Shown: piece by piece, positions 1-64,000 of the stretch
How positions within the stretch are numbered: the stretch's first letter is position 1
Layout of the letters: every line of letters starts with the position of its first letter
Origin: Streptomyces longispororuber
Lineage (GTDB): Bacteria > Actinomycetota > Actinomycetes > Streptomycetales > Streptomycetaceae
NCBI RefSeq assembly: GCF_014656095.1
Contig: NZ_BNBT01000024.1
Coordinates: forward strand, 1 to 64,000
Direction: 5' to 3'
Length of the DNA: 64,000 nt
Position numbers and translations under genes: made by a program
Notes under the pieces: generated by a model
Told to the model about the DNA's origin: nothing
The model's input: the letters and a program-made list of their open reading frames with translations, nothing else
The model's database searches: none

Positions 1-1123
1 CGGCACCGCCCCCGCCCGGCGGCCGGGCCCCGCGGCTCCGCCCGGCGGCACCGCCCGGCGGCGACCCCAGCACCTCGGCCAGATCGTAGCGGGGCGGTTC
101 CTCCAGTTGGGCGTACGTGCACGAGGCGGGGTCGCGGTCCGGCCGCCAGGTGCGGAACTGGGCCGTGTGCCGGAAGCGCGCCCCGTTCTCCATGTGGTCG
201 TACGCCACCTCGCACACCCGCTCCGGGCGCAGCGGCACCCACGACAGGTCCTTCTTGCCCGTCCACCGGCTCACCGCGCCGGGCAGCCGCGCGCTCTCGT
301 GGGCGGCCTCGTCCGTCCAGGCGGCCCACGGGTGCTCCGCGGCGGAGTCCATCCGCAGCGGCTCCAGCTCGGCCACGAGCTGTTCGCGCCGCCTCATGGA
401 GAACGCGGCGCACACCCCGACGTGCTGGAGCGCACCCGCGTCGTCGTACAGGCCGAGCAGCAGCGAGCCGACCACCGGGCCGCTTTTGTGGTAGCGGAAC
501 CCGGCGACCACGCAGTCCGCCGTCCGCTCGTGCTTGACCTTGTACATGAGGCGCTCGTTCTGCCGGTAGGCGAGGTCCAGGGGCTTCGCGACCACCCCGT
601 CCAGGCCCGCCCCCTCGAAGCTCTCGAACCACTCCCGCGCCACCTCCCGGTCCAGCGTCGCGGGCGCCAGGTGGACCGGGGCCGTGACGCCCTCCAGCGC
701 CTTGACCAGGAGGCGGCGGCGGTCGCGCAGCGGCACGTCCCACAGCGCCTCGTCGAAGAGGGCGAGCACGTCGAAGGCGACGAACGACGCCGGGGTCCGC
801 TCCGCGAGCGTCCGCACCCGGGACTGAGCCGGGTGGATGCGCTCGGTGAGGGCGTCGAAGTCGAGCCGCCCGCCGCGCGCGATGACGATCTCGCCGTCCA
901 GGACGCACCGCTGCGGCAGCCGCTCCCGCACCGCCTCCACCAGCTCCGGGAAGTAGCGGGTCAGCGGCTTCGCGCCGCGGCTGCCGATCTCGACGTCGGG
1001 GCCGTCCCGGAAGACGATCGCGCGGAAGCCGTCCCACTTCGCCTCGTACTGCATGCCCGGCGGGATCTTCGCCACGGACTTGGCGAGCATGGGCTTCACG
1101 GGCGGCATCACCGGCAGGTCCAT
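1..1123 (-). CDS. ATP-dependent DNA ligase (LigC/LigD ligase-domain type), 3' end cut by window edge
   Basis: The protein would seal nicks using ATP and AMP-lysine chemistry. About 374 codons are visible and the frame stays open to the window edge, so the stop lies outside. The nucleotidyltransferase motif EAKWDGFR is present with the adenylated lysine at about residue 29. It is followed by the conserved DGEIV motif and the later EGVVAK-type motif, here GLDGVVAKP, then an OB-fold with the RPERVCEVAYD signature. The start was taken at ATG 1123 because the protein then begins right before the conserved ligase sequence. It is divergent from the polymerase gene at 1197 with only 73 bp between them. 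That pairing is typical of actinobacterial non-homologous end-joining loci where LigD activities are split over genes. The last visible codons are Gly/Pro rich and probably form a disordered tail. Ku is not in the window. Confidence 0.9.
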   Translation of the reverse strand, partial: MDLPVMPPVKPMLAKSVAKIPPGMQYEAKWDGFRAIVFRDGPDVEIGSRGAKPLTRYFPELVEAVRERLPQRCVLDGEIVIARGGRLDFDALTERIHPAQSRVRTLAERTPASFVAFDVLALFDEALWDVPLRDRRRLLVKALEGVTAPVHLAPATLDREVAREWFESFEGAGLDGVVAKPLDLAYRQNERLMYKVKHERTADCVVAGFRYHKSGPVVGSLLLGLYDDAGALQHVGVCAAFSMRRREQLVAELEPLRMDSAAEHPWAAWTDEAAHESARLPGAVSRWTGKKDLSWVPLRPERVCEVAYDHMENGARFRHTAQFRTWRPDRDPASCTYAQLEEPPRYDLAEVLGSPPGGAAGRSRGARPPGGGGA

Positions 1124-1196
1124 GATCCGATTCTGCGCCGAGGTGGGGGAAACCGCCCGATATGCGCTCTTCGGGCGGCCCGTCTACCGTGGCCGC

Positions 1197-2213
1197 ATGG
1201 GTGCGGGCGCGGCGATCGAGCTGACGGCGGGCGAGCGGACGGTACGGCTCTCCAGCCCGGACCGGGTGCTGTTCCCCGAGCGCGGCTTCACCAAGCGGGA
1301 CCTGGCGGAGTACTTCCTCGCCGTGGGCGACGGCATCCTGCGCGCGCTGCGCGACCGGCCCACCACCCTGGAGCGCTACCCGGAGGGCGTCACCGGCGAG
1401 CACTTCTTCCAGAAGCGCGCCCCCAAGAACCGCCCGGACTGGATCCCGACCGCCACCATCGCCTTCCCCAGCGGCCGCACCGCAGACGAGATGTGCCCCA
1501 CCGAGGTCGGCGCCGTCGTGTGGGCCGCGCAGTACGGCACCCTCACCTTCCACCCCTGGCCGGTGCGCCGTGGCGACCTCGACCACCCCGACGAGCTGCG
1601 CCTGGACCTCGACCCGCAGCCCGGCACGGACTACGCCGACGCCGTCCGCGCGGCCCACGAACTGCGCGCGCTGCTCGACGAGTTCGGCCTGCGCGGCTGG
1701 CCGAAGACCTCCGGCGGCCGGGGCCTGCACGTGTTCGTGCCGATCGCGCCGCGCTGGACGTTCACCGAGGTCCGCCGGGCCGCGATCACCTGCGGCCGGG
1801 AGCTGGAGCGGCGCATGCCGGGGAAGGTGACGACCGCCTGGTGGAAGGAGGAGCGCGGCGAGCGGATCTTCGTCGACTACAACCAGACCGCCCGCGACCG
1901 CACCATCGCCTCCGCCTACTCCGTCCGTGCCCGCCCCCACGCCCCGGTCTCCGCGCCGCTGCGCTGGGACGAGCTGGACGACGCCGTGCCCCGGGACTTC
2001 GACCTCGGGACGATGCCCGCGCGCTTCGCCGAACTCGGCGACCTGCACCGCGACATGGACGAGCACGCCTACTCGCTGGAGAAGCTCCTGGAGCGGGCCG
2101 ACCGCGACGAGCACGACCACGGCCTCGGCGACCTGCCCTATCCGCCGGAGTACCCGAAGATGCCCGGCGAGCCGAAGCGGGTCCAGCCGAGCCGTGCCCG
2201 GCACGACGGCTGA
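1197..2213 (+). CDS. LigD-type non-homologous end-joining polymerase/primase (PolDom)
   Basis: This 338-aa protein belongs to the archaeo-eukaryotic primase superfamily and would fill in or extend ends during end joining. The metal-binding pair is visible as LDLDP (D137, D139), with a third acid in the FVDYNQ segment (D227). The nucleotide-binding segment TSGGRGLHVF lies near residue 175, and RTIASAYSVR follows. Length fits a stand-alone PolDom without ligase or phosphoesterase modules. ATG 1197 was chosen over upstream in-frame starts because a TACCGT -10-like box ends only 6 nt before it, which suggests a leaderless transcript. It is divergent from the ligase gene and convergent with the DUF1080 gene that ends at 2237. 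Family assignment is secure. The role in end joining is inferred from the family and from the neighbouring ligase. Confidence 0.9.
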   Translation: MGAGAAIELTAGERTVRLSSPDRVLFPERGFTKRDLAEYFLAVGDGILRALRDRPTTLERYPEGVTGEHFFQKRAPKNRPDWIPTATIAFPSGRTADEMCPTEVGAVVWAAQYGTLTFHPWPVRRGDLDHPDELRLDLDPQPGTDYADAVRAAHELRALLDEFGLRGWPKTSGGRGLHVFVPIAPRWTFTEVRRAAITCGRELERRMPGKVTTAWWKEERGERIFVDYNQTARDRTIASAYSVRARPHAPVSAPLRWDELDDAVPRDFDLGTMPARFAELGDLHRDMDEHAYSLEKLLERADRDEHDHGLGDLPYPPEYPKMPGEPKRVQPSRARHDG

Positions 2214-2236
2214 ACCCGCCCTGACGCCCCGAGCGG

Positions 2237-4429
2237 TCACAGCTCCTTGATCCGGATGTCGCGGTACGACACCACGTCGGTGACCCCGTGGACCTGGAGG
2301 CCCACGTAGCCGGTCGCGTAGCGGCGGCCGTCCGTGCCGGGGTCGTCGGCGCGCGGCGGCTCGAAGACCTGGCCGCCGCCGTTCTCGAACTCGTTGATCA
2401 GCACGCCGTTGCGGTACACCGCGTAGTGCTGGCCGACCACGCGGATCTCGTAGTCGTTCCAGGTGCCCTTCGGCGTCACGCCCGCGCCCGCGAGGCCGAC
2501 GCGGTCGAAGCCGTAGACCGACCCGGTCTTGTACATGTCGCCGTCGGGGCGGTCGAGGACCTGGACCTCGTGGCCGTACTTGATGGCCACCCACTCCGGG
2601 CGCGGCTCCTCCGGGTGGTCGTGGACCTGCGGGAAGCGCACGAAGACACCGGAGTTGGCGTTGCCCTGGCCGGGCGCGTCGTCGCGCCACTGGAGCTTCA
2701 GCGAGAAGTCGCCGTACTTGCGCGCGGGGAACCACAGCATGCCGAGACCGCTCCTGGTGGTGCCCGACGTCATGGTGCCGTCGGCGTTCAGCTCGAACGA
2801 ACCGCCGCCCACATGCTGCCACCTGGCGAACGACTGCCGCGTACCGTCGAAGAGGGGGCGGTAGCCCTCGGTCTGGCCGGGCTCGCCGATGCCGGAGTCC
2901 TTCGCCGCGCGGTTGATCGCGGTGTGCTCGCGCCGGTCGATCTCGCCCGCCCTCCTCAGCCGGTCCGTGACCGCCTTGACGTGCTTGAGGAACAGCGCGT
3001 GCGACGACCAGTCCTTCTCGTCCTCGATCAGTTCGCCGATCCGGCAGCGGTTGTCGGTGACCCGGTTCGGGATGCCCGTGTCGACCGTGCCGACGAAGAC
3101 CGTCGACCGCTCGTCGTACTCGGGGCAGGCGGGACCCGGCACTCCGCCGCCCTGGGCGACGGTGAACGCCACCGACTTCGCGGGCGCCGTGTTGCCCGCC
3201 TTGTCGCTCGCCCGGTACGCCACGGTGTGCCGCCCGACGCGGTCGACGACCACGGGGGCCGCGTACGCGACGTAGGGGCCGCCGTCCAGGGAGTACTCGA
3301 CCTTGTCGACGCCCGAGCCCGCGTCGGTGGCGGTGACCGTCACCTTCGCCCGGCCGACGTAGGCGCCGTCGGAGTTCTTGTCGCCCTCGACCTTCGCCGA
3401 GGTCTGGGGCGGCGTCCTGTCCTCCGCGGGCGGGGCGACCACCGTGAACGCGACCGACTTCTCGGGCGCCACGTTCCCGGCCTTGTCGGACGCCCGGTAG
3501 CGCACCGTGTGGGAGCCGGGCGCGTGCACCATCACCGGCGCGGTGTACGCGGTCCAGGCGCCGTCGCCGAGCGCGTACTCGACCGTGTTTAGGCCGGAGC
3601 CCGCGTCGGAGGCCGCCACCGTGACCGTCGCCATGCCGACGTACTGGCCCTGCCCGTTCTGCTCGCCGGTGACGGTGGCGGAGGTCTCCGGAGGCGTCCT
3701 GTCGTCGTTCGGCGGCGCGACGACGCGGAAGTCCACCGCCTTCTCTGCGGCCACGTTGCCCGCCTTGTCGCTCGCGCGGTAGCGGACCTTGTGGGCGCCG
3801 ACCGTGTTCACGACCACCGGGGCGGTGTACGGCTGCCACGCGCCGTCCGCGCCGAGGGCGTACTCGACCTTGTCGACGCCCGAGCCCGCGTCGGTGGCCG
3901 TCACCGTGACCGTCGCCGAGCCGACGTACGCGCCGTCGCCGTCGGTCGCGCCGTCGACCTGCGCCTTCGTCTCGGGCGCGGTCGTGTCCTGCCCGCCGTC
4001 CTCGGTCACGACGAGGACGCCCTGCATCGCCCCGTGCCCGGGGATGGTGCAGTAGTAGCGGTAACGGCCGGGGGTGAGGGTGACCTCGGCGGTGTGCCTG
4101 CCGCCCCGGTCGTCGCCGGGGTTGGCGAGGATGTTCAGCGCGACGTCGTCGTTGTACTCCGGGTCGGACACGTCGAACGTCAGCGTGTGCGGCATGCCGG
4201 TGGTGTTGCCGGTCGCCACGCTGTTCTCGAAGACGATCGTGGTCCGGCCCGCGACCGCCGTCGTCGGCGCGGACCGGTACGCGTCGATGTCGTTGTCTGC
4301 GGTCCAGGTCAGGGTCTGCTGCTGGAGCCGGGGCTCGTCCGGCCGGGCGGTGGCCGCCGGGACCAGGCCGAGCACCAGCGCGAGCGCCGCGAGCAGCACC
4401 GGCCACACGCGTGGGGGAGCGGTTCTCAT
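2237..4429 (-). CDS. secreted cupredoxin / OmpL47-repeat / DUF1080 (3-keto-disaccharide hydrolase-like) protein
   Basis: A 730-aa modular secreted protein. Residues 1-29 are a Sec signal peptide. Residues about 35-145 form a cupredoxin-like domain with the expected blue-copper ligands H81, C127, H132 and M135. Residues about 149-432 hold three near-identical OmpL47-type beta repeats, each ending in YRASDKAGN. After an unassigned segment with two cysteines (about 445-545), residues about 550-730 match DUF1080, a concanavalin-like fold some members of which hydrolyse 3-keto-glycosides. The start is ATG 4429, which overlaps the upstream gene's stop as ATGA, so translation is probably coupled. 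The partner is a ThuA/PQQ-type dehydrogenase, which suggests joint oxidation and cleavage of sugars outside the cell. Substrate and copper loading are not shown by sequence. Confidence 0.85.
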   Translation of the reverse strand: MRTAPPRVWPVLLAALALVLGLVPAATARPDEPRLQQQTLTWTADNDIDAYRSAPTTAVAGRTTIVFENSVATGNTTGMPHTLTFDVSDPEYNDDVALNILANPGDDRGGRHTAEVTLTPGRYRYYCTIPGHGAMQGVLVVTEDGGQDTTAPETKAQVDGATDGDGAYVGSATVTVTATDAGSGVDKVEYALGADGAWQPYTAPVVVNTVGAHKVRYRASDKAGNVAAEKAVDFRVVAPPNDDRTPPETSATVTGEQNGQGQYVGMATVTVAASDAGSGLNTVEYALGDGAWTAYTAPVMVHAPGSHTVRYRASDKAGNVAPEKSVAFTVVAPPAEDRTPPQTSAKVEGDKNSDGAYVGRAKVTVTATDAGSGVDKVEYSLDGGPYVAYAAPVVVDRVGRHTVAYRASDKAGNTAPAKSVAFTVAQGGGVPGPACPEYDERSTVFVGTVDTGIPNRVTDNRCRIGELIEDEKDWSSHALFLKHVKAVTDRLRRAGEIDRREHTAINRAAKDSGIGEPGQTEGYRPLFDGTRQSFARWQHVGGGSFELNADGTMTSGTTRSGLGMLWFPARKYGDFSLKLQWRDDAPGQGNANSGVFVRFPQVHDHPEEPRPEWVAIKYGHEVQVLDRPDGDMYKTGSVYGFDRVGLAGAGVTPKGTWNDYEIRVVGQHYAVYRNGVLINEFENGGGQVFEPPRADDPGTDGRRYATGYVGLQVHGVTDVVSYRDIRIKEL

Positions 4430-6984
4430 CGTCGCGCCTTCCTGGCCAGGTCGCCCGCGGCCGGGGTGGCCTCGCCGCCGGTGTACGTCACGCGCCACAG
4501 CGCCGACTTGGCGTCCGAGGTGAAGAAGCCGCGCCCGTAGTCGAGGACGTACAGCGAGCCGTCCGGCGCGAACTTCCAGTCCATGAGGTTCTTGATGCCG
4601 TCGTCGCCCACGGGAACGATCTTGCGCAGGGACTCGGCGTGCACCGGGAGCCCGCCCTTGCCGACCGTCTTCGGGTCGGTGAGCACCGCGTGCCGCGGCT
4701 GCTCGCCGTCGTAGAAGTCACCGACGAACCACTTGCCGTCCCAGTACGCGGGCCAGGCTCCGGGCCCCGCGCCCGCCGGGTCGTGGCGGTGGACGGGGCC
4801 GTTCATCGTGGCCTGGCCGCCGCCCTTGAGCCACGGCAGGAGCTGCCTCTGCTCGGACGTCTCGTAGCTGGGGACGCCGTTCGCGTCGCGGGGGTAGTCG
4901 ATGCCGCCGCCCTGGGGGGAGTACCAGATGGTGTTGGGCTCGGCGGGCGGGATCTTCACCAGGCCGTCGTTGTTCGGCGACTCGTTGCGCAGGTTCCGGC
5001 AGTCGTACCAGCCCAGCGGCTTGGCCGGGTCCGGCAGGTTGCGGTCGCGGTAGGGCTGGTTGTTGCCCATGCAGTACGGCCAGCCGCGGTTGGAGGCGTG
5101 CGTGATCGCCGCGAACGTGTCGTACTTCGCGGGGCCCCACGTCGTCGACGGCCGGCTCGCGTCGGGTCCCACCCAGCCCGCGTAGAGGATGTCGGTCTTC
5201 TTGTCGACGAAGATGCGCGCCGGGTTCCTGACGCCCATCACGTAGATCTCGCCGCGCGTCCTGCCGCCGCCCTCGTCCGGCTCCCTGCCGGTGAAGAGAT
5301 TGCCCTCGGGAAGCGTGTACGTGCCGTCGGGCTCGGGGTGGATGCGCAGGATCTTGCCGTTGAGGTTGTTGGTGTTGCCCGCGGTGCGGCGGGCGTCGGC
5401 GAAGGAGACGCCCTTGAAGTTCGGCTGCGGGTTGTTGCCCGCGTAGCCCTCGCTGAAGCCGGAGGAGTTGTTGTCACCGGTGGCGATGTACAGGTTCCCC
5501 CGGGAGTCCCAGGTCATCCCGCCGCCCGCGTGGCAGCAACTGTGGATCTGCACCGGCCACTTGAGCAGTACCTTCTCGCTGTCCATGGCGAGCTTCCGCG
5601 TGCCCTTGTCGTACGTGAAGCGGGAGACGTAGCGCTCGCCCATGTGCGTGTCGCGGTTGATGCGGGCGTGCGGCGTGTAGTGCAGGTACACCCAGCCGTT
5701 GTCCTCGAACCGCGGGTCCAGCTCGATGCCGAGCAGGCCCTCCTCGTTCTTGACCAGCTCACCGCCGCCGCCCTTGTTGCCGAAGACGGTGACGGCGCCC
5801 GCGAGCGTCGACTCCTTGGTGCGCGGGTCGTGGACGTGGATCTCGCCGCGGCCCTTGCCGACGTCCGGGTCGTTCCAGTCGGTGACCACGGGCCGGGAGG
5901 AGTCGGCGCCGCCGCGGCCGATGGTGAACACCGTGCCGTCGGGCGCCGTCACCAGGCCGTGCGGCTCGCCGATCCGGTCGTTCTGCCCTGGCTGGTTGGG
6001 CCGGGTCACGCGCTCGGCCTTGTAGTGGGCGGTGATGGTGGCCTTGCAGTCGGCGCGCGCAAGGCGGGTGGTCCACAGCAGGGCGCCGCGCAGATGCGCC
6101 CGGAAGTCCGTCTCGTCGTACGCGTCGGGGGTGCCGCCCATGCCGGTGTAGAAGGAGCGGCCGCCGTCGTAGTCGCGGCACCAGGAGACCGGGTGGTCCC
6201 AGCCGTTGGCGCCGGCGCCCGGCCTGTACGTCGACTCGCGTACGCGCGCCACGGTGTGCACGCCGCCCGAGGGGTTGGTCTCCCAGTTCAGCCACCGGTC
6301 GGGGCGCTTCCACTCCAGCGGCAGGTCCTTGGTGGCCGGGTGGCGCCGGTCGCCGACCTCGACGGTCGCGCGCTGCGCGGCCGGCGGGTCCTCGTCCTTC
6401 GGGCGGGCGCCGATCAGCCCGGTGAACCAGCTCGAGTAGGGCTCCGCGCGGGCCGCGTCGTGCAGGCCGAGGAAGCCGCCGCCGGCCTCCATGTAGGCCT
6501 CAAGGCCCGCCTCCTGCTCGGCGTCGAGCACGTCGCCGCCGCCGGTCACGAAGGCGACCGCGTGGAACCTGCCGAGCCGCCGGGCGTCGGTGAACACGGC
6601 CGGGTCGTCGGTCGCCGTCACCGCGAACCGCTCGGCGGCCGGGCCCGACCGGCCGATCGCCTCGATCGCGGCGATGGCGGCGTCCACGACGGGCGACTCG
6701 TCACCGGGCGCGGCGGAGCCGTGGAAGACGAGCACGCGCACGGCCGCGCCGCCCGGCGGGGACGGCAGCGACATCGTTGTCCGCACGGGTTCGGGGAAGG
6801 GCCGCGCGGACGAGGCGGGGCCCGACAGGGCGCCCGTGAGAAGTGCGCCCGCGACCAGGGCGGCCGCCCCGGCGCGGCGCGCGGACCTGTGTGCTCCCGA
6901 CGTGCTGCGCGCTCTGGACGCTCTGTGCCTGGTTCTGCCCAACCTGCGTACGGTTGGGGGCGTGTGATGCGGTGTCAGCCGCAT
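4426..6984 (-). CDS. secreted ThuA-domain / PQQ-dependent sorbosone dehydrogenase-like (GSDH) fusion protein
   Basis: An 852-aa exported protein. The first 60 residues are Arg rich then hydrophobic (AGAAALVAGALLTGALSG), fitting an unusually long signal sequence. Residues about 80-310 are a ThuA domain, a glutamine-amidotransferase-like fold linked to trehalose utilisation, recognised by VLVFHG, GGGFLGLHDA and FYTGMGG. Residues about 330-840 form a six-bladed propeller of the soluble glucose/sorbosone dehydrogenase class, with GEPHGL, LLGIELDPRF, HSCCHAGGGM, GVRNPARI and FVGDFYDG. ATG 6984 was preferred to the TTG at 6990 because a GAGGGGTGGG SD lies about 8 nt upstream of it. The gene overlaps its downstream partner by 4 bp. 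Both modules point to oxidation of a sugar or glycoside; the electron acceptor is unknown, though the partner carries a cupredoxin domain. Confidence 0.87.
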   Translation of the reverse strand: MRLTPHHTPPTVRRLGRTRHRASRARSTSGAHRSARRAGAAALVAGALLTGALSGPASSARPFPEPVRTTMSLPSPPGGAAVRVLVFHGSAAPGDESPVVDAAIAAIEAIGRSGPAAERFAVTATDDPAVFTDARRLGRFHAVAFVTGGGDVLDAEQEAGLEAYMEAGGGFLGLHDAARAEPYSSWFTGLIGARPKDEDPPAAQRATVEVGDRRHPATKDLPLEWKRPDRWLNWETNPSGGVHTVARVRESTYRPGAGANGWDHPVSWCRDYDGGRSFYTGMGGTPDAYDETDFRAHLRGALLWTTRLARADCKATITAHYKAERVTRPNQPGQNDRIGEPHGLVTAPDGTVFTIGRGGADSSRPVVTDWNDPDVGKGRGEIHVHDPRTKESTLAGAVTVFGNKGGGGELVKNEEGLLGIELDPRFEDNGWVYLHYTPHARINRDTHMGERYVSRFTYDKGTRKLAMDSEKVLLKWPVQIHSCCHAGGGMTWDSRGNLYIATGDNNSSGFSEGYAGNNPQPNFKGVSFADARRTAGNTNNLNGKILRIHPEPDGTYTLPEGNLFTGREPDEGGGRTRGEIYVMGVRNPARIFVDKKTDILYAGWVGPDASRPSTTWGPAKYDTFAAITHASNRGWPYCMGNNQPYRDRNLPDPAKPLGWYDCRNLRNESPNNDGLVKIPPAEPNTIWYSPQGGGIDYPRDANGVPSYETSEQRQLLPWLKGGGQATMNGPVHRHDPAGAGPGAWPAYWDGKWFVGDFYDGEQPRHAVLTDPKTVGKGGLPVHAESLRKIVPVGDDGIKNLMDWKFAPDGSLYVLDYGRGFFTSDAKSALWRVTYTGGEATPAAGDLARKARR

Positions 6985-7040
6985 GAGCAACCCACCCCTC
7001 GTCGGTCACGGCTCTGGCGGATACAGCAACGGCGCCGCTG

Positions 7041-7069
7041 AAGCTAGCCCTCTTTCGACGGCTGGCCAA
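7041..7069 (-). promoter_or_regulatory. candidate promoter of the ThuA/DUF1080 operon
   Basis: On the minus strand TTGGCC (7069-7064), a 17-bp spacer and TAGCTT (7046-7041) form a good vegetative-type promoter, giving a leader of about 50 nt before ATG 6984. On the plus strand a TAGCGT box at 7131 could serve the laccase gene. No clear operator palindrome stands out between the two. Confidence 0.5.
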
Positions 7070-7216
7070 GAGCTATGACATGACTCCGTCGACCTTTGTC
7101 CTGTGTGTGGATAAACGCGGGGCCTGCCGCTAGCGTGTGGCCGGATCCCACACCTCGCGCGCCGCGACCGCGCCCGTACGCGGAGCCAATCGCCCTACGA
7201 CATGGGGGAGTTCGGC

Positions 7217-8242
7217 ATGGACAGACGCAGCTTCAACCGGCGGATGCTCGCGGGAGGGGCGGCCGCCGCGACCGGGGTGACATCGATGTCGGCCCTGGCG
7301 CCCGAAGCCGTACCGGCCGAAAAGCCGCCCCCGAGGGCCCCGGCGGGCGGCGAGGTCCGGCGCATCACCCTGTACGCCGAGAAGCTCCCCGACGGGCAGC
7401 TCGGCTACGGCCTGGAGAAGGGCGGGGCGACGGTCCCCGGCCCGCTGATCGAGCTCAACGAGGGCGACACGCTGCACATCGACGTCGAGAACACCACGGA
7501 CGCCGACGTCAGCCTGCACGTCCACGGCATGGACTACGAGATCTCCAGCGACGGCACCCGGCACACCACGTCCCACGTGGCGCCCGGCAAGAGGCGCACC
7601 TACACCTGGCGCACGCACCGGCCCGGCCGCCGCAAGGACGGCACCTGGCGCCCCGGCACCGCCGGGTACTGGCACTACCACGACCACGTGGTCGGCACCG
7701 ACCACGGCACGGGCGGCCTCCGCAAGGGCCTCTACGGGGCGGTGATCGTGCGCCGCGAGGGCGACGTCCTGCCCGACAAGACCTTCGTGGTCGTCTTCAA
7801 CGACATGCTGATCAACAACAGGCCCGCCCACTCCGGCCCCCACTTCGAGGCCACCGTGGGGGAGCGGGTTGAGTTCGTGTCCATCACGCACGGCGAGTAC
7901 TACCACACGTTCCACCTCCACGGTCACCGCTGGGCCGACAATCGCACCGGCATGCTCACCGGCCCCGACGACCCCAGCCAGATCCTCGACGACAAGATCA
8001 CCGGGCCGGGTGACTCGTTCGGGTTCCAGGTGATCGCGGGAGAGGGAGTCGGCGCGGGCGCGTGGATGTACCACTGTCACGTGCAGAGCCACTCGGACAT
8101 GGGGATGGTGGGCCTGTTCCTGGTCAGGAAGCCGGACGGCACGATCCCCGACTACGAGCCGCACCACCCCCACCGCACACGGGAAGGCGCGGCAAAGAAG
8201 CGGAAGCAGGCACACCGCGGACGGGCACAGCCACACCACTAG
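7217..8242 (+). CDS. two-domain small laccase (multicopper oxidase, SLAC/EpoA type), Tat-exported
   Basis: A 341-aa extracellular copper oxidase of the two-domain type that assembles as a trimer in streptomycetes and oxidises phenols while reducing oxygen to water. The twin-arginine motif RRSFNRRML starts at residue 3, so export of the folded protein by Tat is expected. Copper ligands are all present: H101-x-H103, H153 and the HDH motif at 155-157, then HTFHLHGH (230-237), and H286-C287-H288 with H292 and M295 for the type 1 and trinuclear sites. ATG 7217 was chosen over ATG 7202 because GGGGGAG lies 6-7 nt upstream and because the Tat motif then sits at the N-terminus. It is divergent from the ThuA operon, and two copper-binding exported proteins side by side suggest a shared oxidative role. 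Confidence 0.95.
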
Positions 8243-8396
8243 CGGGGCCGAGCGCCTCCCGGGACAGGCCCGCCGACGCCCGTTGTCGTCCGGACGGCGG
8301 AGCGGCGCCCCCGGCGCGAACGTGGCTCGGGGGCGTACGGGACGGGCGTGCGCCGCGGCTATCCTGACCGGCAACCGCCGATGAGGAGTCCCGAAG

Positions 8397-9440
8397 GTGA
8401 GCGAGGCAGTGGCGCGTCCCACCCTGGAGGCCGTGGCCGCGCGGGCCGGTGTCTCGCGGGCGACGGTGTCCCGGGTCGTGAACGGTGAGGCGGGGGTGCG
8501 GGAAGCCCTCGCGGCGAAGGTGAGACGGGCCGTGGAGGAGCTCGGCTACGTCCCCAACCGGGCCGCCCGCAGCCTCGTCACCCGCCGCCACGACGCCGTC
8601 GCGGTCGTGATAGCCGAACCGGAGACGCGCGTGTTCGCCGACCCGTTCTTCGCGCTCCAACTGCGCGGCATCAGCAAGGAACTGACCGCGCACGACGTCC
8701 AACTGGTGCTGCTGCTCACCGAGGGCCGCGCCGACCACGCGCGCGTGGGGCGCTACCTCTCCGGCGGCCACGTCGACGGCGCGCTCGTCTTCTCGCTGCA
8801 CCTGGACGACCCGCTGCCGGGCCTCGTCCAGGGCGCGGGCGTGCCCACGGTGTTCGGCGGCCGGCCCGGCTGGGCGGGCGGCGCCGACGCCCGGTACGTC
8901 GACTGCGACAACCGCGGCGGCGCCCGCGCGGCCGTGCGCCACCTCGCCGGACTCGGCCGCACGCGGATCGCGCACATCACCGGCGCCCTCGACCAGACGT
9001 CGGCCGTCGACCGCCTGGAGGGCTTCCGGGACGTGCTGCCCTCCCCGGACGCGCGGCTCGTCGCCGAGGGCGACTTCTCCCCCGCGGGCGGCGAACTCGC
9101 CATGCGGCACCTGCTCGACCGGTGCCCCGACCTCGACGCGGTGTTCGCCGCGAACGACCTGTCGGCGGCGGGGGCGCTGCGCGTGCTGCGCGCGGCGGGA
9201 CGGCGCGTACCGGACGACGTCGCCGTGGTCGGCTTCGACGACATGCTGCCCGTCGCCGAACAGGCCGACCCGCCGCTGACCACGGTCCGTCAGGACATCG
9301 AGGAGATGGGGCGCCTGATGGCGGCGATGCTGCTGCGCGGCCGGCCGCGGGGGTCCGGACGGCACCCGGAGACCGACGACGCCGACGAGACGGCGAGCGT
9401 CGTGCTGCCCACGGAGCTGGTGCGGCGCGAGTCCGCGTAG
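8397..9440 (+). CDS. LacI-family transcriptional regulator
   Basis: A 347-aa DNA-binding protein with an N-terminal helix-turn-helix (TLEAVAARAGVSRATVSRV, residues about 9-27) and a hinge segment NRAARSLVTRR, followed by a periplasmic-binding-protein-like sensor domain ending with the usual DDVAVVGFDDM and PPLTTVRQD motifs. It would repress sugar or glycan genes and release DNA on binding a carbohydrate. GTG 8397 was chosen for its upstream ATGAGGAG SD. A TATCCT box about 35 nt upstream may be the promoter. No sugar operon is adjacent, so its targets are elsewhere. The LacI-type palindrome at 16115 is a possible target but nothing links the two directly. Confidence 0.93.
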   Translation: MSEAVARPTLEAVAARAGVSRATVSRVVNGEAGVREALAAKVRRAVEELGYVPNRAARSLVTRRHDAVAVVIAEPETRVFADPFFALQLRGISKELTAHDVQLVLLLTEGRADHARVGRYLSGGHVDGALVFSLHLDDPLPGLVQGAGVPTVFGGRPGWAGGADARYVDCDNRGGARAAVRHLAGLGRTRIAHITGALDQTSAVDRLEGFRDVLPSPDARLVAEGDFSPAGGELAMRHLLDRCPDLDAVFAANDLSAAGALRVLRAAGRRVPDDVAVVGFDDMLPVAEQADPPLTTVRQDIEEMGRLMAAMLLRGRPRGSGRHPETDDADETASVVLPTELVRRESA

Positions 9441-9444
9441 CGGG

Positions 9445-9466
9445 CGCGCGGGGCGCGCCCCGCGCG
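9445..9466 (+). terminator. GC-rich perfect hairpin after the LacI gene
   Basis: CGCGCGGGGC (9445-9454) and GCCCCGCGCG (9457-9466) form a 10-bp perfect stem just after the stop codon. There is no U tract, as is usual for high-GC actinobacterial terminators. Confidence 0.6.
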
Positions 9467-9564
9467 TCAGGGAGGTCCCCGCGCTCCCGGCGGCCCCGCC
9501 GGGCGGCGGACCTCGCCCCGCCCCGGCCAGGTGCCCGCCACCCGGGCCACCATGGCCGACGGAA

Positions 9565-9596
9565 GTGACTCTCCCCGCGCGCGTGGTGCCTAGACT
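9565..9596 (+). promoter_or_regulatory. candidate promoter of the GAF-ANTAR gene pair
   Basis: A TAGACT -10 box (9591-9596) follows a TGACTC-like -35 with a slightly long 19-bp spacer. The predicted leader to GTG 9667 is about 60 nt and ends in GGAGG. Spacing makes the -35 uncertain. Confidence 0.4.
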
Positions 9597-9666
9597 GGGA
9601 GGGCTGGGGACCCATGGGTGTGCGGTCGTCTTTCCCGGCAGGAGGACGGGCCGGAGGTGAGGGCCG

Positions 9667-10407
9667 GTGGGGACCGACAACAACCTGGCTGCCGTGCTGG
9701 AGAGCCTGCAGCCGTCCCCCGGGGACACGGGCCTGATCAGCGCCGACCCGTACCTGTGCGCCCAGCTCCTGGGCGTGGACGGCGTCGCTGTCTGCGTGCT
9801 GACCGACGGCGGTCCCGGTGAGCTGCTGTGGTCCACCGGGGGCACCGGGGCGTGGCTGGCGGACGTCCAGTACACCCTCGGGCAGGGCCCGTGCCTCGAC
9901 GTGGCAGCGTCCTGCGCGCCGGTGTTCGCACCGGACCTGTCGCGCCTGCCGCCCGGACGGTGGCCCGCGCTGCTGCCCGAGGTCGTGGCCACGGGCATCG
10001 CCGCCGTCTTCTGCTTCCCGCTGAGCGTCGGGTCCGCCTGCCTGGGCACGCTGACCCTGCACCGCACGGTGCCCGGCCCGCTGCCGGACTCCGCGATGAC
10101 CGACGCGTGGCTCGTGGCCGACGCCCTGTCCGCCGTCCTCCTGCGGGGCGGCCCGCAGCAGGAGGCCTTCGCCGCGGGCGAGACCTCGGACTTCTACGGT
10201 GCCGTCGTCCACCAGGCCACCGGCATGGTCAGCGTCCAGGCGTCGGTGCCCCTGGCGCAGGCGTTGCTGCGCCTGCGTGCCCACGCCTTCCGGCACGGGC
10301 GGACGGTCGCCGAGGTCGCGGAGGACGTGACGGCCAGGCGACTTCACTTCCGAGACGCTGAGAACGGGCCGGAGACAGGAGCCGGCGAAGGGACTGGAAG
10401 GCCATGA
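9667..10407 (+). CDS. GAF-ANTAR domain protein (putative RNA-binding antiterminator), first of three
   Basis: A 246-aa cytoplasmic sensor-effector. Residues about 15-165 are a GAF sensor domain (LGQGPCLDVAAS is a typical GAF segment of this group). Residues about 185-235 are an ANTAR helical bundle, which in characterised proteins binds paired RNA hairpins to stop termination; here it reads HQATGMVSVQASVPLAQALL then RLRAHAFRHGRTVAEVAEDV. GTG 9667 has GGAGG about 10 nt upstream. The stop overlaps the next start by 4 bp (ATGA), so the two are translationally coupled. Ligand and RNA targets cannot be read from sequence. The family is common in streptomycetes but three in a row is not. Confidence 0.88.
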   Translation: MGTDNNLAAVLESLQPSPGDTGLISADPYLCAQLLGVDGVAVCVLTDGGPGELLWSTGGTGAWLADVQYTLGQGPCLDVAASCAPVFAPDLSRLPPGRWPALLPEVVATGIAAVFCFPLSVGSACLGTLTLHRTVPGPLPDSAMTDAWLVADALSAVLLRGGPQQEAFAAGETSDFYGAVVHQATGMVSVQASVPLAQALLRLRAHAFRHGRTVAEVAEDVTARRLHFRDAENGPETGAGEGTGRP

Positions 10408-11132
10408 ACCGTGCGGAACAGTGGCCGGCGGCCATGGTCGAGGTCGTCGACACCCTGGTGGACGATGTCGACCTGATCGATTTCCTGCGCCACCTGTGCG
10501 ACCGCTGCACCGAGCTGCTCGACGTGCCGGCCGTGGGCGTCATGCTCTCCGCCCCGACCGGCAAACTACAGCTCATCGCGGCCTCCGACGAGCACACCGG
10601 GCTGCTGGAACTCTTCGCCCTGCCAACCGACGAAGGCCCCTGCGTGGAGTGCTACCGCACCGGCACCGCCCGGCTCAACATCGACCTCCGGGTCCCCTCC
10701 CAGGTGTCGGCCTTCCCGCGCTTCGCCGAACGCGCCCGCCAGGGCGACTTCGTCACCGGCCACGCCCTGCCGATGCGGGTGCGCAGGCGGGTCGTGGGCG
10801 CGCTGAACCTCTTCGACACCCGGGAGCAGGAGCTCAGCGAGACCGACGCGCGCGTGGCGCAGGCGCTGGCGGACGTGGCGACCATCGCCGTACTGCAGCA
10901 CCGCACCCTCGTGCACACGGACGTCGAGCGGGCGCAGACGAAGGCCGCCCTGTCGAGCCGCGTCGTCATCGAGCAGGCCAAGGGCATCCTGGCCGAACGC
11001 CGGCAGGCCACCCCCGACGAGGCGTTCGGGGCCCCGCGCCGGCACGCCCGTGCCCATCAGTTCCGGCTGACCGCGCCGTCCCGGCAGGTGATCGACGGGT
11101 CGGACGTGGTACGCGTCATCCAGCGCCCCTGA
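10404..11132 (+). CDS. GAF-ANTAR domain protein with degenerate ANTAR helices, second of three
   Basis: A 242-aa protein with a GAF domain (about residues 20-165, containing DEGPCVECYRTG) and a C-terminal ANTAR-like segment beginning SSRVVIEQAKGILAER, the canonical start of an ANTAR domain. The following helices are unusual: where related proteins keep leucines, this one reads AFGAPRRHARAHQ and LTAPSRQVID. That places prolines in two helices, so RNA binding may be weakened or lost. It overlaps the first gene by 4 bp and shares its transcript. The GAF part appears intact, so it may act as a sensor or decoy partner. The call of family is firm; the loss of function is an inference. Confidence 0.86.
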   Translation: MNRAEQWPAAMVEVVDTLVDDVDLIDFLRHLCDRCTELLDVPAVGVMLSAPTGKLQLIAASDEHTGLLELFALPTDEGPCVECYRTGTARLNIDLRVPSQVSAFPRFAERARQGDFVTGHALPMRVRRRVVGALNLFDTREQELSETDARVAQALADVATIAVLQHRTLVHTDVERAQTKAALSSRVVIEQAKGILAERRQATPDEAFGAPRRHARAHQFRLTAPSRQVIDGSDVVRVIQRP

Positions 11133-11214
11133 CCGGCCGCCCCGGGCCGGCACACGCTTCGCGGCGCCGGTCCCGGGGGCCGCCCGGGCACCTCCTCCGA
11201 GCGACAGAGGTCCG

Positions 11215-11910
11215 ATGGACAACGACCACCACGCCGCGGCGTGGCAACGCATCAGCTCCGTCGCCTCCACCGCCGGCCTCTCCCTCGTCAGCGCCTGTGA
11301 GGTCTGCGCCGACGACCTGGGCGCCGACTTCGCCGGTGCCACCCTGGTCACCGCCGGGGAGCTGCGGCTGATGGGCGCGGCGACCGACGAGCGCGCGAGG
11401 GCCGTGGAGGACGCGCAGCTCGTCACGGGCGAGGGGCCCTGCACCGACGCCTACGTCCGCCGGGCCCCCGTCGAAGAGGCGGAGCTCGGCCGGGCGAGCG
11501 GCAGGTGGCCCGCCTTCGCCCCCCTCGCCGTGGAACAGGGCGCGCACGGCGTCCTGGCCCTGCCCCTGACCATCGGCGTCCTCGCCGTCGGCGCCGTGGA
11601 CCTCTACCGCTGCGCGCCCACTCCGTTCACCGCGGCCGAGAAGACCCGGGCCACCGCGTACGCCCGCATCCTGGCCGTGCTCGCCCTGGAGGAGCACCCG
11701 CACCTGCTCACCGCCTTGCCCACGCGGCCCGCCCGGCGCGGACCGCAGGGCTACCCGCCCACCGTCCACATGGCCGCGGGCGTCCTCGCCGCCGCCTACG
11801 ACATCACCCCGGACGACGCCCTGGCCCGCCTCCGCGCCCACTCCTTCCGTCACAACCAGCCCCTGCTGCGCACCGCCGAGCACGTCCTCGACCACCAACG
11901 GCTCGACTAG
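11215..11910 (+). CDS. GAF-ANTAR domain protein, third of three
   Basis: A 231-aa protein with the same layout: GAF domain in residues about 20-160 (VTGEGPCTDAYVRRAPVEEA) and a C-terminal ANTAR-like bundle reading VHMAAGVLAAAYDITPDDAL then RLRAHSFRHNQPLLRTAEHV. ATG 11215 follows CGACAGAGG, a moderate SD. It lies 82 bp after the second paralogue with no obvious terminator between, so all three may be one transcript. The ANTAR part is closer to that of the first gene than to the canonical sequence of the second. It presumably senses a small molecule and acts on RNA, but no target hairpins were identified here. Confidence 0.84.
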   Translation: MDNDHHAAAWQRISSVASTAGLSLVSACEVCADDLGADFAGATLVTAGELRLMGAATDERARAVEDAQLVTGEGPCTDAYVRRAPVEEAELGRASGRWPAFAPLAVEQGAHGVLALPLTIGVLAVGAVDLYRCAPTPFTAAEKTRATAYARILAVLALEEHPHLLTALPTRPARRGPQGYPPTVHMAAGVLAAAYDITPDDALARLRAHSFRHNQPLLRTAEHVLDHQRLD

Positions 11911-11974
11911 GGCGACGGGCGGCCCCGCCGCGGGCGCGTGCCGCCGTACGTTCGATATCCGGACCCTCACGCCC

Positions 11975-11998
11975 GTTTCGCACGGTGCTGCCGGGAAA
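11975..11998 (+). promoter_or_regulatory. SigB-like promoter candidate before the GlsB-family gene
   Basis: GTTT (11975-11978), a 14-bp spacer and GGGAAA (11993-11998) resemble the Streptomyces general-stress SigB promoter (GTTT, 14-16 bp, GGGTAT/C), differing in the last positions. It is 39 nt before ATG 12037. Confidence 0.35.
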
Positions 11999-12036
11999 CA
12001 CGAGCGGTGAATCGATTGCAAGGGAGAAACACCGCT

Positions 12037-12321
12037 ATGGGCGTTATCGGGTGGATAGTCGTCGGGCTGCTCGCGGGAGCCGTCGCCAAGGCGATCATGC
12101 CGGGCAAGGACCCGGGCGGGATCATCGTCACCATGCTCATCGGCATCGCCGGAGGCCTGCTCGGCGGCTTCCTCGGCAAGGTGATCTTCGGGGTCGACTC
12201 GATCGACGGCTTCTTCGAGCTGTCGACCTGGGTCGCGGCCGTCGTCGGCTCGGTCATCCTCCTCGCGCTGTACCGGATGCTCACCGGCCGGGGGCACCGG
12301 CGCGGGCACGCCCACGCCTAG
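12037..12321 (+). CDS. GlsB/YeaQ/YmgE-family stress-response membrane protein
   Basis: A 94-aa integral membrane protein with three hydrophobic segments: residues 3-20 (IGWIVVGLLAGAVAKA), 28-50 and 65-83. It carries the family signature GLLAGAVAKAIMPG and the glycine-rich second segment GIAGGLLGGFLG. Such proteins are induced by general stress in many bacteria but have no known biochemical activity. ATG 12037 follows AGGGAG at suitable distance. Its length matches the family. A SigB-like sequence upstream is consistent with stress control. The His/Arg tail RGHRRGHAHA is cytoplasmic and not part of the conserved fold. Confidence 0.9.
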   Translation: MGVIGWIVVGLLAGAVAKAIMPGKDPGGIIVTMLIGIAGGLLGGFLGKVIFGVDSIDGFFELSTWVAAVVGSVILLALYRMLTGRGHRRGHAHA

Positions 12322-12731
12322 CCGTCGGGGCGGGAGCGGGGCGCGCCGAGGGCGTGAGCGGCGTACCGGGCGCACGCGGAGATCTCGTCCGCGTGCCCGC
12401 CCACCCCGCGCCTCCTACGATGGGAACGACGAGGCCGTCCTCGGCCCAGGGCCGGTGCCCCGCCCCTGCCGACCGGGACCGGTCGAGCGCCGTCCCCTCG
12501 GGAAAGGCCCCGGACAGGGGTCGACCGTCCGTTCCGCGGCGCTTCCACGTACAGGCTTCCGTACGGATTCCACGGGCGTAACGGACGCCGTTTCCGCGGG
12601 CGCAGCCGCGCGACGGTCCGACGGTGCGGCGAGCCGAAGCGGCGGACACCCCGCGGGCGGACGTCCCACAGACGCAAACAGCGCAGACAGCAGGCAGCGC
12701 AGACAGCAGACAGAAGGTGAGGGGAAGAGTC
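12322..12731. other. 410-bp gap without a convincing gene
   Basis: Open frames exist on both strands but none has a recognisable protein, an SD and sensible codon use. The last 70 bp before ATG 12732 are rich in CAGAC-type short repeats and relatively AG rich, and probably form the leader of the next gene. A GTAACGG stretch near 12576 could be part of a promoter but has no clear partner box. Confidence 0.5.
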
Positions 12732-12911
12732 ATGACCGTCCCTGAGGAGAACCGGCCGAAGACCGGGACCACCGACGACACCGTCTTCGACACGGACGCC
12801 ACGGACACCGCGGACGAGTCCACCGCGGGCGGGACCGGGCGCACCGTCCGCGAGGCGATGGAGGAGGCCGGGGTCCGCCCCGAGGACTTCGAGGAACAGG
12901 AGCGGAAGTAG
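12732..12911 (+). CDS. small acidic hypothetical protein (59 aa)
   Basis: A 59-aa, strongly acidic, Thr/Asp/Glu-rich protein beginning MTVPEENRPKTG and ending REAMEEAGVRPEDFEEQERK. I do not recognise a family. The first 35 residues look disordered; the last 22 could form one amphipathic helix. ATG 12732 was selected because GGTGAGGGGAAG lies just upstream and because the longer frame above it has low-complexity content. A strong hairpin follows the stop, so it is probably its own transcript. It may be a regulatory or stress peptide, but sequence gives no function. Confidence 0.55.
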   Translation: MTVPEENRPKTGTTDDTVFDTDATDTADESTAGGTGRTVREAMEEAGVRPEDFEEQERK

Positions 12912-12923
12912 TAGTTCCGCCGC

Positions 12924-12970
12924 GCACCACTGACCGGCCGCCGACGAACCGCTCGGCGGCCGTGGTGTGC
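12924..12970 (+). terminator. hairpin terminator after the 59-aa gene
   Basis: CGGCCGCCGA (12935-12944) and TCGGCGGCCG (12953-12962) pair perfectly around an 8-nt loop, and flanking GCACCAC and GTGGTGTGC extend the stem imperfectly. Confidence 0.65.
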
Positions 12971-13051
12971 CGGAGCCCGGGGAAGGGCCCCGGGGGGTGT
13001 TGCCCGCAGTGAAGCAGCGAAGAGTCGAGCGGACGGTGAGGAGAGAGGGCC

Positions 13052-14764
13052 ATGGGGCGAAAGGCGTCACGGGCGGAGCGGGACCGGAGCGCGCGCCTGC
13101 GGGAGATCGCCGCCGACGTGTTCGGCTGGGACAGCCTCCTGCCCGAGCAGCTCACCGCCATGGAGTGGGTGCTCGACGGTGAGGACGTGCTGGTCGTCAT
13201 GGCGACCGGGTCCGGGAAGTCCGCCGTCTACCAGCTCCCCGCCGTCCTGCTGCCCGGCCCGGTCGTGGTCGTCTCGCCGCTGCTGGCCCTCCAGCGGGAC
13301 CAGATCGAAGGCCTCCCGGAGGGCGAGGGCGCCCCCGGCGCCGTCGCCGTCAACTCCGACCTCGGTGCGGCGCGGACGGAGGAGGCCTGGGAGAAGGTGC
13401 GCGCCGGCCAGGCGCGGCTGGTGTACCTGTCGCCCGAGCAACTGGCCAAGGACGAGGTGCTGGCGCGCCTCGCCGAGGCCGGCCCGTCCCTGTTCGTGGT
13501 GGACGAGGCCCAGTGCGTGGCGTCCTGGGGCCACGACTTCCGCCCCGACTACCGGCGCCTGGAGGCGGCGGTGCGCCGCGTGGGCGGGCCCCCGGTGCTG
13601 GCCCTGACGGCGACCGCGGCCCCGCCGGTGCGCAAGGAGATCGTCGAGCGCCTCGGCATGCGCGAGCCCCGGCTGCTGGTCACCGGTTTCGACCGGCCGA
13701 ACATCAGGCTGGAGGCGGACCGCTTCCTGGACGAGGACGACCGGCGCCGCGCGGTGGTCGAACGGGCCGCCGCCGAACCCAAACCGGGCATCGTCTACGC
13801 CGCCACGCGCAAGGCCTGCGAGGAGTACGCGCAGGAGCTGTCCGCCCTGGGGCTCGCCGCCGAGGCGTACCACGCCGGGCTGCGCGCCGGTGAGCGCACC
13901 AGGATCCACGACGCCTTCCTCTCCGGCGCGGCGGACGTCGTGGTGGCGACCTCGGCGTTCGGCATGGGCATCGACAAGGAGGACGTACGGTTCGTGCTGC
14001 ACGCGGCGCTGCCGGGCTCCCTGGACGCCTACTACCAGGAGATCGGCCGCGGCGGCAGGGACGGGCGCCCGGCTCTCGCCGTCCTGCACCACCGGTCGGA
14101 GGACACCGGCATGCAGACGTATTTCGCCGGGCGCGTCCCCGGCCACGACACGCTGTCCGCCGTGGCCGACGCCGTCCACGACCGCGACCACGACGACGAC
14201 CCGGCGGACCTGGCCGGTCTGCGCGCGGACACGGGCCTGTCCGGGAACCGGGTCACCGCGGCGGTCAATCTGATGGAGGAGGCCGACGCCGTCACCACGG
14301 GCGAGGAGGGAGAGGTCCGTCCGGCCCCCGGCGTCTCGGCCGACGAGGCGGTCGAGGAGGCCGAGCGGGCGGCACAGGCGCACCGGCGCACCGACCGGTC
14401 ACGGGTGGAGATGGCCCGCGCGTACGCCGAGACGACGGGCTGCCGGCGCCGCCTCCTGCTCGGCTACTTCGGCGAGGACCACCCGGCTCCGTGCGGGAAC
14501 TGCGACCGGTGCGACGAGAGCGGTACGGAGGACCCGGCCGCCGAGCGCCCCACGCACCCGGCGGCGGCCCGCTACCCCGTCGGGAGCGAGGTACGCCACG
14601 AGCAGTGGGGCGACGGCGTGGTGCTGAGCGAGGACAAGGACCGCATCACGGTCCTCTTCGAGCAGGCCGGGTACCGCACGCTGGCCCTGGAGGCGGTGGC
14701 CGGGCACGACGGCCTGCTCACCGTGGTGCGCGGGCCGGGCGCTGACCGGCAGGACCGCGGCTGA
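13052..14764 (+). CDS. RecQ-family ATP-dependent DNA helicase
   Basis: A 570-aa 3'-5' superfamily 2 helicase for recombination and replication repair. Walker A is ATGSGKS (residues 51-57), motif II reads DEAQCVASWGHDFRPDY (151-167), and motif VI is in the QEIGRGGRDG segment. The RecQ zinc site is complete: C464, C481, C484 and C487. The C-terminal 60 residues (VGSEVRHEQWGDGVV) resemble a small beta domain seen in actinobacterial RecQ proteins rather than an HRDC domain. Motif II has DEAQ in place of the usual DEAH, a notable substitution at the coupling histidine. ATG 13052 follows GGAGAGAGGG. It converges with the GH64 gene, 7 bp from its stop. Confidence 0.92.
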   Translation: MGRKASRAERDRSARLREIAADVFGWDSLLPEQLTAMEWVLDGEDVLVVMATGSGKSAVYQLPAVLLPGPVVVVSPLLALQRDQIEGLPEGEGAPGAVAVNSDLGAARTEEAWEKVRAGQARLVYLSPEQLAKDEVLARLAEAGPSLFVVDEAQCVASWGHDFRPDYRRLEAAVRRVGGPPVLALTATAAPPVRKEIVERLGMREPRLLVTGFDRPNIRLEADRFLDEDDRRRAVVERAAAEPKPGIVYAATRKACEEYAQELSALGLAAEAYHAGLRAGERTRIHDAFLSGAADVVVATSAFGMGIDKEDVRFVLHAALPGSLDAYYQEIGRGGRDGRPALAVLHHRSEDTGMQTYFAGRVPGHDTLSAVADAVHDRDHDDDPADLAGLRADTGLSGNRVTAAVNLMEEADAVTTGEEGEVRPAPGVSADEAVEEAERAAQAHRRTDRSRVEMARAYAETTGCRRRLLLGYFGEDHPAPCGNCDRCDESGTEDPAAERPTHPAAARYPVGSEVRHEQWGDGVVLSEDKDRITVLFEQAGYRTLALEAVAGHDGLLTVVRGPGADRQDRG

Positions 14765-14771
14765 GGGGCCC

Positions 14772-15995
14772 TCAGGCGCCCACGGTCACCGTGAACCGCC
14801 GCGGGTTGCCGTCGTGGGCGGCGCCCGACACGTCCGGCTGGCCGTCCGGGCGCACGTCGTCGTACGGGAACGCGTACCCGATGGGGGAGTGGGCGTGGAC
14901 CAGGCGCGCCCAGTGGTTGGTGACGGCGCTCCGGTAGTAGTCGCCCGCGGTGGTGCCGTTGGGCTGGGAGGGGTGGCTGAGCATGAGGCCGCGGTTGAAC
15001 CCGGCGGCGAGGCGGGCGAGGATCGCCTTCTTGTCGTCGGGGTCGCCGGGGTTGTTGGCGAACGGGCCGTGGTCGCAGGTGAAGACGTCCCGCGACGTGG
15101 GCTTGGCGAAGGTGTGCCCGCCCTCGAAGGTGAGGGTGTTCCCGCTGACCCGGCCCGCGCGGACGCCGCGCCCGCCCTGCAGGTCGATGCGCAGGTCGGT
15201 GGCGCGGTACTTCTCCCAGACCTGGTCCACGTAGGCGCTCCAGTAGTCGCGGAACGGCATCTGGTCGGGCCGGTCGGCGTACGGGGCCATGACGTTCTGC
15301 GGCGACACGACCCGCAGGACGCGCCCCTCGCGGCGGATCACCAGCTTGTCCCACGGCCGGCCGTCCTTGCCCGCCTGCGCCACGAGGCCGGCGGCGATCC
15401 TGTCGACGGCGCCGTCGGGCAGCGGCGCCACGGTGTGGGTCGCGTCGCCCTCCAGGGTCAGGCCGATGGGCAGGGCGGTGACCAGGTCGACGTAGCTGAT
15501 GTTCGCGTACAACTGGGTGCTGTTGAAGGTGAACTCGCAGAACGACCAGGTGCGGCCGTGGTTCGGGTCGGCCGGGGTGGCGAAGGCGGGCTCGACGAGG
15601 GCGGGGCCCGGGTTCAGGAAGAAGTCGAGCTTGTCGTCGCGCACGAAGTACACGCGGGCGCCGTACATCTGCGGCAGCGTCAGCACCTTGGGGGCCGACC
15701 CCGCGGGGCCCAGCGGGATGGAGCAGTCGACGGGCAGCGGCGTCCGCGGGGCCGGCGGGGACGCGGGGCGGTAGACCCCGCCGTCCGCCGTGAGCAGCAG
15801 CCAGCGACCGGTGCCCGGCTCGTGGCCCGTGACGTACGCGCGGACCTGCCCGGGCAACGAGGCGTTGCGCAGGGCGAGTTCGCAGGTGGCGGGGGCCGCA
15901 GCAGCGCGCGGGCCGAGGGCGGCGCCCCAGAGCGGGTAGGTGAGGGCGCTGGTGGCGGCGACGGTGGACGTCAGGAACACTCTGCGCGAGATCAC
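14772..15995 (-). CDS. secreted glycoside hydrolase family 64 (beta-1,3-glucanase, thaumatin-like)
   Basis: A 407-aa secreted enzyme expected to cleave beta-1,3-glucan such as fungal wall laminarin. The N-terminus MISRRVFLTSTVAA followed by a hydrophobic stretch is a Tat-like signal. The mature region carries the GH64 signatures NISYVDLVTALPIGLTLEGD, TFEGGHTF, DVFTCDHGPFANNPG and the conserved NHWARLVHAHSPIGYAFPYDD near the C-terminus. GTG 15995 was chosen because AGGAGA lies 7 nt upstream and gives the signal peptide directly. There is no carbohydrate-binding domain. A LacI-type palindrome lies about 120 bp upstream, suggesting repression relieved by a glucan-derived sugar. Confidence 0.88.
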   Translation of the reverse strand: MISRRVFLTSTVAATSALTYPLWGAALGPRAAAAPATCELALRNASLPGQVRAYVTGHEPGTGRWLLLTADGGVYRPASPPAPRTPLPVDCSIPLGPAGSAPKVLTLPQMYGARVYFVRDDKLDFFLNPGPALVEPAFATPADPNHGRTWSFCEFTFNSTQLYANISYVDLVTALPIGLTLEGDATHTVAPLPDGAVDRIAAGLVAQAGKDGRPWDKLVIRREGRVLRVVSPQNVMAPYADRPDQMPFRDYWSAYVDQVWEKYRATDLRIDLQGGRGVRAGRVSGNTLTFEGGHTFAKPTSRDVFTCDHGPFANNPGDPDDKKAILARLAAGFNRGLMLSHPSQPNGTTAGDYYRSAVTNHWARLVHAHSPIGYAFPYDDVRPDGQPDVSGAAHDGNPRRFTVTVGA

Positions 15996-16406
15996 GGCAT
16001 CTCTCCTGGCGGGAACGTGGGGGGAGGGGAGCAGGAGCGCGGCCCGGGAGCGCGGTGGTGCCTCAAGGTGCCCCCACTGTCGCGGCCGGGAAAACGAGAC
16101 GTCAAGAGGTGTGACTGAGAGCGCTCTCAGAATCTTGTCCGTCTTCACAAGGTGATGACGGGGCTGTGCGGAGGGTGACGGGAAATCGCCCTGGGGCGAG
16201 GCGGCCGCGCGCGGGCGCGGCGGAGCGCGGGCGGCTGGGCGGGCGCGTCGGGTCATGGCGCGGCGACGGCCGACGGGCACCGGGGCGTGGGGGCCGCCGA
16301 CGGGCGCCGGGGCTTCGGCGTCGGGTGCCGGTCGACGCGCGCGGATTGTCAGTGCCCGGTGCGAGACTCGGAAGGGAGACGGCAGGGTGCGACAAAGGAG
16401 TCGATC
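15996..16406. other. 411-bp divergent intergenic region (GH64 / VOC)
   Basis: Apart from the 16-bp palindrome at 16115 I see a TTGACG-like -35 on the minus strand near 16104-16099 pointing at the GH64 gene, without a convincing -10. The VOC-proximal 200 bp is GC-rich with no recognisable feature except the AAAGGAG SD at 16394. Confidence 0.4.
16115..16130. promoter_or_regulatory. LacI-family operator (16-bp perfect palindrome)
   Basis: CTGAGAGCGCTCTCAG is a perfect palindrome with the central GAGCGCTC-type core that LacI-family glycan repressors such as CebR/CelR recognise in actinomycetes. It lies 120 bp before the GH64 start and 277 bp before the VOC gene, so the glucanase is the likely target. 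Confidence 0.65.
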
Positions 16407-17192
16407 ATGCTCAGCACTCGCGATGTCACCGGGGCACCGGTCTGGGTGGACCTGGGGACGACGGACATCGACGGAGCCGCCGCGTTCTACCGCGGCCTCT
16501 TCGGCTGGGACTTCGAGAAGGGCGGCGAGGAGGTCGGCGGGTACGGCCTGTTCCGGCGTGACGGCAGGACGGTCGCGGGCGGCATGACCGTCACCCCCGA
16601 GCTGGGCGCGCCCGCCTGGTCGGTGTACTTCCGGGCACCGGACGCGGACGCCACCGCCCGGCAGGTCGAGCAGGCGGGCGGGCGCACCACCTGGGAGCCG
16701 GCGGACGTCCTCGACCTCGGCCGCACGGCGGGCTTCACCGACCCCGGCGGGGCCGCGTTCTCCGTCTGGCAGCCGGGACGGAACCCGGGCCTGGAGCTGG
16801 TGGACGCCCCCGGCGCCCTGGTGTGGACGGAGCTGTACGCGCCGGACGTCGAGGCGGCCGCGGCCTTCTACGGCACGGTGTTCGGCTGGCGGACCCTCGG
16901 CCAGCCCTTCGAGGGCGGCACGTACACGATGGTGTACCCGGGCGCGGGCTCCGCGGACGACATGTTCGGCGGCGTGTGGCCGCTGGACGAGGACCCGGTC
17001 GAGCGGGAGGCGGGCGCCTGCTGGATGCCGTACTTCCAGGTGGACGACATCGACGCGGTGGTGGAGCAGGCCCGCGCCACGGGCGGCACGGTCCGGGCCG
17101 AGCGGATGGACCTCAAGGAGGTGGGCGCCTTCGCCAAGCTCGCCGATCCGTACGGGGCGCGGTTCGCGCTGATGCAGCCCGAGCGGGGCTGA
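16407..17192 (+). CDS. VOC-superfamily protein, duplicated glyoxalase/bleomycin-resistance fold
   Basis: A 261-aa protein made of two VOC modules (residues about 8-125 and 135-258), each starting with a VW(V/T)(D/E)L segment and an AAAFY motif: TTDIDGAAAFYRGLFGWDF and APDVEAAAAFYGTVFGW. It resembles the Cfp30B-like group seen in actinobacteria, whose substrates are not known. VOC folds bind metal or small ligands and include glyoxalases and dioxygenases; here the metal residues are not complete enough to claim an activity. ATG 16407 has AAAGGAG 6 nt upstream. It is divergent from the GH64 gene and followed by a strong hairpin. Confidence 0.88.
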   Translation: MLSTRDVTGAPVWVDLGTTDIDGAAAFYRGLFGWDFEKGGEEVGGYGLFRRDGRTVAGGMTVTPELGAPAWSVYFRAPDADATARQVEQAGGRTTWEPADVLDLGRTAGFTDPGGAAFSVWQPGRNPGLELVDAPGALVWTELYAPDVEAAAAFYGTVFGWRTLGQPFEGGTYTMVYPGAGSADDMFGGVWPLDEDPVEREAGACWMPYFQVDDIDAVVEQARATGGTVRAERMDLKEVGAFAKLADPYGARFALMQPERG

Positions 17193-17300
17193 GCCCCGAC
17201 ACCGCCCGGCGCGCTGCGGGCGGCCTCGCAGGGGCGGCCCTGCCCCGGTGGTCGCGCCGCGGCGGTCCTGGAGGGCGACGCGCCCATGGACCGGTAAGCC

Positions 17301-17328
17301 GGTACGGGCCACGGCGTGGGCCCGTACC
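17301..17328 (+). terminator. perfect hairpin after the VOC gene
   Basis: GGTACGGGCC (17301-17310) and GGCCCGTACC (17319-17328) form a 10-bp stem with an 8-nt loop, about 110 bp after the VOC stop and before the WhiB-like gene. Confidence 0.6.
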
Positions 17329-17434
17329 GTGGGCGGTGCCGATCGGCCCCGGTACGCCGCGCGCGGGCGGGTCCCGCGCGCCCCGTTGAGCGAACGTTGA
17401 TCCGTTGTTTCGCTCCGCCCACCAGGATCACGGC

Positions 17435-17695
17435 ATGCACTTCGACACCATCGTGACCGAGACCGAACTCGCCTGGCAGGAGCAGGCCCTGTGCGCACAG
17501 ACCGGACCGGAGTTCTTCTTCCCCGAACCCGGCAGCTCGGTGCGCGAGGCCAAGAACATCTGCCGCCTCTGCGACATGCGCACCGCCTGCCTGGCCTACG
17601 CGCTGGACAACGACGAGCGGTTCGGCGTGTGGGGCGGGCTCTCCGAGAAGGAGCGGCAGAACCTGCGCCGTGAGAAGGCCGCACGCCGTGCCTGA
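17435..17695 (+). CDS. WhiB-family iron-sulfur transcriptional regulator
   Basis: An 86-aa Wbl protein. The four cluster ligands C20, C43, C46 and C52 (CX22CX2CX5C) are present, followed by the GVWGG turn (residues 64-68) and a basic C-terminus (LRREKAARRA). Such proteins hold a 4Fe-4S cluster and bind the primary sigma factor to modulate promoters in development, redox response or drug resistance. The sequence around LAWQEQALCAQTGPEFFFPE is close to WhiB itself as I remember it, but a paralogue is equally possible, so no symbol is given. ATG 17435 gives the family length. It stands alone, convergent with the glycosidase gene. Confidence 0.92.
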   Translation: MHFDTIVTETELAWQEQALCAQTGPEFFFPEPGSSVREAKNICRLCDMRTACLAYALDNDERFGVWGGLSEKERQNLRREKAARRA

Positions 17696-17785
17696 GCGCC
17701 CGGCCCGGCCCGCCCCCCGTCGGGCCGCTCGCGTCCGTGCAAGCCGCGGCCGCGCACGCCGCCTCCGCGCGAGCCGCGTCCGCAC

Positions 17786-20263
17786 TCAGCCGTACGTGAC
17801 CGTGAACCGGCCCGTCCCGGCCGGTACGCGCACGTCGTCGCCGGACACCGGCAGCGCGCGCCCGTCCGCCGTGGCCGCCCGCACCGGGCCGAACCGGCAC
17901 GGGTAGACGAACCGGACGCCCTCCGGGGCCCGGGTGACGTCCACGGTCACCGTGCGCTCACCCGCGTCGTGCCCGAGCCGGTAGCCGAACGGCGCGCCGA
18001 ACAGCGTCGGCGCCTCCGCCACGGCCACCGTGCCGCCGTCCGGCACCCAGTGCGGGCGCACGCCCGGCGCGACGTACAGGTGCGGGTCGCGGTCCTCGTC
18101 GGCCTCGAAGAAGAGGATGTCGCGGACCAGGAGCAGGTACTCCGCCGCCGCCCAGCCGTGCGGGATGTCGCCCATGTACCAGTGCCGGTGCGGCACTTCG
18201 CCGTAGTCGGAGGCGATGGGGAAGGCGTGCTGCTCGTTCCAGGCGCCGAGCGCCACGGCCCGGTCCTCCGCGCGCGGCGACGCGGCGGCCACGGTCCAGC
18301 CGAGCAGCGCGTCCATCCGCCCCGGGTCCCCGGCCAGCAGGTAGGCGTGCGCCAACTGCAGGGTGAGGTAGGGGCCGTAGGCGTTCCAGGCCGCCTCGTG
18401 CCGGAAGCCCCCGGTGACGAAGCGGGCGTACATCGTGTCGAGCGTGTACCGGGCCGCCCGGTCGATGTCGCCGCCCAGCTTGGCGCCCATGTGCAGCCGC
18501 AGCGGGTGGAAGTACGCCGCCGCGCCGATCATCGTCGAGTCGCGCCGCCCGACGTCGCCGGGCCCGGTCGGGATGTACGTCTCCCACTCGCCGCGGCGGC
18601 GCTGCTCGGCCAGCACCCAGCGGACGGACGCGGCCGTGGCCTCCTTCAGGTCGTCGTAGGCGGCCCACAGTTCCTCCGTCTCCGGGGTGCCGAGGCGCTC
18701 GGCGAGGCGCGCGGCCTCGTACAGCCCCGCGATGCCCCACAGGTCGTCCCAGTAGTGCGGCTTGTCGCGCTCGCCGAGGTGCTCGGCGCTCCAGCCGCTG
18801 TGCAGCAGGCCGTACCCGTCGCGGTTGTCGCGCAGCCAGCGCGCGGCGTCGACGACGTACGGCGTGTACAGCTTCGCGCCGAACGCCGCGTCCCGGCCGC
18901 GCGTGCGGTCGAAGCGGCCGATCGCCCACAGCGCCTGGCCGTTGCTGTCCCACTCGCGGTCGTCCTTCTCGTGCGGGCCGCCGTAGAAGCCGTACTCGGC
19001 GCACGGCCCGATCCGGCCCGTGCCGCGGTTGAACCGCAGCGGGTAGTGCGTGCCCAACTGGTGTTCCGCGAGGGCCGTGTCGCCCACGAGGGAGCACGCG
19101 GTGGCCTCCACCGACGAGTCCCGGATCCAGAACGAGTCGTACACCGTCGGGCCCGGGTGGATCTCGCCGTGGTCGGAGAGCACCAGCAACTGGGCCCGCG
19201 CCTGCCGGAACTGGTCCGTCAGATGCGCCACCGGCCCGGGCAGGTCGGGCTGCACGCCCTGGCCGAGCAGTTTCGCCGCCCAGAACGCGTGGTGCGCCTC
19301 CTCCAGGGCGTCGGCGGGCGTGGCGCGCAGTTCCGCCAGGTCGTCGGCCCCGCTGTACAGGTCGACGGGCAGCCGGGCGTCCAGCGTGAACTCCTCCTCG
19401 CCCGCCACCCGGAACGGCCACGCGAACGCCGCGCTGCACAGGCCCGCGACCTGGTCCTGCGCCTGGAGCGCCGCGTTCAGCTTGCCGCCGGTGGCCAGGT
19501 CGTGGAACGGGTTGCGCAGCAGGTACGCCGCCGGGTCATGGGTGAAGTCCGGGTTGCCGTACACGCCGTGGTGCTCCGGCGGGGTGTCGAACACCGGGCC
19601 CCAGCCGCTGTTGGTCTCCACGCGGGCCTCGTCGGGCAGGTAGCGCAGGAACGTCAGCCTGCGGTCGGTGATCTGCTCGCCGCGCCGGTCGTGGCGCTGG
19701 AAGCCGCTCGGGCCGGCGGGCAGCACCGCCGCGCACAGCCAGCCCTCGCGCGGGCGCCCGTCCGGGCTGCGCACGGCCAGGCGCGTCACGGCCAGGTCCC
19801 GCTGCCGGGCGCCGACCGCCGCCGCGAAGGTCCGCTGCTCGTACGCGGCCCCGCCCGGCGCCCGGAACGCCGTGACGACCGCGGGCAGGTGCGGCGCCTC
19901 GATCCGCTGCTCCACCGTGCCGCCCGCCGCGAGCTGCGGCAGGCTCAGCGTGCCCGCCGCCGGGTCGTACAGGAAGAACGTCAGGCTGTACTTGTCGTAG
20001 ACCGGCTCGATCTCGCCCGCCTGCCCGATCAGCGACTCCTGGCGGTGGTCCTTCACCCCCACCATGTGCCAGTACCGGTACAGGGCGTTGGAGGCGAAGG
20101 CGGCCTCCTTCGACGCGTACGTACCCCGGTCGAAGTCGTCGCTCCAGCGCCGGAACGCGGCCTGCGCCCACCACGGCACGGGATACGGCACCCGCGCCCG
20201 GTCGGCCCACCCGCGCCACATGACCTCGTAGAACATCCACTCGTGCGACTGTGCCACTCCCAT
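17786..20263 (-). CDS. cytoplasmic six-hairpin (alpha/alpha)6 glycosidase-like protein
   Basis: An 825-aa protein with no signal peptide. The N-terminal 300 residues look like a beta-sandwich and the remainder contains the helical-barrel type segments FWIRDSSVEATA, WDSNGQALWAIGRF, WDDLWGIAGLYEAARLAERL and HRHWYMGDIPHGWAAAEYLL seen in trehalase/GH15/GH63-like enzymes. A small C-terminal beta domain ends RFTVTYG. An acidic catalytic pair is plausible in the DS and GDIPHGW regions but cannot be assigned safely. ATG 20263 was chosen since GGGGGTGG precedes it and the protein begins MGVAQSHEWMFYEVMWRGW; a GTG two codons in is possible. It follows the desaturase gene by 189 bp on the same strand. 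Confidence 0.72.
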   Translation of the reverse strand: MGVAQSHEWMFYEVMWRGWADRARVPYPVPWWAQAAFRRWSDDFDRGTYASKEAAFASNALYRYWHMVGVKDHRQESLIGQAGEIEPVYDKYSLTFFLYDPAAGTLSLPQLAAGGTVEQRIEAPHLPAVVTAFRAPGGAAYEQRTFAAAVGARQRDLAVTRLAVRSPDGRPREGWLCAAVLPAGPSGFQRHDRRGEQITDRRLTFLRYLPDEARVETNSGWGPVFDTPPEHHGVYGNPDFTHDPAAYLLRNPFHDLATGGKLNAALQAQDQVAGLCSAAFAWPFRVAGEEEFTLDARLPVDLYSGADDLAELRATPADALEEAHHAFWAAKLLGQGVQPDLPGPVAHLTDQFRQARAQLLVLSDHGEIHPGPTVYDSFWIRDSSVEATACSLVGDTALAEHQLGTHYPLRFNRGTGRIGPCAEYGFYGGPHEKDDREWDSNGQALWAIGRFDRTRGRDAAFGAKLYTPYVVDAARWLRDNRDGYGLLHSGWSAEHLGERDKPHYWDDLWGIAGLYEAARLAERLGTPETEELWAAYDDLKEATAASVRWVLAEQRRRGEWETYIPTGPGDVGRRDSTMIGAAAYFHPLRLHMGAKLGGDIDRAARYTLDTMYARFVTGGFRHEAAWNAYGPYLTLQLAHAYLLAGDPGRMDALLGWTVAAASPRAEDRAVALGAWNEQHAFPIASDYGEVPHRHWYMGDIPHGWAAAEYLLLVRDILFFEADEDRDPHLYVAPGVRPHWVPDGGTVAVAEAPTLFGAPFGYRLGHDAGERTVTVDVTRAPEGVRFVYPCRFGPVRAATADGRALPVSGDDVRVPAGTGRFTVTYG

Positions 20264-20452
20264 CCACCCCCAGGGGTCGACGACGGTGCCTCGTCCGCCC
20301 ACCATGGCACCGGGGCGGGGGGTCGTACATCGGTGCGGCTGGCGGTGGACGGAGGGCGTCGCCGAAGGGGGCGGTGTCGCGCGCCCGGGGCCGCCGGCGC
20401 GGCTGCGCCGACGGCCTGGTCCGGGGCTGGCCCGGTCCGGGGGCGGCGCCCC

Positions 20453-21421
20453 TCAGCCCCGTGCGGCCATGCGGGCCCGGCGGGCGGCGAGGCGTTCGTC
20501 GAAGCGGCGGGCCTCCGTGTCGAGGCCGTCGAGGTAGAGGCCCAGCTCCTCCTGCGCGCGGATGCCGTCGGGGCCGAGCCCCGGCACCTCCATGACCTTG
20601 AGGAAGCGCAGGACGGGCTGGAGGACGTCGTCGTGGTGGATGCGCAGGTTGTAGACGCCGCCGATGGCCATCTTCGCGGCGGCCCGCTCGAAGCCGGGGA
20701 TGCCGTGGCCGGGCATGCGGAAGTCGACCACCACGTCCCGCACCGCGCGCATCGTCGCGTCGGGCGCGAGCTCGAAGGCGGCCTTGAGGAGGTTGCGGTA
20801 GAAGACCATGTGCAGGTTCTCGTCGGTGGCGATGCGGGCCAGCATCCGGTCGCAGACCGGGTCGCCGGACTGGTGTCCGGTGTTGCGGTGGGAGATGCGG
20901 GTGGCCAGCTCCTGGAACGCCACGTAGGCGACGGAGTGCAGCATCGAGTGCCGGTTGTCGGACTCGAACCCCTCGCTCATGTGCGACATACGGAAACGTT
21001 CAAGCTGGTCCGGGTCCACGGCCCGGGACGCGAGCAGGTAGTCCCGCATCACGATGCCGTGGCGGCCCTCCTCGGCCGTCCAGCGGTGCACCCACGTGCC
21101 CCACGCCCCGTCGCGGCCGAAGAGTGAGGCGATCTCGTGGTGGTAGCTCGGCAGGTTGTCCTCGGTCAGGAGGTTGACGACGAGAGCGATCCGGCCGACG
21201 TCGGTGACGGGGGACTGGGACAGCTCCCAGGCCTCGCCGTCCTCGAACAGGCCGGGGAAGTTGCGGGCGTCGGAGAACGGCACGTACTCGTGCGGCATCC
21301 AGTCCTTGGCGACCTTCAGGTGGCGGTTGAGCTCTTTCTCGACCACCTCCTCCAGCGCGTACAGCAACCGGGCGTCGGTCCAGGTGTCCGGGCTGCCGAG
21401 GTGGGGAGAGGTGAGCGTCAC
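20453..21421 (-). CDS. acyl-ACP desaturase (ferritin-like di-iron fatty acid desaturase)
   Basis: A 322-aa soluble desaturase of the stearoyl-ACP type that introduces a double bond into ACP-bound acyl chains using a di-iron centre. Both EXXH motifs are visible: EEGRH (residues 117-121) and DENLH (about 200), with additional ligands in LEEVVEKEL and the ELATRIS helix. GTG 21421 was preferred to ATG 21457 because GGAG lies 6 nt upstream and the protein then starts MTLTSPHLGSPDTW. The upstream 21524-21561 region carries three copies of a GTAGGTTA-type half-site, so it is likely repressed by a TetR-like regulator responding to acyl chains or membrane state. The regulator is not adjacent. Confidence 0.93.
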   Translation of the reverse strand: MTLTSPHLGSPDTWTDARLLYALEEVVEKELNRHLKVAKDWMPHEYVPFSDARNFPGLFEDGEAWELSQSPVTDVGRIALVVNLLTEDNLPSYHHEIASLFGRDGAWGTWVHRWTAEEGRHGIVMRDYLLASRAVDPDQLERFRMSHMSEGFESDNRHSMLHSVAYVAFQELATRISHRNTGHQSGDPVCDRMLARIATDENLHMVFYRNLLKAAFELAPDATMRAVRDVVVDFRMPGHGIPGFERAAAKMAIGGVYNLRIHHDDVLQPVLRFLKVMEVPGLGPDGIRAQEELGLYLDGLDTEARRFDERLAARRARMAARG

Positions 21422-21523
21422 AGGGGCTCCAGAAGAGGGGGAATGGGGGGACGACATACGCGTGGGGTGGGGACGGGCGGGACGGTGCGCGGGGGGCCCG
21501 CGGCACCGGTCACCGCGAACAAG

Positions 21524-21561
21524 GTTACCTACGGCATCGTAGGTTACGTTTCCGTAGGTTA
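21524..21561. promoter_or_regulatory. triple half-site operator upstream of the desaturase
   Basis: GTTACCTACG (21524-21533), GCAT, CGTAGGTTAC (21538-21547) form a near-perfect inverted repeat, and a third CGTAGGTTA copy starts at 21553, 15 bp after the second. The block is AT-richer than its surroundings and sits about 100 bp before the desaturase start, overlapping where a promoter is expected. Confidence 0.65.
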
Positions 21562-21677
21562 AACCCGACGTAAAGGTGTGACGGTGGTCTCAGGGGCCGG
21601 TGGCAGCCGGCCCCTGGTCCCGGCGGGCGGGGGGCGCGTGGTGGCTGACCTGGCGTGCGGGGGCGCGCGGCGGTGGC

Positions 21678-23213
21678 TCAGCGCATCGCCAGGCGCCGGG
21701 TGACGGCCGCGCTGAGGATGCGTACGCCGCGCGTCGAACCCGGCGGGAGGCCGGTGAGCTCCCGCACCCGGCGCAGCCGGTAGTCCAGGGTGCGGGGGTG
21801 GACGTTGAGCGCGGCCGCCGTGGCGCTCCGGTCCATGTCGTGGCGGTAGTACGCGTCGAGGGTGACGACGAGGTCCGGTCCGGGTTCGAGGCGCCCGGCC
21901 ACGGTGGCCAGCCAGGCGTCGACGAGGGGTACGTCCGCGACGGCGAGTTCGACGAAGACGTCCGCGGTGGTGTGCGGCCGCGGCCTGGCGGGCGCGCGCC
22001 GCAGCGGCGCCGCCCTGCTGATCCGCCGGGCCCGGGTGAGGGCGCCGGCGAGCTCCGCGAGCGGCGCGGTGGCGATGCCCGCGGCGCAGGCGCGGCCGAC
22101 GGCACCGGCGAAGTCCCGTACGAGGTCACGGGCGAGGTCGGGCACGGCCTCGAAGGTGAGGTCGGGTACGGGGGCGGAGGTGAGGTCCGGCGCGGGGTCG
22201 GAGGCGGGGCGGGGTGAGGGGCCGGGGGTGAGGTCCGGCGCGGGGTCGGGCGGCGGGCCGGGCTCGTGGGCGGGCGGGGGAGCGGGGGGAGGGTGATCGG
22301 GAGGAGGGTCGGATGCGGGCACGGGGGGTCTGCGGCCGGGGGTGGTGGCAGGGCGTCTGCGGCCCGATGCGGGCGCGGGGGGCGTGCGGCCAAGGGCGAG
22401 CGCGGGGCGTGTGCGGCCGGAGGCGGGCGCCGCAGCGGGCGTGCGGCCGGGGGCGGGGGTGAGCGGGGACGCCCCTCCGGTCGCGCCGGGTGGCTTCGGC
22501 GTCTCCTCGGTGGCGGGGACCAGGGCGATCAGCTCCCCGCCCCCGTCGCCCGCCGGGCACCACACCATGGGCACCCGGTGGGCCTTCACCAGGTGCTCGA
22601 CCTCGCGCTGCGGCCCGCCGTGTCCGCCGGTCCCGTCCGCCACCCGGATCACCGTCACCGCGCAGCACCGGGGCAGCTCCATGCCCACGGCCGGGGCGAG
22701 CTCCGCCGCCAGGGGGTCGTGGGTGAGGAGCGACCTGGCGAGCAGGGCGACCTGCTCGACGTACGGCAGGCGGTGGCGCAGGGCGGTCACGAAGCCCTGG
22801 CAGTAGGCGCCGATGCCGCGCTCGCCCTGCGGGGCGAACCAGCCCATGACGCGCAGGAGTTCCTGGGCTGCGCCGCCGCGCTGGGCGTCGACCGCCTCGT
22901 GGATGTCGCGCAGCATCAGCGCGGTGTGCAGGCGCAGGACGCGCTGCCGTGACTCCAGGGACATGCCCGAGCCGCCCCGCACCTCGCCCATGGCGGCGAT
23001 GGCGGCGAGGTCGTCCGGCGTCAACGGAGCGTTGTGCGGGGCGAGTTCGAGCGTGCGGCGGCGCAGCCACACCGCGTACTCCAGTGTCTCGGCCCGGGCG
23101 CGGGCGTCGGTGTCCAGGGAGGCGAACTCCGGGATCTCGCGCGCGTACGCCTCGACCTCCCGGCGTGCGCTGGCCGCCGCTTGCCGGGCCAGCTCGGCGA
23201 AGAGGCTCCTCAT
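21678..23213 (-). CDS. PucR-family regulator with an extended proline-rich linker
   Basis: A 511-aa regulator. Residues about 1-240 are the helical N-terminal region (AFAELARQ-type start, then APLTPDDLAAIAAMGE and LRLHTALMLRDIHEAV). The C-terminal 60 residues are the PucR helix-turn-helix with YYRHDMDRSATAAALNVHPR and the TLDYRLRRVRELTG signature. Between them, about residues 250-370, lies a low-complexity linker of PAP, GRTP and PAPDLT repeats, encoded by internal DNA repeats. ATG 23213 was taken as start; ATG 23225 four codons upstream is equally possible as neither has a clear SD. Divergent from the DUF4394 gene. Ligand and targets unknown. Confidence 0.85.
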   Translation of the reverse strand: MRSLFAELARQAAASARREVEAYAREIPEFASLDTDARARAETLEYAVWLRRRTLELAPHNAPLTPDDLAAIAAMGEVRGGSGMSLESRQRVLRLHTALMLRDIHEAVDAQRGGAAQELLRVMGWFAPQGERGIGAYCQGFVTALRHRLPYVEQVALLARSLLTHDPLAAELAPAVGMELPRCCAVTVIRVADGTGGHGGPQREVEHLVKAHRVPMVWCPAGDGGGELIALVPATEETPKPPGATGGASPLTPAPGRTPAAAPASGRTRPALALGRTPPAPASGRRRPATTPGRRPPVPASDPPPDHPPPAPPPAHEPGPPPDPAPDLTPGPSPRPASDPAPDLTSAPVPDLTFEAVPDLARDLVRDFAGAVGRACAAGIATAPLAELAGALTRARRISRAAPLRRAPARPRPHTTADVFVELAVADVPLVDAWLATVAGRLEPGPDLVVTLDAYYRHDMDRSATAAALNVHPRTLDYRLRRVRELTGLPPGSTRGVRILSAAVTRRLAMR

Positions 23214-23458
23214 GGCCGCGAGCATCCCACCGCGCGCGAACGGCCCGACAGGCGGGAACCGGTCGCCGTGCACATGTCGCGCACATATAACCCGGGAGGG
23301 CGGGCCGCGGTTTGTCACCGTGCGCAAAGTTCCCCGGCTGCGCCGGCCTTGTCCCCGCATCCGCTTGTCGGCCCCCGGTGACCTGGGCTTAATGGGAACC
23401 GCGTACCCGCCCGTGGGGGGAACACCGTGGCGATCGGGAGAACCCGCATCCGCCCCAA

Positions 23459-23488
23459 GACGCAGTCCGGCACGACGCAGTCCGGCAC
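23459..23488 (+). repeat. 15-bp tandem direct repeat in the leader of the DUF4394 gene
   Basis: GACGCAGTCCGGCAC occurs twice in direct succession (23459-23473, 23474-23488) just before the GGGAGGG SD. It could be a short slippage repeat or a pair of protein sites. Confidence 0.6.
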
Positions 23489-23506
23489 AACGGGAGGGAA
23501 GACACC

Positions 23507-24394
23507 ATGAAGGTTTCCAGCAGATCGCGCGCCAGGAGGAGATGCGCGGCGGCGGTCGCGGTGCTCACCGCGTCGACGGCGCTCATGATGGGGGCGCCCG
23601 GCACCGGCTCGGCGGCGCCCGCCGTCACGCCCAGCCTGCAGGCGTTCGGGATCAGCGGCGACGGCCTCCTGATGGCCGCGTTCAAGACCGACAAGCCGCA
23701 GCAACTGGACTGGGTGCGGGAGATCACCGGCCTCAAGGGCGACCAGAAGGTGGTCGGCATCGACTTCCGGGTCCAGGACGGCCAGTTGTACGGGGTCGGC
23801 GACAAGGGCGGCATCTACACGTTCAAGTGGCCGCCGGACGTGCCGGAACCGACCGCCACCAAGGTCTCCCAGCTCCAGTTCGACCTGCTCGGCACCAACT
23901 TCGGCGTCGACTTCAACCCGGCGGCCGACCGGCTGAGGGTGATCAGCGACGGCGCCCAGAACCTGCGGCACAACCTGAACACCCACACCACGGAGGAAGA
24001 CATCGCCCTCACCACTCCGCCCATCACCGGGTGGACGCGGGGCGTCAGCGCGGCCGGGTACACGAACAACGACCTCAACGGGGCCACCGGTACCCTCCTG
24101 TTCGACATCGACACCAAGAACGACCAGCTCGTCGTCCAGGCCCCGGCCAACAACGGCACCCTGTCGCCGGTCGGTTCCCTCGGGGTCGACGCGGGGCCCA
24201 ACGCGGGCCTCGACATCTACAGCACCCTCTCGGGCGGCAAGACGGTCTCGAACGCGGGCTTCGCCATCCTCGGCCCCGCGTCCGGCACCGGCAATCCGAG
24301 CCTCTACAACGTCAACCTGTTCACCGGTGAGACCGGCGTCATCGGCCGCTTCCCCGTGAACATCACGGACGTGGCCATCTATCCCGGCAGGTGA
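23507..24394 (+). CDS. secreted DUF4394 domain protein
   Basis: A 295-aa exported protein. The N-terminus MKVSSRSRARRRC plus a hydrophobic stretch ending GTGSAAPAV is a Sec signal peptide. The mature part is a beta-rich DUF4394 domain with its typical phrases: LVGIDFR-like GIDFRVQDGQLYGVG, VDFNPAADRLRVISD, AGYTNNDLNGATGTLLFDID and ITDVAIYPGR at the end. The function of DUF4394 is unknown; the fold looks like a propeller with repeats of D-x-x-T/N. ATG 23507 follows CGGGAGGGAAG. It is divergent from the PucR gene and ends in a shared bidirectional terminator. Confidence 0.9.
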   Translation: MKVSSRSRARRRCAAAVAVLTASTALMMGAPGTGSAAPAVTPSLQAFGISGDGLLMAAFKTDKPQQLDWVREITGLKGDQKVVGIDFRVQDGQLYGVGDKGGIYTFKWPPDVPEPTATKVSQLQFDLLGTNFGVDFNPAADRLRVISDGAQNLRHNLNTHTTEEDIALTTPPITGWTRGVSAAGYTNNDLNGATGTLLFDIDTKNDQLVVQAPANNGTLSPVGSLGVDAGPNAGLDIYSTLSGGKTVSNAGFAILGPASGTGNPSLYNVNLFTGETGVIGRFPVNITDVAIYPGR

Positions 24395-24400
24395 ACCAGG

Positions 24401-24430
24401 ACCGCGGCCCGGCGCCCGCCGGGCCGCGGT
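24401..24430. terminator. bidirectional 14-bp hairpin between DUF4394 and UvrA-like genes
   Basis: ACCGCGGCCCGGCG (24401-24414) and CGCCGGGCCGCGGT (24417-24430) are perfect complements; it sits between convergent stops at 24394 and 24436. Confidence 0.8.
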
Positions 24431-24435
24431 GACGC

Positions 24436-26721
24436 CTACGCGGCCACCGCCCGCCGCAGGTGCTCCGCGGTGAACGAGTCCCGTGCGGCGAGCAGTTCGC
24501 GCGGCGTCCCCTCGAAGACGATCCGGCCGCCGTGCTTGCCGCCGTCGGGCCCGAGGTCGACGACCCAGTCCGCGTGCTTGACGACGTCCAGGTTGTGCTC
24601 GACGACCAGGACGGTGTTCCCGGCGTCGACGATCCGGTCGAGCAGCGCGAGGAGCCCGGCGACGTCCGCCATGTGCAGGCCGGTCGTCGGCTCGTCCAGG
24701 ACGTACGTCGTGCCGGTCCGGTGGAGCTGCGTGGCGAGCTTGATGCGCTGGCGCTCGCCGCCGGAGAGGGTGCTCAGCGGCTGCCCGAGGGTGAGGTACG
24801 TGAGCCCCACGTCCCGCAGGGCCCCGAGGCGGCGGCGCACCGCCGCGTCCGGGAAGTCCTCCAGGAACGCCAGCGCGTCCTCGGCGGTCATGTCCAGGAC
24901 GTCCACGACCGAGCGCCCGCCCACGGTGAGGCGCAGCACCTCCTCCTTGAAGCGCCGCCCCGCGCACCGCTCGCAGGTCGTCGTGACCGGGTCCATGAAG
25001 GCCAGGTCGCTGTGGATGACGCCGCGGCCCCGGCAACCCTCGCACGCGCCGCTGGAGTTGAAGCTGAACAGCCCGGCCTCCGCGCCCGTGTGCCGGGCGA
25101 ACAGCGCACGCACCCGGTCCATGATCCCCAGATACGTGGCCGGGGTGGACCGGCCCGAGATCCCGATGGACGACTGGTCGACGACCACGGCGTCCGGGTG
25201 CTGCGCGGTGAACACCTCGGAGACGAGCGTGCTCTTGCCCGAGCCGGCGACGCCGGTGACGACCGTGAGCACGCCCGCGGGCAGGCGGACGGTGACGTCC
25301 TTGAGGTTGTGCAGCCCGGCGTCCTTGATCCACAGCTCGCCGGACGGTTCGCGCGGGTGCTCCTTCACGCCCGTGGCGCGGCGCAGGGCGCGGCCGGTGA
25401 GGGTGTCGGCGGCGCGCAGCTCCGCGGGGGTGCCCTCGAAGACGACGTGGCCGCCGTGGGTGCCCGCGGCCGGGCCCATGTCGACGACGTGGTCGGCGAC
25501 CGCGATCACGTCCGGGTCGTGCTCGACGACGAGGACGGTGTTGCCCTTGTCGCGCAGGCGCAGCAGCAGGTCGTTGAGCCGGCCCACGTCCCGCGGGTGC
25601 AGCCCGACGCTCGGCTCGTCGAAGATGTACGTCATGCCGGTCAGGCTGGAGCCCAGGTGCCGGACCATCTTCAGGCGCTGGCCCTCGCCGCCGGAGAGCG
25701 TGGACGTCTCGCGGTCCAGGCTGAGGTAGCCGAGCCCGATGGCCTCGACGCGTTCGAGCGCGGCGACGGCGGCCGCCGCGACGGGCCCCGCGACCGGGTC
25801 GTCGACGCGGCCGAGCTCCGCGATCAGATCGGTGACCTCCATCCGGGCGCAGTCGGCGATGGACAGGCCGTTGATCCGGGTGGCGAGCGCGGCGGGGTTC
25901 AGGCGCGCGCCGTCGCAGGCGGGGCAGCGGGCCTCGGTGAGGAACGCCTCCACCAGGTCGCGGGTCTTCTGCGACAGGGCGGACAGGTCGCGGTTGAGGT
26001 AGAGGCGTTCGAAGCGGTCGGCGAGCCCCTCGAAGTCGATGTCCCGCGCCCCGCCGGTGTTGTCGACGGTGACCTTCCCGCCGGGGCGCCCGCGCAGCAG
26101 GTACCGCCGCTCCTCGGCGGTGAAGTCGCCGACCGGCTTGTGCGGGTCCAGGTCCGCGCTGTTGGTGTACGTCTGGCCGTGCCAGGTCCCGGCGGCGAAC
26201 GGCGGGAAGAGGATCGCGCCGTCCGCCAGGGACCTGGCCGGGTCCAGGATGCGGTCGTAGTCGGGCCGCACGGTGCGGCCGAGCCCGTCGCACTCGGGGC
26301 ACATGCCGCTCGGGTCGTTGAAGGAGTACGCGGTGGCCGGGCCCGCGCTCGGCGTGCCGTGCCGGGAGAACAGGACCCGGATCACCGCGTAGATGTCCGT
26401 CATCGTGCCGACGGTGGACCGGGAGTGGCCGCCGATCGGCTTCTGGTCCACCACGATCGCGGGCGCCAGGTCCTCGATGGCGTCCGCGTGCGGCCGCTCG
26501 TACTTCGGCAGCCGGTTGCGGACGAACCACGTGAACGTCTCGTTGAGCTGGCGCTGCGACTCCACCGCGATGGTGTCGAAGACGACCGACGACTTCCCCG
26601 ATCCTGACACCCCGGTGAAGACCGTCAGGCGGCCCTTCGGAATGCGCAGGCTCACCTCCTTCAGGTTGTTCTCGCGGGCTCCGGTGACGGTGATGTGGTC
26701 GTGCGTGAGTGCTGCGTGCAT
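24436..26721 (-). CDS. UvrA-like ATPase (short UvrA / DrrC-type drug-resistance homologue)
   Basis: A 761-aa ABC protein, shorter than housekeeping UvrA (about 950 aa). It has two nucleotide-binding halves: Walker A GVSGSGKSS (residues about 37-45) and GVAGSGKST, signatures LSGGEGQR and LSGGERQR, and the zinc-type cysteine pairs CPECDGLG, CPACDGARL, CEGCRGRG and CERCAGRRF. Proteins of this size lack part of the insertion and UvrB-binding regions and are linked to resistance to DNA-binding antibiotics. It begins 10 bp after the stop of the ABC-F gene. The stop codon of that gene lies inside a TAGCGT box 7 nt before ATG 26721, so it may be read both from the ABC-F transcript and from its own leaderless promoter. 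Confidence 0.9.
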   Translation of the reverse strand: MHAALTHDHITVTGARENNLKEVSLRIPKGRLTVFTGVSGSGKSSVVFDTIAVESQRQLNETFTWFVRNRLPKYERPHADAIEDLAPAIVVDQKPIGGHSRSTVGTMTDIYAVIRVLFSRHGTPSAGPATAYSFNDPSGMCPECDGLGRTVRPDYDRILDPARSLADGAILFPPFAAGTWHGQTYTNSADLDPHKPVGDFTAEERRYLLRGRPGGKVTVDNTGGARDIDFEGLADRFERLYLNRDLSALSQKTRDLVEAFLTEARCPACDGARLNPAALATRINGLSIADCARMEVTDLIAELGRVDDPVAGPVAAAAVAALERVEAIGLGYLSLDRETSTLSGGEGQRLKMVRHLGSSLTGMTYIFDEPSVGLHPRDVGRLNDLLLRLRDKGNTVLVVEHDPDVIAVADHVVDMGPAAGTHGGHVVFEGTPAELRAADTLTGRALRRATGVKEHPREPSGELWIKDAGLHNLKDVTVRLPAGVLTVVTGVAGSGKSTLVSEVFTAQHPDAVVVDQSSIGISGRSTPATYLGIMDRVRALFARHTGAEAGLFSFNSSGACEGCRGRGVIHSDLAFMDPVTTTCERCAGRRFKEEVLRLTVGGRSVVDVLDMTAEDALAFLEDFPDAAVRRRLGALRDVGLTYLTLGQPLSTLSGGERQRIKLATQLHRTGTTYVLDEPTTGLHMADVAGLLALLDRIVDAGNTVLVVEHNLDVVKHADWVVDLGPDGGKHGGRIVFEGTPRELLAARDSFTAEHLRRAVAA

Positions 26722-26731
26722 GCACCCGACG

Positions 26732-28486
26732 CTAGGCGGAATACCCGACAGCCTCTGTCCTGTTTTCCGAGGCGTTCCTGGAGGCGTTCCCGCAGGCCTT
26801 GCGCGAAGCGTTTCCGGAGGGGGTCTCCGGGGTGTTCCGGGCGGCCCCGGCGTGGCCGTCCGCCATCTCCGCCGGGTCCGCGATCTCCCGGAGCCGCCCG
26901 TCGAGCAGCAGCCAGCGGGTGATGCCGAGGGACTCCAGGAACGGCAGGTCGTGGCTGGCCACGAGCAGCGTGCCTTCGTACGACTCCAGGGCCGAGGAAA
27001 GCTGCCGGACGCTCGCCATGTCGAGGTTGTTCGTCGGCTCGTCGAGCAGCAGGAGCTGCGGCGCGGGCTCGGCCAGCATGAGCGCCGCGAGCGCCGCCCG
27101 GAACCGCTCGCCGCCCGACAGGGTGCCCGCCCGCTGGTCGGCCTTGGCGCCCCGGAACAGGAAGCGGGCGAGACGCGCCCGGACCCGGTTGTTGGTCGCG
27201 TCCGGGGCCTGGCGCGCCACGTTCTCGGCCACGGTCAGCTCGTCGTCGAGCACGTCGAGGCGCTGCGGCAAAAAGCGCAGCGGCACGTGGGCCCGCACCT
27301 CTCCCGCGACCGGCGCGAGGTCACCGCCGATGGTCCGCAGGAGCGTGGTCTTGCCCGCGCCGTTGCGGCCCACGAGCGCGATCCGCTCCGGGCCGCGCAG
27401 CTCGAACTCGCCCTGTACGGACGCCCCGTAACGCAGCGTCAGGTTGCTCAGGGTCAGGACGGTGCGCCCCGGCGGGACCGCCGTGTACGGCAGGTCGACG
27501 CGGATCTCGTCGTCGTCCCGTACCGCCTCGACGGCCTCGTCGAGGCGTTCCCTGGCCCCGGCGAGCTTGCCCTCGTGCAGGGTGCGGTGCTTGCCGGCGG
27601 ACTCCTGCGCCGCCCGCTTGCGGTTGCCCATCACGATCTTCGGCTCGCGCTTCTGGTCCCACATCTTCTGCCCGTAGCGCTTGCGGCGGGCCAGCTTGAC
27701 CTCCGCCTCGACCAGTTCGCGCTTCTGCTTGCGCAGATCGGCCTCGGCGGCGCGCACCATGCGCTCGGCCGCCTCCTGCTCCACGGCCAGCGCCTCCTCG
27801 TACGCGGAGAAGTTGCCGCCGTACCAGGCGACCTCGCCGTCCCGCAGGTCGGCGATGTGGTCGACGCGGTCGAGCAGCTGCCGGTCGTGGCTGACCACGA
27901 CGAGGACGCCGGACCAGGCGTCGACGGCCGCGTACAGGCGCTGCCTCGCGTACAGGTCCAGGTTGTTGGTGGGCTCGTCGAGCAGCAGCACGCCGGGCCT
28001 GCGCAGCAGCAGCGCGGCCAGGCGCAGCAGGACCGACTCGCCGCCGGACACCTCGCCCGTGGTGCGGTCGAGGCCGATGTGGCCGAGGCCGAGCTGGTCG
28101 AGCGTCGCCGTGGCGCGCTCCTCGACGTCCCAGTCGTCACCGACGGCGGCGAAGTGCTCCTCGCGCACGTCACCGGCCTCGATGGCGTGCAGCGCGGCGC
28201 GCGTCCCGGCGATGCCGAGGACCTCGTCGACGCGCAGGCCGGTGTCGAGGGTGACGTTCTGCGGCAGGTAGCCGATCTCGTCGGCGGTGCGCACCGTGCC
28301 CTCGTGCGGGGTGAGTTCCCCGGCGATCAGCTTCAGGAGCGTGGACTTGCCCGAGCCGTTGCGGCCGATGAGGCCGGTCCTGCCGGGCCCGAAGGCGACC
28401 TGGAGGCCGTCGAAGACGGGCGTGCCGTCGGGCCAGGCGAAGGTCAGCGACGTACAGGCGATGGACGGGGTGGGGGAAGTAGACAT
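26732..28486 (-). CDS. ABC-F ATP-binding protein (antibiotic-resistance/ribosome-protection type)
   Basis: A 584-aa soluble twin ATPase without membrane domains. Walker A motifs are GRNGSGKST and GRNGAGKTT, signatures VSGGE and LSGGERFR, and both Walker B boxes read LLLDEPTNNLD. The linker between domains (residues about 225-320) is long and basic, with RKQKRELVEAEVKLARRKRY, as in members that reach into the ribosomal E site. The C-terminus is a Gly/Asn/Arg tail with NASRKACGNASRNAS repeats. ATG 28486 was chosen because conserved ABC sequence starts there; the in-frame sequence above it is leader RNA. A strong promoter and 250-nt structured leader suggest control by ribosome stalling. It heads an operon with the UvrA-like gene. 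Confidence 0.92.
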   Translation of the reverse strand: MSTSPTPSIACTSLTFAWPDGTPVFDGLQVAFGPGRTGLIGRNGSGKSTLLKLIAGELTPHEGTVRTADEIGYLPQNVTLDTGLRVDEVLGIAGTRAALHAIEAGDVREEHFAAVGDDWDVEERATATLDQLGLGHIGLDRTTGEVSGGESVLLRLAALLLRRPGVLLLDEPTNNLDLYARQRLYAAVDAWSGVLVVVSHDRQLLDRVDHIADLRDGEVAWYGGNFSAYEEALAVEQEAAERMVRAAEADLRKQKRELVEAEVKLARRKRYGQKMWDQKREPKIVMGNRKRAAQESAGKHRTLHEGKLAGARERLDEAVEAVRDDDEIRVDLPYTAVPPGRTVLTLSNLTLRYGASVQGEFELRGPERIALVGRNGAGKTTLLRTIGGDLAPVAGEVRAHVPLRFLPQRLDVLDDELTVAENVARQAPDATNNRVRARLARFLFRGAKADQRAGTLSGGERFRAALAALMLAEPAPQLLLLDEPTNNLDMASVRQLSSALESYEGTLLVASHDLPFLESLGITRWLLLDGRLREIADPAEMADGHAGAARNTPETPSGNASRKACGNASRNASENRTEAVGYSA

Positions 28487-28735
28487 AAGGCGGCCTCGCG
28501 GTTGCTGGCTGGGGCGTGGTCGGGTGCAACGCGTGGGAGACACCGCGAGGAGGCGTGCACACCGCTCGGGCCCCGAGGGGCGCGGCCGGGCCGTGGAAGA
28601 GGGCCCTGTGCCGGGGCGGACGGCTCGTACGCCGAGGTCGCACGCGACGCACACAGCGATCGAGAGCTGTGTGACGCGGTGTCTCAAGACCTCAGACGAG
28701 CAACGTCCTTCTCCGTTCGACGGCAACAGAACCGT
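28487..28735 (-). promoter_or_regulatory. structured 5' leader of the ABC-F gene (candidate attenuator)
   Basis: About 249 nt separate the predicted transcription start from ATG 28486. It contains a hairpin (CACACAGC 28650-28657 with GCTGTGTG 28666-28673), an 11-bp long-range inverted repeat (GAGACACCGCG 28537-28547 with CGCGGTGTCTC 28675-28685) and, near 28705, GGAGAAGG followed by a three-codon frame TTG-CTC-GTC-TGA. This layout fits attenuation by a ribosome stalled on a short frame. The mini-ORF is speculative. Confidence 0.55.
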
Positions 28736-28740
28736 TGTCC

Positions 28741-28769
28741 AACGTAAGGAGGCCTGGGAGGGGTGTCAA
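28741..28769 (-). promoter_or_regulatory. strong promoter of the ABC-F/UvrA-like operon
   Basis: On the minus strand TTGACA (28769-28764), an exact 17-bp spacer and TACGTT (28746-28741). This is the best match to a vegetative promoter seen in the window. Confidence 0.75.
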
Positions 28770-28914
28770 CGTCTTTTCGTCGGGCCGTCGCGGCCGACGG
28801 GGCCAGGGCTCGCGAGGGTTGTGGCGGTGGCTCCGGCGGGGGCCGCGCGGCGCCCGGCGTAGGTGTCGGATTCCTGCCAGACCCGGTGGCGCGCGGGCTG
28901 GTTGAGTGCTGCGC

Positions 28915-29748
28915 ATGACACAGCAGTACGACACCGCGACGGTCTTCCGTGACCTGCACGTCCCCGGGAACCCGCTGGTCCTGCCGAACGCCTGGGACGC
29001 CGCGAGCGCCCGCCTCGTCGAGACGGCCGGGGCCGCGGCCGTCGCCACCACCAGCGCCGGGCTCGCCTGGGCGCTCGGCGCCGGGGACGGCGACCGGCTC
29101 ACCCGCGACCAGGCGCTCGGCGTCGTGGCCCGGATCGCGGACACGGTCTCCGTGCCCGTGACCGCCGACGTCGAGAGCGGCTACGCCGCGGACGCCGCGG
29201 GCGTCGCCGACACCGTCCGGGCGGTCCTTGCCGCGGGCGCGGTCGGCGTGAACATCGAGGACGCCCCGCACGGCGGGGACGCGCCGCTGCGGCCCGTCGC
29301 CGAACAGGCCGAGCGCCTCACGGCGGCGCGCGGCGCAGCGGACGCGGCGGGCGTGCCGCTGTTCGTGAACGCGCGGATCGACACCTATCTGCGGGGCGTG
29401 GGGGAGGGGCCGCGGGAGCGGCTCGCGCTGACCCTGGAGCGGGCGGCCGCGTTCCTCGCCGCCGGGGCCGACGGCGTCTTCGTGCCGGGCGTCGTGGACC
29501 CGGAGACGGTGGCGGCCCTGGTCGCGAAGGTCGACGGGCCGGTCAACGTGATGGCGGGACCCGGGGCACCGCCGGTCGCCCGGCTCGCCGAACTCGGTGT
29601 CGCGCGGATCAGCGTCGGCTCGGGCATCGCGCAGGCGGCCCACGCACTGGTGCGGGCGGCGGCGCGGGAACTGCTCGTCGAGGGGACGTACGAGTCGCTG
29701 ACGGGCGGGCTGGACTTCGGGGAGCTGAACGGGTTGTTCGGGCGGTGA
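28915..29748 (+). CDS. isocitrate lyase / PEP mutase-superfamily enzyme
   Basis: A 277-aa TIM-barrel enzyme of the PEP mutase/isocitrate lyase superfamily, which break or form C-C or P-C bonds at alpha positions of carboxylates with Mg2+. Motifs seen: LVLPNAWDAASARLVE (N-terminal loop), VTADVESGY with the metal-binding acids, GVNIEDAP, and NARIDTYL. The lyase KKCGH motif of isocitrate lyase itself is absent, so this is not ICL; a carboxyphosphonoenolpyruvate or oxaloacetate-decarboxylase-like activity is more likely. ATG 28915 was chosen over GTG 28906 on conservation; no good SD. It stands alone between the ABC-F promoter and the repeat region. Confidence 0.85.
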   Translation: MTQQYDTATVFRDLHVPGNPLVLPNAWDAASARLVETAGAAAVATTSAGLAWALGAGDGDRLTRDQALGVVARIADTVSVPVTADVESGYAADAAGVADTVRAVLAAGAVGVNIEDAPHGGDAPLRPVAEQAERLTAARGAADAAGVPLFVNARIDTYLRGVGEGPRERLALTLERAAAFLAAGADGVFVPGVVDPETVAALVAKVDGPVNVMAGPGAPPVARLAELGVARISVGSGIAQAAHALVRAAARELLVEGTYESLTGGLDFGELNGLFGR

Positions 29749-29871
29749 GGCCGGCGGGGGCCGGGGCGGGGGCCGGAGCCGGGGCTTGGGCGCCGCGCGT
29801 CGGGGGGCGTGGCGGCTGAGGCCGCGGTGCGTTCCTGTCGTCTCCGTAACGCCCGCTGTCCCCGGGACGCA

Positions 29872-29961
29872 GCCACCGAGACGACAGGAGTCACCGAGAC
29901 AACGGGAGTCACCGAGACAACGGGAGCCACTGAGACAGCAGAGGTCACTGAGACAACGGGC
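29872..29961. repeat. minisatellite A: five 18-bp units
   Basis: Units start at 29872, 29890, 29908, 29926 and 29944. The consensus is GTCACCGAGACAACGGGA with 0-6 changes per unit. Open in several frames but no start with SD. It begins 120 bp after the PEP-mutase-like gene. Confidence 0.85.
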
Positions 29962-29967
29962 GCCCCA

Positions 29968-30094
29968 GGACCAGCAGGCACCCTAGAGTCAGCAGGCACC
30001 CCGGAGTCAGCAGGCACCCCAAAGGTCGGCAGGCACCCTGGAGTCAGCAGGCACCCCAAATGTCGGCAGACGCCCCGGTGTCAGCAGGCGTCCC
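29968..30094. repeat. minisatellite B: seven 17-19-bp units running into the SsgA-like stop codon
   Basis: Units with consensus GGAGTCAGCAGGCACCCC start near 29968, 29985, 30003, 30021, 30040, 30058 and 30077. The last unit contains the stop and final Cys, Ala and Asp codons of the gene ending at 30081, so the array looks like tandem copying of that 3' end. Confidence 0.85.
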
Positions 30095-30497
30095 GCATCA
30101 GGTCGGCCAGATCCCGGTCCAGGTCCACGTGCCGGTGCTCCTGGCCCACCGGTACGAGGACCGTGGTGCGGTGCAGGAACCGGCGCACGTCGCCGGTGCG
30201 GACGTGCACGATGGCCGTGCCCTCGGGGGCGTGGAACTCCAGGACCGTGCGCTCGTACCCGTAGGGGCGGACCCGGACGTCGCCGTCGCCCGCCGCCTGC
30301 TCCACGCCCTGCGCGAGCAGCTCGCGGGCGAACGTCCAGTGCACCTCGACGCCTTCCAGCGTCGCCGGGGCCGGGAAGCTCATGCGGACGGCGAAGGGGT
30401 CGCGCCGGTCGTAGTGGAGCGTCGCCGGGATGGTCGGCATCCGGGGCGCGGCGGCGACCAGGCGGGCCTCGACGGCTTGCTCGATGACAGTGGACAA
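30081..30497 (-). CDS. SsgA-like sporulation/cell-division protein (SALP)
   Basis: A 138-aa member of the SsgA-like family that is restricted to morphologically complex actinomycetes and steers septation and wall synthesis in sporulating hyphae. The family body is visible as LHYDRRDPFAVRMSFPAP, VHWTFARELLAQGV, GDVRVRPYG, VLEFHAPEGTA and FLHRTTVLVPVGQE. TTG 30497 was chosen over GTG 30542 because GGGAG lies 6 nt upstream and the product MSTVIEQAVEARLVAAAP has the usual family length. It ends LADLMRDAC, and those last codons are part of minisatellite B. Possibly SsgD-like, but I cannot be certain of the subgroup. Divergent from the Ycf48-like gene. Confidence 0.88.
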   Translation of the reverse strand: MSTVIEQAVEARLVAAAPRMPTIPATLHYDRRDPFAVRMSFPAPATLEGVEVHWTFARELLAQGVEQAAGDGDVRVRPYGYERTVLEFHAPEGTAIVHVRTGDVRRFLHRTTVLVPVGQEHRHVDLDRDLADLMRDAC

Positions 30498-30729
30498 GGC
30501 CTGCTCCCTTGACTCTGGCGACTGGACGACCGGGGTGTGCACGACCGGGGTCGGGCACTTGAATAGACGTGGGAATCGGCGAATCCGTGCACGCGCGGAC
30601 CCGGTCGGACGGAGTGACCTCCGTCACCGCGTCCCCGCGAACCGCCGCGCGACACCCTCCGTCCGTCGCACGCCCGCGCGCGTACGGGCCTCTGGACGGC
30701 ACCGGCCCGGTGGGCTAGCTTCGCCCGCC

Positions 30730-31953
30730 ATGAGGCGCATGGGGCAGGCGGACGTCAGGGGGCGCGTGGTGCGGACGGGACGGAAGCCGGGGCGGACGGC
30801 GGAGCGGCGTACGGGCCGCGGGAGCGGGGCGACCGGTCGGGCGGGGGTGCTCGGCGCGCTGGCGCTCGGCGTGACCGCGCTCGCGGCGACGGCGCTCGCG
30901 GCACCCGGTGCCGTGGCCGCGCCCGCGCCCGTGGTGGCACCCGGGACCGGCGCGGGTTCGGGCAGCGGGGCCTTGAGCGGCGTCGGCTGGGACCTCAAGG
31001 ACACCGGCACCGACGCCCGGTTCCGGGGGCTCGCCGCCGTCAGCCGGTCCACCGCGTGGGCGGCCGGGTCGCGCGGCACGGTCCTGCGCACCGCCGACGG
31101 CGGCAGGAGCTGGCGCGACGTGTCGCCGCCCGGGGCGGCGGGCCTGGAGTTCCGTGACGTGGAGGCGTTCGACGGGCGGCGGGCCGTGGTGCTCGCGATC
31201 GGCGAGGGCGAGGCGTCCCGGGTCTACCGCACGGCGGACGGCGGCGCGACCTGGACCGAGGCCTTCCGCAACCCCGACCCCCGGGCCTTCTACGACTGCA
31301 TGACGTTCTTCGACCGCCGCCACGGCCTGGCGGTGAGCGACCCGGTGGACGGCAGGTACCGCATGCTGTCCACCGCGGACGGCGGCCGCTCCTGGAAGGT
31401 GCTGCCGGACCGGGGCATGCCCGCCGCCCAGGACGGTGAGGCGGCCTTCGCCGCGAGCGGCCAGTGCCTGGTGAGCGCGGGGCCGCGCGACGTCTGGCTG
31501 GCCACGGGCGGGGCCGCGCGCGCCCGCGTCCTGCACTCGGCGGACCGGGGCCTGACCTGGCGGGTCACCGACGCGCCGATCCCCGCGGGGGACCCGGCGC
31601 GGGGCGTCTTCGGCCTGGCCTTCCGGGACCGCGCGCACGGGCTCGCGGTCGGCGGCGACTACCGGCCCGGGCAGCCGTCGCCCACGGCCTCCGCCGTGAC
31701 CGGCGACGGCGGCCGCACCTGGCGGCCCTCCGCGCGCCCCGCGCCCGCCTACCGCTCCGGCGTGGCCTGGCTGCCGCACAGCCGCGCCCTGGCCCTCGCG
31801 GTCGGCCCGACCGGCACGGACCTCACCACGGACGCCGGGCGCACCTGGCGCACCGTCGACGGCGGCTCGTACGACACCGTGGACTGCGCGCGCGACCTCG
31901 GCTGCTGGGCGGCGGGCGAGAAGGGCCGCGTGGCACGCCTGGAGCCCCGCTGA
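30730..31953 (+). CDS. secreted Ycf48/BNR-type beta-propeller protein
   Basis: A 407-aa exported protein. An Arg-rich start followed by LGALALGVTALAATALAAPG is a signal peptide, then a Gly/Pro/Ala linker. From residue about 85 there are seven propeller-like repeats with sialidase-type Asp-box phrases: TADGGRSWRDV, TADGGATWTEA, TADGGRSWKVL, SADRGLTWRVT, TGDGGRTWRPS and TTDAGRTWRTV. The related plant/cyanobacterial proteins help assemble photosystem II, but in actinobacteria the role is unknown and annotation as oxidoreductase is not supported. ATG 30730 has TAGCTT ending 8 nt before it, so the mRNA is probably leaderless. Confidence 0.85.
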   Translation: MRRMGQADVRGRVVRTGRKPGRTAERRTGRGSGATGRAGVLGALALGVTALAATALAAPGAVAAPAPVVAPGTGAGSGSGALSGVGWDLKDTGTDARFRGLAAVSRSTAWAAGSRGTVLRTADGGRSWRDVSPPGAAGLEFRDVEAFDGRRAVVLAIGEGEASRVYRTADGGATWTEAFRNPDPRAFYDCMTFFDRRHGLAVSDPVDGRYRMLSTADGGRSWKVLPDRGMPAAQDGEAAFAASGQCLVSAGPRDVWLATGGAARARVLHSADRGLTWRVTDAPIPAGDPARGVFGLAFRDRAHGLAVGGDYRPGQPSPTASAVTGDGGRTWRPSARPAPAYRSGVAWLPHSRALALAVGPTGTDLTTDAGRTWRTVDGGSYDTVDCARDLGCWAAGEKGRVARLEPR

Positions 31954-31969
31954 CGCGCCGCCGCCCTGG

Positions 31970-32269
31970 CTAGGCGGGCAGTTCCTGCCGGTACGCGGCG
32001 AGGGCCGGAGCCGTCTTCGTGGCCAGGAACTCGGTGATCCGGTACTCGCACACCCCGCCGACGACGAACGGGTCCCCGGCCGCCAGCTCCTCGATCCGCT
32101 CCCGGCTGTCCCCGACGGCGAGGATCACCCCGCCGTCACGGGGGTTCTTCCGCCCGGAGGCGAGGACGACGCCCGCGGCGTACTGCGCGTCGAGCCAGGC
32201 GACGTGCTCGGCGAGCAGGGCGTCGACGCGGTCGAGCGGGGCGGTGTAGGTCAGCTCCATGACAAACAT
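31970..32269 (-). CDS. YciI-family protein
   Basis: A 99-aa ferredoxin-fold protein of the YciI family, whose members include dimeric enzymes of muconolactone-isomerase-like shape and many of unknown role. Visible motifs are ELTYTAPLDRVDALLAEHVAWL, with the conserved His-Asp region of the family, AGVVLASGRKNPRDGGVIL and the end DPFVVGGVCEYRITEF. ATG 32269 (MFVMELTY) was preferred to ATG 32260 because family members usually start with a hydrophobic residue pair before ELTY. It is convergent with the Ycf48-like gene, 17 bp apart, and divergent from endonuclease V across a repeat-rich spacer. Confidence 0.88.
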   Translation of the reverse strand: MFVMELTYTAPLDRVDALLAEHVAWLDAQYAAGVVLASGRKNPRDGGVILAVGDSRERIEELAAGDPFVVGGVCEYRITEFLATKTAPALAAYRQELPA

Positions 32270-32330
32270 GATCAGGAGGCTACTCCGCCCGCGCGAAGGG
32301 GTTCCGGACGGGTCCTGGGCGGGTTCCGGA

Positions 32331-32419
32331 CGGGCTCCGGGCGGGTCCGGGTGGGTCCCGGACGGTTCCTGGGACGGGCTCCGGGCGGGTTCCAGGTGGG
32401 TCCCGGACGGTTCCTGGGA
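32331..32419. repeat. tandem duplication of a 44/45-bp G-rich unit upstream of endonuclease V
   Basis: Copies at 32331-32374 and 32375-32419 share GTGGGTCCCGGACGGTTCCT and flanks. Related GGG-TCC tracts extend from about 32298 to 32440 and make the plus strand rich in runs of three or more G, so it could fold into G-quadruplexes. Confidence 0.8.
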
Positions 32420-32464
32420 CGGGTCCGGGACGGGCTTCGCGCGGGCTCTAGGCTGGGGCTCACC

Positions 32465-33169
32465 ATGAACACGACCGCCGTCACCATCCCGCCCCTGCCC
32501 GCCGACTGGCCCGCCGACGAGGCCGCGGCCCGTGCCGTCCAGGACGGACTGCGCGGCCGGGTGGTGCGCGACGAGCCGGGGCCGCCGCCCGGTGCGGGAC
32601 ACGTCACGGGCGTGGACGTGGCGTACGACGACGAGCGGGACGTGGTCGCCGCGGCCGTCGTCGTCCTGGACGCGGCGGACCTCTCGGTCGTCGAGGAGGC
32701 GACGGCGGTGGGCCGCGTCGCGTTCCCGTACGTGCCCGGACTGCTGGCCTTCCGCGAACTGCCCGCCGTGCTCGCCGCGCTGGACGCGCTCACCGCGGAC
32801 CCCGGCCTGGTCGTGTGCGACGGCTACGGCATCGCGCACCCGCGCCGCTTCGGGCTCGCCAGCCACCTCGGCGTGCTGACCGGCCGCCCCACGATCGGCG
32901 TCGCGAAGAACCCCTTCACCTTCGCGTACGAGGCGCCCGGCGCCGCGCGCGGCAGCGTGGCGCCGCTGCGCGACGGCACGGAGGAGGTGGGCGGGGCGCT
33001 GCGCACCCGCGACGGCGTGAAGCCGGTGTTCGTGTCGGTCGGCCACCGCGTGTCCCTGGAGACGGCGTACGCCCACGTGCTGCACCTCACCCCGCGCTAC
33101 CGGCTGCCGGAGACCACCCGCAGGGCGGACGCGCTGTGCCGTGCGGCCCTGCGCGAGGCAACGGGCTGA
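32465..33169 (+). CDS. nfi: endonuclease V (deoxyinosine 3' endonuclease)
   Basis: A 234-aa repair nuclease that cuts near deoxyinosine. All active-site positions known from the family line up: D51 in GVDVAY, Y89 in FPYVPG, E98 in AFRE, D119 and H125 in CDGYGIAHPRRFG, and K148 in GVAKN. The final helix LCRAALREATG is normal. ATG 32465 lies 10 nt after a TAGGCT -10 box (32449-32454), so the transcript is nearly leaderless. It follows a block of G-rich repeats that would form the upstream promoter region. Monocistronic, convergent with the dehydrogenase gene beyond a repeat-containing gap. Confidence 0.95.
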   Translation: MNTTAVTIPPLPADWPADEAAARAVQDGLRGRVVRDEPGPPPGAGHVTGVDVAYDDERDVVAAAVVVLDAADLSVVEEATAVGRVAFPYVPGLLAFRELPAVLAALDALTADPGLVVCDGYGIAHPRRFGLASHLGVLTGRPTIGVAKNPFTFAYEAPGAARGSVAPLRDGTEEVGGALRTRDGVKPVFVSVGHRVSLETAYAHVLHLTPRYRLPETTRRADALCRAALREATG

Positions 33170-33188
33170 GCCGCGCGGCCACCCTCGA

Positions 33189-33368
33189 TCACGCCGCCAC
33201 CGACGGGGCGGCACCGCCACCCCCCCCGGGCCGCGCGGTACCTGACCGGGCCGCACGGCGACCGCCCGGGCCGCGCCGCGATCCACCGGGTTACGCGGTA
33301 ACCGACTTGACCACGCCGCCACCGGCCGGTCACGCCGCCACCGGCGGCCGGTCACGCCGCCACCCACG
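33189..33368. repeat. dispersed TCACGCCGCCACC repeats and hairpin after endonuclease V
   Basis: The 13-mer or a one-base variant recurs at about 33189, 33311, 33329 and 33352. A small hairpin GGTTAC-GCG-GTAACC lies at 33289-33303. This 250-bp gap between convergent genes holds nothing else I recognise. Confidence 0.6.
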
Positions 33369-33419
33369 CACTTCCCCCGGTGGTCACACCACGCGGCCCC
33401 CCCGCCCCCCGGCCGAGCC

Positions 33420-34688
33420 TCAGCGCACAGCCGCCACCCGGAAGCCGATGCCCGCCGTCGTGAGCCGGGCGGTCAGTGCCTCGCCCATGGCGACGGCGGA
33501 GGTGACCTGGCCCGCGGTTTCGGGCAGGTCGTCCAGGGCGAGGCACAGCGCCGCCTCCGCGAAGATCGTCGCGGTCTCGCCGTAGCCGGGGTCGCCGCCC
33601 GTCACCTCGGTGAACACCCGCCGCCCGCCGCCCTCGCCGACGAACCGCACCGAGAACCAGCTCTCCGCGCGCCGCGCCGCGTCCGGCCCGTCGCCCGGCT
33701 TCACCAGGCCCGACAGCAGGCGCCGCGCGGGCGGCACCTGCGCGGCGGCGAGCAGCGTCCCGGCCGCCACGACCCCGCCCACGGCCGCGGGCAGCGACTT
33801 CACGGCGGCGTAGTGCCGGTAGCGGAAGTCGGGCCCGTAGCGCGGCAGCGCCCGCGCGGAGCGCTCGACGACCCGCGCGTCGATCGTCGGCAGGGGCAGC
33901 GCCCACGCGCCGACCTCCCCGGCGTACCGGGGCGCGCCCGGCGGCGCGTACGCCGTACGGTCCGCCGGGCGCGGCTCGTGGTGCCGCCGTTCGCGGGCGG
34001 CGGCCAGCAACTGCCGCCCGCGCGCGAGCTGCTGGAGCGCGGAGGCGAACGTGCCGCCGGAGAAGCGCGCGTGCACGCGGACGAAGCCGTCGACGCGCAG
34101 CGGTACGTCCTCCGGGAGCTGGAGGACCGTGTAGCGCACGCCCAGGTCGTGCGGGACGGAGTCGAAGCCGGCGGCGTGCAGCAGGCGCGCCCCGGTCTCC
34201 CGCGCGCGGGCGTCGTGCCGCACGTACATCCGGTCCACGAACTCGGGCTCGCCGGACAGGTCCAGGTAGTCCGTCCCGGCGTCCGCGCAGGCCGCCACCA
34301 GCTCCTGACCGTACGTCAGGTACGGGCCCACGGTGGTGGCCACGACGCGGGCGGAGGCGGCCAGTTCGCGCAGGGACGCCGGGTCGCCGGCGTCCGCGCG
34401 CAGCAGCGGCAGTTCGGCGCACGCGGGCCAATCGGCGGCCAGACGCTCCCGCAGCCGCTCCAGCTTCGCCGTGTCCCGCCCCGCGATCGCCCAGCGCACC
34501 CCCTCGGGCGCGTGCGCGGCGAGGTACTCGGCGGTGAGCGCCCCGACGAAGCTCGCCGCCCCGAAGAGCACGATGTCGTACGGGAGTTCCCTGTTCCGCG
34601 GGCCCCGGGTGTCCCGGCTTTCGTCGCTGTCCTGAGCGGCCCGGCTGTCGTTGCTGTCCTGAGCGTTCCGGGCGTCCTGGGGAGTCAT
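33420..34688 (-). CDS. saccharopine-dehydrogenase-like / trans-acting enoyl reductase-family protein
   Basis: A 422-aa NAD(P)-binding protein. After a disordered N-terminal 35 residues (AQDSNDSRAAQDSDESRD, itself a short repeat), the Rossmann motif DIVLFGAASFVGALTAEYLA starts at about residue 38. GYGETA-like and GPYLTYGQ segments follow, typical of the family that includes mycobacterial trans-acting enoyl reductase. The true substrate is unknown; lysine metabolism is unlikely for this subgroup. ATG 34688 is chosen over GTG 34709; GAGAGGTG lies 11 nt before it. A hydrophobic segment at about 295-315 (PAAVGGVVAAGTLLAAAQ) may touch the membrane. Confidence 0.82.
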   Translation of the reverse strand: MTPQDARNAQDSNDSRAAQDSDESRDTRGPRNRELPYDIVLFGAASFVGALTAEYLAAHAPEGVRWAIAGRDTAKLERLRERLAADWPACAELPLLRADAGDPASLRELAASARVVATTVGPYLTYGQELVAACADAGTDYLDLSGEPEFVDRMYVRHDARARETGARLLHAAGFDSVPHDLGVRYTVLQLPEDVPLRVDGFVRVHARFSGGTFASALQQLARGRQLLAAARERRHHEPRPADRTAYAPPGAPRYAGEVGAWALPLPTIDARVVERSARALPRYGPDFRYRHYAAVKSLPAAVGGVVAAGTLLAAAQVPPARRLLSGLVKPGDGPDAARRAESWFSVRFVGEGGGRRVFTEVTGGDPGYGETATIFAEAALCLALDDLPETAGQVTSAVAMGEALTARLTTAGIGFRVAAVR

Positions 34689-34802
34689 GGCGGTCTTGGC
34701 ACCTCTCACTCGGGTCCTGCTCGGGTGGTACGGCGTCGACGCGGACGGCTGAGGCTAGCGCGCCCGGCCGGGGCGCGCGGTCAACACCCCGGTCGCCCGA
34801 GG

Positions 34803-35252
34803 TCACACCCCCGGCGCCGGCCGCACCGTGACGCCGTTGCGCTCCAGGAGGGCCGCCGTCACGCCGTCGCCCGCCGTCAGCTCCCCGCTGAACGTCCCGT
34901 CGTACACGGCGCCCCGGCCGCACGACGGGCTGCGCGGCATCAGCACGGCCTCGGCGCAGCCGCCCCGGCGGGCGGCGGCGAGCGTGCGCCGGGCGCCGTC
35001 GACGAACGCGGCCGTCACGTCCCGGCCGGTGTCGTCGACCACGCGCGCGGTGCCGTCGAGGACGGCGTGACCGTCGCCCCCGACGAGTTCGGCGGGGCGG
35101 CGCGGCGTGGGCAGACCGCCCGCCGCCTCCGGGCAGAACGGCACCGCGCGGCGGCCCGCGAGCGCCGCGTCCACCGCGGCGGAGGCCGTGTCCCGCCCGT
35201 CGAACCGGCAGGGCACTCCCCGCAGGCACGCGCTGACCAGTACGGAGTCCAT
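34803..35252 (-). CDS. DUF523-domain protein
   Basis: A 149-aa protein of the DUF523 family. Conserved cysteines are seen in the N-terminal VSACLRGVPCRFDG and in the SPSCG motif (LMPRSPSCGRGAVYDGTFSG). CPE in RAVPFCPEAAGG is also conserved. Members are often stand-alone or fused to DUF1722; no biochemical function is established, though the cysteine pattern suggests metal or cofactor binding. ATG 35252 has TAACCT ending 6 nt upstream on the minus strand, so this is another leaderless gene. It is divergent from the fatty-acid degradation block, and its promoter overlaps that block's control region. Confidence 0.88.
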   Translation of the reverse strand: MDSVLVSACLRGVPCRFDGRDTASAAVDAALAGRRAVPFCPEAAGGLPTPRRPAELVGGDGHAVLDGTARVVDDTGRDVTAAFVDGARRTLAAARRGGCAEAVLMPRSPSCGRGAVYDGTFSGELTAGDGVTAALLERNGVTVRPAPGV

Positions 35253-35276
35253 GGCCAGAGGTTAACGCGTCACAAT

Positions 35277-35294
35277 CGGCTAAGCGCTTGCTCG
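35277..35294. promoter_or_regulatory. KstR2/TetR-like operator before the acyl-CoA block
   Basis: CGGCTAAGCGCTTGCTCG is an imperfect palindrome (7 of 10 half-site positions) around AAGCGCTT and resembles the AGCAAG-CTTGCT motifs used by TetR-family regulators of acyl-CoA genes. It lies between the divergent DUF523 and CoA-transferase genes. Confidence 0.5.
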
Positions 35295-35407
35295 CCCGGG
35301 GCTTGTGCGCGGTGGAACACGTTCTTAGCATCACTGGTGTTACATCGGTTGTGTCATAGCGGTGGCGGAGCGGTGTCGTAGCTGTGGCAGAGCGCGCTGG
35401 GGGCGCC

Positions 35408-36547
35408 ATGACAGTGCCGCACAAGGGTGTTCGGGGGCCGCTCGACGGCGTCCGCGTGGTCGAGCTCGCGGGCATCGGCCCCGGCCCGTTCGCCGCCATG
35501 CTCCTCGCCGACCTCGGCGCGGACGTCGTGCGCGTCGACCGGCCCGGCGGCGCCGGGCTCGGCATCGACCCGGCGTACGACCTCACGAACCGCAACAAGC
35601 GCAGTGTGCTCGTCGACCTCAAGGCCCCGGAGGGGCCGGCCCGCGTCCTGGACCTCGTCGAGCGCGCCGACGTGCTCGTCGAGGGCTACCGCCCCGGGGT
35701 CGCCGAGCGCCTCGGCGTGGGGCCCGAGGCCTGCCACGCCCGCAACCCCCGGCTCGTCTACGGCCGCATGACCGGCTGGGGCCAGGACGGGCCGCTGGCG
35801 CCGCGCGCCGGGCACGACGTCGCGTACATCGCCGTCACCGGCACCCTCGGCATGATCGGCGGGCCCGGCGAGCCGCCCACGGTCCCGGCCAACCTCGTCG
35901 GGGACTACGCGGGCGGCTCGCTGTACCTGGTGACCGGCGTGCTGGCCGCGCTGCACCACGCCCGCGCGCACGGCACCGGGCAGGTCGTGGACGCCGCGAT
36001 CGTGGACGGGGCCGCGCACCTGGCCACGATGATCCACGGCATGCTCGCGGCGGGCGGCTGGCAGGACCGCAGGGGCGCCAACCTCCTGGACGGCGGCTGC
36101 CCGTTCTACGGCACGTACGAGACGGTGGACGGCGGCCACATGGCCGTGGGCGCCCTGGAACAGCGGTTCTACGACGAGTTCGCGGCCCTCCTCGGTCTTG
36201 CGGAGGCCGCCGGGGCGCGCGCGGACCCCGCCCGCTGGGGCGAGCTGCGCGCCGCCGTCGCCGCCCGCTTCAAGTCCCGTACGCGCGCGGAGTGGACGGC
36301 CGTGTTCGAGGGCTCGGACGCCTGCGTGGCCCCCGTGCTCTCGCTGCGCGAGGCCCCGCACCACCCGCACCTGGCGGCCCGCGGGACCTTCACCGACCAC
36401 GGCGGCCTCACCCAGCCCGCGCCCGCGCCCCGCTTCTCCGCCACGCCCACCGCCGTGCGCTCCGGACCCGCGCGGCCGGGCGCCGACACCGAGGACGTCG
36501 CCCGCGACTGGGACGTGCCCGCCCTGCTCGACGACGGGACGGCCTGA
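35408..36547 (+). CDS. CaiB/BaiF class III CoA transferase
   Basis: A 379-aa enzyme that moves CoA between carboxylic acids, or epimerises 2-methylacyl-CoA if of racemase type. Family motifs: LDGVRVVELAGIGPGPFAAM, LADLGADVVRVDRPGG, NRNKRSVLVDLK, the catalytic aspartate D166 in VGDYAGGSLYL, and the PFYGTYETVDGGHMAVGALE block. The phrase AYIAVTGTLGMIGGPGEPP is typical of alpha-methylacyl-CoA racemase-like members. ATG 35408 was taken with GGGGG upstream; GTG 35384 is an alternative. It heads a same-strand series with acyl-CoA dehydrogenase, thiolase and FadB-type genes, suggesting activation or branching of acyl-CoAs entering beta-oxidation. Confidence 0.9.
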   Translation: MTVPHKGVRGPLDGVRVVELAGIGPGPFAAMLLADLGADVVRVDRPGGAGLGIDPAYDLTNRNKRSVLVDLKAPEGPARVLDLVERADVLVEGYRPGVAERLGVGPEACHARNPRLVYGRMTGWGQDGPLAPRAGHDVAYIAVTGTLGMIGGPGEPPTVPANLVGDYAGGSLYLVTGVLAALHHARAHGTGQVVDAAIVDGAAHLATMIHGMLAAGGWQDRRGANLLDGGCPFYGTYETVDGGHMAVGALEQRFYDEFAALLGLAEAAGARADPARWGELRAAVAARFKSRTRAEWTAVFEGSDACVAPVLSLREAPHHPHLAARGTFTDHGGLTQPAPAPRFSATPTAVRSGPARPGADTEDVARDWDVPALLDDGTA

Positions 36548-36637
36548 ACGCCCCGAGCACCCTGGAAAGCACGGTCCGAACAGGCACCCACCGCTTCGGC
36601 ACCCACCCCTTCGGCACCCGCCACCACGACGGAACGG

Positions 36638-37786
36638 ATGACCATGGAACGGCAGATCTTCGACGCCGAGCACGACGCGTTCCGCGAAACCGTGCGCACC
36701 TTCCTGGCCAAGGAGGTCGTACCCCACTACGAGCAGTGGGAGCGGGACGGCATCGTGTCCCGGGGCGCGTGGCGCGCCGCGGGCAAGCAGGGACTGCTCG
36801 GGGTCGCCGTGCCCGAGGAGTACGGCGGGGGCGGGAACGCGGACTTCCGCCACGCCGTCGTCCTGGCCGAGGAGTTCACCCGGGCGGGCGCCGCGGGCCT
36901 GGCGATCGGCCTGCACAACGACATCGTCGGCCCGTACCTGACCGGCCTCGGCACCGAGGAGCAGAAGCGGCGCTGGCTGCCCGGCTTCTGCGACGGCTCG
37001 CTGATCACCGCCATCGCCATGACGGAGCCGGGCGCGGGCTCCGACCTCCAGGGCATCCGCACCACCGCCGAGGACCGGGGCGACCACTGGCTGCTCAACG
37101 GCTCGAAGACGTTCATCTCGAACGGCATCCTCGCCGACCTCGTCGTCGTGGTCGCCCGGACCACCCCCGAGGGCGGCGCGCACGGCCTGTCGCTGCTCGT
37201 CGTCGAGCGGGACATGCCGGGCTTCGAGCGCGGCCGCAACCTCGACAAGATCGGCCAGAAGGCCCAGGACACGGCCGAGCTGTTCTTCCACGACGTGCGC
37301 GTGCCCAAGGAGAACCTCCTCGGCGAGCTGAACGGCGCCTTCGTGCACCTGATGACGAACCTCGCGCAGGAGCGCATGGCCATCGCCGTCGCCGGGATCG
37401 CCGCGGCCGAGCACCTCCTGGAGATCACCACGGCGTACGTCAAGGAGCGCGAGGCCTTCGGGCGGCCGCTCGGCAAGCTCCAGCACGTCCGGTTCGAGAT
37501 CGCCGAGATGGCCACCGAGTGCGCCGTCACCCGCACGTTCCTCGACCGCTGCGTCGTGGATCACTCGAACGGGCAGCTCGACCCGGTGCACGCCTCCATG
37601 GCCAAGTGGTGGGCCACGGAGCTCCAGAAGCGGGTCGCCGACCGCTGCCTGCAACTGCACGGCGGCTACGGCTACATGACGGAGTACCGCGTCGCGAAGG
37701 CGTTCACCGACGGCCGCATCCAGACCATCTACGGCGGCACGACCGAGATCATGAAGGAGATCATCGGCCGTGCCCTCCTCGACTGA
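36638..37786 (+). CDS. acyl-CoA dehydrogenase
   Basis: A 382-aa flavoprotein catalysing the first oxidation of beta-oxidation. Seen are the N-terminal helical domain ([17 protein letters not shown]), the FAD/substrate segment [22 protein letters not shown], the [19 protein letters not shown] helix, and the C-terminal [18 protein letters not shown] with [18 protein letters not shown]. At the place where medium-chain enzymes carry the catalytic Glu (YEGT), this one has YGGT, which fits long-chain/isovaleryl-type members whose catalytic base sits in another helix. ATG 36638 chosen; ATG 36644 is close. It lies 90 bp after the CoA transferase and 120 bp before the thiolase. Confidence 0.94.
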
Positions 37787-37906
37787 CCCGACGCACCCCT
37801 CCCGCCCGCCGGCCCCGGCGCGACCGCCGACCCAGGCAGATCCGGCAGACCCATCAGCCCAGGCAGCCCCCGCCGACCCTCCCCGACCTCCCCGAAAGGC
37901 GTTCCA

Positions 37907-39121
37907 GTGAGCTCCGAAGCGTACGTGTACGACGCGATCCGCACCCCGCGCGGCCGCGGCAAGGCGAACGGCGCCCTGCACGGCACCAAGCCGATCGACC
38001 TCGTGACCGGTCTGATGCGCGAGATCCAGCGCCGCCTGCCGGACCTCGACCCGGCGGCGGTCGACGACGTCGTCCTCGGCGTCGTCGGGCCCGTCGGCGA
38101 CCAGGGGTCCGACATCGCCCGCATCGCGGCCATCGCGGCCGGACTCCCGGACACGGTCGCCGGCGTCCAGGAGAACCGCTTCTGCGCCTCGGGCCTGGAG
38201 GCCGTCAACATGGCGGCGATGAAGGTCCGCTCAGGCTGGGAGGACCTGGTGCTCGCCGGCGGCGTCGAGTCGATGTCCCGGGTGCCGATGGCCTCCGACG
38301 GCGGCGCCTGGTTCAACGACCCGATGACCAACCTCGACACCGGCTTCGTCCCGCAGGGCATCGGCGCCGACCTCATCGCCACCCTGGAGGGCTTCACCCG
38401 GCGCGACGTCGACGAGTACGCCGCGCTGTCCCAGGAGCGCGCCGCCACCGCCTGGAAGGAGGGCCGCTTCGAGAAGTCCGTCGTACCGGTGAGGGACCGC
38501 AGCGGCCTCACCGTCCTCGACCACGACGAGCACATGCGGCCCGGCACCACCGCCGACTCCCTCGCCAAGCTGAAGCCGTCCTTCAAGGACATCGGCGACC
38601 TCGGCGGCTTCGACGCCGTGGCGCTGCAGAAGTACCACTGGGTGGAGCGGATCGACCACGTCCACCACGCGGGCAACTCCTCCGGCATCGTGGACGGCGC
38701 CGCCCTGGTCGCCATCGGCAGCAAGGAGGTGGGCGAGCGCCACGGCCTCACCCCGCGCGCCCGGATCGTCTCCGCGGCGGTCTCCGGCTCCGAGCCCACC
38801 ATCATGCTCACCGGGCCCGCCCCCGCCACCCGCAAGGCCCTCGCCAAGGCCGGTCTGACCATCGACGACATCGACCTCGTCGAGATCAACGAGGCCTTCG
38901 CCGCGGTGGTCCTGCGCTTCGTCAAGGACATGGGCCTGAGCCTGGACAAGGTCAACGTCAACGGCGGCGCCATCGCCCTCGGCCACCCCCTCGGCGCCAC
39001 CGGCGCGATGATCCTCGGCACGCTCGTCGACGAACTGGAGCGGCGGGACCTCCGGTACGGCCTCGCCACGCTGTGCGTGGGCGGGGGCATGGGCATCGCC
39101 ACGATCGTCGAGCGGCTGTAG
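37907..39121 (+). CDS. acetyl-CoA C-acyltransferase (thiolase, FadA type)
   Basis: A 404-aa degradative thiolase that cleaves 3-ketoacyl-CoA. The catalytic triad is complete: C93 in [13 protein letters not shown]360 in [14 protein letters not shown], and C390 in [11 protein letters not shown] 37907 was chosen, with GAAAGGCG upstream. No signal. It sits between the dehydrogenase and the FadB-type gene and provides the last step of the cycle. A 269-bp gap with a terminator-like hairpin and repeats separates it from the next gene, so the FadB gene may be partly independent of this transcript. Confidence 0.95.
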
Positions 39122-39192
39122 GGCCGCGCGCCGCAGGGGCTCGGGGCGTGTCGCCGTCCGCGGGTGCGCCGTGGTCGCTCGCGCAGTTCCCC

Positions 39193-39209
39193 GCGCCCCC
39201 GAAGGGCGC
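39193..39209. terminator. copy of a widespread Streptomyces terminator-like element
   Basis: The sequence GCGCAGTTCCCCGCGCCCC (from 39181) runs into a hairpin GCGCCC-ccgaa-GGGCGC (39193-39209). The same element in opposite orientation is at 59400-59436. Confidence 0.7.
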
Positions 39210-39336
39210 GCCCCGCGCTCGCGAAGGCGTACCCGGCGCCCCTGAAGGCGCATCCCGCGCCCCCGAAGGGCGCACCCCGCGCCCACGAAGGCGTACCCGG
39301 CGCCCCTGAAGGCGCACCCCGCGTGCCTCAAGGGCG
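39193..39336. repeat. degenerate 21-22-bp tandem repeats seeded by the hairpin
   Basis: About six or seven units of the type CCCGCGCCCCTGAAGGCGCA follow the hairpin. Two longer blocks 64 bp apart share CGAAGGCGTACCCGGCGCCC (39222 and 39286). Each unit looks like a decayed copy of the hairpin itself. Confidence 0.75.
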
Positions 39337-39390
39337 CAGCAGCCGCCCTCCCCGGATTCCGCCCGCCACAGACTTCACGGAGACACCGAC

Positions 39391-41571
39391 ATGACCGCAA
39401 GCACCACCATCCGCTGGGAACAGGACGACACCGGCGTCGTCACGCTCGTCCTCGACGACCCCCACCAGTCCGCGAACACCATGAACCAGGCGTTCAAGGA
39501 CTCCATCATCGCGATCGCCGACCGCGCCGAGGCCGAGAAGGAGTCCATCCGCGGGATCGTCTACACCTCCGCCAAGAAGACCTTCTTCGCGGGCGGCGAC
39601 CTCAAGGAGATGATCCGGGTCGGCCCCGAGAACGCCCAGGTGGCGTTCGAGACCGGCACCGCCATCAAGAACGCGCTGCGCCGCATCGAGACGCTCGGCA
39701 AGCCCGTCGTCGCCGCGCTCAACGGCGCGGCCCTCGGCGGCGGTTACGAGATCGCGCTGGCCAGCCACCACCGGATCGCGCTCGACGCGCCCGGCAGCAA
39801 GATCGGCCTGCCCGAGGTCACGCTCGGCCTGCTGCCCGCGGGCGGCGGCGTCACCCGCACCGTCCGCCTCATGGGCATCGCCGACGCCCTGCTGAAGGTG
39901 CTGCTCCAGGGCACCCAGTACAACCCGAGGCGCGCCCTGGAGAACGGCCTGGTGCACGAGCTGGCCGCCACCCCCGAGGAGATGATCGAGAAGGCCCGCG
40001 CCTTCATCGACGCCCACCCCGAGTCGCAGCAGCCCTGGGACGTGCCCGGCTACCGCATCCCGGGCGGCACCCCGGCGAACCCGAAGTTCGCCGCCAACCT
40101 CCCCGCCTTCCCGGCCAACCTGAGGAAGCAGCTCAACGGCGCCCCCTACCCGGCCCCGCGCAACATCCTCGCGGCCGCCGTCGAGGGCTCCCAGGTGGAC
40201 TTCGAGACCGCGCTGACCATCGAGGCCCGGTACTTCACCGAGCTGGTCACCGGCCAGACCTCGAAGAACATGATCCAGGCCTTCTTCTTCGACCTCCAGG
40301 CCGTCAACTCCGGCGCCAACCGCCCCAAGGGCGTCGAGCCGCGTCAGGTCCGCAAGGTCGCCGTGCTCGGCGCCGGGATGATGGGCGCGGGCATCGCCTA
40401 CTCCTGCGCCCGCGCGGGGATCGACGTCGTCCTCAAGGACGTCTCCGCCGAGGCCGCGGCCAAGGGCAAGGCCTACTCGGAGAAGCTGTGCGAGAAGGCC
40501 GTCTCCCGCGGCCGCACCACCCGGGAGAAGGCGGACGCGCTGCTCGCCCGCATCACGCCCACCGCCGACGCGGCCGACCTCGCGGGCTGCGACGCCGTGA
40601 TCGAGGCGGTCTTCGAGGACACCGCGCTCAAGCACAAGGTGTTCCAGGAGGTCCAGGACGTCGTCGCGCCCGACGCGCTGCTGTGCTCCAACACCTCCAC
40701 CCTGCCCATCACCCTGCTCGCCGAGGGCGTCACCCGGCCCGCCGACTTCATCGGCCTGCACTTCTTCTCGCCCGTCGACAAGATGCCGCTCGTCGAGATC
40801 ATCAAGGGCGAGCGCACCGGCCAGGAGGCGCTGGCCCGCGCCTTCGACCTCGTCCGGCAGATCAACAAGACGCCGATCGTCGTCAACGACTCGCGCGGCT
40901 TCTTCACCTCGCGCGTCATCGGCCACTTCATCAACGAAGGCGTCGCGATGGTCGGCGAGGGCATCGAGCCCGCCTCCGTCGAACAGGCCGCCGCCCAGGC
41001 CGGCTACCCCGCGAAGGTCCTGTCCCTGATGGACGAGCTGACCCTCACGCTGCCCCGCAAGATCCGCAACGAGACCCGGCGCGCCGTCGAGGAGGCGGGC
41101 GGCACCTGGGCCGTCCACCCCGCCGAGGCCGTCATCGACCGCATGGTCGACGAGTTCGGCCGCACCGGCCGCAGCGGCGGCAAGGGCTTCTACGACTACG
41201 GCGACGACGGCAGGCGCACCGGCCTGTGGCCGGGCCTGCGCGAGCACTTCACCCAGCCCGGGCACACCATCCCGTTCGAGGACATGAAGGAGCGGATGCT
41301 GTTCGCCGAGGCGCTCGACACCGTGCGCCTCCTGGAGGAGGGCGTCCTCACCTCGGTCGCCGACGCCAACATCGGCTCCATCTTCGGCATCGGCTTCCCC
41401 GGCTGGACCGGCGGCGTGCTCCAGTACATCAACGGCTACGACGACGGCGCCGGCCTGCCCGCGTTCGTGGCCCGCGCACGGGAGCTGGCCGAACGCTACG
41501 GCGAGCGGTTCACGCCGCCCGCGCTGCTCGTGGAGAAGGCGGAGCGGGGAGAGACGTTCCGCGACGGCTGA
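39391..41571 (+). CDS. FadB/FadJ-type enoyl-CoA hydratase / 3-hydroxyacyl-CoA dehydrogenase
   Basis: A 726-aa bifunctional enzyme. Residues about 1-200 are the crotonase module with the oxyanion segment NGAALGGGYEIAL (about 110) and GLPEVTLGLLPAGGG. Residues about 318-505 form the NAD domain starting VAVLGAGMMGAGIA, with the catalytic histidine H457 in IGLHFFSPVDKMPLVEII. Residues about 510-726 hold two C-terminal dehydrogenase domains (NDSRGFFTSRV, GKGFYDYG and GFPGWTGGVLQYI). It converts enoyl-CoA to 3-ketoacyl-CoA for the upstream thiolase. ATG 39391 follows ACGGAGACACCGAC. This is the last gene of the block, followed by a repeat region. Confidence 0.95.
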   Translation: MTASTTIRWEQDDTGVVTLVLDDPHQSANTMNQAFKDSIIAIADRAEAEKESIRGIVYTSAKKTFFAGGDLKEMIRVGPENAQVAFETGTAIKNALRRIETLGKPVVAALNGAALGGGYEIALASHHRIALDAPGSKIGLPEVTLGLLPAGGGVTRTVRLMGIADALLKVLLQGTQYNPRRALENGLVHELAATPEEMIEKARAFIDAHPESQQPWDVPGYRIPGGTPANPKFAANLPAFPANLRKQLNGAPYPAPRNILAAAVEGSQVDFETALTIEARYFTELVTGQTSKNMIQAFFFDLQAVNSGANRPKGVEPRQVRKVAVLGAGMMGAGIAYSCARAGIDVVLKDVSAEAAAKGKAYSEKLCEKAVSRGRTTREKADALLARITPTADAADLAGCDAVIEAVFEDTALKHKVFQEVQDVVAPDALLCSNTSTLPITLLAEGVTRPADFIGLHFFSPVDKMPLVEIIKGERTGQEALARAFDLVRQINKTPIVVNDSRGFFTSRVIGHFINEGVAMVGEGIEPASVEQAAAQAGYPAKVLSLMDELTLTLPRKIRNETRRAVEEAGGTWAVHPAEAVIDRMVDEFGRTGRSGGKGFYDYGDDGRRTGLWPGLREHFTQPGHTIPFEDMKERMLFAEALDTVRLLEEGVLTSVADANIGSIFGIGFPGWTGGVLQYINGYDDGAGLPAFVARARELAERYGERFTPPALLVEKAERGETFRDG

Positions 41572-41589
41572 GGCGGGCGGGGCGCGGGG

Positions 41590-41925
41590 CGCGCGGGGGA
41601 GCGGCCGCGGGCCGCGGGCCGCGTGAGCGGTGGCCGCGGGCCGTGCGGCGCGTGAGTCAGTGACCGCGGGCCTTGGGCCCGACGCGCGTGGGGGAGCGGC
41701 CACGGGTCCTGGGCCGCGACGCGTGTGGGGAGTGGCCGTGCGGCGCGGGCGGAGGTGGCCGCGGGCCTCGGGCCGCGACGGGCGTGGGGAGTGGCCGCGA
41801 GGCGCGTGGGGAGGCCGCGACACGCGCGAGGGAGTGGCCGCGAGGCGTGTGGGGAGGGGCCGCGACGTGCGTGAGGGAGCGGGCGCGACGCGCGTGGGGG
41901 AGTGGGCGCGGGGCCGCGAGCAGGT
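41590..41925. repeat. degenerate 24-28-bp tandem array filling the 359-bp gap after fadB
   Basis: About ten imperfect units of the type GCCGCGACGCGCGTGGGGGA then GTGG occupy the gap between convergent genes (41571 and 41931). Open frames on the plus strand are by-products of composition. No other feature seen there. Confidence 0.75.
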
Positions 41926-41930
41926 GCTGC

Positions 41931-42752
41931 TCAGGGCTCCGTGAGCCACTCCCTCAGCTCCTCCTTCAGCGACCGCTGGAACGCCGTCACCAGCGCCTGC
42001 ACCACCAGCGGCTGCATGTGCGCCGACAGCGACCGCATCGCCGCCACGTGCCCGGGGTCGCTCTCCCGCTCGCGGTAGGGGTCCCACACCTCGTCGCGGA
42101 AGAGCCGCGACAGCTCACGCGCCGCCGAGCGCGTGTGCTCCATCAGTACGGTGCGCGCGGCCAGGATCGTCTCGTGCGCGATCGGTACGTCGAGCAGCCG
42201 CACCCCGAGCCGCAGCAGCCCGGGGTCCACCCGGCAGCGGTCCGCCGCCGCGTCGTACGCGACGACGCCCATGGCCGCCAGGCGCTCCACCTCCTCCGCC
42301 GGCAGGGCCCGGCCCGCCCGGCGCTCCAGCTCCGCCCGGGACATCTCCTCCGCGCCCTCCGGCGCCCACGAGGCGACCACCGCGCGGTGGATGGCCAGGT
42401 CGTGCGCGCTCAGGTCAGGCGGCAACTGCTCCAGGTACCGCTCGATGGCCGCGAGCGTCATGCCCTGGTGCTGCAACTCCTCGATGAGGGCGAGCCGGGA
42501 GAGGTGCCCGGGGCCGTAGAGCCCCACCCGGCGCGGACCGATCACGGGCGGCGGCAGCAGGCCCTTGGTGCTGTAGAAGCGGATGGTGCGGACCGTGACG
42601 CCCGCGCGCGCGGCCAGCTCGTCCACCGTGTACGTCGCCACAGCGGACGCGTCCACCGCGCATTCCGCGTCCACCGCGTAATCCGCGTCCCGTGCGTCGC
42701 CCACGACGTCGGCCGTCGCGTCGTCGGCGGATGCCTCCGTGTCCGTCGCCAT
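41931..42752 (-). CDS. MerR-family transcriptional regulator
   Basis: A 273-aa regulator. An acidic, Ala/Asp-rich 38-residue N-terminal tail (repeated YAVDAE/AVDAS) precedes the MerR winged helix: TYTVDELAARAGVTVRTIRF, then YSTKGLLPPP, a long dimer helix region GHLSRLALIEELQHQGMTL, and a C-terminal ligand domain of about 170 residues. There is no cysteine metal site, so an organic or acyl effector is likely. ATG 42752 is the only good start. It is divergent from an acyl-CoA ligase across 159 bp holding an ACAGTATTGCTGT palindrome, and presumably controls both genes. Adjacent to the beta-oxidation block. Confidence 0.88.
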   Translation of the reverse strand: MATDTEASADDATADVVGDARDADYAVDAECAVDASAVATYTVDELAARAGVTVRTIRFYSTKGLLPPPVIGPRRVGLYGPGHLSRLALIEELQHQGMTLAAIERYLEQLPPDLSAHDLAIHRAVVASWAPEGAEEMSRAELERRAGRALPAEEVERLAAMGVVAYDAAADRCRVDPGLLRLGVRLLDVPIAHETILAARTVLMEHTRSAARELSRLFRDEVWDPYRERESDPGHVAAMRSLSAHMQPLVVQALVTAFQRSLKEELREWLTEP

Positions 42753-42793
42753 GGCGGTGCGTCGCCTCCCCGGTCGTGCGGCAATGCGGTGCA

Positions 42794-42806
42794 ACAGTAT
42801 TGCTGT
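42794..42806. promoter_or_regulatory. probable MerR operator between MerR and acyl-CoA ligase genes
   Basis: ACAG-TATTG-CTGT is a short inverted repeat in the only AT-rich patch of the divergent region, 42 bp from the MerR start and 106 bp from the ligase start. Location and symmetry fit a MerR site in the promoter spacer. Confidence 0.5.
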
Positions 42807-42911
42807 ACCACCGCCGCTGTGAAAGCCTCCGGGGCAGTCACGCCACGTAGCCGATGACGAACCGACGGTACGAACCGACGGTACGGACCGACGGTGCCAG
42901 GAGGCGGTTTC

Positions 42912-44717
42912 ATGACCACGACCCCGCGGCTTCCCGGGAACCCCACCGACATCACCTTCCCCGCCCTGCTGCGCCGCAACGCCGAGGACCACCCCGGCGG
43001 GCCCGCGCTCTCCTGGCGCGAGGGCGCCGCGTGGACCACGCTGACCTGGGCCGAGGTGCGGCGCGAGGTCGCGCTGCTCGCCGCCGGGTACGCGGCGCTC
43101 GGCGTCCGCCGCGGCGAGCACGTCCTCATGATGATGGCCAACCGCCCCGAGCACTGGCTCAGCGACCTCGCCCTGACCCACCTCGGCGCCGTGCCCGTCA
43201 CCGTGTACGGCACCTCGGCGCCCGAGCAGGTCGCCCACATCGCCCGGCACAGCCGCGCCCGCGTGGCCGTCGTCGAGGGCGCGGGCGAGCTCGCCCGCTG
43301 GGAGCCGCTGCTCTCCGACACCGCGGTGCGCCTCGCGCACCTGGTCGTCGTCGACCCGGCCGCCGCGGGCGACCACCGCTCCTACGCGTCGGTGCGCGCG
43401 AGCGGGGCCCGGCTGCACCGCACCGAGATCTTCGAGAAGACCTGGCGCGAGGTCCGCGCCACCGACCCGCTGACCGTCGTCTACACCTCCGGCACCACCG
43501 GCGACCCCAAGGGCGTGTGCCTCACCCACCGCGGCGTCCTGCACGACGCCGTCCGCGTCGCCGAGGTCACCGGCCTGGCGGTGCCCTCCGGCCACCTGTG
43601 CTACCTGCCGTTCGCCCACATCGCGGAGCGCATGCTCGGCATCTACCTGCCGCTGTACCGAGCGTCGCGGGTGTACCTGTGCGACGACCCGGCCAAGGTC
43701 GCCGAGGCGGCGCGGGAGCTGCGCCCCGAGCAGTTCTTCGGGGTCCCGCGCGTGTGGGAGAAGCTCGCCGCGTCCTTCCGGGCGGCCCTCGCCGGCCTGC
43801 CCGAACAGCGGCGGCGCGCCGTCGAGGCCGCCACCGGCACGGCCCGCGCGCACGTGGCCTGCCGCGAGCGCGGCGAGAGCCCGCCCCCCGACCTGGAGGC
43901 GGCGTACCGCGAGGCCAAGGAGCGCGTGCTCGACCCGCTCCTGGCGTACGCCGGCCTCGACCGGCTGAGCCGGGCGGCGAGCGCCGCGGCGCCGATGCCG
44001 GTGGAGGTGGCCCGGTTCTGGGCGGGGTTCGGCGTGGTGATCATGGACGCCTGGGGGCTGAGCGAGACGAGCGGCGTGGTCACGGCGAACAGCCCGGAGG
44101 CGTTCCGGCTCGGCTCGGTGGGCAGACCGCTGCCCGGCGTGGAGTTACGCATCGCCGACGACGGGGAGATCCTCGTCCGCGGCGACATCGTGTGCGAAGG
44201 CTATCTGCGGGCCGACGGCGGCATCGACGACGTCCGCGACGCGGACGGCTGGTTCGCCACCGGCGACGTCGGGCGGCTCGACGAGGACGGCTTCCTGTGG
44301 CTCACCGACCGCAAGAAGGAGCTGATCGTCACCTCCACCGGCAAGAACGTCGCTCCCGCGCTGGTCGAGTGCGCCCTCAAGGAGCACCCCCTCGTCGGCC
44401 AGGCGCTGGTGTACGGCGACGGCCGCTCGTACCTGGTGGCGCTGCTCGTCCTTGACCCGGAGACGGCCGCGGCCTGGGCCGCCGCACGCGGCATCGAGGG
44501 CGACCCGGGGGCCAGCCCCGAGGTCCGGGCCGAGGTCGCCCGGGCCGTCGAGGCGGCCAACGCGCGCCTCAACCGCACCGAGCAGATCAAGCGCCACCTG
44601 CTGCTGACCGAGGAGTGGGGCCCGGAGACCGGCGAGCTCACCCCCACGCTGAAGCTGCGCCGCCGGGTCGTCACGGCGAAACACCGCCACCTCATCGAGA
44701 GCCTTTACACCGCGTGA
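42912..44717 (+). CDS. long-chain acyl-CoA ligase (AMP-forming), contains a TTA codon
   Basis: A 601-aa adenylating enzyme activating fatty acids with ATP and CoA. The P-loop-like motif YTSGTTGDPKGV is at about residue 190, YLPFAHIAERM and the WGLSETSG adenine motif follow, then GWFATGDVGRLDEDGFLWLTDRKKE and the catalytic-lysine region near the C-terminus (TPTLKLRRRVV). The type matches FadD15-like long-chain ligases. ATG 42912 follows AGGAGGCGG. Codon 412 (44145-44147) is TTA, the only in-frame TTA I found in any gene here; in Streptomyces such genes depend on the bldA tRNA and are translated mainly during development. It would feed the neighbouring beta-oxidation genes. Confidence 0.94.
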   Translation: MTTTPRLPGNPTDITFPALLRRNAEDHPGGPALSWREGAAWTTLTWAEVRREVALLAAGYAALGVRRGEHVLMMMANRPEHWLSDLALTHLGAVPVTVYGTSAPEQVAHIARHSRARVAVVEGAGELARWEPLLSDTAVRLAHLVVVDPAAAGDHRSYASVRASGARLHRTEIFEKTWREVRATDPLTVVYTSGTTGDPKGVCLTHRGVLHDAVRVAEVTGLAVPSGHLCYLPFAHIAERMLGIYLPLYRASRVYLCDDPAKVAEAARELRPEQFFGVPRVWEKLAASFRAALAGLPEQRRRAVEAATGTARAHVACRERGESPPPDLEAAYREAKERVLDPLLAYAGLDRLSRAASAAAPMPVEVARFWAGFGVVIMDAWGLSETSGVVTANSPEAFRLGSVGRPLPGVELRIADDGEILVRGDIVCEGYLRADGGIDDVRDADGWFATGDVGRLDEDGFLWLTDRKKELIVTSTGKNVAPALVECALKEHPLVGQALVYGDGRSYLVALLVLDPETAAAWAAARGIEGDPGASPEVRAEVARAVEAANARLNRTEQIKRHLLLTEEWGPETGELTPTLKLRRRVVTAKHRHLIESLYTA

Positions 44718-44737
44718 CCCACGGATGTACATGTGCC

Positions 44738-44752
44738 TCTCACCATGTGAGA
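44738..44752. promoter_or_regulatory. palindrome upstream of the amino acid permease
   Basis: TCTCAC-CAT-GTGAGA is a perfect 6-bp inverted repeat 150 bp before the permease start and 20 bp after the ligase stop. It may be an operator (GntR/MarR type) or a weak terminator. Confidence 0.4.
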
Positions 44753-44901
44753 AGTACCGCTATGTGACGTGCGCCACCGCGTTCCGGGCGTTGCGTAAGG
44801 GAAGGTGTCGGGTCGGTCCGTGGTCCGTCAGGGGTACTGCGGACCGGAGCACATCCGGACCCCGGGAGCTCTTTCCGGGCACCACAGAGTGGACCTTCCA
44901 C

Positions 44902-46356
44902 GTGAGCAACGACGCCGTAGACACGGCCGTGGACGCCAGCCGCACCGCTGCGTCCCAGGCCCCCGCGGACGCGGGCGACGCCGGTTACAGCAAGGACCTC
45001 AAGGCCCGCCACGTCAACATGATCGCCATCGGTGGCGCGATCGGCACCGGCCTCTTCCTCGGGGCGGGTGGCCGCCTCCACTCGGCGGGCCCCGCGCTCG
45101 CCCTCGCCTACCTCGTGTGCGGCGTCATCGCGTTCTTCGTCGTGCGCGCCCTCGGCGAGATGGTCCTGTACCGGCCCTCGTCCGGCTCCTTCGTCAGTTA
45201 CGCGCGCGAGTTCCTCGGCGAGAAGGGCGCCTACGTCGCCGGCTGGATGTACTTCCTCAACTGGTCGACGACCTGCATCGCCGACATCACGGCGATCGCC
45301 CTCTACACGCACTACTGGAGCTTCTTCACCGACATCCCGCAGTGGGTGCTCGCGCTGATCGCCCTCGCCGTCGTCCTCGCGGTGAACCTGATCTCGGTGA
45401 AGTACTTCGGCGAGATGGAGTTCTGGTTCGCGATCATCAAGGTCGCGGCGCTCGTGGCGTTCATGTTCATCGGCATCTTCCTGGTGGCGACGCAGCACGA
45501 CGTGGGCGGCGAGACGCCCGGCCTGAGCATGATCACCGACCACGGCGGCTTCCTGCCGAACGGCGTGATGCCGGTCGTGATCGTCCTCCAGGGCGTCGTC
45601 TTCGCGTACGCCTCCCTGGAGCTGGTCGGCGTCGCGGCGGGCGAGACCAAGGACCCGCAGAAGGTCGTACCGCGCGCCGTGAACTCGATCATGTGGCGCG
45701 TGGGCCTGTTCTACGTCGGCTCGGTCGTGCTGCTCGCGCTGCTGCTGCCCGGGTCGGTGTACTCGGCCGACCAGAGCCCGTTCGTGACGGTCCTGTCGAA
45801 GATCGGCGTCTCGGGCGCCGGCGACGTGATGAACTTCGTCGTCCTCACCGCCGCCATGTCCTCGCTGAACTCCGGCCTGTACTCCACCGGCCGCATCCTG
45901 CGCTCCATGGCGATGGCGGGCTCCGCCCCGAAGTTCACCGCGAAGATGAACCGCAACCAGGTGCCCTACGGCGGCATCCTGCTCACCGCGAGCATCGGCG
46001 TCCTCGGCGTCGCGCTGAACCGCGTGGTCCCGGACCAGGCGTTCGAGATCGTCCTGAACGTCGCCTCGCTCGGCATCATCGGCACCTGGATCAGCATCAT
46101 GGTGTGCCACCTGGCGTTCGTGAAGCGGGCCAAGGAGGGGCACATCACCCGGCCGTCGTTCCGGCTGCCCGGCAGCGGGGTCACGGAGTACGTCACCATC
46201 GCCTTCCTGCTGGCCGTGCTCGGCCTGATGTGGAAGGACGCGGAGGTGGGGCGCAAGACGCTGTTCCTGATTCCGGTGGTGGCTGCGGCGCTGGTCGCGG
46301 GTTGGTACGGGATCAAGCGCAAGGCCGCCCGCGAGGCAGCCCCCCTCACCAAGTAA
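44902..46356 (+). CDS. amino acid permease (APC family)
   Basis: A 484-aa cytoplasmic-membrane transporter with about 12 hydrophobic segments. The amino-acid permease signature begins after a hydrophilic 35-residue head with LKARHVNMIAIGGAIGTGLF, then LGEMVLYRPSSGSFVSYARE, which is typical of the AnsP/GabP/proline-specific group. TM segments include LALAYLVCGVIAFFVV, WVLALIALAVVLAVNLISV and VAALVAFMFIGIFLV. GTG 44902 gives a normal head; it is not strongly preceded by an SD. Substrate might be asparagine, lysine or GABA; sequence alone does not decide. It is followed by the long repeat region. Confidence 0.9.
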   Translation: MSNDAVDTAVDASRTAASQAPADAGDAGYSKDLKARHVNMIAIGGAIGTGLFLGAGGRLHSAGPALALAYLVCGVIAFFVVRALGEMVLYRPSSGSFVSYAREFLGEKGAYVAGWMYFLNWSTTCIADITAIALYTHYWSFFTDIPQWVLALIALAVVLAVNLISVKYFGEMEFWFAIIKVAALVAFMFIGIFLVATQHDVGGETPGLSMITDHGGFLPNGVMPVVIVLQGVVFAYASLELVGVAAGETKDPQKVVPRAVNSIMWRVGLFYVGSVVLLALLLPGSVYSADQSPFVTVLSKIGVSGAGDVMNFVVLTAAMSSLNSGLYSTGRILRSMAMAGSAPKFTAKMNRNQVPYGGILLTASIGVLGVALNRVVPDQAFEIVLNVASLGIIGTWISIMVCHLAFVKRAKEGHITRPSFRLPGSGVTEYVTIAFLLAVLGLMWKDAEVGRKTLFLIPVVAAALVAGWYGIKRKAAREAAPLTK

Positions 46357-46380
46357 CCGAGGCCCCGGTCCCCTACCCCG

Positions 46381-46492
46381 GCCTTCCAGCCACCGGGCCC
46401 CTGCCCTGGCCTTCCAGCCACCGGGCCCCGGCCCTGGCCTTCCAGCCACCGGGCCCCGGCCCTGGCCTTCCGGCCACCGGGCCCCGGTCCTC
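46381..46492. repeat. four tandem 28-bp repeats after the permease
   Basis: Units of exactly 28 bp begin at 46381, 46409, 46437 and 46465, with consensus GCCTTCCAGCCACCGGGCCC followed by CGGCCCTG. They are near identical, so expansion is recent. Confidence 0.9.
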
Positions 46493-46555
46493 CGGGGGGA
46501 CCGGGCAGCGAGCCCTTGCCCCGGCCCTCCGGGGTGACTGGGCAGCGAGCCCTTG

Positions 46556-46608
46556 CCCCTGCGCCGACGGGCGGTACCCCACGCGGGTGCCGCCCGTCGG
46601 CACAGGGG
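46556..46608. terminator. very long hairpin inside the repeat region
   Basis: CCCCTG plus a 17-nt arm (46556-46579) pairs with its complement (46585-46608), giving a stem of about 23 bp with one G-U pair, single mismatched nucleotides at 46562 and 46602, and a 5-nt loop CACGC. Possible terminator of the permease transcript, 200 bp downstream. Confidence 0.7.
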
Positions 46609-46630
46609 CCTGGCGGCGGCACCCCCAGCC

Positions 46631-46927
46631 TTTCCCACCCGCCCGCCCGTACCGCCCTGGTGACCGGGCTGGGTCGGGCTTGGTGGCCGTTGGGCCCTGG
46701 CCGACACCTCTCGCGGCAGTGAGCCGGGCTTTCCCACCCGCCCGCCCGTGCCGCCCTGGTGGCCAGGCTCGACCGGGCGTGGTGGACCTTGAGCCCTGGC
46801 CGACACCTCTGGCGGCAGTGAGCCGGGCTTTCCCACCCGCCCGCCCGTGCCGCCCTGGTGGCCAGGTTCGACCGGGCGTGGTGGACCTTGAGCCCCAGCC
46901 GACAACTCTCGCGGCAGCGAGGCGAGC
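46631..46927. repeat. three tandem 99-bp repeats
   Basis: Copies start at 46631, 46730 and 46829, each beginning TTTCCCACCCGCCCGCCCGT and holding CCGCCCTGGTG and CCGACACCTCT. A decayed fourth copy extends to about 47040. No start codon/SD or recognisable protein; all open frames reflect GC content. Confidence 0.9.
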
Positions 46928-47145
46928 CCTCCCGTCCGACCCGTAAGCACCCTGGCCACCACTCCGCGCGGCAGCGAGCCAAACCTGCTGACCCGCCCGC
47001 CCGTACCACCCTGGTGACCGGGCTCGGTCGGCGAGCTTTCAGCCCCCTGCCCGGCTCGCCGCAGTACCCAGACCTCCTCGGCCCCGCGCTCGGGCCCTTG
47101 GCTCCCAGCCTCCCGGCGGCGAGATCCCCCGCCCCCACCGGCCCC

Positions 47146-47270
47146 CCGGCCGGTCCGCCGCGGAGGGGGCGGACGGGTGGGGGGGGAACATCCGTCGCGA
47201 AGCGGCGGCTCAGGGGACCGCCATCCCGGCGAGGGACGAACGCGAAACCTGAGCCCAGGCGCCGAAGAAG
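47146..47270. repeat. element C, copy 1 (about 120 bp)
   Basis: Begins CCGGCCGGTCCGCC and includes ACATCCGTCGCGAAGCGGCG, then ends around GCCCAGGCGCCGAAG. The TCCGTCGC / GCGAGGGA arms are imperfect in this copy. Confidence 0.75.
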
Positions 47271-47319
47271 GGGCGGGCGGGCTCATGCGATGGCCACGTG
47301 GGGCAACCAAGCGCGCGCC

Positions 47320-47461
47320 GGGTGAGGCCAGCCAGACCCTCCCGGCCGGTCCGCCCCGGAGGGGGCGGGCGGGCGGGGGTACATCCGTCGCGGAGCGGCG
47401 GATCAGCGAACCATCACCGCAGCGACGGACGAAGACGACCTCAAGCCCAGGCGCCGAAGCA
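47320..47461. repeat. element C, copy 2
   Basis: Preceded by GGTGAGGCCAGCCAGACC; core from 47342. TCCGTCGC (47384-47391) and GCGACGGA (47422-47429) are a perfect inverted repeat. Confidence 0.8.
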
Positions 47462-48158
47462 GATCCAGATGAAACCGAGCCGGGCCCAGGCCAAGCGGAG
47501 CCGCGCGAGCCCGGGCCCAAGTCAAGCGGAGCCGACCAAGCCCCAGCCAGGGCCAAGCGGCGTCAGATGTGCCCGGGGCCCAGGCCAGGCGGAGCCGCGC
47601 GAGCCCAGGCTCAGGCCAAACGGAGCCGACCAGGCCCGAGCGCAGGCCAAGTGGAGCGAGCAAGCCTGAGCGGAGCCAAGCGGAGCCGGGTGGGCCCGAG
47701 CACAGGCCGAGCGGAGCCGCGCGGGTCAAGCGAAGCCGACCAAGCCCGAGCCAGGGCCAAGCGGTGCCAGATGGGCCCGGGCCCAGGACAGGCGGAGCCG
47801 CGCGAGCCCAGGCTCGGGCCGAGCGGAGCCAACCAAGCCCGGGCCCAGGCCAAGCGAAGCTGGATGGGCCCGAGCCCGCGTCGGGTGAGGCCAACCAGAC
47901 CCCCCCGGCCGGTCCGCCCCGGAGGGGGCGGGCGGGCGGGGGAACATCCGTCGCGAAGCGGCGGATCAGCGAACCACCACCCCAGCGACGGACAAAGACG
48001 CCCCCGAGCCCAAGCGCCAAAGCGGAGCCAGGCCGGCCGGGCCCAGGCCAAGCGGCGACCAAGCCCGAGCCCGGCCCCAGGCCAAGCCGACCCGCCCGAG
48101 CCCAGCCGCAGGCCAAGCGGAGCCGGACCAGCCCGGGCGGAAAGCCAGACCAACCCGC
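47462..48158. repeat. short-unit D array with a 204-bp higher-order repeat
   Basis: More than twenty variants of GGCCAAGCGGAGCC joined to GCGCGAGCCCGGGCC fill 47462-47883 and 48020-48158, interrupted by element C copy 3. A higher-order period of 204 bp is clear: GTCAAGCGGAGCCGACCAAG at 47521 recurs at 47725 with its next 100 bp. Units resemble the left arm of the hairpin at 48159, so the array may have grown from it. Confidence 0.85.
47884..48019. repeat. element C, copy 3
   Basis: Preceded by GGTGAGGCCAACCAGACC; core from 47905. TCCGTCGC (47947-47954) pairs with GCGACGGA (47985-47992). It is closest to copy 2. Confidence 0.8.
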
Positions 48159-48193
48159 GCGAGCCCGGGCGGAGCGGTTCCGCCCGGGCTCGC
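48159..48193. terminator. 15-bp perfect hairpin after the M1 peptidase gene
   Basis: GCGAGCCCGGGCGGA (48159-48173) and TCCGCCCGGGCTCGC (48179-48193) flank the loop GCGGT. It lies 10 nt after the stop of the minus-strand peptidase gene and can work in both directions. Confidence 0.85.
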
Positions 48194-48202
48194 CGGAGGT
48201 GG

Positions 48203-49705
48203 TCAGTGGTGGTCGTGGAGGGTGTTCGTCGCGGTGATCTTCTTCCAGGACTTCGGCTTCGCCGGAGCCTTCTCCCCCGCGGCCCGAGCGACCCCCGCCC
48301 CCCGCGCGGCCGGAGCGCCCGGCTTGCCCGCCTTGTACAGCCACGTGTCGAAGAGGCCGCTCAGCGGCTTGCCGCTGACCTCCTCGGCGTAGGACACGAA
48401 GTCCCGCACGGACGCGTTGCCGTGCGCCCGCTCCGTCGGCCAGCCCTTCAGGATCTTGAAGAAGGTCTTGTCGCCGACCTTGTTCCGCAGCGCCTGCAGG
48501 GCGAGGGCCCCGCGGTCGTAGACGGCGGCGTGGAACTGGTTGTCGGGGCCCGGGTCGCCCGGCTTGACCTGCCAGAAGGGGTCGGTCGCGGGGCGGGAGG
48601 CGTAGGCGTAGTCGGCGAGTTCCTGCGCCGTGCCCTCGCCCTCCTTCTCGGACCACAGCCACTGGCTGTAGCGCGCGAAGCCCTCGTTGATCCAGATGTC
48701 CTTCCAGTTCTCCACGGAGACGCTGTCGCCGTACCACTGGTGGGCGATCTCGTGCACGACGATGGAGACGTTCGAGCCGTTGGCGAAGGCCCGGGGGCCG
48801 TAGAACGGGCGCGTCTGGGTCTCCAGGGCGTAGCTCGCGGGGACGTTCGGGACGTAGCCGCCGAGCGCGTTGAAGGGGTAGGGGCCGAACACCTCCTCCA
48901 GCCACTCGGCCACCTCGGTGGTGCGCTCGATGCTGGCGCGGGCGGCGCCCGCGTTGTCGCCGAGGTCCTTGCTGTAGGCGTTCAGGACGGGCAGGCCGTT
49001 CTCGGTCTTGTCCGTCGTGATGTCGAACTTGCCGACGGCGAGCGTCGCCAGGTACGGCGCCTGCGGCTTGTTGGAGCGCCAGTCGAAGCGGGTCCAGCCG
49101 AGGCGCGAGGTCTGCCGCTGGAGCACGCCGTTGGAGATGGCCTGGGAGCCGTCCGGCACGGCCACCGACACGTCGAACGTGGCCTTGTCGCGCGGGTGGT
49201 CGTTGGCGGGGAACCACCAGGCCGCCGACTCCGGCTCCTGCGCGGCGACGCCCCCGTCGGGCGTGCGCTGCCAGGCGGTGAAGCCGTGTATCTTCACCTC
49301 GGACGGCTTGCCCGCGTACCGCACGACGATCGTCACGGAACTGCCCTTCGGCAGCCCCGACTTGGGCGTGATCTCCAGCTCCTGCTCGCCGGAGCGCGCG
49401 AACGCGGCCTTCTTGCCGTTGACGCGCACCTCGCTCACCTTCAGGCCGAAGTCGAGGTTGAAGCGCGACAGGTCCTGCGTGGTGGTGGCGGTGATGGTCG
49501 CCGTGCCCTCCAGCAGGTCGGTCGTCGGCTGGTACTTCAGGCGCAGGTCGTAGTGCGAGACGTCGTAGCCGCCGTTGCCGTGGTCCGGGTAGTAGGAGTC
49601 GCCCACGCCGGGGGCCCCGGGCGTGAAGTCGGCCGCCGTCGCCGGGATCGCCAGCAGGAGGGAGGCGGCGAGCGCGCCCGGGGCGATGAGTCTGCTGCGG
49701 TGCAC
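48203..49705 (-). CDS. secreted M1-family zinc metallopeptidase (aminopeptidase N-like)
   Basis: A 500-aa exported aminopeptidase. Residues 1-25 (RLIAPGALAASLLLAIPATAA) form a Sec signal. The zinc motif HEIAHQW is at 318-324 with the third ligand E341 in INEGFARY. An exopeptidase GAMEN-like region corresponds to LGGYVPNVPASYALETQT, where the usual ENPG/GAMEN is not kept, so specificity may differ. The protein lacks the long C-terminal helical domain of PepN (about 850 aa). A Lys/Pro/Ala tail ends NTLHDHH. GTG 49705 was selected for the upstream GGAG. Divergent from an S15-like peptidase gene; its transcript ends at the 15-bp hairpin. Confidence 0.92.
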   Translation of the reverse strand: MHRSRLIAPGALAASLLLAIPATAADFTPGAPGVGDSYYPDHGNGGYDVSHYDLRLKYQPTTDLLEGTATITATTTQDLSRFNLDFGLKVSEVRVNGKKAAFARSGEQELEITPKSGLPKGSSVTIVVRYAGKPSEVKIHGFTAWQRTPDGGVAAQEPESAAWWFPANDHPRDKATFDVSVAVPDGSQAISNGVLQRQTSRLGWTRFDWRSNKPQAPYLATLAVGKFDITTDKTENGLPVLNAYSKDLGDNAGAARASIERTTEVAEWLEEVFGPYPFNALGGYVPNVPASYALETQTRPFYGPRAFANGSNVSIVVHEIAHQWYGDSVSVENWKDIWINEGFARYSQWLWSEKEGEGTAQELADYAYASRPATDPFWQVKPGDPGPDNQFHAAVYDRGALALQALRNKVGDKTFFKILKGWPTERAHGNASVRDFVSYAEEVSGKPLSGLFDTWLYKAGKPGAPAARGAGVARAAGEKAPAKPKSWKKITATNTLHDHH

Positions 49706-49976
49706 GTGTATCTCCAAGTGGGTAGGCGGTGCGGGTCGTTGCGCCCGGCACCCGGCCCCGGTCGGGGGCCGGGGTGCCGGGCACCTCGCGATGCGGTCGA
49801 CCCTATTGAGCCCCGCCACTCCCGGTCATGTCCATGGCCGCATATGTCACACGATCGCCATTCGGCCGACATGTGCGACCATGACCGACGCACCTTTCAC
49901 CACCGTGCGCGGCCCGCGCCGCGAGCCCCGTACGGCCCTCTTTCCGGCCGCTGTTGACCGGTGTACCTTCCGCGCC

Positions 49977-51959
49977 ATGCCGATACCCGCGCGCACCCGC
50001 CCGCCGATGTGGAGAACGCTCTCGACGGCGGCCCTCACCGCCCTGCTCGCCACCCTCCTGTCCCCGGGCGCCGCGCGGTCCGCGCCCGGCGCCCCGGCCG
50101 CGTACGACACGCCCCGGGAGAGCAGACCCGTCCACTCCTACGCGGACGCGATACGCGAGTCCGTGTGGGTGGACACCGGCCTCGACGGCGACGCGGACGG
50201 CACGGCCGACCGCGTCGCCGTCGACGTCGTCCGGCCCCGCGAACCCGCGGCCCAGGGGCGGAAGATCCCCGTCATCATGGACGCCAGCCCGTACTACGCC
50301 TGCTGCGGCCGCGGCAACGAGAGCCAGAAGAAGACGTACGACGCGCAGGGCCGGCCGGTGCAGTTCCCGCTGTACTACGACAACTACTTCGTGCCCCGCG
50401 GCTACGCGTACGTCGCCGTCGACCTCGCCGGCACGAACCGCTCCACGGGCTGCGTCGACGTCGGCGGGCGCTCCGACGTCCGGTCCGCCAAGGCCGTCGT
50501 GGACTGGCTGGGCGGCCGGGCCCGCGCGTACACCGCGCCCACCGGCGGCGAACGCGTGCGCGCCACCTGGACCAACGGCCGCACCGGCATGATCGGCAAG
50601 AGCTACGACGGCACCGTCGCCAACGGCGTCGCCGCGACCGGCGTCAGGAACCTGAAGACCATCGTGCCGATCGGCGCCATCTCCTCCTGGTACGACTACT
50701 ACTTCGCCAAGGGCGCCCCGCTGTTCAACAGCGGCCCCGACGGCCTCGCCCGCGCGGTGGAGAGCCCCGAGGGCCGCGCCCGCTGCGGCCACGTGAAGCA
50801 GCGGCTCGTCGAGGGCGCGCCCCGCAGCGGCGACTGGACCCCGCTGTGGACCGAGCGCGACCACGTGCCGGACGCCCGCAAGGTGCGGGCCAGCGTGTTC
50901 GCCGTGCACGGCGCGCAGGACCTGAACGTGCGCATGAAGCACTTCGGGCAGTGGTGGCAGGCCCTCGGCGAAGCGGGCATGCAGCGCAAGCTGTGGCTGA
51001 GCCAGGCAGGACACGTCGACCCCTTCGACTTCCGCCGCGCCCACTGGGTGCGCACCCTGCACCGCTGGTTCGACCACGAACTCCTCGGCTACGCCAACGG
51101 CGTCGACCGCGAACCCATGGCCGACATCGAGCGCGCCCCCGACCGCTGGACCACCGACCGCACCTGGCCGCCGCGCGCCACGGACACCGTCACCCTGCGC
51201 CCGGCCAAGGGCGCCGCCCCCGGCGTCGGCACCCTCGGCACCCGCCGCGGCAAGGGCACCGAGACGTTCACGGACGACCGGCGCATCGGCGAGATCGCAT
51301 GGGCCTCCGCCATCGACGTCCCCACGTCGTCCAAAGCGGGCTTCACCACCCGGCCGCTCGCCCGCGACCTGCGCCTGTCCGGCTCCTCGACCGTCACCGT
51401 CACCGTGACGCCGACGACCCCCACCGCGCACCTGACCGCCGTCCTCGCCGACATCGGCCCCGCCACCATCCGCGACTACGCGCACGACGACGAAGGCATC
51501 ACCACGCTGCCCGGGCGCAGTTGCTGGGGCGCGAGCACCCCCGGCGACAGCTCCTGCTTCAAGGACACCGTCGCCAGGACCGCCGACGTCGACTTCACCG
51601 TCTTCAGCCGCGGCTGGGCCGACCTCGGCCACCACGCCGACCCCCGCCACGGCCGCCCGCTCACCCCCGGCGAGCCCGTCACGATCACCCTCGACCTCGC
51701 CGCGAGCGACCACGTCGTACCGAAGGGCCACCGGCTCGCGCTCGTCATCGGCGGCACCGACCGCAACCTCATCACCCCGCCCGCCGACACCCCGACGCTC
51801 ACCGTCGACCTCGCCAGGACCGCCGCCCGGCTGCCGCTCGTCGGCGGCGCCAAGGCCTTCGCCACCACCCCGCACGCCACCGCGCCGGGCACGTCCCGCC
51901 TCGACGGCGTCGCCCCCGCACGCCCGATCGTCCCCGTACCGGGAGGCCGTACCTCATGA
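49977..51959 (+). CDS. secreted CocE/Xaa-Pro dipeptidyl-peptidase-like serine hydrolase (S15)
   Basis: A 660-aa secreted alpha/beta hydrolase. After a signal ([19 protein letters not shown]), the S15 core has the nucleophile S209 in GKSYDGT, D315 in HGAQDLNV and H346 in QAGHVDP. A C-terminal jelly-roll (from about 480) of the type [14 protein letters not shown] and [20 protein letters not shown] completes the family layout. It would release X-Pro dipeptides or hydrolyse acyl esters. ATG 49977 is the assumed start; no clear SD. The last four bases overlap the start of the M14 gene (ATGA), so both are coupled, forming a secreted peptide-degradation pair. Confidence 0.92.
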
Positions 51960-53248
51960 CACCCCGCATCCGCGCCCTCGCCCTCGCCGCCGCCTGCGCC
52001 GCGCTCGCCGCCCCGCTCCTGACGGCCCCCGCCCAGGCCGCGCCCGCGGCCCCGGCCCCGCCGCGCACCGGCTTCGAGGAGAGCGACGGCGCGCGCTGGA
52101 CCAGCCAGCCCGAGGAGCAGCGGCTGCTCGCGACCGTCGACAAGGCGAGCGACCGGGTCACCGTCTCCCGCATCGGCACCACCGCGCAGAACCGGCCCCT
52201 CCAGCTCGTCCGCGTCGGCGAACGCCGCACCGCGAGCACCGTGCTGCTCGTGTGCAGCCAGCACGGCGACGAGCCCTCAGGACGCGAGGCCTGCCTCAGC
52301 ACCGTCCGCGACCTCGCCTACGCCCGGGACAAGGCCACCCGCCGGTTCCTGTCCCGCACCACGCTGCTCGTGATACCCACCGCCAACCCGGACGGCCGCG
52401 CCGCCGACACCCGCGGCAACGCCGACGGCGTCGACGTCAACCGCGACCACCTCGCCCTGAAGACCGCCGAGGGCCGCGCCATGGCCGCCGTCATCCGCGA
52501 CCGGAAGCCCGACGCGATCTACGACCTGCACGAGTACGGGGCCACGCCCCGGTACTACGACAAGGACCTGTTCGACCTGTGGCCGCGCAACCTCAACACC
52601 CATGACGCGGTGCACCGGGAGGCCAAGACCTTGTCGGGGTCCTACGTCCGTCCCGCCGCGACCGCCGACGGCCACACCGTCGGCACGTACGGCATCTGGA
52701 CCGACCCCGTCACGGGCGAGCCGATCAGACAGGTCGCGGGCGACGGCCAGGAGCGCATCCTGCGCAACATGTCCGGCATCAAGCACGCCGCGGGCCTGCT
52801 CATCGAGAGCCGCGTCGACCCGCTCACGGACGCCGAGAAGAACGACCCGGCCCTCAACAACCGCCGCCGCGTCCACTCCCAGCTCTCCGCGCTCAAGGGC
52901 CTGTTCCGCTACGCCGACGAGCACCGGTGGCGCCTGGAGGCCGCCACGACCGCCGCGCGCCTCGCGGGCCTGCGCGACCGGGGCCCGGTCTACCTCGGCG
53001 GCGCCGACAACGACCCGGCCGAGCCCGGCGAGACCCTCCAGGACCCGGCCTGCGGCTACCGGCTCACCAAGCAGCAGTACGCCGAGGTCGGGGACGAGCT
53101 GGGCCTGCACGGCGTGACCGTGCGCCGCGGAGGCGACGGGGGTGTGCTCGTACCGCTGCGGCAGTCCGCGCGCGCCCTGGTCCCGCTGCTGCTCGACGGC
53201 CGGGCGCCCTACCACCTCGTCAGCGGGCAGCCCGACACCGACTGTTGA
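51956..53248 (+). CDS. secreted M14-family zinc carboxypeptidase
   Basis: A 430-aa exported metallopeptidase. Residues 1-28 are a Sec signal ([20 protein letters not shown]). Zinc ligands are H103 and E106 in [11 protein letters not shown] and H192 in YDLHEYG; the catalytic Glu is probably in the GLLIESRVD segment. The substrate-binding NRD-type motif is DVNRDHL, and NPDGR also fits. Cleaves C-terminal residues or N-acyl peptides. Start ATG 51956 overlaps the upstream stop, so translation is coupled with the S15-like enzyme. C-terminal beta region from about 330 is not assigned. No hairpin seen in the 95 bp before the BCCT gene. Confidence 0.92.
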
Positions 53249-53343
53249 GCCCTCTTCCGGCATGTCACATGTGGTAGGGGGTTAGCGGAAACAAGAAACC
53301 GACGATCAGTCAGTCCGTGACCGCCTCGCGAAAGGTGCCACTT

Positions 53344-55248
53344 GTGACGCAGGAACCCCAGAAGCCGGACGTCGGAGGAGGCCCGCCACTGTCGGTGGGG
53401 GGCCACTCCGGCGGCCGCTCACCCCAGACCGACCGGATCGTGTTCGGCGTCACGGCCGTGCTCACCCTCGCCTTCGTGGTGTGGGGCGGCGTCGCGACGG
53501 ACAGCCTCGAGAGCGTCTCCACGGACATGCTCGAAGGCCTCATCCACAACGGCGGCTGGGCCTTCATGCTCGCCGCGACGGGCTTCGTGGTCTTCGCCCT
53601 GTGGCTCGCCGTCAGCCGGTACGGGAAGATCACGCTGGGCCAGGAGGGCGAGGAGCCCGAGTTCCGCACCGTGTCCTGGGTCGCGATGATGTTCAGCGCG
53701 GGCATGGGCATCGGCCTGATGTTCTACGGCGTGAGCGAGCCGCTCGCCCACTTCACCACGCCACCGCCCGGCACCGACCCGGCCGACGACGCCGCCGCCA
53801 TGGAGATCTCCATGGCGACGACGCTGTTCCACTGGACGCTCCACCCCTGGGCGATCTACGCCGTCGTGGGCCTCGCCATCGCGTACAACACGTTCCGGCG
53901 GCGCCGGCGGCAGACCATCAGCTCCGTCTTCGTCCCGCTCATCGGCGAGAAGCACGCCCACGGCGCGTGGGGCCGGGTCATCGACATCCTCGCCATCTTC
54001 GCCACCCTCTTCGGCTCCGCCGCCTCCCTGGGCCTCGGTGCGCTCCAGATCGGCAGCGGCTTCGAGGAACTGGACTGGATGGACAACGCCGGCACGGGCC
54101 TGCTCGTCGCCATCATCGCGGTCCTCACGGTCGCGTTCGTGGCGTCCGCGGTGTCCGGCGTCGAGAAGGGCATCCAGTGGCTGTCGAACATCAACATGGT
54201 GCTCGCGCTGCTCCTGGTCCTCTTCGTGTTCGTCGCGGGCCCGACCGTCATCATGCTCGACCTGCTGCCCACTTCCATCGGCTCCTACCTGAACGAACTG
54301 CCCCAGCTCATCGGCCGTACCGAGGCGTCCAGCGGGGAAGGCGTCTCGGACTGGCTGGGGAGCTGGACGGTCTTCTACTGGGCCTGGTGGATCTCCTGGA
54401 CGCCGTTCGTCGGCATGTTCATCGCCCGCATCAGCCGGGGCCGTACGATCCGGCAGTTCGTGGGCGGCGTCATCCTGGTGCCGAGCACGGTCAGCCTGCT
54501 GTGGTTCGCCGTCTTCGGCGGCAGCTCGATGCACGTGAAGCAGGACGGCGGCCTCAAGGGCGACGACACCCCGGAGGCCCAGCTCTTCGGCCTGCTGCAC
54601 GAGTACCCGATCGCCACCGTCACGAGCCTGCTCGTGATGATCCTCGTCGGCATCTTCTTCGTGTCCGGCGCGGACGCGGCGTCCATCGTCATGGGCACGC
54701 TCTCCCAGAAGGGCTCCATGGAGCCCGGCCGCCTGGTCGTGATCTTCTGGGGCGTGGTCACCGGCGCGGTCGCCGCGATCATGCTGCTCATCGGCGACGG
54801 CAAGGACAACGCCCTCACCGGCCTGCAGAACCTGACGATCCTCGTGGCCGCGCCCTTCACCCTGGTGATGATCGGCATGTGCGTGGCCCTCATGCGGGAC
54901 CTGCGGCACGACCCGCTCATCGTGCGCGGCGAGCACGGCATCGAGGCCGTGGAACGCGCCGTCATCGCCGGCCACGAGCAGTACGAGGGCGAGTTCGAGA
55001 TCCAGATCAAGCCGGCGGAGGACGTCGACGACGGCATGGAGGGGGGCGGCCCCGGCAGCGGGGGCCCTGGCCTCGGGGGCCCCGGCGACTCCGGGGGGCC
55101 CGGCGGCCCCGGGGGGCCCGGCGCCGGGGGCGGTGGCCCCTCCAGCGGTGCTGACGGCGACCCCGGCAGCGGTGCCGGTGGCGGCGGTGCCGACGGCGGC
55201 ACGGGTCCGGGGGGCGGCGCGTCGCCGCAGCCTGATCCCGTGCGCTGA
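53344..55248 (+). CDS. BCCT-family transporter (glycine betaine/choline/carnitine) with Gly-Pro tail
   Basis: A 634-aa membrane transporter with 12 predicted helices. The BCCT signature is visible as GMGIGLMFYGVSEPL and the tryptophan box FYWAWWISWTPFVGMFIARISRG. It imports osmoprotectants with Na+ or H+. From about residue 565 the sequence turns into a charged stretch and then a tail of some 70 residues made almost only of Gly, Pro, Ser, Asp and Ala, for example GGPGLGGPGDSGGPGGPGGP. Typical BCCT proteins end soon after helix 12. GTG 53344 was preferred to GTG 53317 due to AAAGG 8 nt upstream. A strong terminator follows. Confidence 0.92.
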   Translation: MTQEPQKPDVGGGPPLSVGGHSGGRSPQTDRIVFGVTAVLTLAFVVWGGVATDSLESVSTDMLEGLIHNGGWAFMLAATGFVVFALWLAVSRYGKITLGQEGEEPEFRTVSWVAMMFSAGMGIGLMFYGVSEPLAHFTTPPPGTDPADDAAAMEISMATTLFHWTLHPWAIYAVVGLAIAYNTFRRRRRQTISSVFVPLIGEKHAHGAWGRVIDILAIFATLFGSAASLGLGALQIGSGFEELDWMDNAGTGLLVAIIAVLTVAFVASAVSGVEKGIQWLSNINMVLALLLVLFVFVAGPTVIMLDLLPTSIGSYLNELPQLIGRTEASSGEGVSDWLGSWTVFYWAWWISWTPFVGMFIARISRGRTIRQFVGGVILVPSTVSLLWFAVFGGSSMHVKQDGGLKGDDTPEAQLFGLLHEYPIATVTSLLVMILVGIFFVSGADAASIVMGTLSQKGSMEPGRLVVIFWGVVTGAVAAIMLLIGDGKDNALTGLQNLTILVAAPFTLVMIGMCVALMRDLRHDPLIVRGEHGIEAVERAVIAGHEQYEGEFEIQIKPAEDVDDGMEGGGPGSGGPGLGGPGDSGGPGGPGGPGAGGGGPSSGADGDPGSGAGGGGADGGTGPGGGASPQPDPVR

Positions 55249-55307
55249 CCCGTGAGCTGAGCCGCGCGCCGGGCGGGGCCCGGCGGGACTCAGCAGGAGC
55301 AGGGTTC

Positions 55308-55339
55308 GGGCGGGGTGTGCCGTGCGGCGCACCCCGCCC
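55308..55339. terminator. 14-bp hairpin between BCCT and oxidase genes
   Basis: GGGCGGGGTGTGCC (55308-55321) pairs with GGCGCACCCCGCCC (55326-55339) around GTGC with a single G-U pair. It lies between convergent genes. Confidence 0.75.
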
Positions 55340-55487
55340 TTCGCGTGTCTGACCCCGCCCGGCTCACCGTCCTAGGTGTGCTGGGGGAGGGGGCCGAATC
55401 GTGGCAGGACCGTTCCGTGCCGGGGCCCCGGCCGCGTGGCCCGTCCCGCGTCGGCCCCGCTCCCCGCCAGGCCCCGCAGGGACCGCC

Positions 55488-56462
55488 TCAAGCCCCGTCA
55501 GCCTCCGTGACCAGGCGGGCCGCCTCCTGGGCGCAGCCCCAGGCGACCGTGATGCCTGCTCCGCCGTGCCCGTAGTTGTGCACCACCCAGCCGCCGTGCG
55601 CGCGCTCCCGTTGCAGGCGTACGGCGGGGCGCACGGGGCGCAGTCCCACCCGGTGGCCGATGATCCGGGCCCCGGCTATCTCGGGGCGCACCCGGGCGCA
55701 GCGCGCCACGATCGCCTCCGCCACCGCCGGGTCCGGGGTGAGGGACCAGTCGCCGTCGTCGGCCGTGCCGCCCAGGACCAGGCCGGCGGGCTGCGGCAGG
55801 AAGTACGTCGTCTCCTGCGACGCGCCGTCCGCGGCCGTGAACCACGTACGGATCCCCGGGTTCTCCACCAGCACGAGCTGCCCCCGCACCGGCCGCACCG
55901 AGTCGTCCGGCACCAGGTCCCGGGCGCCGAGCCCCGAGCAGTTGACGACGCGCGGCGCCCGCGCGAGCGGCTCGGCGAGCGACGCCACCGTCCGCACCTC
56001 GACGGCCACGCCCAGCGCGCGCAACTCCTCGCGCAGCCACGCCAGATGCGCCGGCATGTCGATCAGCGGCAGCCGCCCCCACACGCCGGGCCCCGGGTAC
56101 CCGTGCGTCTCGGCGGCCGTCGCCGCCCGCAGCCCCGGTACGCGCCCCGCCCAGGGGCCGAGCGTGTCCAGGCGGGTCTCGGCGTGTACGCCCTCGACCA
56201 GGCGTACGCCCGTGTGCGGGCCGTCCGCCGCCAACTCCCCGTACGCCTCCAGGGATCGCAGCGACCAGTCGCCGACGCGGTCCTCCGGCTCGATGCGGTA
56301 GGGCCACCACAGGCCCCCCGCGACGGCCGAGGTCGTCCGCTCCGCGGGCTCCCGCGTCCACACCCGCACGCGCTCACCGCGCCGTGCGAGCACCATGGCG
56401 GTGGTCAGTCCGGCGACACCGCCGCCCACCACGATCACATCCGTGTCATCGCCCTGCGTCAT
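55488..56462 (-). CDS. FAD-dependent amino acid oxidase (D-amino-acid-oxidase-like)
   Basis: A 324-aa flavoprotein that oxidatively deaminates D-amino acids or a relative. The dinucleotide fold VIVVGGGVAGLTTAMVLARR begins at residue 9. SAVAGGLWWPYRIEP, YFLPQPAGLVLGGTADDGDW and the C-terminal NYGHGGAGITVAWGCA motif match the DAO subgroup. A catalytic tyrosine/arginine pair is not located with certainty (R in GHRVGLRPVRP is a candidate). ATG 56462 was chosen because the nucleotide fold starts directly behind it; the longer frame adds nothing conserved. Divergent from an uncharacterised gene. Confidence 0.9.
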   Translation of the reverse strand: MTQGDDTDVIVVGGGVAGLTTAMVLARRGERVRVWTREPAERTTSAVAGGLWWPYRIEPEDRVGDWSLRSLEAYGELAADGPHTGVRLVEGVHAETRLDTLGPWAGRVPGLRAATAAETHGYPGPGVWGRLPLIDMPAHLAWLREELRALGVAVEVRTVASLAEPLARAPRVVNCSGLGARDLVPDDSVRPVRGQLVLVENPGIRTWFTAADGASQETTYFLPQPAGLVLGGTADDGDWSLTPDPAVAEAIVARCARVRPEIAGARIIGHRVGLRPVRPAVRLQRERAHGGWVVHNYGHGGAGITVAWGCAQEAARLVTEADGA

Positions 56463-56529
56463 CCCGGCAACGTAGCGGAACACGTCACGCCCCGCGCGCA
56501 CTCCCCCCGCGACCGGGGATACTCACAGC

Positions 56530-57543
56530 ATGTCCGCCGAGTACGCGACCTTCGGCCTGGCACCGGCGATGCGCGCCGGCGGGGTCCTCGCCGACGGCGC
56601 CCGCCAAGCGCACCGCGACTTCGTCGACTTCGTCGTGGACGGGCGACCGCTGCTGTTCCGGCTCGCCGACCTCGACGCCGTGTCCCCGCTCGCGTCCGAC
56701 GTCCCGCCCGCCATCTTCACCGCGCACGTGCGCGGGCTGCTCCTGGAGGCGGAGCCGCCGCTGCGCGACGGGCGGCACGTCATCTACGGCTGCCCCGAGT
56801 GCGAGAGCCTGGAGTGCGGCGCGGTCACCGCGGTCATCGAGCGCGCCGGGGACGACTACGTGTGGCGGGACTTCGCCTGGCAGACGTCCGACCACGCCGA
56901 CCTGGCGCTGAACGGCTACCACGGCATGGGCCCGTTCCGCTTCCGCGGCGGGGAGTACCGCGAGCAGCTCGGCCGGCTGCTCACCGGTGACGACCCGGGG
57001 GCCGAGCGGCGCCGGGCGCTGCTCATCGGCGCGCGCGTCGCGCTGCTCGCGCGGCTCGCGGCGGCGCTGCGCGGCATCGGCATCGGCGCGGAGATCGCCG
57101 CGGACGCGGCGGACGTCCCCGCGGAGGAGCTGCGCACGTACGGCGCCGTGGTGTTCGGCCGGGCGGTGCCGGAGCGGGTGCGGCGGGGCGTGCTCGACGC
57201 GTTCGAGCGGGCCGGGGTCGAGGCCGCCCAGGTCGACGGGCTCGCGCCGATCGTGCCGCTGCTCGTCGCGCAGACCGAGTGCGCCCTGGACCGGGGATCG
57301 GTACGACGGCGCCGCCTCGCCCGGCTCGCGGTCGCGGACGGGGCGGCGGTCGCGCGGGTCACGTCCCCGTGCCGGGTCCGCCTCACGGCGTACCGCGTGG
57401 ACCGGCTGCGGCGCCCGCGCGTCCACGAGGTCCTCGACGAGGTCCTGGAGCCGGGGGAGCACCGCGTCCCCCTCCCCGGCGGGGCGCCCTACGTGGTGGC
57501 CCGGACCTCCGACAGCGTCCTGGTGGCGGCCGCCCCCGGCTGA
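56530..57543 (+). CDS. uncharacterised two-domain protein with CPEC..CG motif
   Basis: A 337-aa protein I do not recognise as a named family. Residues about 1-145 are a beta-rich domain holding YGCPECESLECGAVTAVIER, a CXXCXXXXCG arrangement that may bind zinc or a cluster. Residues about 155-250 (RRRALLIGARVALLARLAAA, then LRTYGAVVFGRAVPERVRR) look like a Rossmann-type half with an alternating beta/alpha pattern, followed by a small beta domain. No signal or membrane segment. A GATACT box ends 6 nt before ATG 56530, so it is probably leaderless. Similar proteins may be labelled oxidoreductase in databases, but catalytic residues are not visible. Confidence 0.75.
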   Translation: MSAEYATFGLAPAMRAGGVLADGARQAHRDFVDFVVDGRPLLFRLADLDAVSPLASDVPPAIFTAHVRGLLLEAEPPLRDGRHVIYGCPECESLECGAVTAVIERAGDDYVWRDFAWQTSDHADLALNGYHGMGPFRFRGGEYREQLGRLLTGDDPGAERRRALLIGARVALLARLAAALRGIGIGAEIAADAADVPAEELRTYGAVVFGRAVPERVRRGVLDAFERAGVEAAQVDGLAPIVPLLVAQTECALDRGSVRRRRLARLAVADGAAVARVTSPCRVRLTAYRVDRLRRPRVHEVLDEVLEPGEHRVPLPGGAPYVVARTSDSVLVAAAPG

Positions 57544-57636
57544 CGCGCCCCGGCGTCGCCGTGGCCTCGCCGGACGGTACGGCGGATGCGGCCGGGGCGG
57601 GGAGCGAGGCAAGGTACGGACGGGTTCGGCCCGGAG

Positions 57637-57685
57637 CCCCGGGGCGGCTCGGGCGTGCCCCCGGGGCGGCTCGGGCGTGCCCCCC
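57637..57685. repeat. 22-bp tandem duplication upstream of the second ABC-F gene
   Basis: GGGGCGGCTCGGGCGTGCCC occurs at about 57641 and 57663. It lies just upstream of the -10 box of the next gene. Confidence 0.7.
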
Positions 57686-57733
57686 CGGGCGGCCCGGCAG
57701 CGGGCGCCGGGCAGCGGTTACGCTCGGGCCCTG

Positions 57734-59386
57734 ATGAACGCAACCCTCGTCGCCAAAGACCTCGCCGCCGGCCACGGCGACCGCTCCCTCTTCGAGGGAC
57801 TCGACCTCGTCGTCGCCCCCGGCGACGTCATCGGCCTCGTCGGCGCCAACGGCGCCGGGAAGTCCACGCTGCTGCGCCTCCTCGCCGGCCTGGACACCCC
57901 CGAGTCCGGGCGGATCAGCCTGTCGCCGCCGACGGCGACCGTCGGGCACCTGCCGCAGGAGCCGGACCGCCGCCCCGGCGAGACCATCCGCGCGTTCCTG
58001 TCCCGCCGCACCGGCGTCACCGCCGCCCAGCGCGCCATGGACGAGGCCACCGAGCGCCTGGTCGAGGGCGCGCCCGGCGCCGACGACGCGTACGCCACGA
58101 GCCTGGAGCGCTGGCTCGCGCTCGGCGGCGCCGACCTGGACGAGCGGGCCGAGGAGGTCGCGGCCGCCCTGGGCCTGGCCGTCGGCCTCGACCAGCCGAT
58201 GACGTCGCTGTCCGGCGGCCAGGCCGCCCGCGCGGGTCTCGCCTCGCTGCTCCTGTCCCGCTACGACGTCTTCCTGCTCGACGAGCCCACCAACGACCTG
58301 GACCTGGCGGGCCTGGACCGCCTGGAGGCGTTCGTGCGCGGCCTGCGCGCGGGCACCGTGCTCGTCAGCCACGACCGCGAGTTCCTGTCCCGCACCGTCA
58401 CCAAGGTCCTCGAACTCGACCTGGCCCAAGGGCGGGTCAACCTCTACGGCGGCGGCTACGACGCCTACCTGGAGGAGCGCGAGGTGGCCCGGCGCCACGC
58501 CCGCGAGGAGTACGACGAGTACGCCGACAAGCGCGCCGCGCTCCAGGACCGGGCCCAGATGCAGCGGACGTGGATGGACAAGGGCGTCAAGAACGCCCGC
58601 CGCAAGGCCAGCGACAACGACAAGATCGGCCGCAAGTTCCGCAGCGAGGCCAGCGAGAAGCAGGCCGCGAAGGCCCGCCAGACGCAGCGGATGCTGGAGC
58701 GCCTGGACCGCGACGAATCCGTCGAGGAGCCGCGCAAGGAGTGGCAGCTCCGCATGGAGATCGCCGCGGCCCCGCGCTCCGGCGCCGTCGTCGCCACCCT
58801 GCGCGAGGCGGTGGTGCGGCGCGGCGGCTTCACGCTCGGCCCGGTCACCTTTCAGCTCGACTGGGCCGACCGCGTCGCCATCACCGGCGCGAACGGCGCG
58901 GGCAAGTCGACGCTCCTGGCCGCCCTGCTCGGCCGCGTCCCCGCCGACGAGGGGCACGCGGCGCTCGGCTCCGGCGTGGTCGTCGGCGAGGTCGACCAGG
59001 CGCGGGCCCTGTTCCACGGCCCGGAGTCGCTGCTCGACGCGTTCGGCGCGGCCGTGCCCGACACCGAGCCCGCCGAGGTTCGCACGCTGCTCGCCAAGTT
59101 CGGGTTGAAGGCCGCCCACGTGCTGCGGCCGGCGGCGACGCTGTCCCCGGGTGAGCGCACCCGCGCCGCGCTCGCCCTGCTCCAGGGCCGGGGCGTGAAC
59201 CTGCTGGTCCTCGACGAGCCGACGAACCACCTCGACCTGCCCGCCATCGAACAGCTCGAGTCGGCCCTCGACTCCTACACCGGCACGCTGCTCCTCGTCA
59301 CCCACGACCGCCGCATGCTCGACGCCGTACGCGTCACGCGCCGCCTGGAGGTGGCGGAGGGCAAGGTGACCGAACGGTCACCCTGA
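57734..59386 (+). CDS. ABC-F ATP-binding protein (second)
   Basis: A 550-aa soluble twin-ATPase. Walker A motifs are GANGAGKST in both halves, signatures LSGGQAAR and LSPGERTR, and Walker B LLDEPTNDLD and LVLDEPTNHLD. The linker contains DKGVKNARRKASDNDKIGRK, typical of housekeeping-like or resistance ABC-F groups that act at the ribosome. ATG 57734 is preceded by TACGCT (57719-57724) only 9 nt upstream and by no SD, so the mRNA is likely leaderless, in sharp contrast to the long leader of the ABC-F at 26732. Its second signature has SPGE instead of SGGE. It converges with tex through a hairpin. Confidence 0.93.
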   Translation: MNATLVAKDLAAGHGDRSLFEGLDLVVAPGDVIGLVGANGAGKSTLLRLLAGLDTPESGRISLSPPTATVGHLPQEPDRRPGETIRAFLSRRTGVTAAQRAMDEATERLVEGAPGADDAYATSLERWLALGGADLDERAEEVAAALGLAVGLDQPMTSLSGGQAARAGLASLLLSRYDVFLLDEPTNDLDLAGLDRLEAFVRGLRAGTVLVSHDREFLSRTVTKVLELDLAQGRVNLYGGGYDAYLEEREVARRHAREEYDEYADKRAALQDRAQMQRTWMDKGVKNARRKASDNDKIGRKFRSEASEKQAAKARQTQRMLERLDRDESVEEPRKEWQLRMEIAAAPRSGAVVATLREAVVRRGGFTLGPVTFQLDWADRVAITGANGAGKSTLLAALLGRVPADEGHAALGSGVVVGEVDQARALFHGPESLLDAFGAAVPDTEPAEVRTLLAKFGLKAAHVLRPAATLSPGERTRAALALLQGRGVNLLVLDEPTNHLDLPAIEQLESALDSYTGTLLLVTHDRRMLDAVRVTRRLEVAEGKVTERSP

Positions 59387-59399
59387 CCTCCGCCCCGGT

Positions 59400-59436
59400 G
59401 CGCCCCCGAAGGGGCGCGGGGAACTGCGCGACCGGC
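59400..59436. terminator. convergent terminator, second copy of the widespread element
   Basis: GCGCCCC-cgaa-GGGGCGC (59400-59417) followed by GCGGGGAACTGCGCG. The reverse complement matches 39181-39206. It sits between the ABC-F and tex stops. Confidence 0.8.
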
Positions 59437-59490
59437 CACGACGAGTCCGCAGACGCACGACGACACGGCCGGGCACACGCAACGGCGCAC

Positions 59491-61884
59491 TCAGCGCCGC
59501 TTGGGGTCAACGAGCCCGGCCCGCCGCAGAGCCTCCGCCATCGCATCATTGGCAGGCGGCGCAGCCTGCCGCTCCTTGCGCTGAGGGCCGCCGCCCTTGG
59601 CCCGGCCGCCCCGGCTCTGCTGGCCGCCGCGGCCCCGCCCCTGCCGCTGGTGCGGCGGGCGCCCGCCGCGTTCCCGCTGCCCGCTGCCGCCCGCGGCCTC
59701 GTCGTCCAGGCGCAGCGTCAGCGAAACCCGCTTGCGCGCCACGTCGACGTCCAGGACCTTCACCTTCACGATGTCGCCCGGCTTCACCACGTCCCGCGGG
59801 TCCTTGACGAAGCTCTTGGACATCGCGGAGACGTGCACCAGGCCGTCCTGGTGGACGCCGATGTCGACGAACGCGCCGAACGCGGCGACGTTCGTGACCA
59901 CGCCCTCCAGCACCATCCCGGGCGCGAGGTCGCCGATCTTCTCGACGCCCTCCTTGAACGTGGCCGTCTTGAACGCCGGACGCGGGTCGCGGCCGGGCTT
60001 CTCCAGCTCCTTGAGGATGTCCGTGACGGTGGGCAGACCGAAGGTGTCGTCCACGAAGTCGTCGGGCCGCAGGGAGCGCAGCACCGCCGTGTTGCCGACG
60101 AGGGACGGTACGTCGACGCCCGCCCGCTGCACCATCCGGCGCACGACCGGGTACGCCTCGGGGTGCACGCTGGAGGCGTCCAGCGGGTCGTCGCCGCCGC
60201 GGATGCGCAGGAAGCCCGCGCACTGCTCGTACGCCTTCGGGCCGAGGCGCGGCACGTCCTTGAGGGCCTTGCGGCTGGTGAACGGGCCGTTGGCGTCGCG
60301 GTGCGCCACGATGTTCTCGGCGAGGCCGGAGCCGATGCCGGAGACCCGGGCGAGCAGCGGGGCGGAGGCGGTGTTCACGTCCACGCCCACGCCGTTCACA
60401 CAGTCCTCGACGACCGCGTCGAGGGAGCGGGACAGCTTCACCTCGGACAGGTCGTGCTGGTACTGGCCGACGCCGATGGACTTCGGGTCGATCTTCACCA
60501 GTTCGGCCAGCGGGTCCTGGAGGCGGCGGGCGATGGACACGGCGCCGCGCAGCGACACGTCGAGGTCCGGCAGCTCCTGCGAGGCGAAGGCGGAGGCCGA
60601 GTACACCGACGCGCCGGCCTCGGAGACCATGACCTTGGTGAGCCCCAACTCCGGGTGCTTGGCGATGAGTTCACCGGCGAGCTTGTCCGTCTCGCGGGAC
60701 GCCGTGCCGTTGCCGATGGCGACCAGGTCGACCGCGTGCTCCTTCGCGAGCCGGGCCAGGGTGGCGAGGGACGCGTCCCACTTGTTCGCCGGGACGTGCG
60801 GGTGGATCGTGTCGGTGGCGACGACCTTGCCGGTGGCGTCCACGACGGCGACCTTCACGCCCGTACGGAAACCCGGGTCCAGGCCCAGCGTCGCGCGCGT
60901 GCCCGCGGGCGCGGCGAGCAGCAGGTCGCGCAGGTTCGACGCGAAGACGCGCACGGCCTCGTCCTCGGCGGCGGTGCGCAGCCGCAGCCGCAGGTCGATG
61001 CCCAGGTGCACGAGGATGCGGGTGCGCCAGGCCCAGCGGACCGTGTCGGCGAGCCACTTGTCGCCGGGGCGCCCGCGGTCGGCGATCCCGAAGCGCCGGG
61101 CGACCAGGCCCTCGTACGACGACGGTCCCTCCGTGGGCTCCTCGGGCTCCAGGACCAGTTCGAGGACGTCCTCCTTCTCGCCGCGCAGCAGGGCGAGGAC
61201 GCGGTGCGAGGGGAGGTCCGTGAACGGCTCGGCGAAGTCGAAGTAGTCGGCGAACTTCGCGCCCGCCTCCTCCTTGCCCTCGCGGACCTTCGCGGCGAGC
61301 CGGCCGCGCGTCCACATGCGCTCGCGCAACTCGCCGATCAGGTCCGCGTCCTCGGAGAAGCGCTCCGTCAGGATCGCCCGGGCGCCGTCGAGCGCGGCCT
61401 GCGCGTCCGCGACGCCCTTGTCGGCGTCGACGAACGCGGCGGCCGCCGCGAGGGGCTCCACGCCCGGGTCCGCGAGCAGCCCCTCGGCCAGCGGCTCCAG
61501 GCCCGCCTCACGGGCGATCTGGGCCTTGGTGCGCCGCTTGGGCTTGTACGGCAGGTAGATGTCCTCGAGGCGGGCCTTGGTGTCGGCCTCGCGGATGCGC
61601 GCCTCCAGCTCGTCGGTGAGCTTGCCCTGCTCGCGCACCGAGTCGAGGACGGCGGCGCGCCGCTCCTCCAGCTCGCGCAGATAGCGCAGGCGCTCCTCGA
61701 GCGTGCGGAGCTGCGCGTCGTCGAGGGACTCGGTCGCCTCCTTGCGGTACCGGGCGATGAAGGGGACCGTCGACCCGCCGTCGAGCAGGTCGACGGCGGC
61801 CTTGACCTGCCGTTCCCGTACGCCGAGTTCCTCGGCGATCCTGCTTTCGATGGACGCTGGGGTGGACGTCTGCGAGGGTGCCAC
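59491..61884 (-). CDS. tex: Tex-family RNA-binding transcription accessory protein
   Basis: A 797-aa protein conserved across bacteria. Order: N-terminal helical region with [20 protein letters not shown], YqgF-like RNase H fold with [20 protein letters not shown], helix-hairpin-helix repeats around [20 protein letters not shown] and [20 protein letters not shown], and a C-terminal S1 domain ([20 protein letters not shown]). A basic Gly/Arg tail follows. It binds nucleic acids and affects transcription and stress survival; the exact role is unsettled. GTG 61884 was chosen over the longer frame because conserved sequence starts there; the SD AGAAGGCGG is somewhat distant. It lies downstream of the LPFR small gene. 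Confidence 0.95.
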
Positions 61885-61989
61885 GTTCCGGTACCGCCTT
61901 CTCACTGAGGTTGCCCGGCAATTGTGGCAGGTGGCACCGACAGGGGGCGTCCAGACCCGTCGGACCCGCACACGCGTCGGACTCGTGGC

Positions 61990-62045
61990 CCCGTCGAACT
62001 CGCGGCCCCTCGGGCCCCTGGCCCCTCAGGCCCCTGGCCCCTCAG
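61990..62045. repeat. short Pro/Gly-type tandem repeat overlapping the LPFR stop codon
   Basis: GGCCCCTCAGGCCCCT-type units of about 16 bp repeat between 61999 and 62045, and the last one contains the TCA (stop on the minus strand) of the LPFR gene. Same pattern as minisatellite B. Confidence 0.65.
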
Positions 62046-62191
62046 ACCCGTCGGGCCCGCCCCCGGCCTCCGCCCCTCGCGGAGCTGGAGGCTCCGCCGA
62101 ACAGCCGGGCCAGCGCCCGGAACGGAAGCGTCACCACGGTGGCGATGGCGCCACCGATCTGCCGCAGCACATCCGCGATCGCACGGAACAC
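62042..62191 (-). CDS. LPFR-motif small protein (49 aa)
   Basis: A 49-aa small protein of actinomycetes reading MFRAIADVLRQIGGAIATVV and then TLPFRALARLFGGASSS with a basic tail RGGGRGRARRV. The signature TLPFRALARLFGGAS identifies the group known as LPFR-motif small proteins; function unknown. It has an amphipathic or membrane-seeking helix at 3-30 and a positively charged end, so association with membrane or RNA is possible. GTG 62191 has GGGAGAG 6 nt upstream, a strong SD. The gene is short enough to be missed by length cut-offs. It is 157 bp upstream of tex on the same strand. Confidence 0.82.
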   Translation of the reverse strand: MFRAIADVLRQIGGAIATVVTLPFRALARLFGGASSSARGGGRGRARRV

Positions 62192-62292
62192 CTGGACTCT
62201 CCCTTCGTCGCGGCCCACGGAACGGGGGCCGGGAACGAACGGGTACCTCGAACACCGCGGATCATGCGCCCCGGGCGGCCACCGGCCCTCCC

Positions 62293-62314
62293 CGGGGCCC
62301 CTGGCGGAGCCCCG
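62293..62314 (-). terminator. hairpin after the SCO6745-family gene
   Basis: CGGGGC (62293-62298) and GCCCCG (62309-62314) with a 10-nt loop, within a larger CG-rich palindromic stretch just past the stop at 62330. Confidence 0.45.
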
Positions 62315-62329
62315 CCCCGGGGCCCCCGC

Positions 62330-63229
62330 TCAGGCCTTGCCCAGCAGGTCCGCCGGGAACGCTCCCGCCCGTGCCGCCGCCCCGGCGAACGCCCCGCCCA
62401 GCTCGGTGAGGCGCTCGACGCCGGCCGCGCCCAGGTGCTCGTACGGCGCCCGGTCGAGGCGGTCGGTGTGCTCCTCCACCCGCTCCCGCAGCGCGGCGCC
62501 CGCCTCGGTCAACTCGCCGTCGGCGGCGAGGACTCCGCGCGCCCGCAGCCGCTCCACCGCCGCGTCCCAGTCGTCCTGGGTCCAGCCGCGGATGGCGAGG
62601 TTCCGCCGCGGTGTCATGCCCTTGCCGGTCGCCGTGTGGCTCACCAGGGCCTCCACCGGGTCGAGCCCGGCGTCCAGGAGGGCGGCCAGGTGCCCGTCGC
62701 CGCGGTGCTCGCGCAGCAGCGTCGCGGCGTGCCAGTACGCCAGGTGCGGTTCCTCGGGCACGGGCAGGTCGGCGTGGGCGGAGTACAGGGGCCGCCCGGC
62801 GCGCGTGCAGGCCTCGGTGGCGCGCAGCGCGAGCCGTGCCGCCTCCGCCATCTCCGGGGAGGCGACGGCCTCGTCGCCGAGCAGCCGCCGCAGCGTGGTG
62901 TCGACGGCCCGCAGCCGCGCCGCGAGGACGGCGTCGGGTGCCGCGACGCTCCAGACCGCGGGCACGTGCTCGGCGACGGTCTCCGGCCGGTAGTTGTAGA
63001 AGGCCGCCGTCACGGCTCCGGCGCCGACGGCACCCATCGCCGCCGCGCGGGCGGCGAAGTTGACGGCCCGAGGGTGCGCGATCCCCAGGGCGCCCAGCTC
63101 CCGGCCCAGATCGGGCGCGAAGTAGTGGGTCGAGTGCAGGGCGTTCAGGACGCCGTGGCAGCGGCGCCCCGCGCGCGGGTGCGGGTCCGCGCCGGCGGCG
63201 GAGGATGCGGAGGTCGTCGCAGAGGTCAT
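62330..63229 (-). CDS. SCO6745/SalK-family protein
   Basis: A 299-aa helical protein of the actinobacterial SCO6745 family, recognised by HGVLNALHSTHYFAPDLGRE, ALGIAHPRAVNFAARAAAMG, AAFYNYRPE, YWHAATLLREHRGDGHLAAL and MTPRRNLAIRGWTQDDWDAA. The C-terminal part is winged-helix-like with ERLRARGVLAADGELTEAGA. Biochemical role is unknown. ATG 63229 is preceded on the minus strand by TAACGT ending 6 nt upstream, so the transcript is probably leaderless, and a 16-bp imperfect palindrome overlaps that promoter. It is divergent from a GlxA-like gene, 144 bp apart. Confidence 0.85.
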   Translation of the reverse strand: MTSATTSASSAAGADPHPRAGRRCHGVLNALHSTHYFAPDLGRELGALGIAHPRAVNFAARAAAMGAVGAGAVTAAFYNYRPETVAEHVPAVWSVAAPDAVLAARLRAVDTTLRRLLGDEAVASPEMAEAARLALRATEACTRAGRPLYSAHADLPVPEEPHLAYWHAATLLREHRGDGHLAALLDAGLDPVEALVSHTATGKGMTPRRNLAIRGWTQDDWDAAVERLRARGVLAADGELTEAGAALRERVEEHTDRLDRAPYEHLGAAGVERLTELGGAFAGAAARAGAFPADLLGKA

Positions 63230-63239
63230 GCCCGTACGT

Positions 63240-63255
63240 TACCGACTGGTTGGTA
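63240..63255. promoter_or_regulatory. TetR-like operator overlapping the SCO6745-family promoter
   Basis: TACCGACTGGTTGGTA is symmetric at 12 of 16 positions and overlaps the -10/spacer of the leaderless promoter of the gene at 63229. Confidence 0.5.
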
Positions 63256-63373
63256 TGGCGGGAAGGGTGGGGCACCGCACACCACGCGGGCCACCTGCCG
63301 GGGCGTGCCATGGCAGGAATGGTGGGGTGTCCGTCATTGCGGCCACCCCGCCCCTGCCCGAAGAATCGAGGCC

Positions 63374-64000
63374 ATGGCGCAGCGAACCGTCCTCGTCGTC
63401 CTCTTCGAAGGCGTCCAGAGTCTCGACGTCACCGGCCCGGCGGAAGTGTTCAGCGGGGCCGCCGACCCCGGCGGCGACCCCGCGTACCGGGTGTCCACGG
63501 CCTCCCTGGACGGCGCCCCCGTGCGCACCTCCAGCGGCCTCACCCTGGTCCCGGACCACTCCCTGCGCGCGCTCGACGCGGCCCCCGCACCCGACACGCT
63601 GCTCGTGCCCGGCGGGCTCGGCACCCGCCCGCGCCGCCCGGACCTGGTCGACTGGCTGCGCGTCCACGGGCCGCGCGCACGGCGCCTGGTCTCCGTGTGC
63701 ACCGGGGCGATCCTGCTGGCCCGGGCGGGCCTGCTCGACGGCCGCCGGGCCACGACCCACTGGGCGTACTGCGACAAGCTCGCCCGCGACCACCCGGCCG
63801 TCCGGGTCGAGCCGGACCCCATCTACGTACGCGACGGCAGCGTGGCGACGTCGGCGGGCGTCACGGCGGGCATCGACCTCGCGCTCGCCCTGGTCGAGGA
63901 GGACCTCGGCCGCGCCATGGCCCTCACCATCGCCCGCCACCTGGTCGTGTTCCTGCGCAGGCCAGGCAACCAGGCCCAGTTCAGCGCCCAGTTGGCCGCG
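63374..64000 (+). CDS. GlxA-type AraC-family regulator (DJ-1/PfpI N-terminal domain), 3' end outside window
   Basis: The visible 209 residues form a DJ-1/PfpI-like domain: VLVVLFEGVQSLDVTGPAEV, LLVPGGLGTRP, the nucleophile-elbow VSVCTGAILLARAGLLDGRR with its cysteine, ATTHWAYCDKLA and SVATSAGVTAGIDLALALVE. GlxA-type proteins add a C-terminal AraC helix-turn-helix, which would begin beyond 64000, and the last visible stretch FLRRPGNQAQFSAQL is the usual linker into it. They typically respond to amines or arginine-like molecules. ATG 63374 is used; an AGAATC-like box lies close upstream and SD is poor. Divergent from the SCO6745-family gene. Confidence 0.9.
   Translation, partial: MAQRTVLVVLFEGVQSLDVTGPAEVFSGAADPGGDPAYRVSTASLDGAPVRTSSGLTLVPDHSLRALDAAPAPDTLLVPGGLGTRPRRPDLVDWLRVHGPRARRLVSVCTGAILLARAGLLDGRRATTHWAYCDKLARDHPAVRVEPDPIYVRDGSVATSAGVTAGIDLALALVEEDLGRAMALTIARHLVVFLRRPGNQAQFSAQLAA

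Follow-up and report, generated by a model that had tools for sequence, protein, structure and literature searches.

The window analysed here, the first 64,000 nucleotides of contig NZ_BNBT01000024.1 of Streptomyces longispororuber, contains a gap of 1846 bp (positions 46357-48202) separating the 3' ends of two convergent genes that Pfam identifies as an amino acid permease and an M1 family peptidase (Table 1). The initial annotation described this gap as gene-free, and a custom codon-usage caller agrees, placing no gene within it. Long open frames traverse the region on both strands; the repeat units of 28, 37 and 31 bp are, however, indivisible by three, so the repeats break any reading frame.

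Table 1. Flanking genes, repeat arrays and hairpins of the permease-peptidase gap (window positions; strand left empty where none is assigned).
Feature	Position	Strand	Details
Amino acid permease gene	44725-46356	+	PF00324 (AA_permease), E 4.8e-118; stop codon at 46356
A array, 28-bp unit x4.5	46365-46491		TRF, 93% matches; between permease stop (46356) and hairpin at 46555
37-bp unit x2.1	46481-46559		TRF, 92% matches
Hairpin, 25-bp arms	46555-46609	+	Inverted repeat I4, 92% complementary; probable permease terminator
B array, 99-bp unit x2.9	46630-46921	-	TRF, 91% matches; left arm of island
Degraded fourth B copy	46950-47031		77% to 82-nt reference copy
C copy 1	47142-47306	+	Hairpin CATCCGTCGCGAAGCGGCGG retained; no perfect G4 motif
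C copy 2	47307-47468	+	G4 motif at 47363 (G-rich strand plus), then hairpin core at 47382
D array, first block, 31-bp units	47476-47869		TRF; 203-204-base higher-order period
C copy 3	47870-48031	+	G4 motif at 47926 (G-rich strand plus), then hairpin core at 47945; right arm of island
D array, second block	48032-48147		TRF, 31 bp x3.3 at 48020-48124
Hairpin, 26-bp arms	48148-48204	-	Inverted repeat I5, 85% complementary; reaches peptidase stop; probable terminator
M1 family peptidase gene	48203-49819	-	PF01433 (Peptidase_M1), E 1.7e-25

Recurring exact 14-mers make up 49.7% of the gap; across 100 dinucleotide-preserving shuffles the figure averages 0.3% and never exceeds 3.3%. The four repeat classes first reported, A to D, are all borne out by TRF, self-comparison and these shuffle statistics, and their copies lie head to tail in tandem, as in a minisatellite or VNTR. 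The 37-bp repeat, the degraded fourth copy of B and the hairpins at both ends had escaped that first description. Five perfect G-quadruplex (G4) motifs occur at the locus, one in each unit of the B array with the G-rich strand on minus (46634, 46733 and 46832) and one in each of the two later C copies with the G-rich strand on plus. These two C copies are 90% identical over 162 nt, with a shorter match, at 83%, covering 47142-47267. In the D array TRF counts 8.1, 4.5 and 3.3 copies of the 31-bp unit, and lags of 203 and 31 bases are the two strongest self-matches of 47476-47870; the 204-bp higher-order period proposed earlier is therefore correct to within one base. T is scarce on the plus strand of this array, at 3.7% in 47469-47869 and absent from 48032-48150, a strong strand asymmetry. 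No match to the D array outside the locus was found among the 40 scored of 58 candidates. Elsewhere in the window, a 282-bp unit is repeated 2.7 times in tandem at 3162-3934.

The source genome is a draft of 354 contigs, so the exact repeat copy numbers may be off. It is nonetheless highly improbable that the array as a whole is an assembly artefact. Such fragmentation, and poly-G runs elsewhere that look artificial, would allow for one, but the repeat copies differ from each other by 7-40%, the locus is internal to a contig of 70,966 bases, and similar arrays occur at dozens of loci and in the one-contig genome G093.

Both ends of the gap carry strong hairpins. The first begins 199 bases past the permease stop, on the far side of the A array, with a folding energy of -60.9 kcal/mol (46550-46615, z -7.8); the second, on the minus strand, folds at -50.3 kcal/mol (48140-48205, z -6.7). 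By eye, the first resembles the post-permease hairpins of S. typhae and S. aureocirculatus, and we do not claim homology because alignment failed to pair them. Folding of the C element is moderate relative to shuffles (z -2.1 and -3.0), and its 52-nt core shows no gain over them (z 0.06 and 0.05). No Rfam family reaches its gathering score within the gap, and a search for intrinsic terminators, a stem-loop followed by a T-run, found one site against 1.2 expected. The sole Rfam match in the window, ASdes (RF01781, 52.8 bits against a gathering score of 40), lies at 21003-21070 on the plus strand. The suggestion that the locus is a source of structured RNA may hold for the end hairpins and, moderately, for C, and does not extend to a recognised Rfam family. 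As products of the region we consider both a repetitive protein and a conserved structured RNA very improbable; the open frames and the somewhat better than random folding of C would fit, but the codon-usage calls, the frame-breaking units, the Rfam result and the lack of anything similar in the corresponding gaps of seven relatives speak against it.

Those relatives were drawn from 80 loci at which the peptidase was found, 19 of which had a convergent permease in the fetched DNA; gaps were read for the seven closest peptidases. They measure 516, 77, 1039, 70, 1063, 1010 and 1044 bp. An intact-looking ORF of 323-333 codons occupies the gap in four of them (S. aurantiacus, S. flavofungini, S. 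lasiicapitis and S. alboflavus); the one scanned, that of S. lasiicapitis, is an oxygenase-like MPAB_Lcp_cat protein. Streptomyces sp. NRRL B-1347 retains a 163-bp remnant, 81-84% like the ORFs of its relatives, and the gaps of S. typhae and S. aureocirculatus contain little besides a hairpin. A single slot therefore displays an oxygenase-like gene as present, decaying or gone among close relatives. The array was also considered as a remnant of this gene and rejected, since the S. lasiicapitis ORF, compared by tblastn with window positions 46001-48600, gave a best E of 1.0. The repeats of the locus are not shared with any of the seven gaps, and a single 37-bp match was found across all comparisons. 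Given this lack of shared repeats and the varied contents, the slot readily changes what it contains and how long it is, and, as judged against these seven, the array is a peculiarity of the window's lineage. The proposal of a hypervariable locus is upheld in this between-species sense, with 70-1063 bp in the relatives and 1846 bp here; for the proposal of a recombination site, we found no evidence at the locus.

Tandem arrays are widespread in the intergenic DNA of this genome, making up 13.5% of it, as against 2.4% of coding DNA, in a sample of 1.26 Mb. In that sample, 54 of the 171 convergent intergenic regions contain a TRF array, as do 145 of the 461 co-directional and 49 of the 191 divergent ones. 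Among the 171 convergent regions, the locus ranks first in array coverage and third in length. Its nested repeats, first thought unusual for a bacterial chromosome, are thus unusual only in degree. Further convergent gaps of the window, at 41572-41930, 29749-30080, 33170-33419 and 17696-17785, hold tandem arrays of private units and no G4 motif.

The 99-bp B and the C elements have a common core, the one-base-loop G4 motif GGGYGGGYGGGYGGG, which occurs genome-wide. B and C are the arms of a dispersed intergenic G4-motif family, mirror-ordered around the middle of the gap. Units of the family are about 80-120 bp long, with spacers between the cores that vary from locus to locus (in one alignment), and a small GNA-loop hairpin often lies a few bases outside the core. 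The motif GGGYGGGYGGGYGGG counts 345 occurrences here, 148, 82 and 44 in three other Streptomyces and at most 23 in each of the other 146 of the 149 genomes compared; the family is therefore expanded in this species and very few other Streptomyces. With 40 of 218 candidates scored, the B core gave at least 51 matches at E<=0.001, many elsewhere in pairs or runs 80-115 bp apart, and the C element gave at least 25 with 40 of 159 scored. Searching genomes for C, as proposed at the outset, proved useful: its core is dispersed in this genome (44 sites at no more than one mismatch, against 1 for a control) and largely absent from other Streptomyces. The pattern of G4 plus hairpin, at up to two mismatches, occurs in 10 of 150 genomes, with 14 copies here, 23 in G093 and one or two elsewhere.

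A second dispersed element, M1 (AGCCCGTCCGGCGNTTGAGGAC), numbers 351 copies in this genome and ranges from 0 to 351 across 150 Streptomyces genomes, 106 of which carry it. It often accompanies the G4 element in this genome and often forms tandem or inverted pairs. In several islands of G093, another conserved repeat (GGGGGTATGTGCG ... CGCACATACCCCC) lies beside the G4 arms. A literature search with the literal string AGCCCGTCCGGCGNTTGAGGAC returned nothing relevant. For the G4 element, a search judged by titles and abstract openings, with thin coverage of subscription journals, found no paper, which leaves absence unproven.

The density of one-base-loop G4 motifs rises from 0.006 per kb in coding DNA through 0.03 in divergent and 0.33 in co-directional to 0.63 in convergent regions, in a sample that was partly hit-chosen and with a pattern that also catches a few poly-G runs. 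Long runs of this kind, possibly assembly artefacts, lie at contig positions C45:28901, C33:5989 and 36940. Over 2.35 Mb, of which about 0.63 Mb was hit-chosen, custom gene calls define 300 convergent regions, of which 18 hold a G4 island, against 27 of 870 co-directional and 4 of 343 divergent ones. Among the 49 islands sampled, from which one duplicate had been dropped, all 12 with both orientations have minus motifs on the left and plus motifs on the right. The same order holds in 12 of 12 such islands in G093 (out of 16 islands there; 18 of its 20 stretches were hit-chosen). Of the 37 single-orientation islands, 31 have a C-rich strand that points away from whichever gene is closer (p 4e-5), and three of the other six come close to a tie. 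Neighbouring motifs no more than 2.5 kb apart show minus-plus order 15 times and plus-minus order never, compared with 12 and 0 in G093; an any-base-loop pattern yields two plus-minus pairs here, both within poly-G runs. All 21 opposite-strand pairs of element M1 no more than 600 bp apart follow the same order here, and in a partial list from other genomes two pairs, both in G115, are reversed against four that agree. A 6-kb overlap between two sampled stretches was removed from the M1 and motif-pair counts, as from those for spacers and hairpins; units within one array are not independent.

This polarity is not an artefact of base composition, which the G4-free control regions rule out. The skew is missing there (0.014 and -0.020), and in motif-free regions short tracts are slightly reversed (351 CCCrCCC against 421 GGGyGGG). 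In G4-bearing regions, the remaining sequence is also pyrimidine-rich when read away from the gene, with a C-G skew of 0.093 and 0.057. The permease-peptidase locus is a large, decayed example of these oriented intergenic G4 element arrays.

An element confined to 3' ends was also considered. Read in the C-rich direction, 17 of 62 placed arrays have a gene 5' end upstream, in a tally of 64 that includes one array twice (once as 'edge'), and single-arm islands in co-directional regions follow a 3' end in 15 cases and precede a 5' end in 7, with no clear bias. We abandoned this reading because arrays also occur 53-129 bp before gene starts and because the split between 3' and 5' in stretches not chosen by hits (1.72 Mb) is 7 to 5. 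The genes flanking the exceptional arrays were translated, and several of the translations resemble known proteins; downstream of some start-proximal arrays are genes that we take to be GroEL and Era.

The observed polarity would suit a device acting from both sides, and it is conceivable, though we would not expect it, that the islands are two-way transcription barriers in which an RNA hairpin is followed by a template-strand G4 or by C-rich, Rho-friendly RNA, with copies adding to the effect. The excess of islands in convergent regions fits this idea. Hairpins provide a further measure. Among CATCCGYCGC-type hairpins adjoining a G4, the GNA loop, a kind very stable in DNA, is kept in 48 of 49, copies that are not independent. 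A hairpin within 10 bases of the G4 occurs on the outer side in 45 of 134 units and on the inner side in 24 of 134, compared with 488 of 2072 random intergenic places (23.6%); in G093 the counts are 28 and 20 of 42. This outer-side excess is a modest bias, and the hairpin test supports a barrier weakly. Outer and inner flanks fold alike (-16.6 and -16.4 kcal/mol), and the 52-nt core, as stated above, does not exceed its shuffles. At the locus itself, six arms were tested and just one forms an unbroken hairpin on the inward-read strand; all three C copies have a G.T wobble on the G-rich strand and hence an A.C mismatch on the inward-read one. Both flanking genes already possess strong hairpins of their own, and neither the number of T-run terminators nor the 15 to 7 distribution of co-directional single-arm islands argues for a barrier. 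In favour of a barrier, Streptomyces 3' ends with a stem-loop often lack a U-tract (353 of 535 such ends in S. clavuligerus; PMC8269248). As the report describes them, the I-shaped (GC-rich, U-poor) terminators of Streptomyces are, like the structures here, GC-rich stem-loops near gene ends without a U-tract; unlike them, those studied here are tied to a G4 motif, occur in tandem and are also found before gene starts (PMC8269248). Doubtful to a slightly greater degree is the idea that the islands represent a new insulator spread in this lineage, working in both directions through mirror-ordered arms, each a hairpin and, a few bases on, a template-strand G4, repeated in tandem between genes and needing no U-tract to halt RNA polymerase from either side.

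The polarity could instead reflect pure descent, from a palindromic, MITE-like mobile element that inserted whole and whose arms then multiplied. Many G093 islands do resemble one element (hairpin, C-run, short stem, centre, mirror image), the burst of GGGYGGGYGGGYGGG is limited to a lineage, and a minisatellite within a MITE is known from Porphyromonas gingivalis, where BrickBuilt has a 23-bp unit in 19 copies and promoter activity has been shown (PMC4596501). As portrayed in that source, BrickBuilt shares with the present islands an intergenic tandem array, multiplication in one species and perhaps inverted-repeat ends, and differs from them in that the G4 core, mirror-ordered arms and locus-private units are features of the islands here (PMC4596501). 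We regard this origin as unlikely, however. Most islands (37 of 49) have a single orientation, and yet 31 of those follow the nearer gene, which is unlike random insertion. The spacer between cores varies by locus. No Y1 transposase was found in the genome, with no match to PF01797 here and a positive control in 5 of 14 genomes. As to the terminal inverted repeats expected of a MITE, the arms are mirror-ordered, and constant element ends were not found in the single alignment made.

The transposase result also bears on REP elements and BIMEs, which are associated with RAYT transposases and are short, palindromic, dispersed and intergenic, forming mosaics with other modules. The island elements have all of these traits, but differ in having a G4 core and long tandem arrays and in that no Y1 transposase was found in their genome. 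So far as that transposase defines the REP/RAYT class, identity with it is ruled out.

The closest parallel is with the GGGNATC repeats of Xanthomonas and Nostoc (Rehm et al. 2015, PMC4692102), whose strand follows the nearer ORF whatever its direction. There the G-rich strand reads away from the gene, and inverted pairs number 70 and 75 cases (PMC4692102). Insofar as that report characterises them, these repeats resemble ours in being G4-capable, dispersed, mostly intergenic, few between divergent genes and expanded in few lineages, in tracking the nearer gene by strand and in commonly forming inverted pairs. The predicted G4 motif here likewise consists of tandem G-tracts that are intergenic and over-represented. 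The differences lie in the unit, which measures about 80-120 bp, more than ten times the 7 bp reported there, and has the core GGGYGGGYGGGYGGG rather than a heptameric GGGNATC or GGGGAYT, and in the sign of the polarity: here it is toward the nearer gene that the G-rich strand reads, and the pairs are the mirror image of theirs, which are convergent. Oriented intergenic G4 repeats are thus already known from Xanthomonas and Nostoc, with the opposite sign.

Taken together, we think it probable that the locus is a non-coding repeat island that grew by tandem duplication of a lineage-expanded, oriented G4 element, with a polarity kept by transcription. Repeated local duplication of the arms, together with locus-private sequence (A, the 37-bp unit and D), would have built the island, possibly helped by structure-prone G-runs and hairpins, and, since both neighbouring genes finish at its edges, the gap would accept nearly any length. 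Transcription may also have maintained the polarity. For transcripts entering the gap from either flanking gene, the G-rich strand would always be the template, the less mutable orientation, and arrays in reverse orientation would be lost as more mutable. In E. coli, having the G-rich strand of (G3T)8 as nontemplate was reported to raise the mutation rate by factors of 354 and 270 (PMC7023247). It is less obvious how such a filter would act on arrays lying 5' of a gene, such as the 17 of 62 counted above, and the 7 to 5 split and the reversed M1 pairs of G115 also weigh against this reading.

Whichever reading applies, the opposite signs of polarity in Xanthomonas and in this genome need explaining. 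If the polarity is functional, the islands would offer a simple, testable way for a GC-rich bacterium short of U-tracts to keep adjacent transcription units apart, and could supply Streptomyces engineering with two-way terminators. Should it instead reflect a survival filter, it would constitute natural, genome-scale evidence, in agreement with the plasmid result in E. coli, that transcription decides which bacterial G4 repeats persist.
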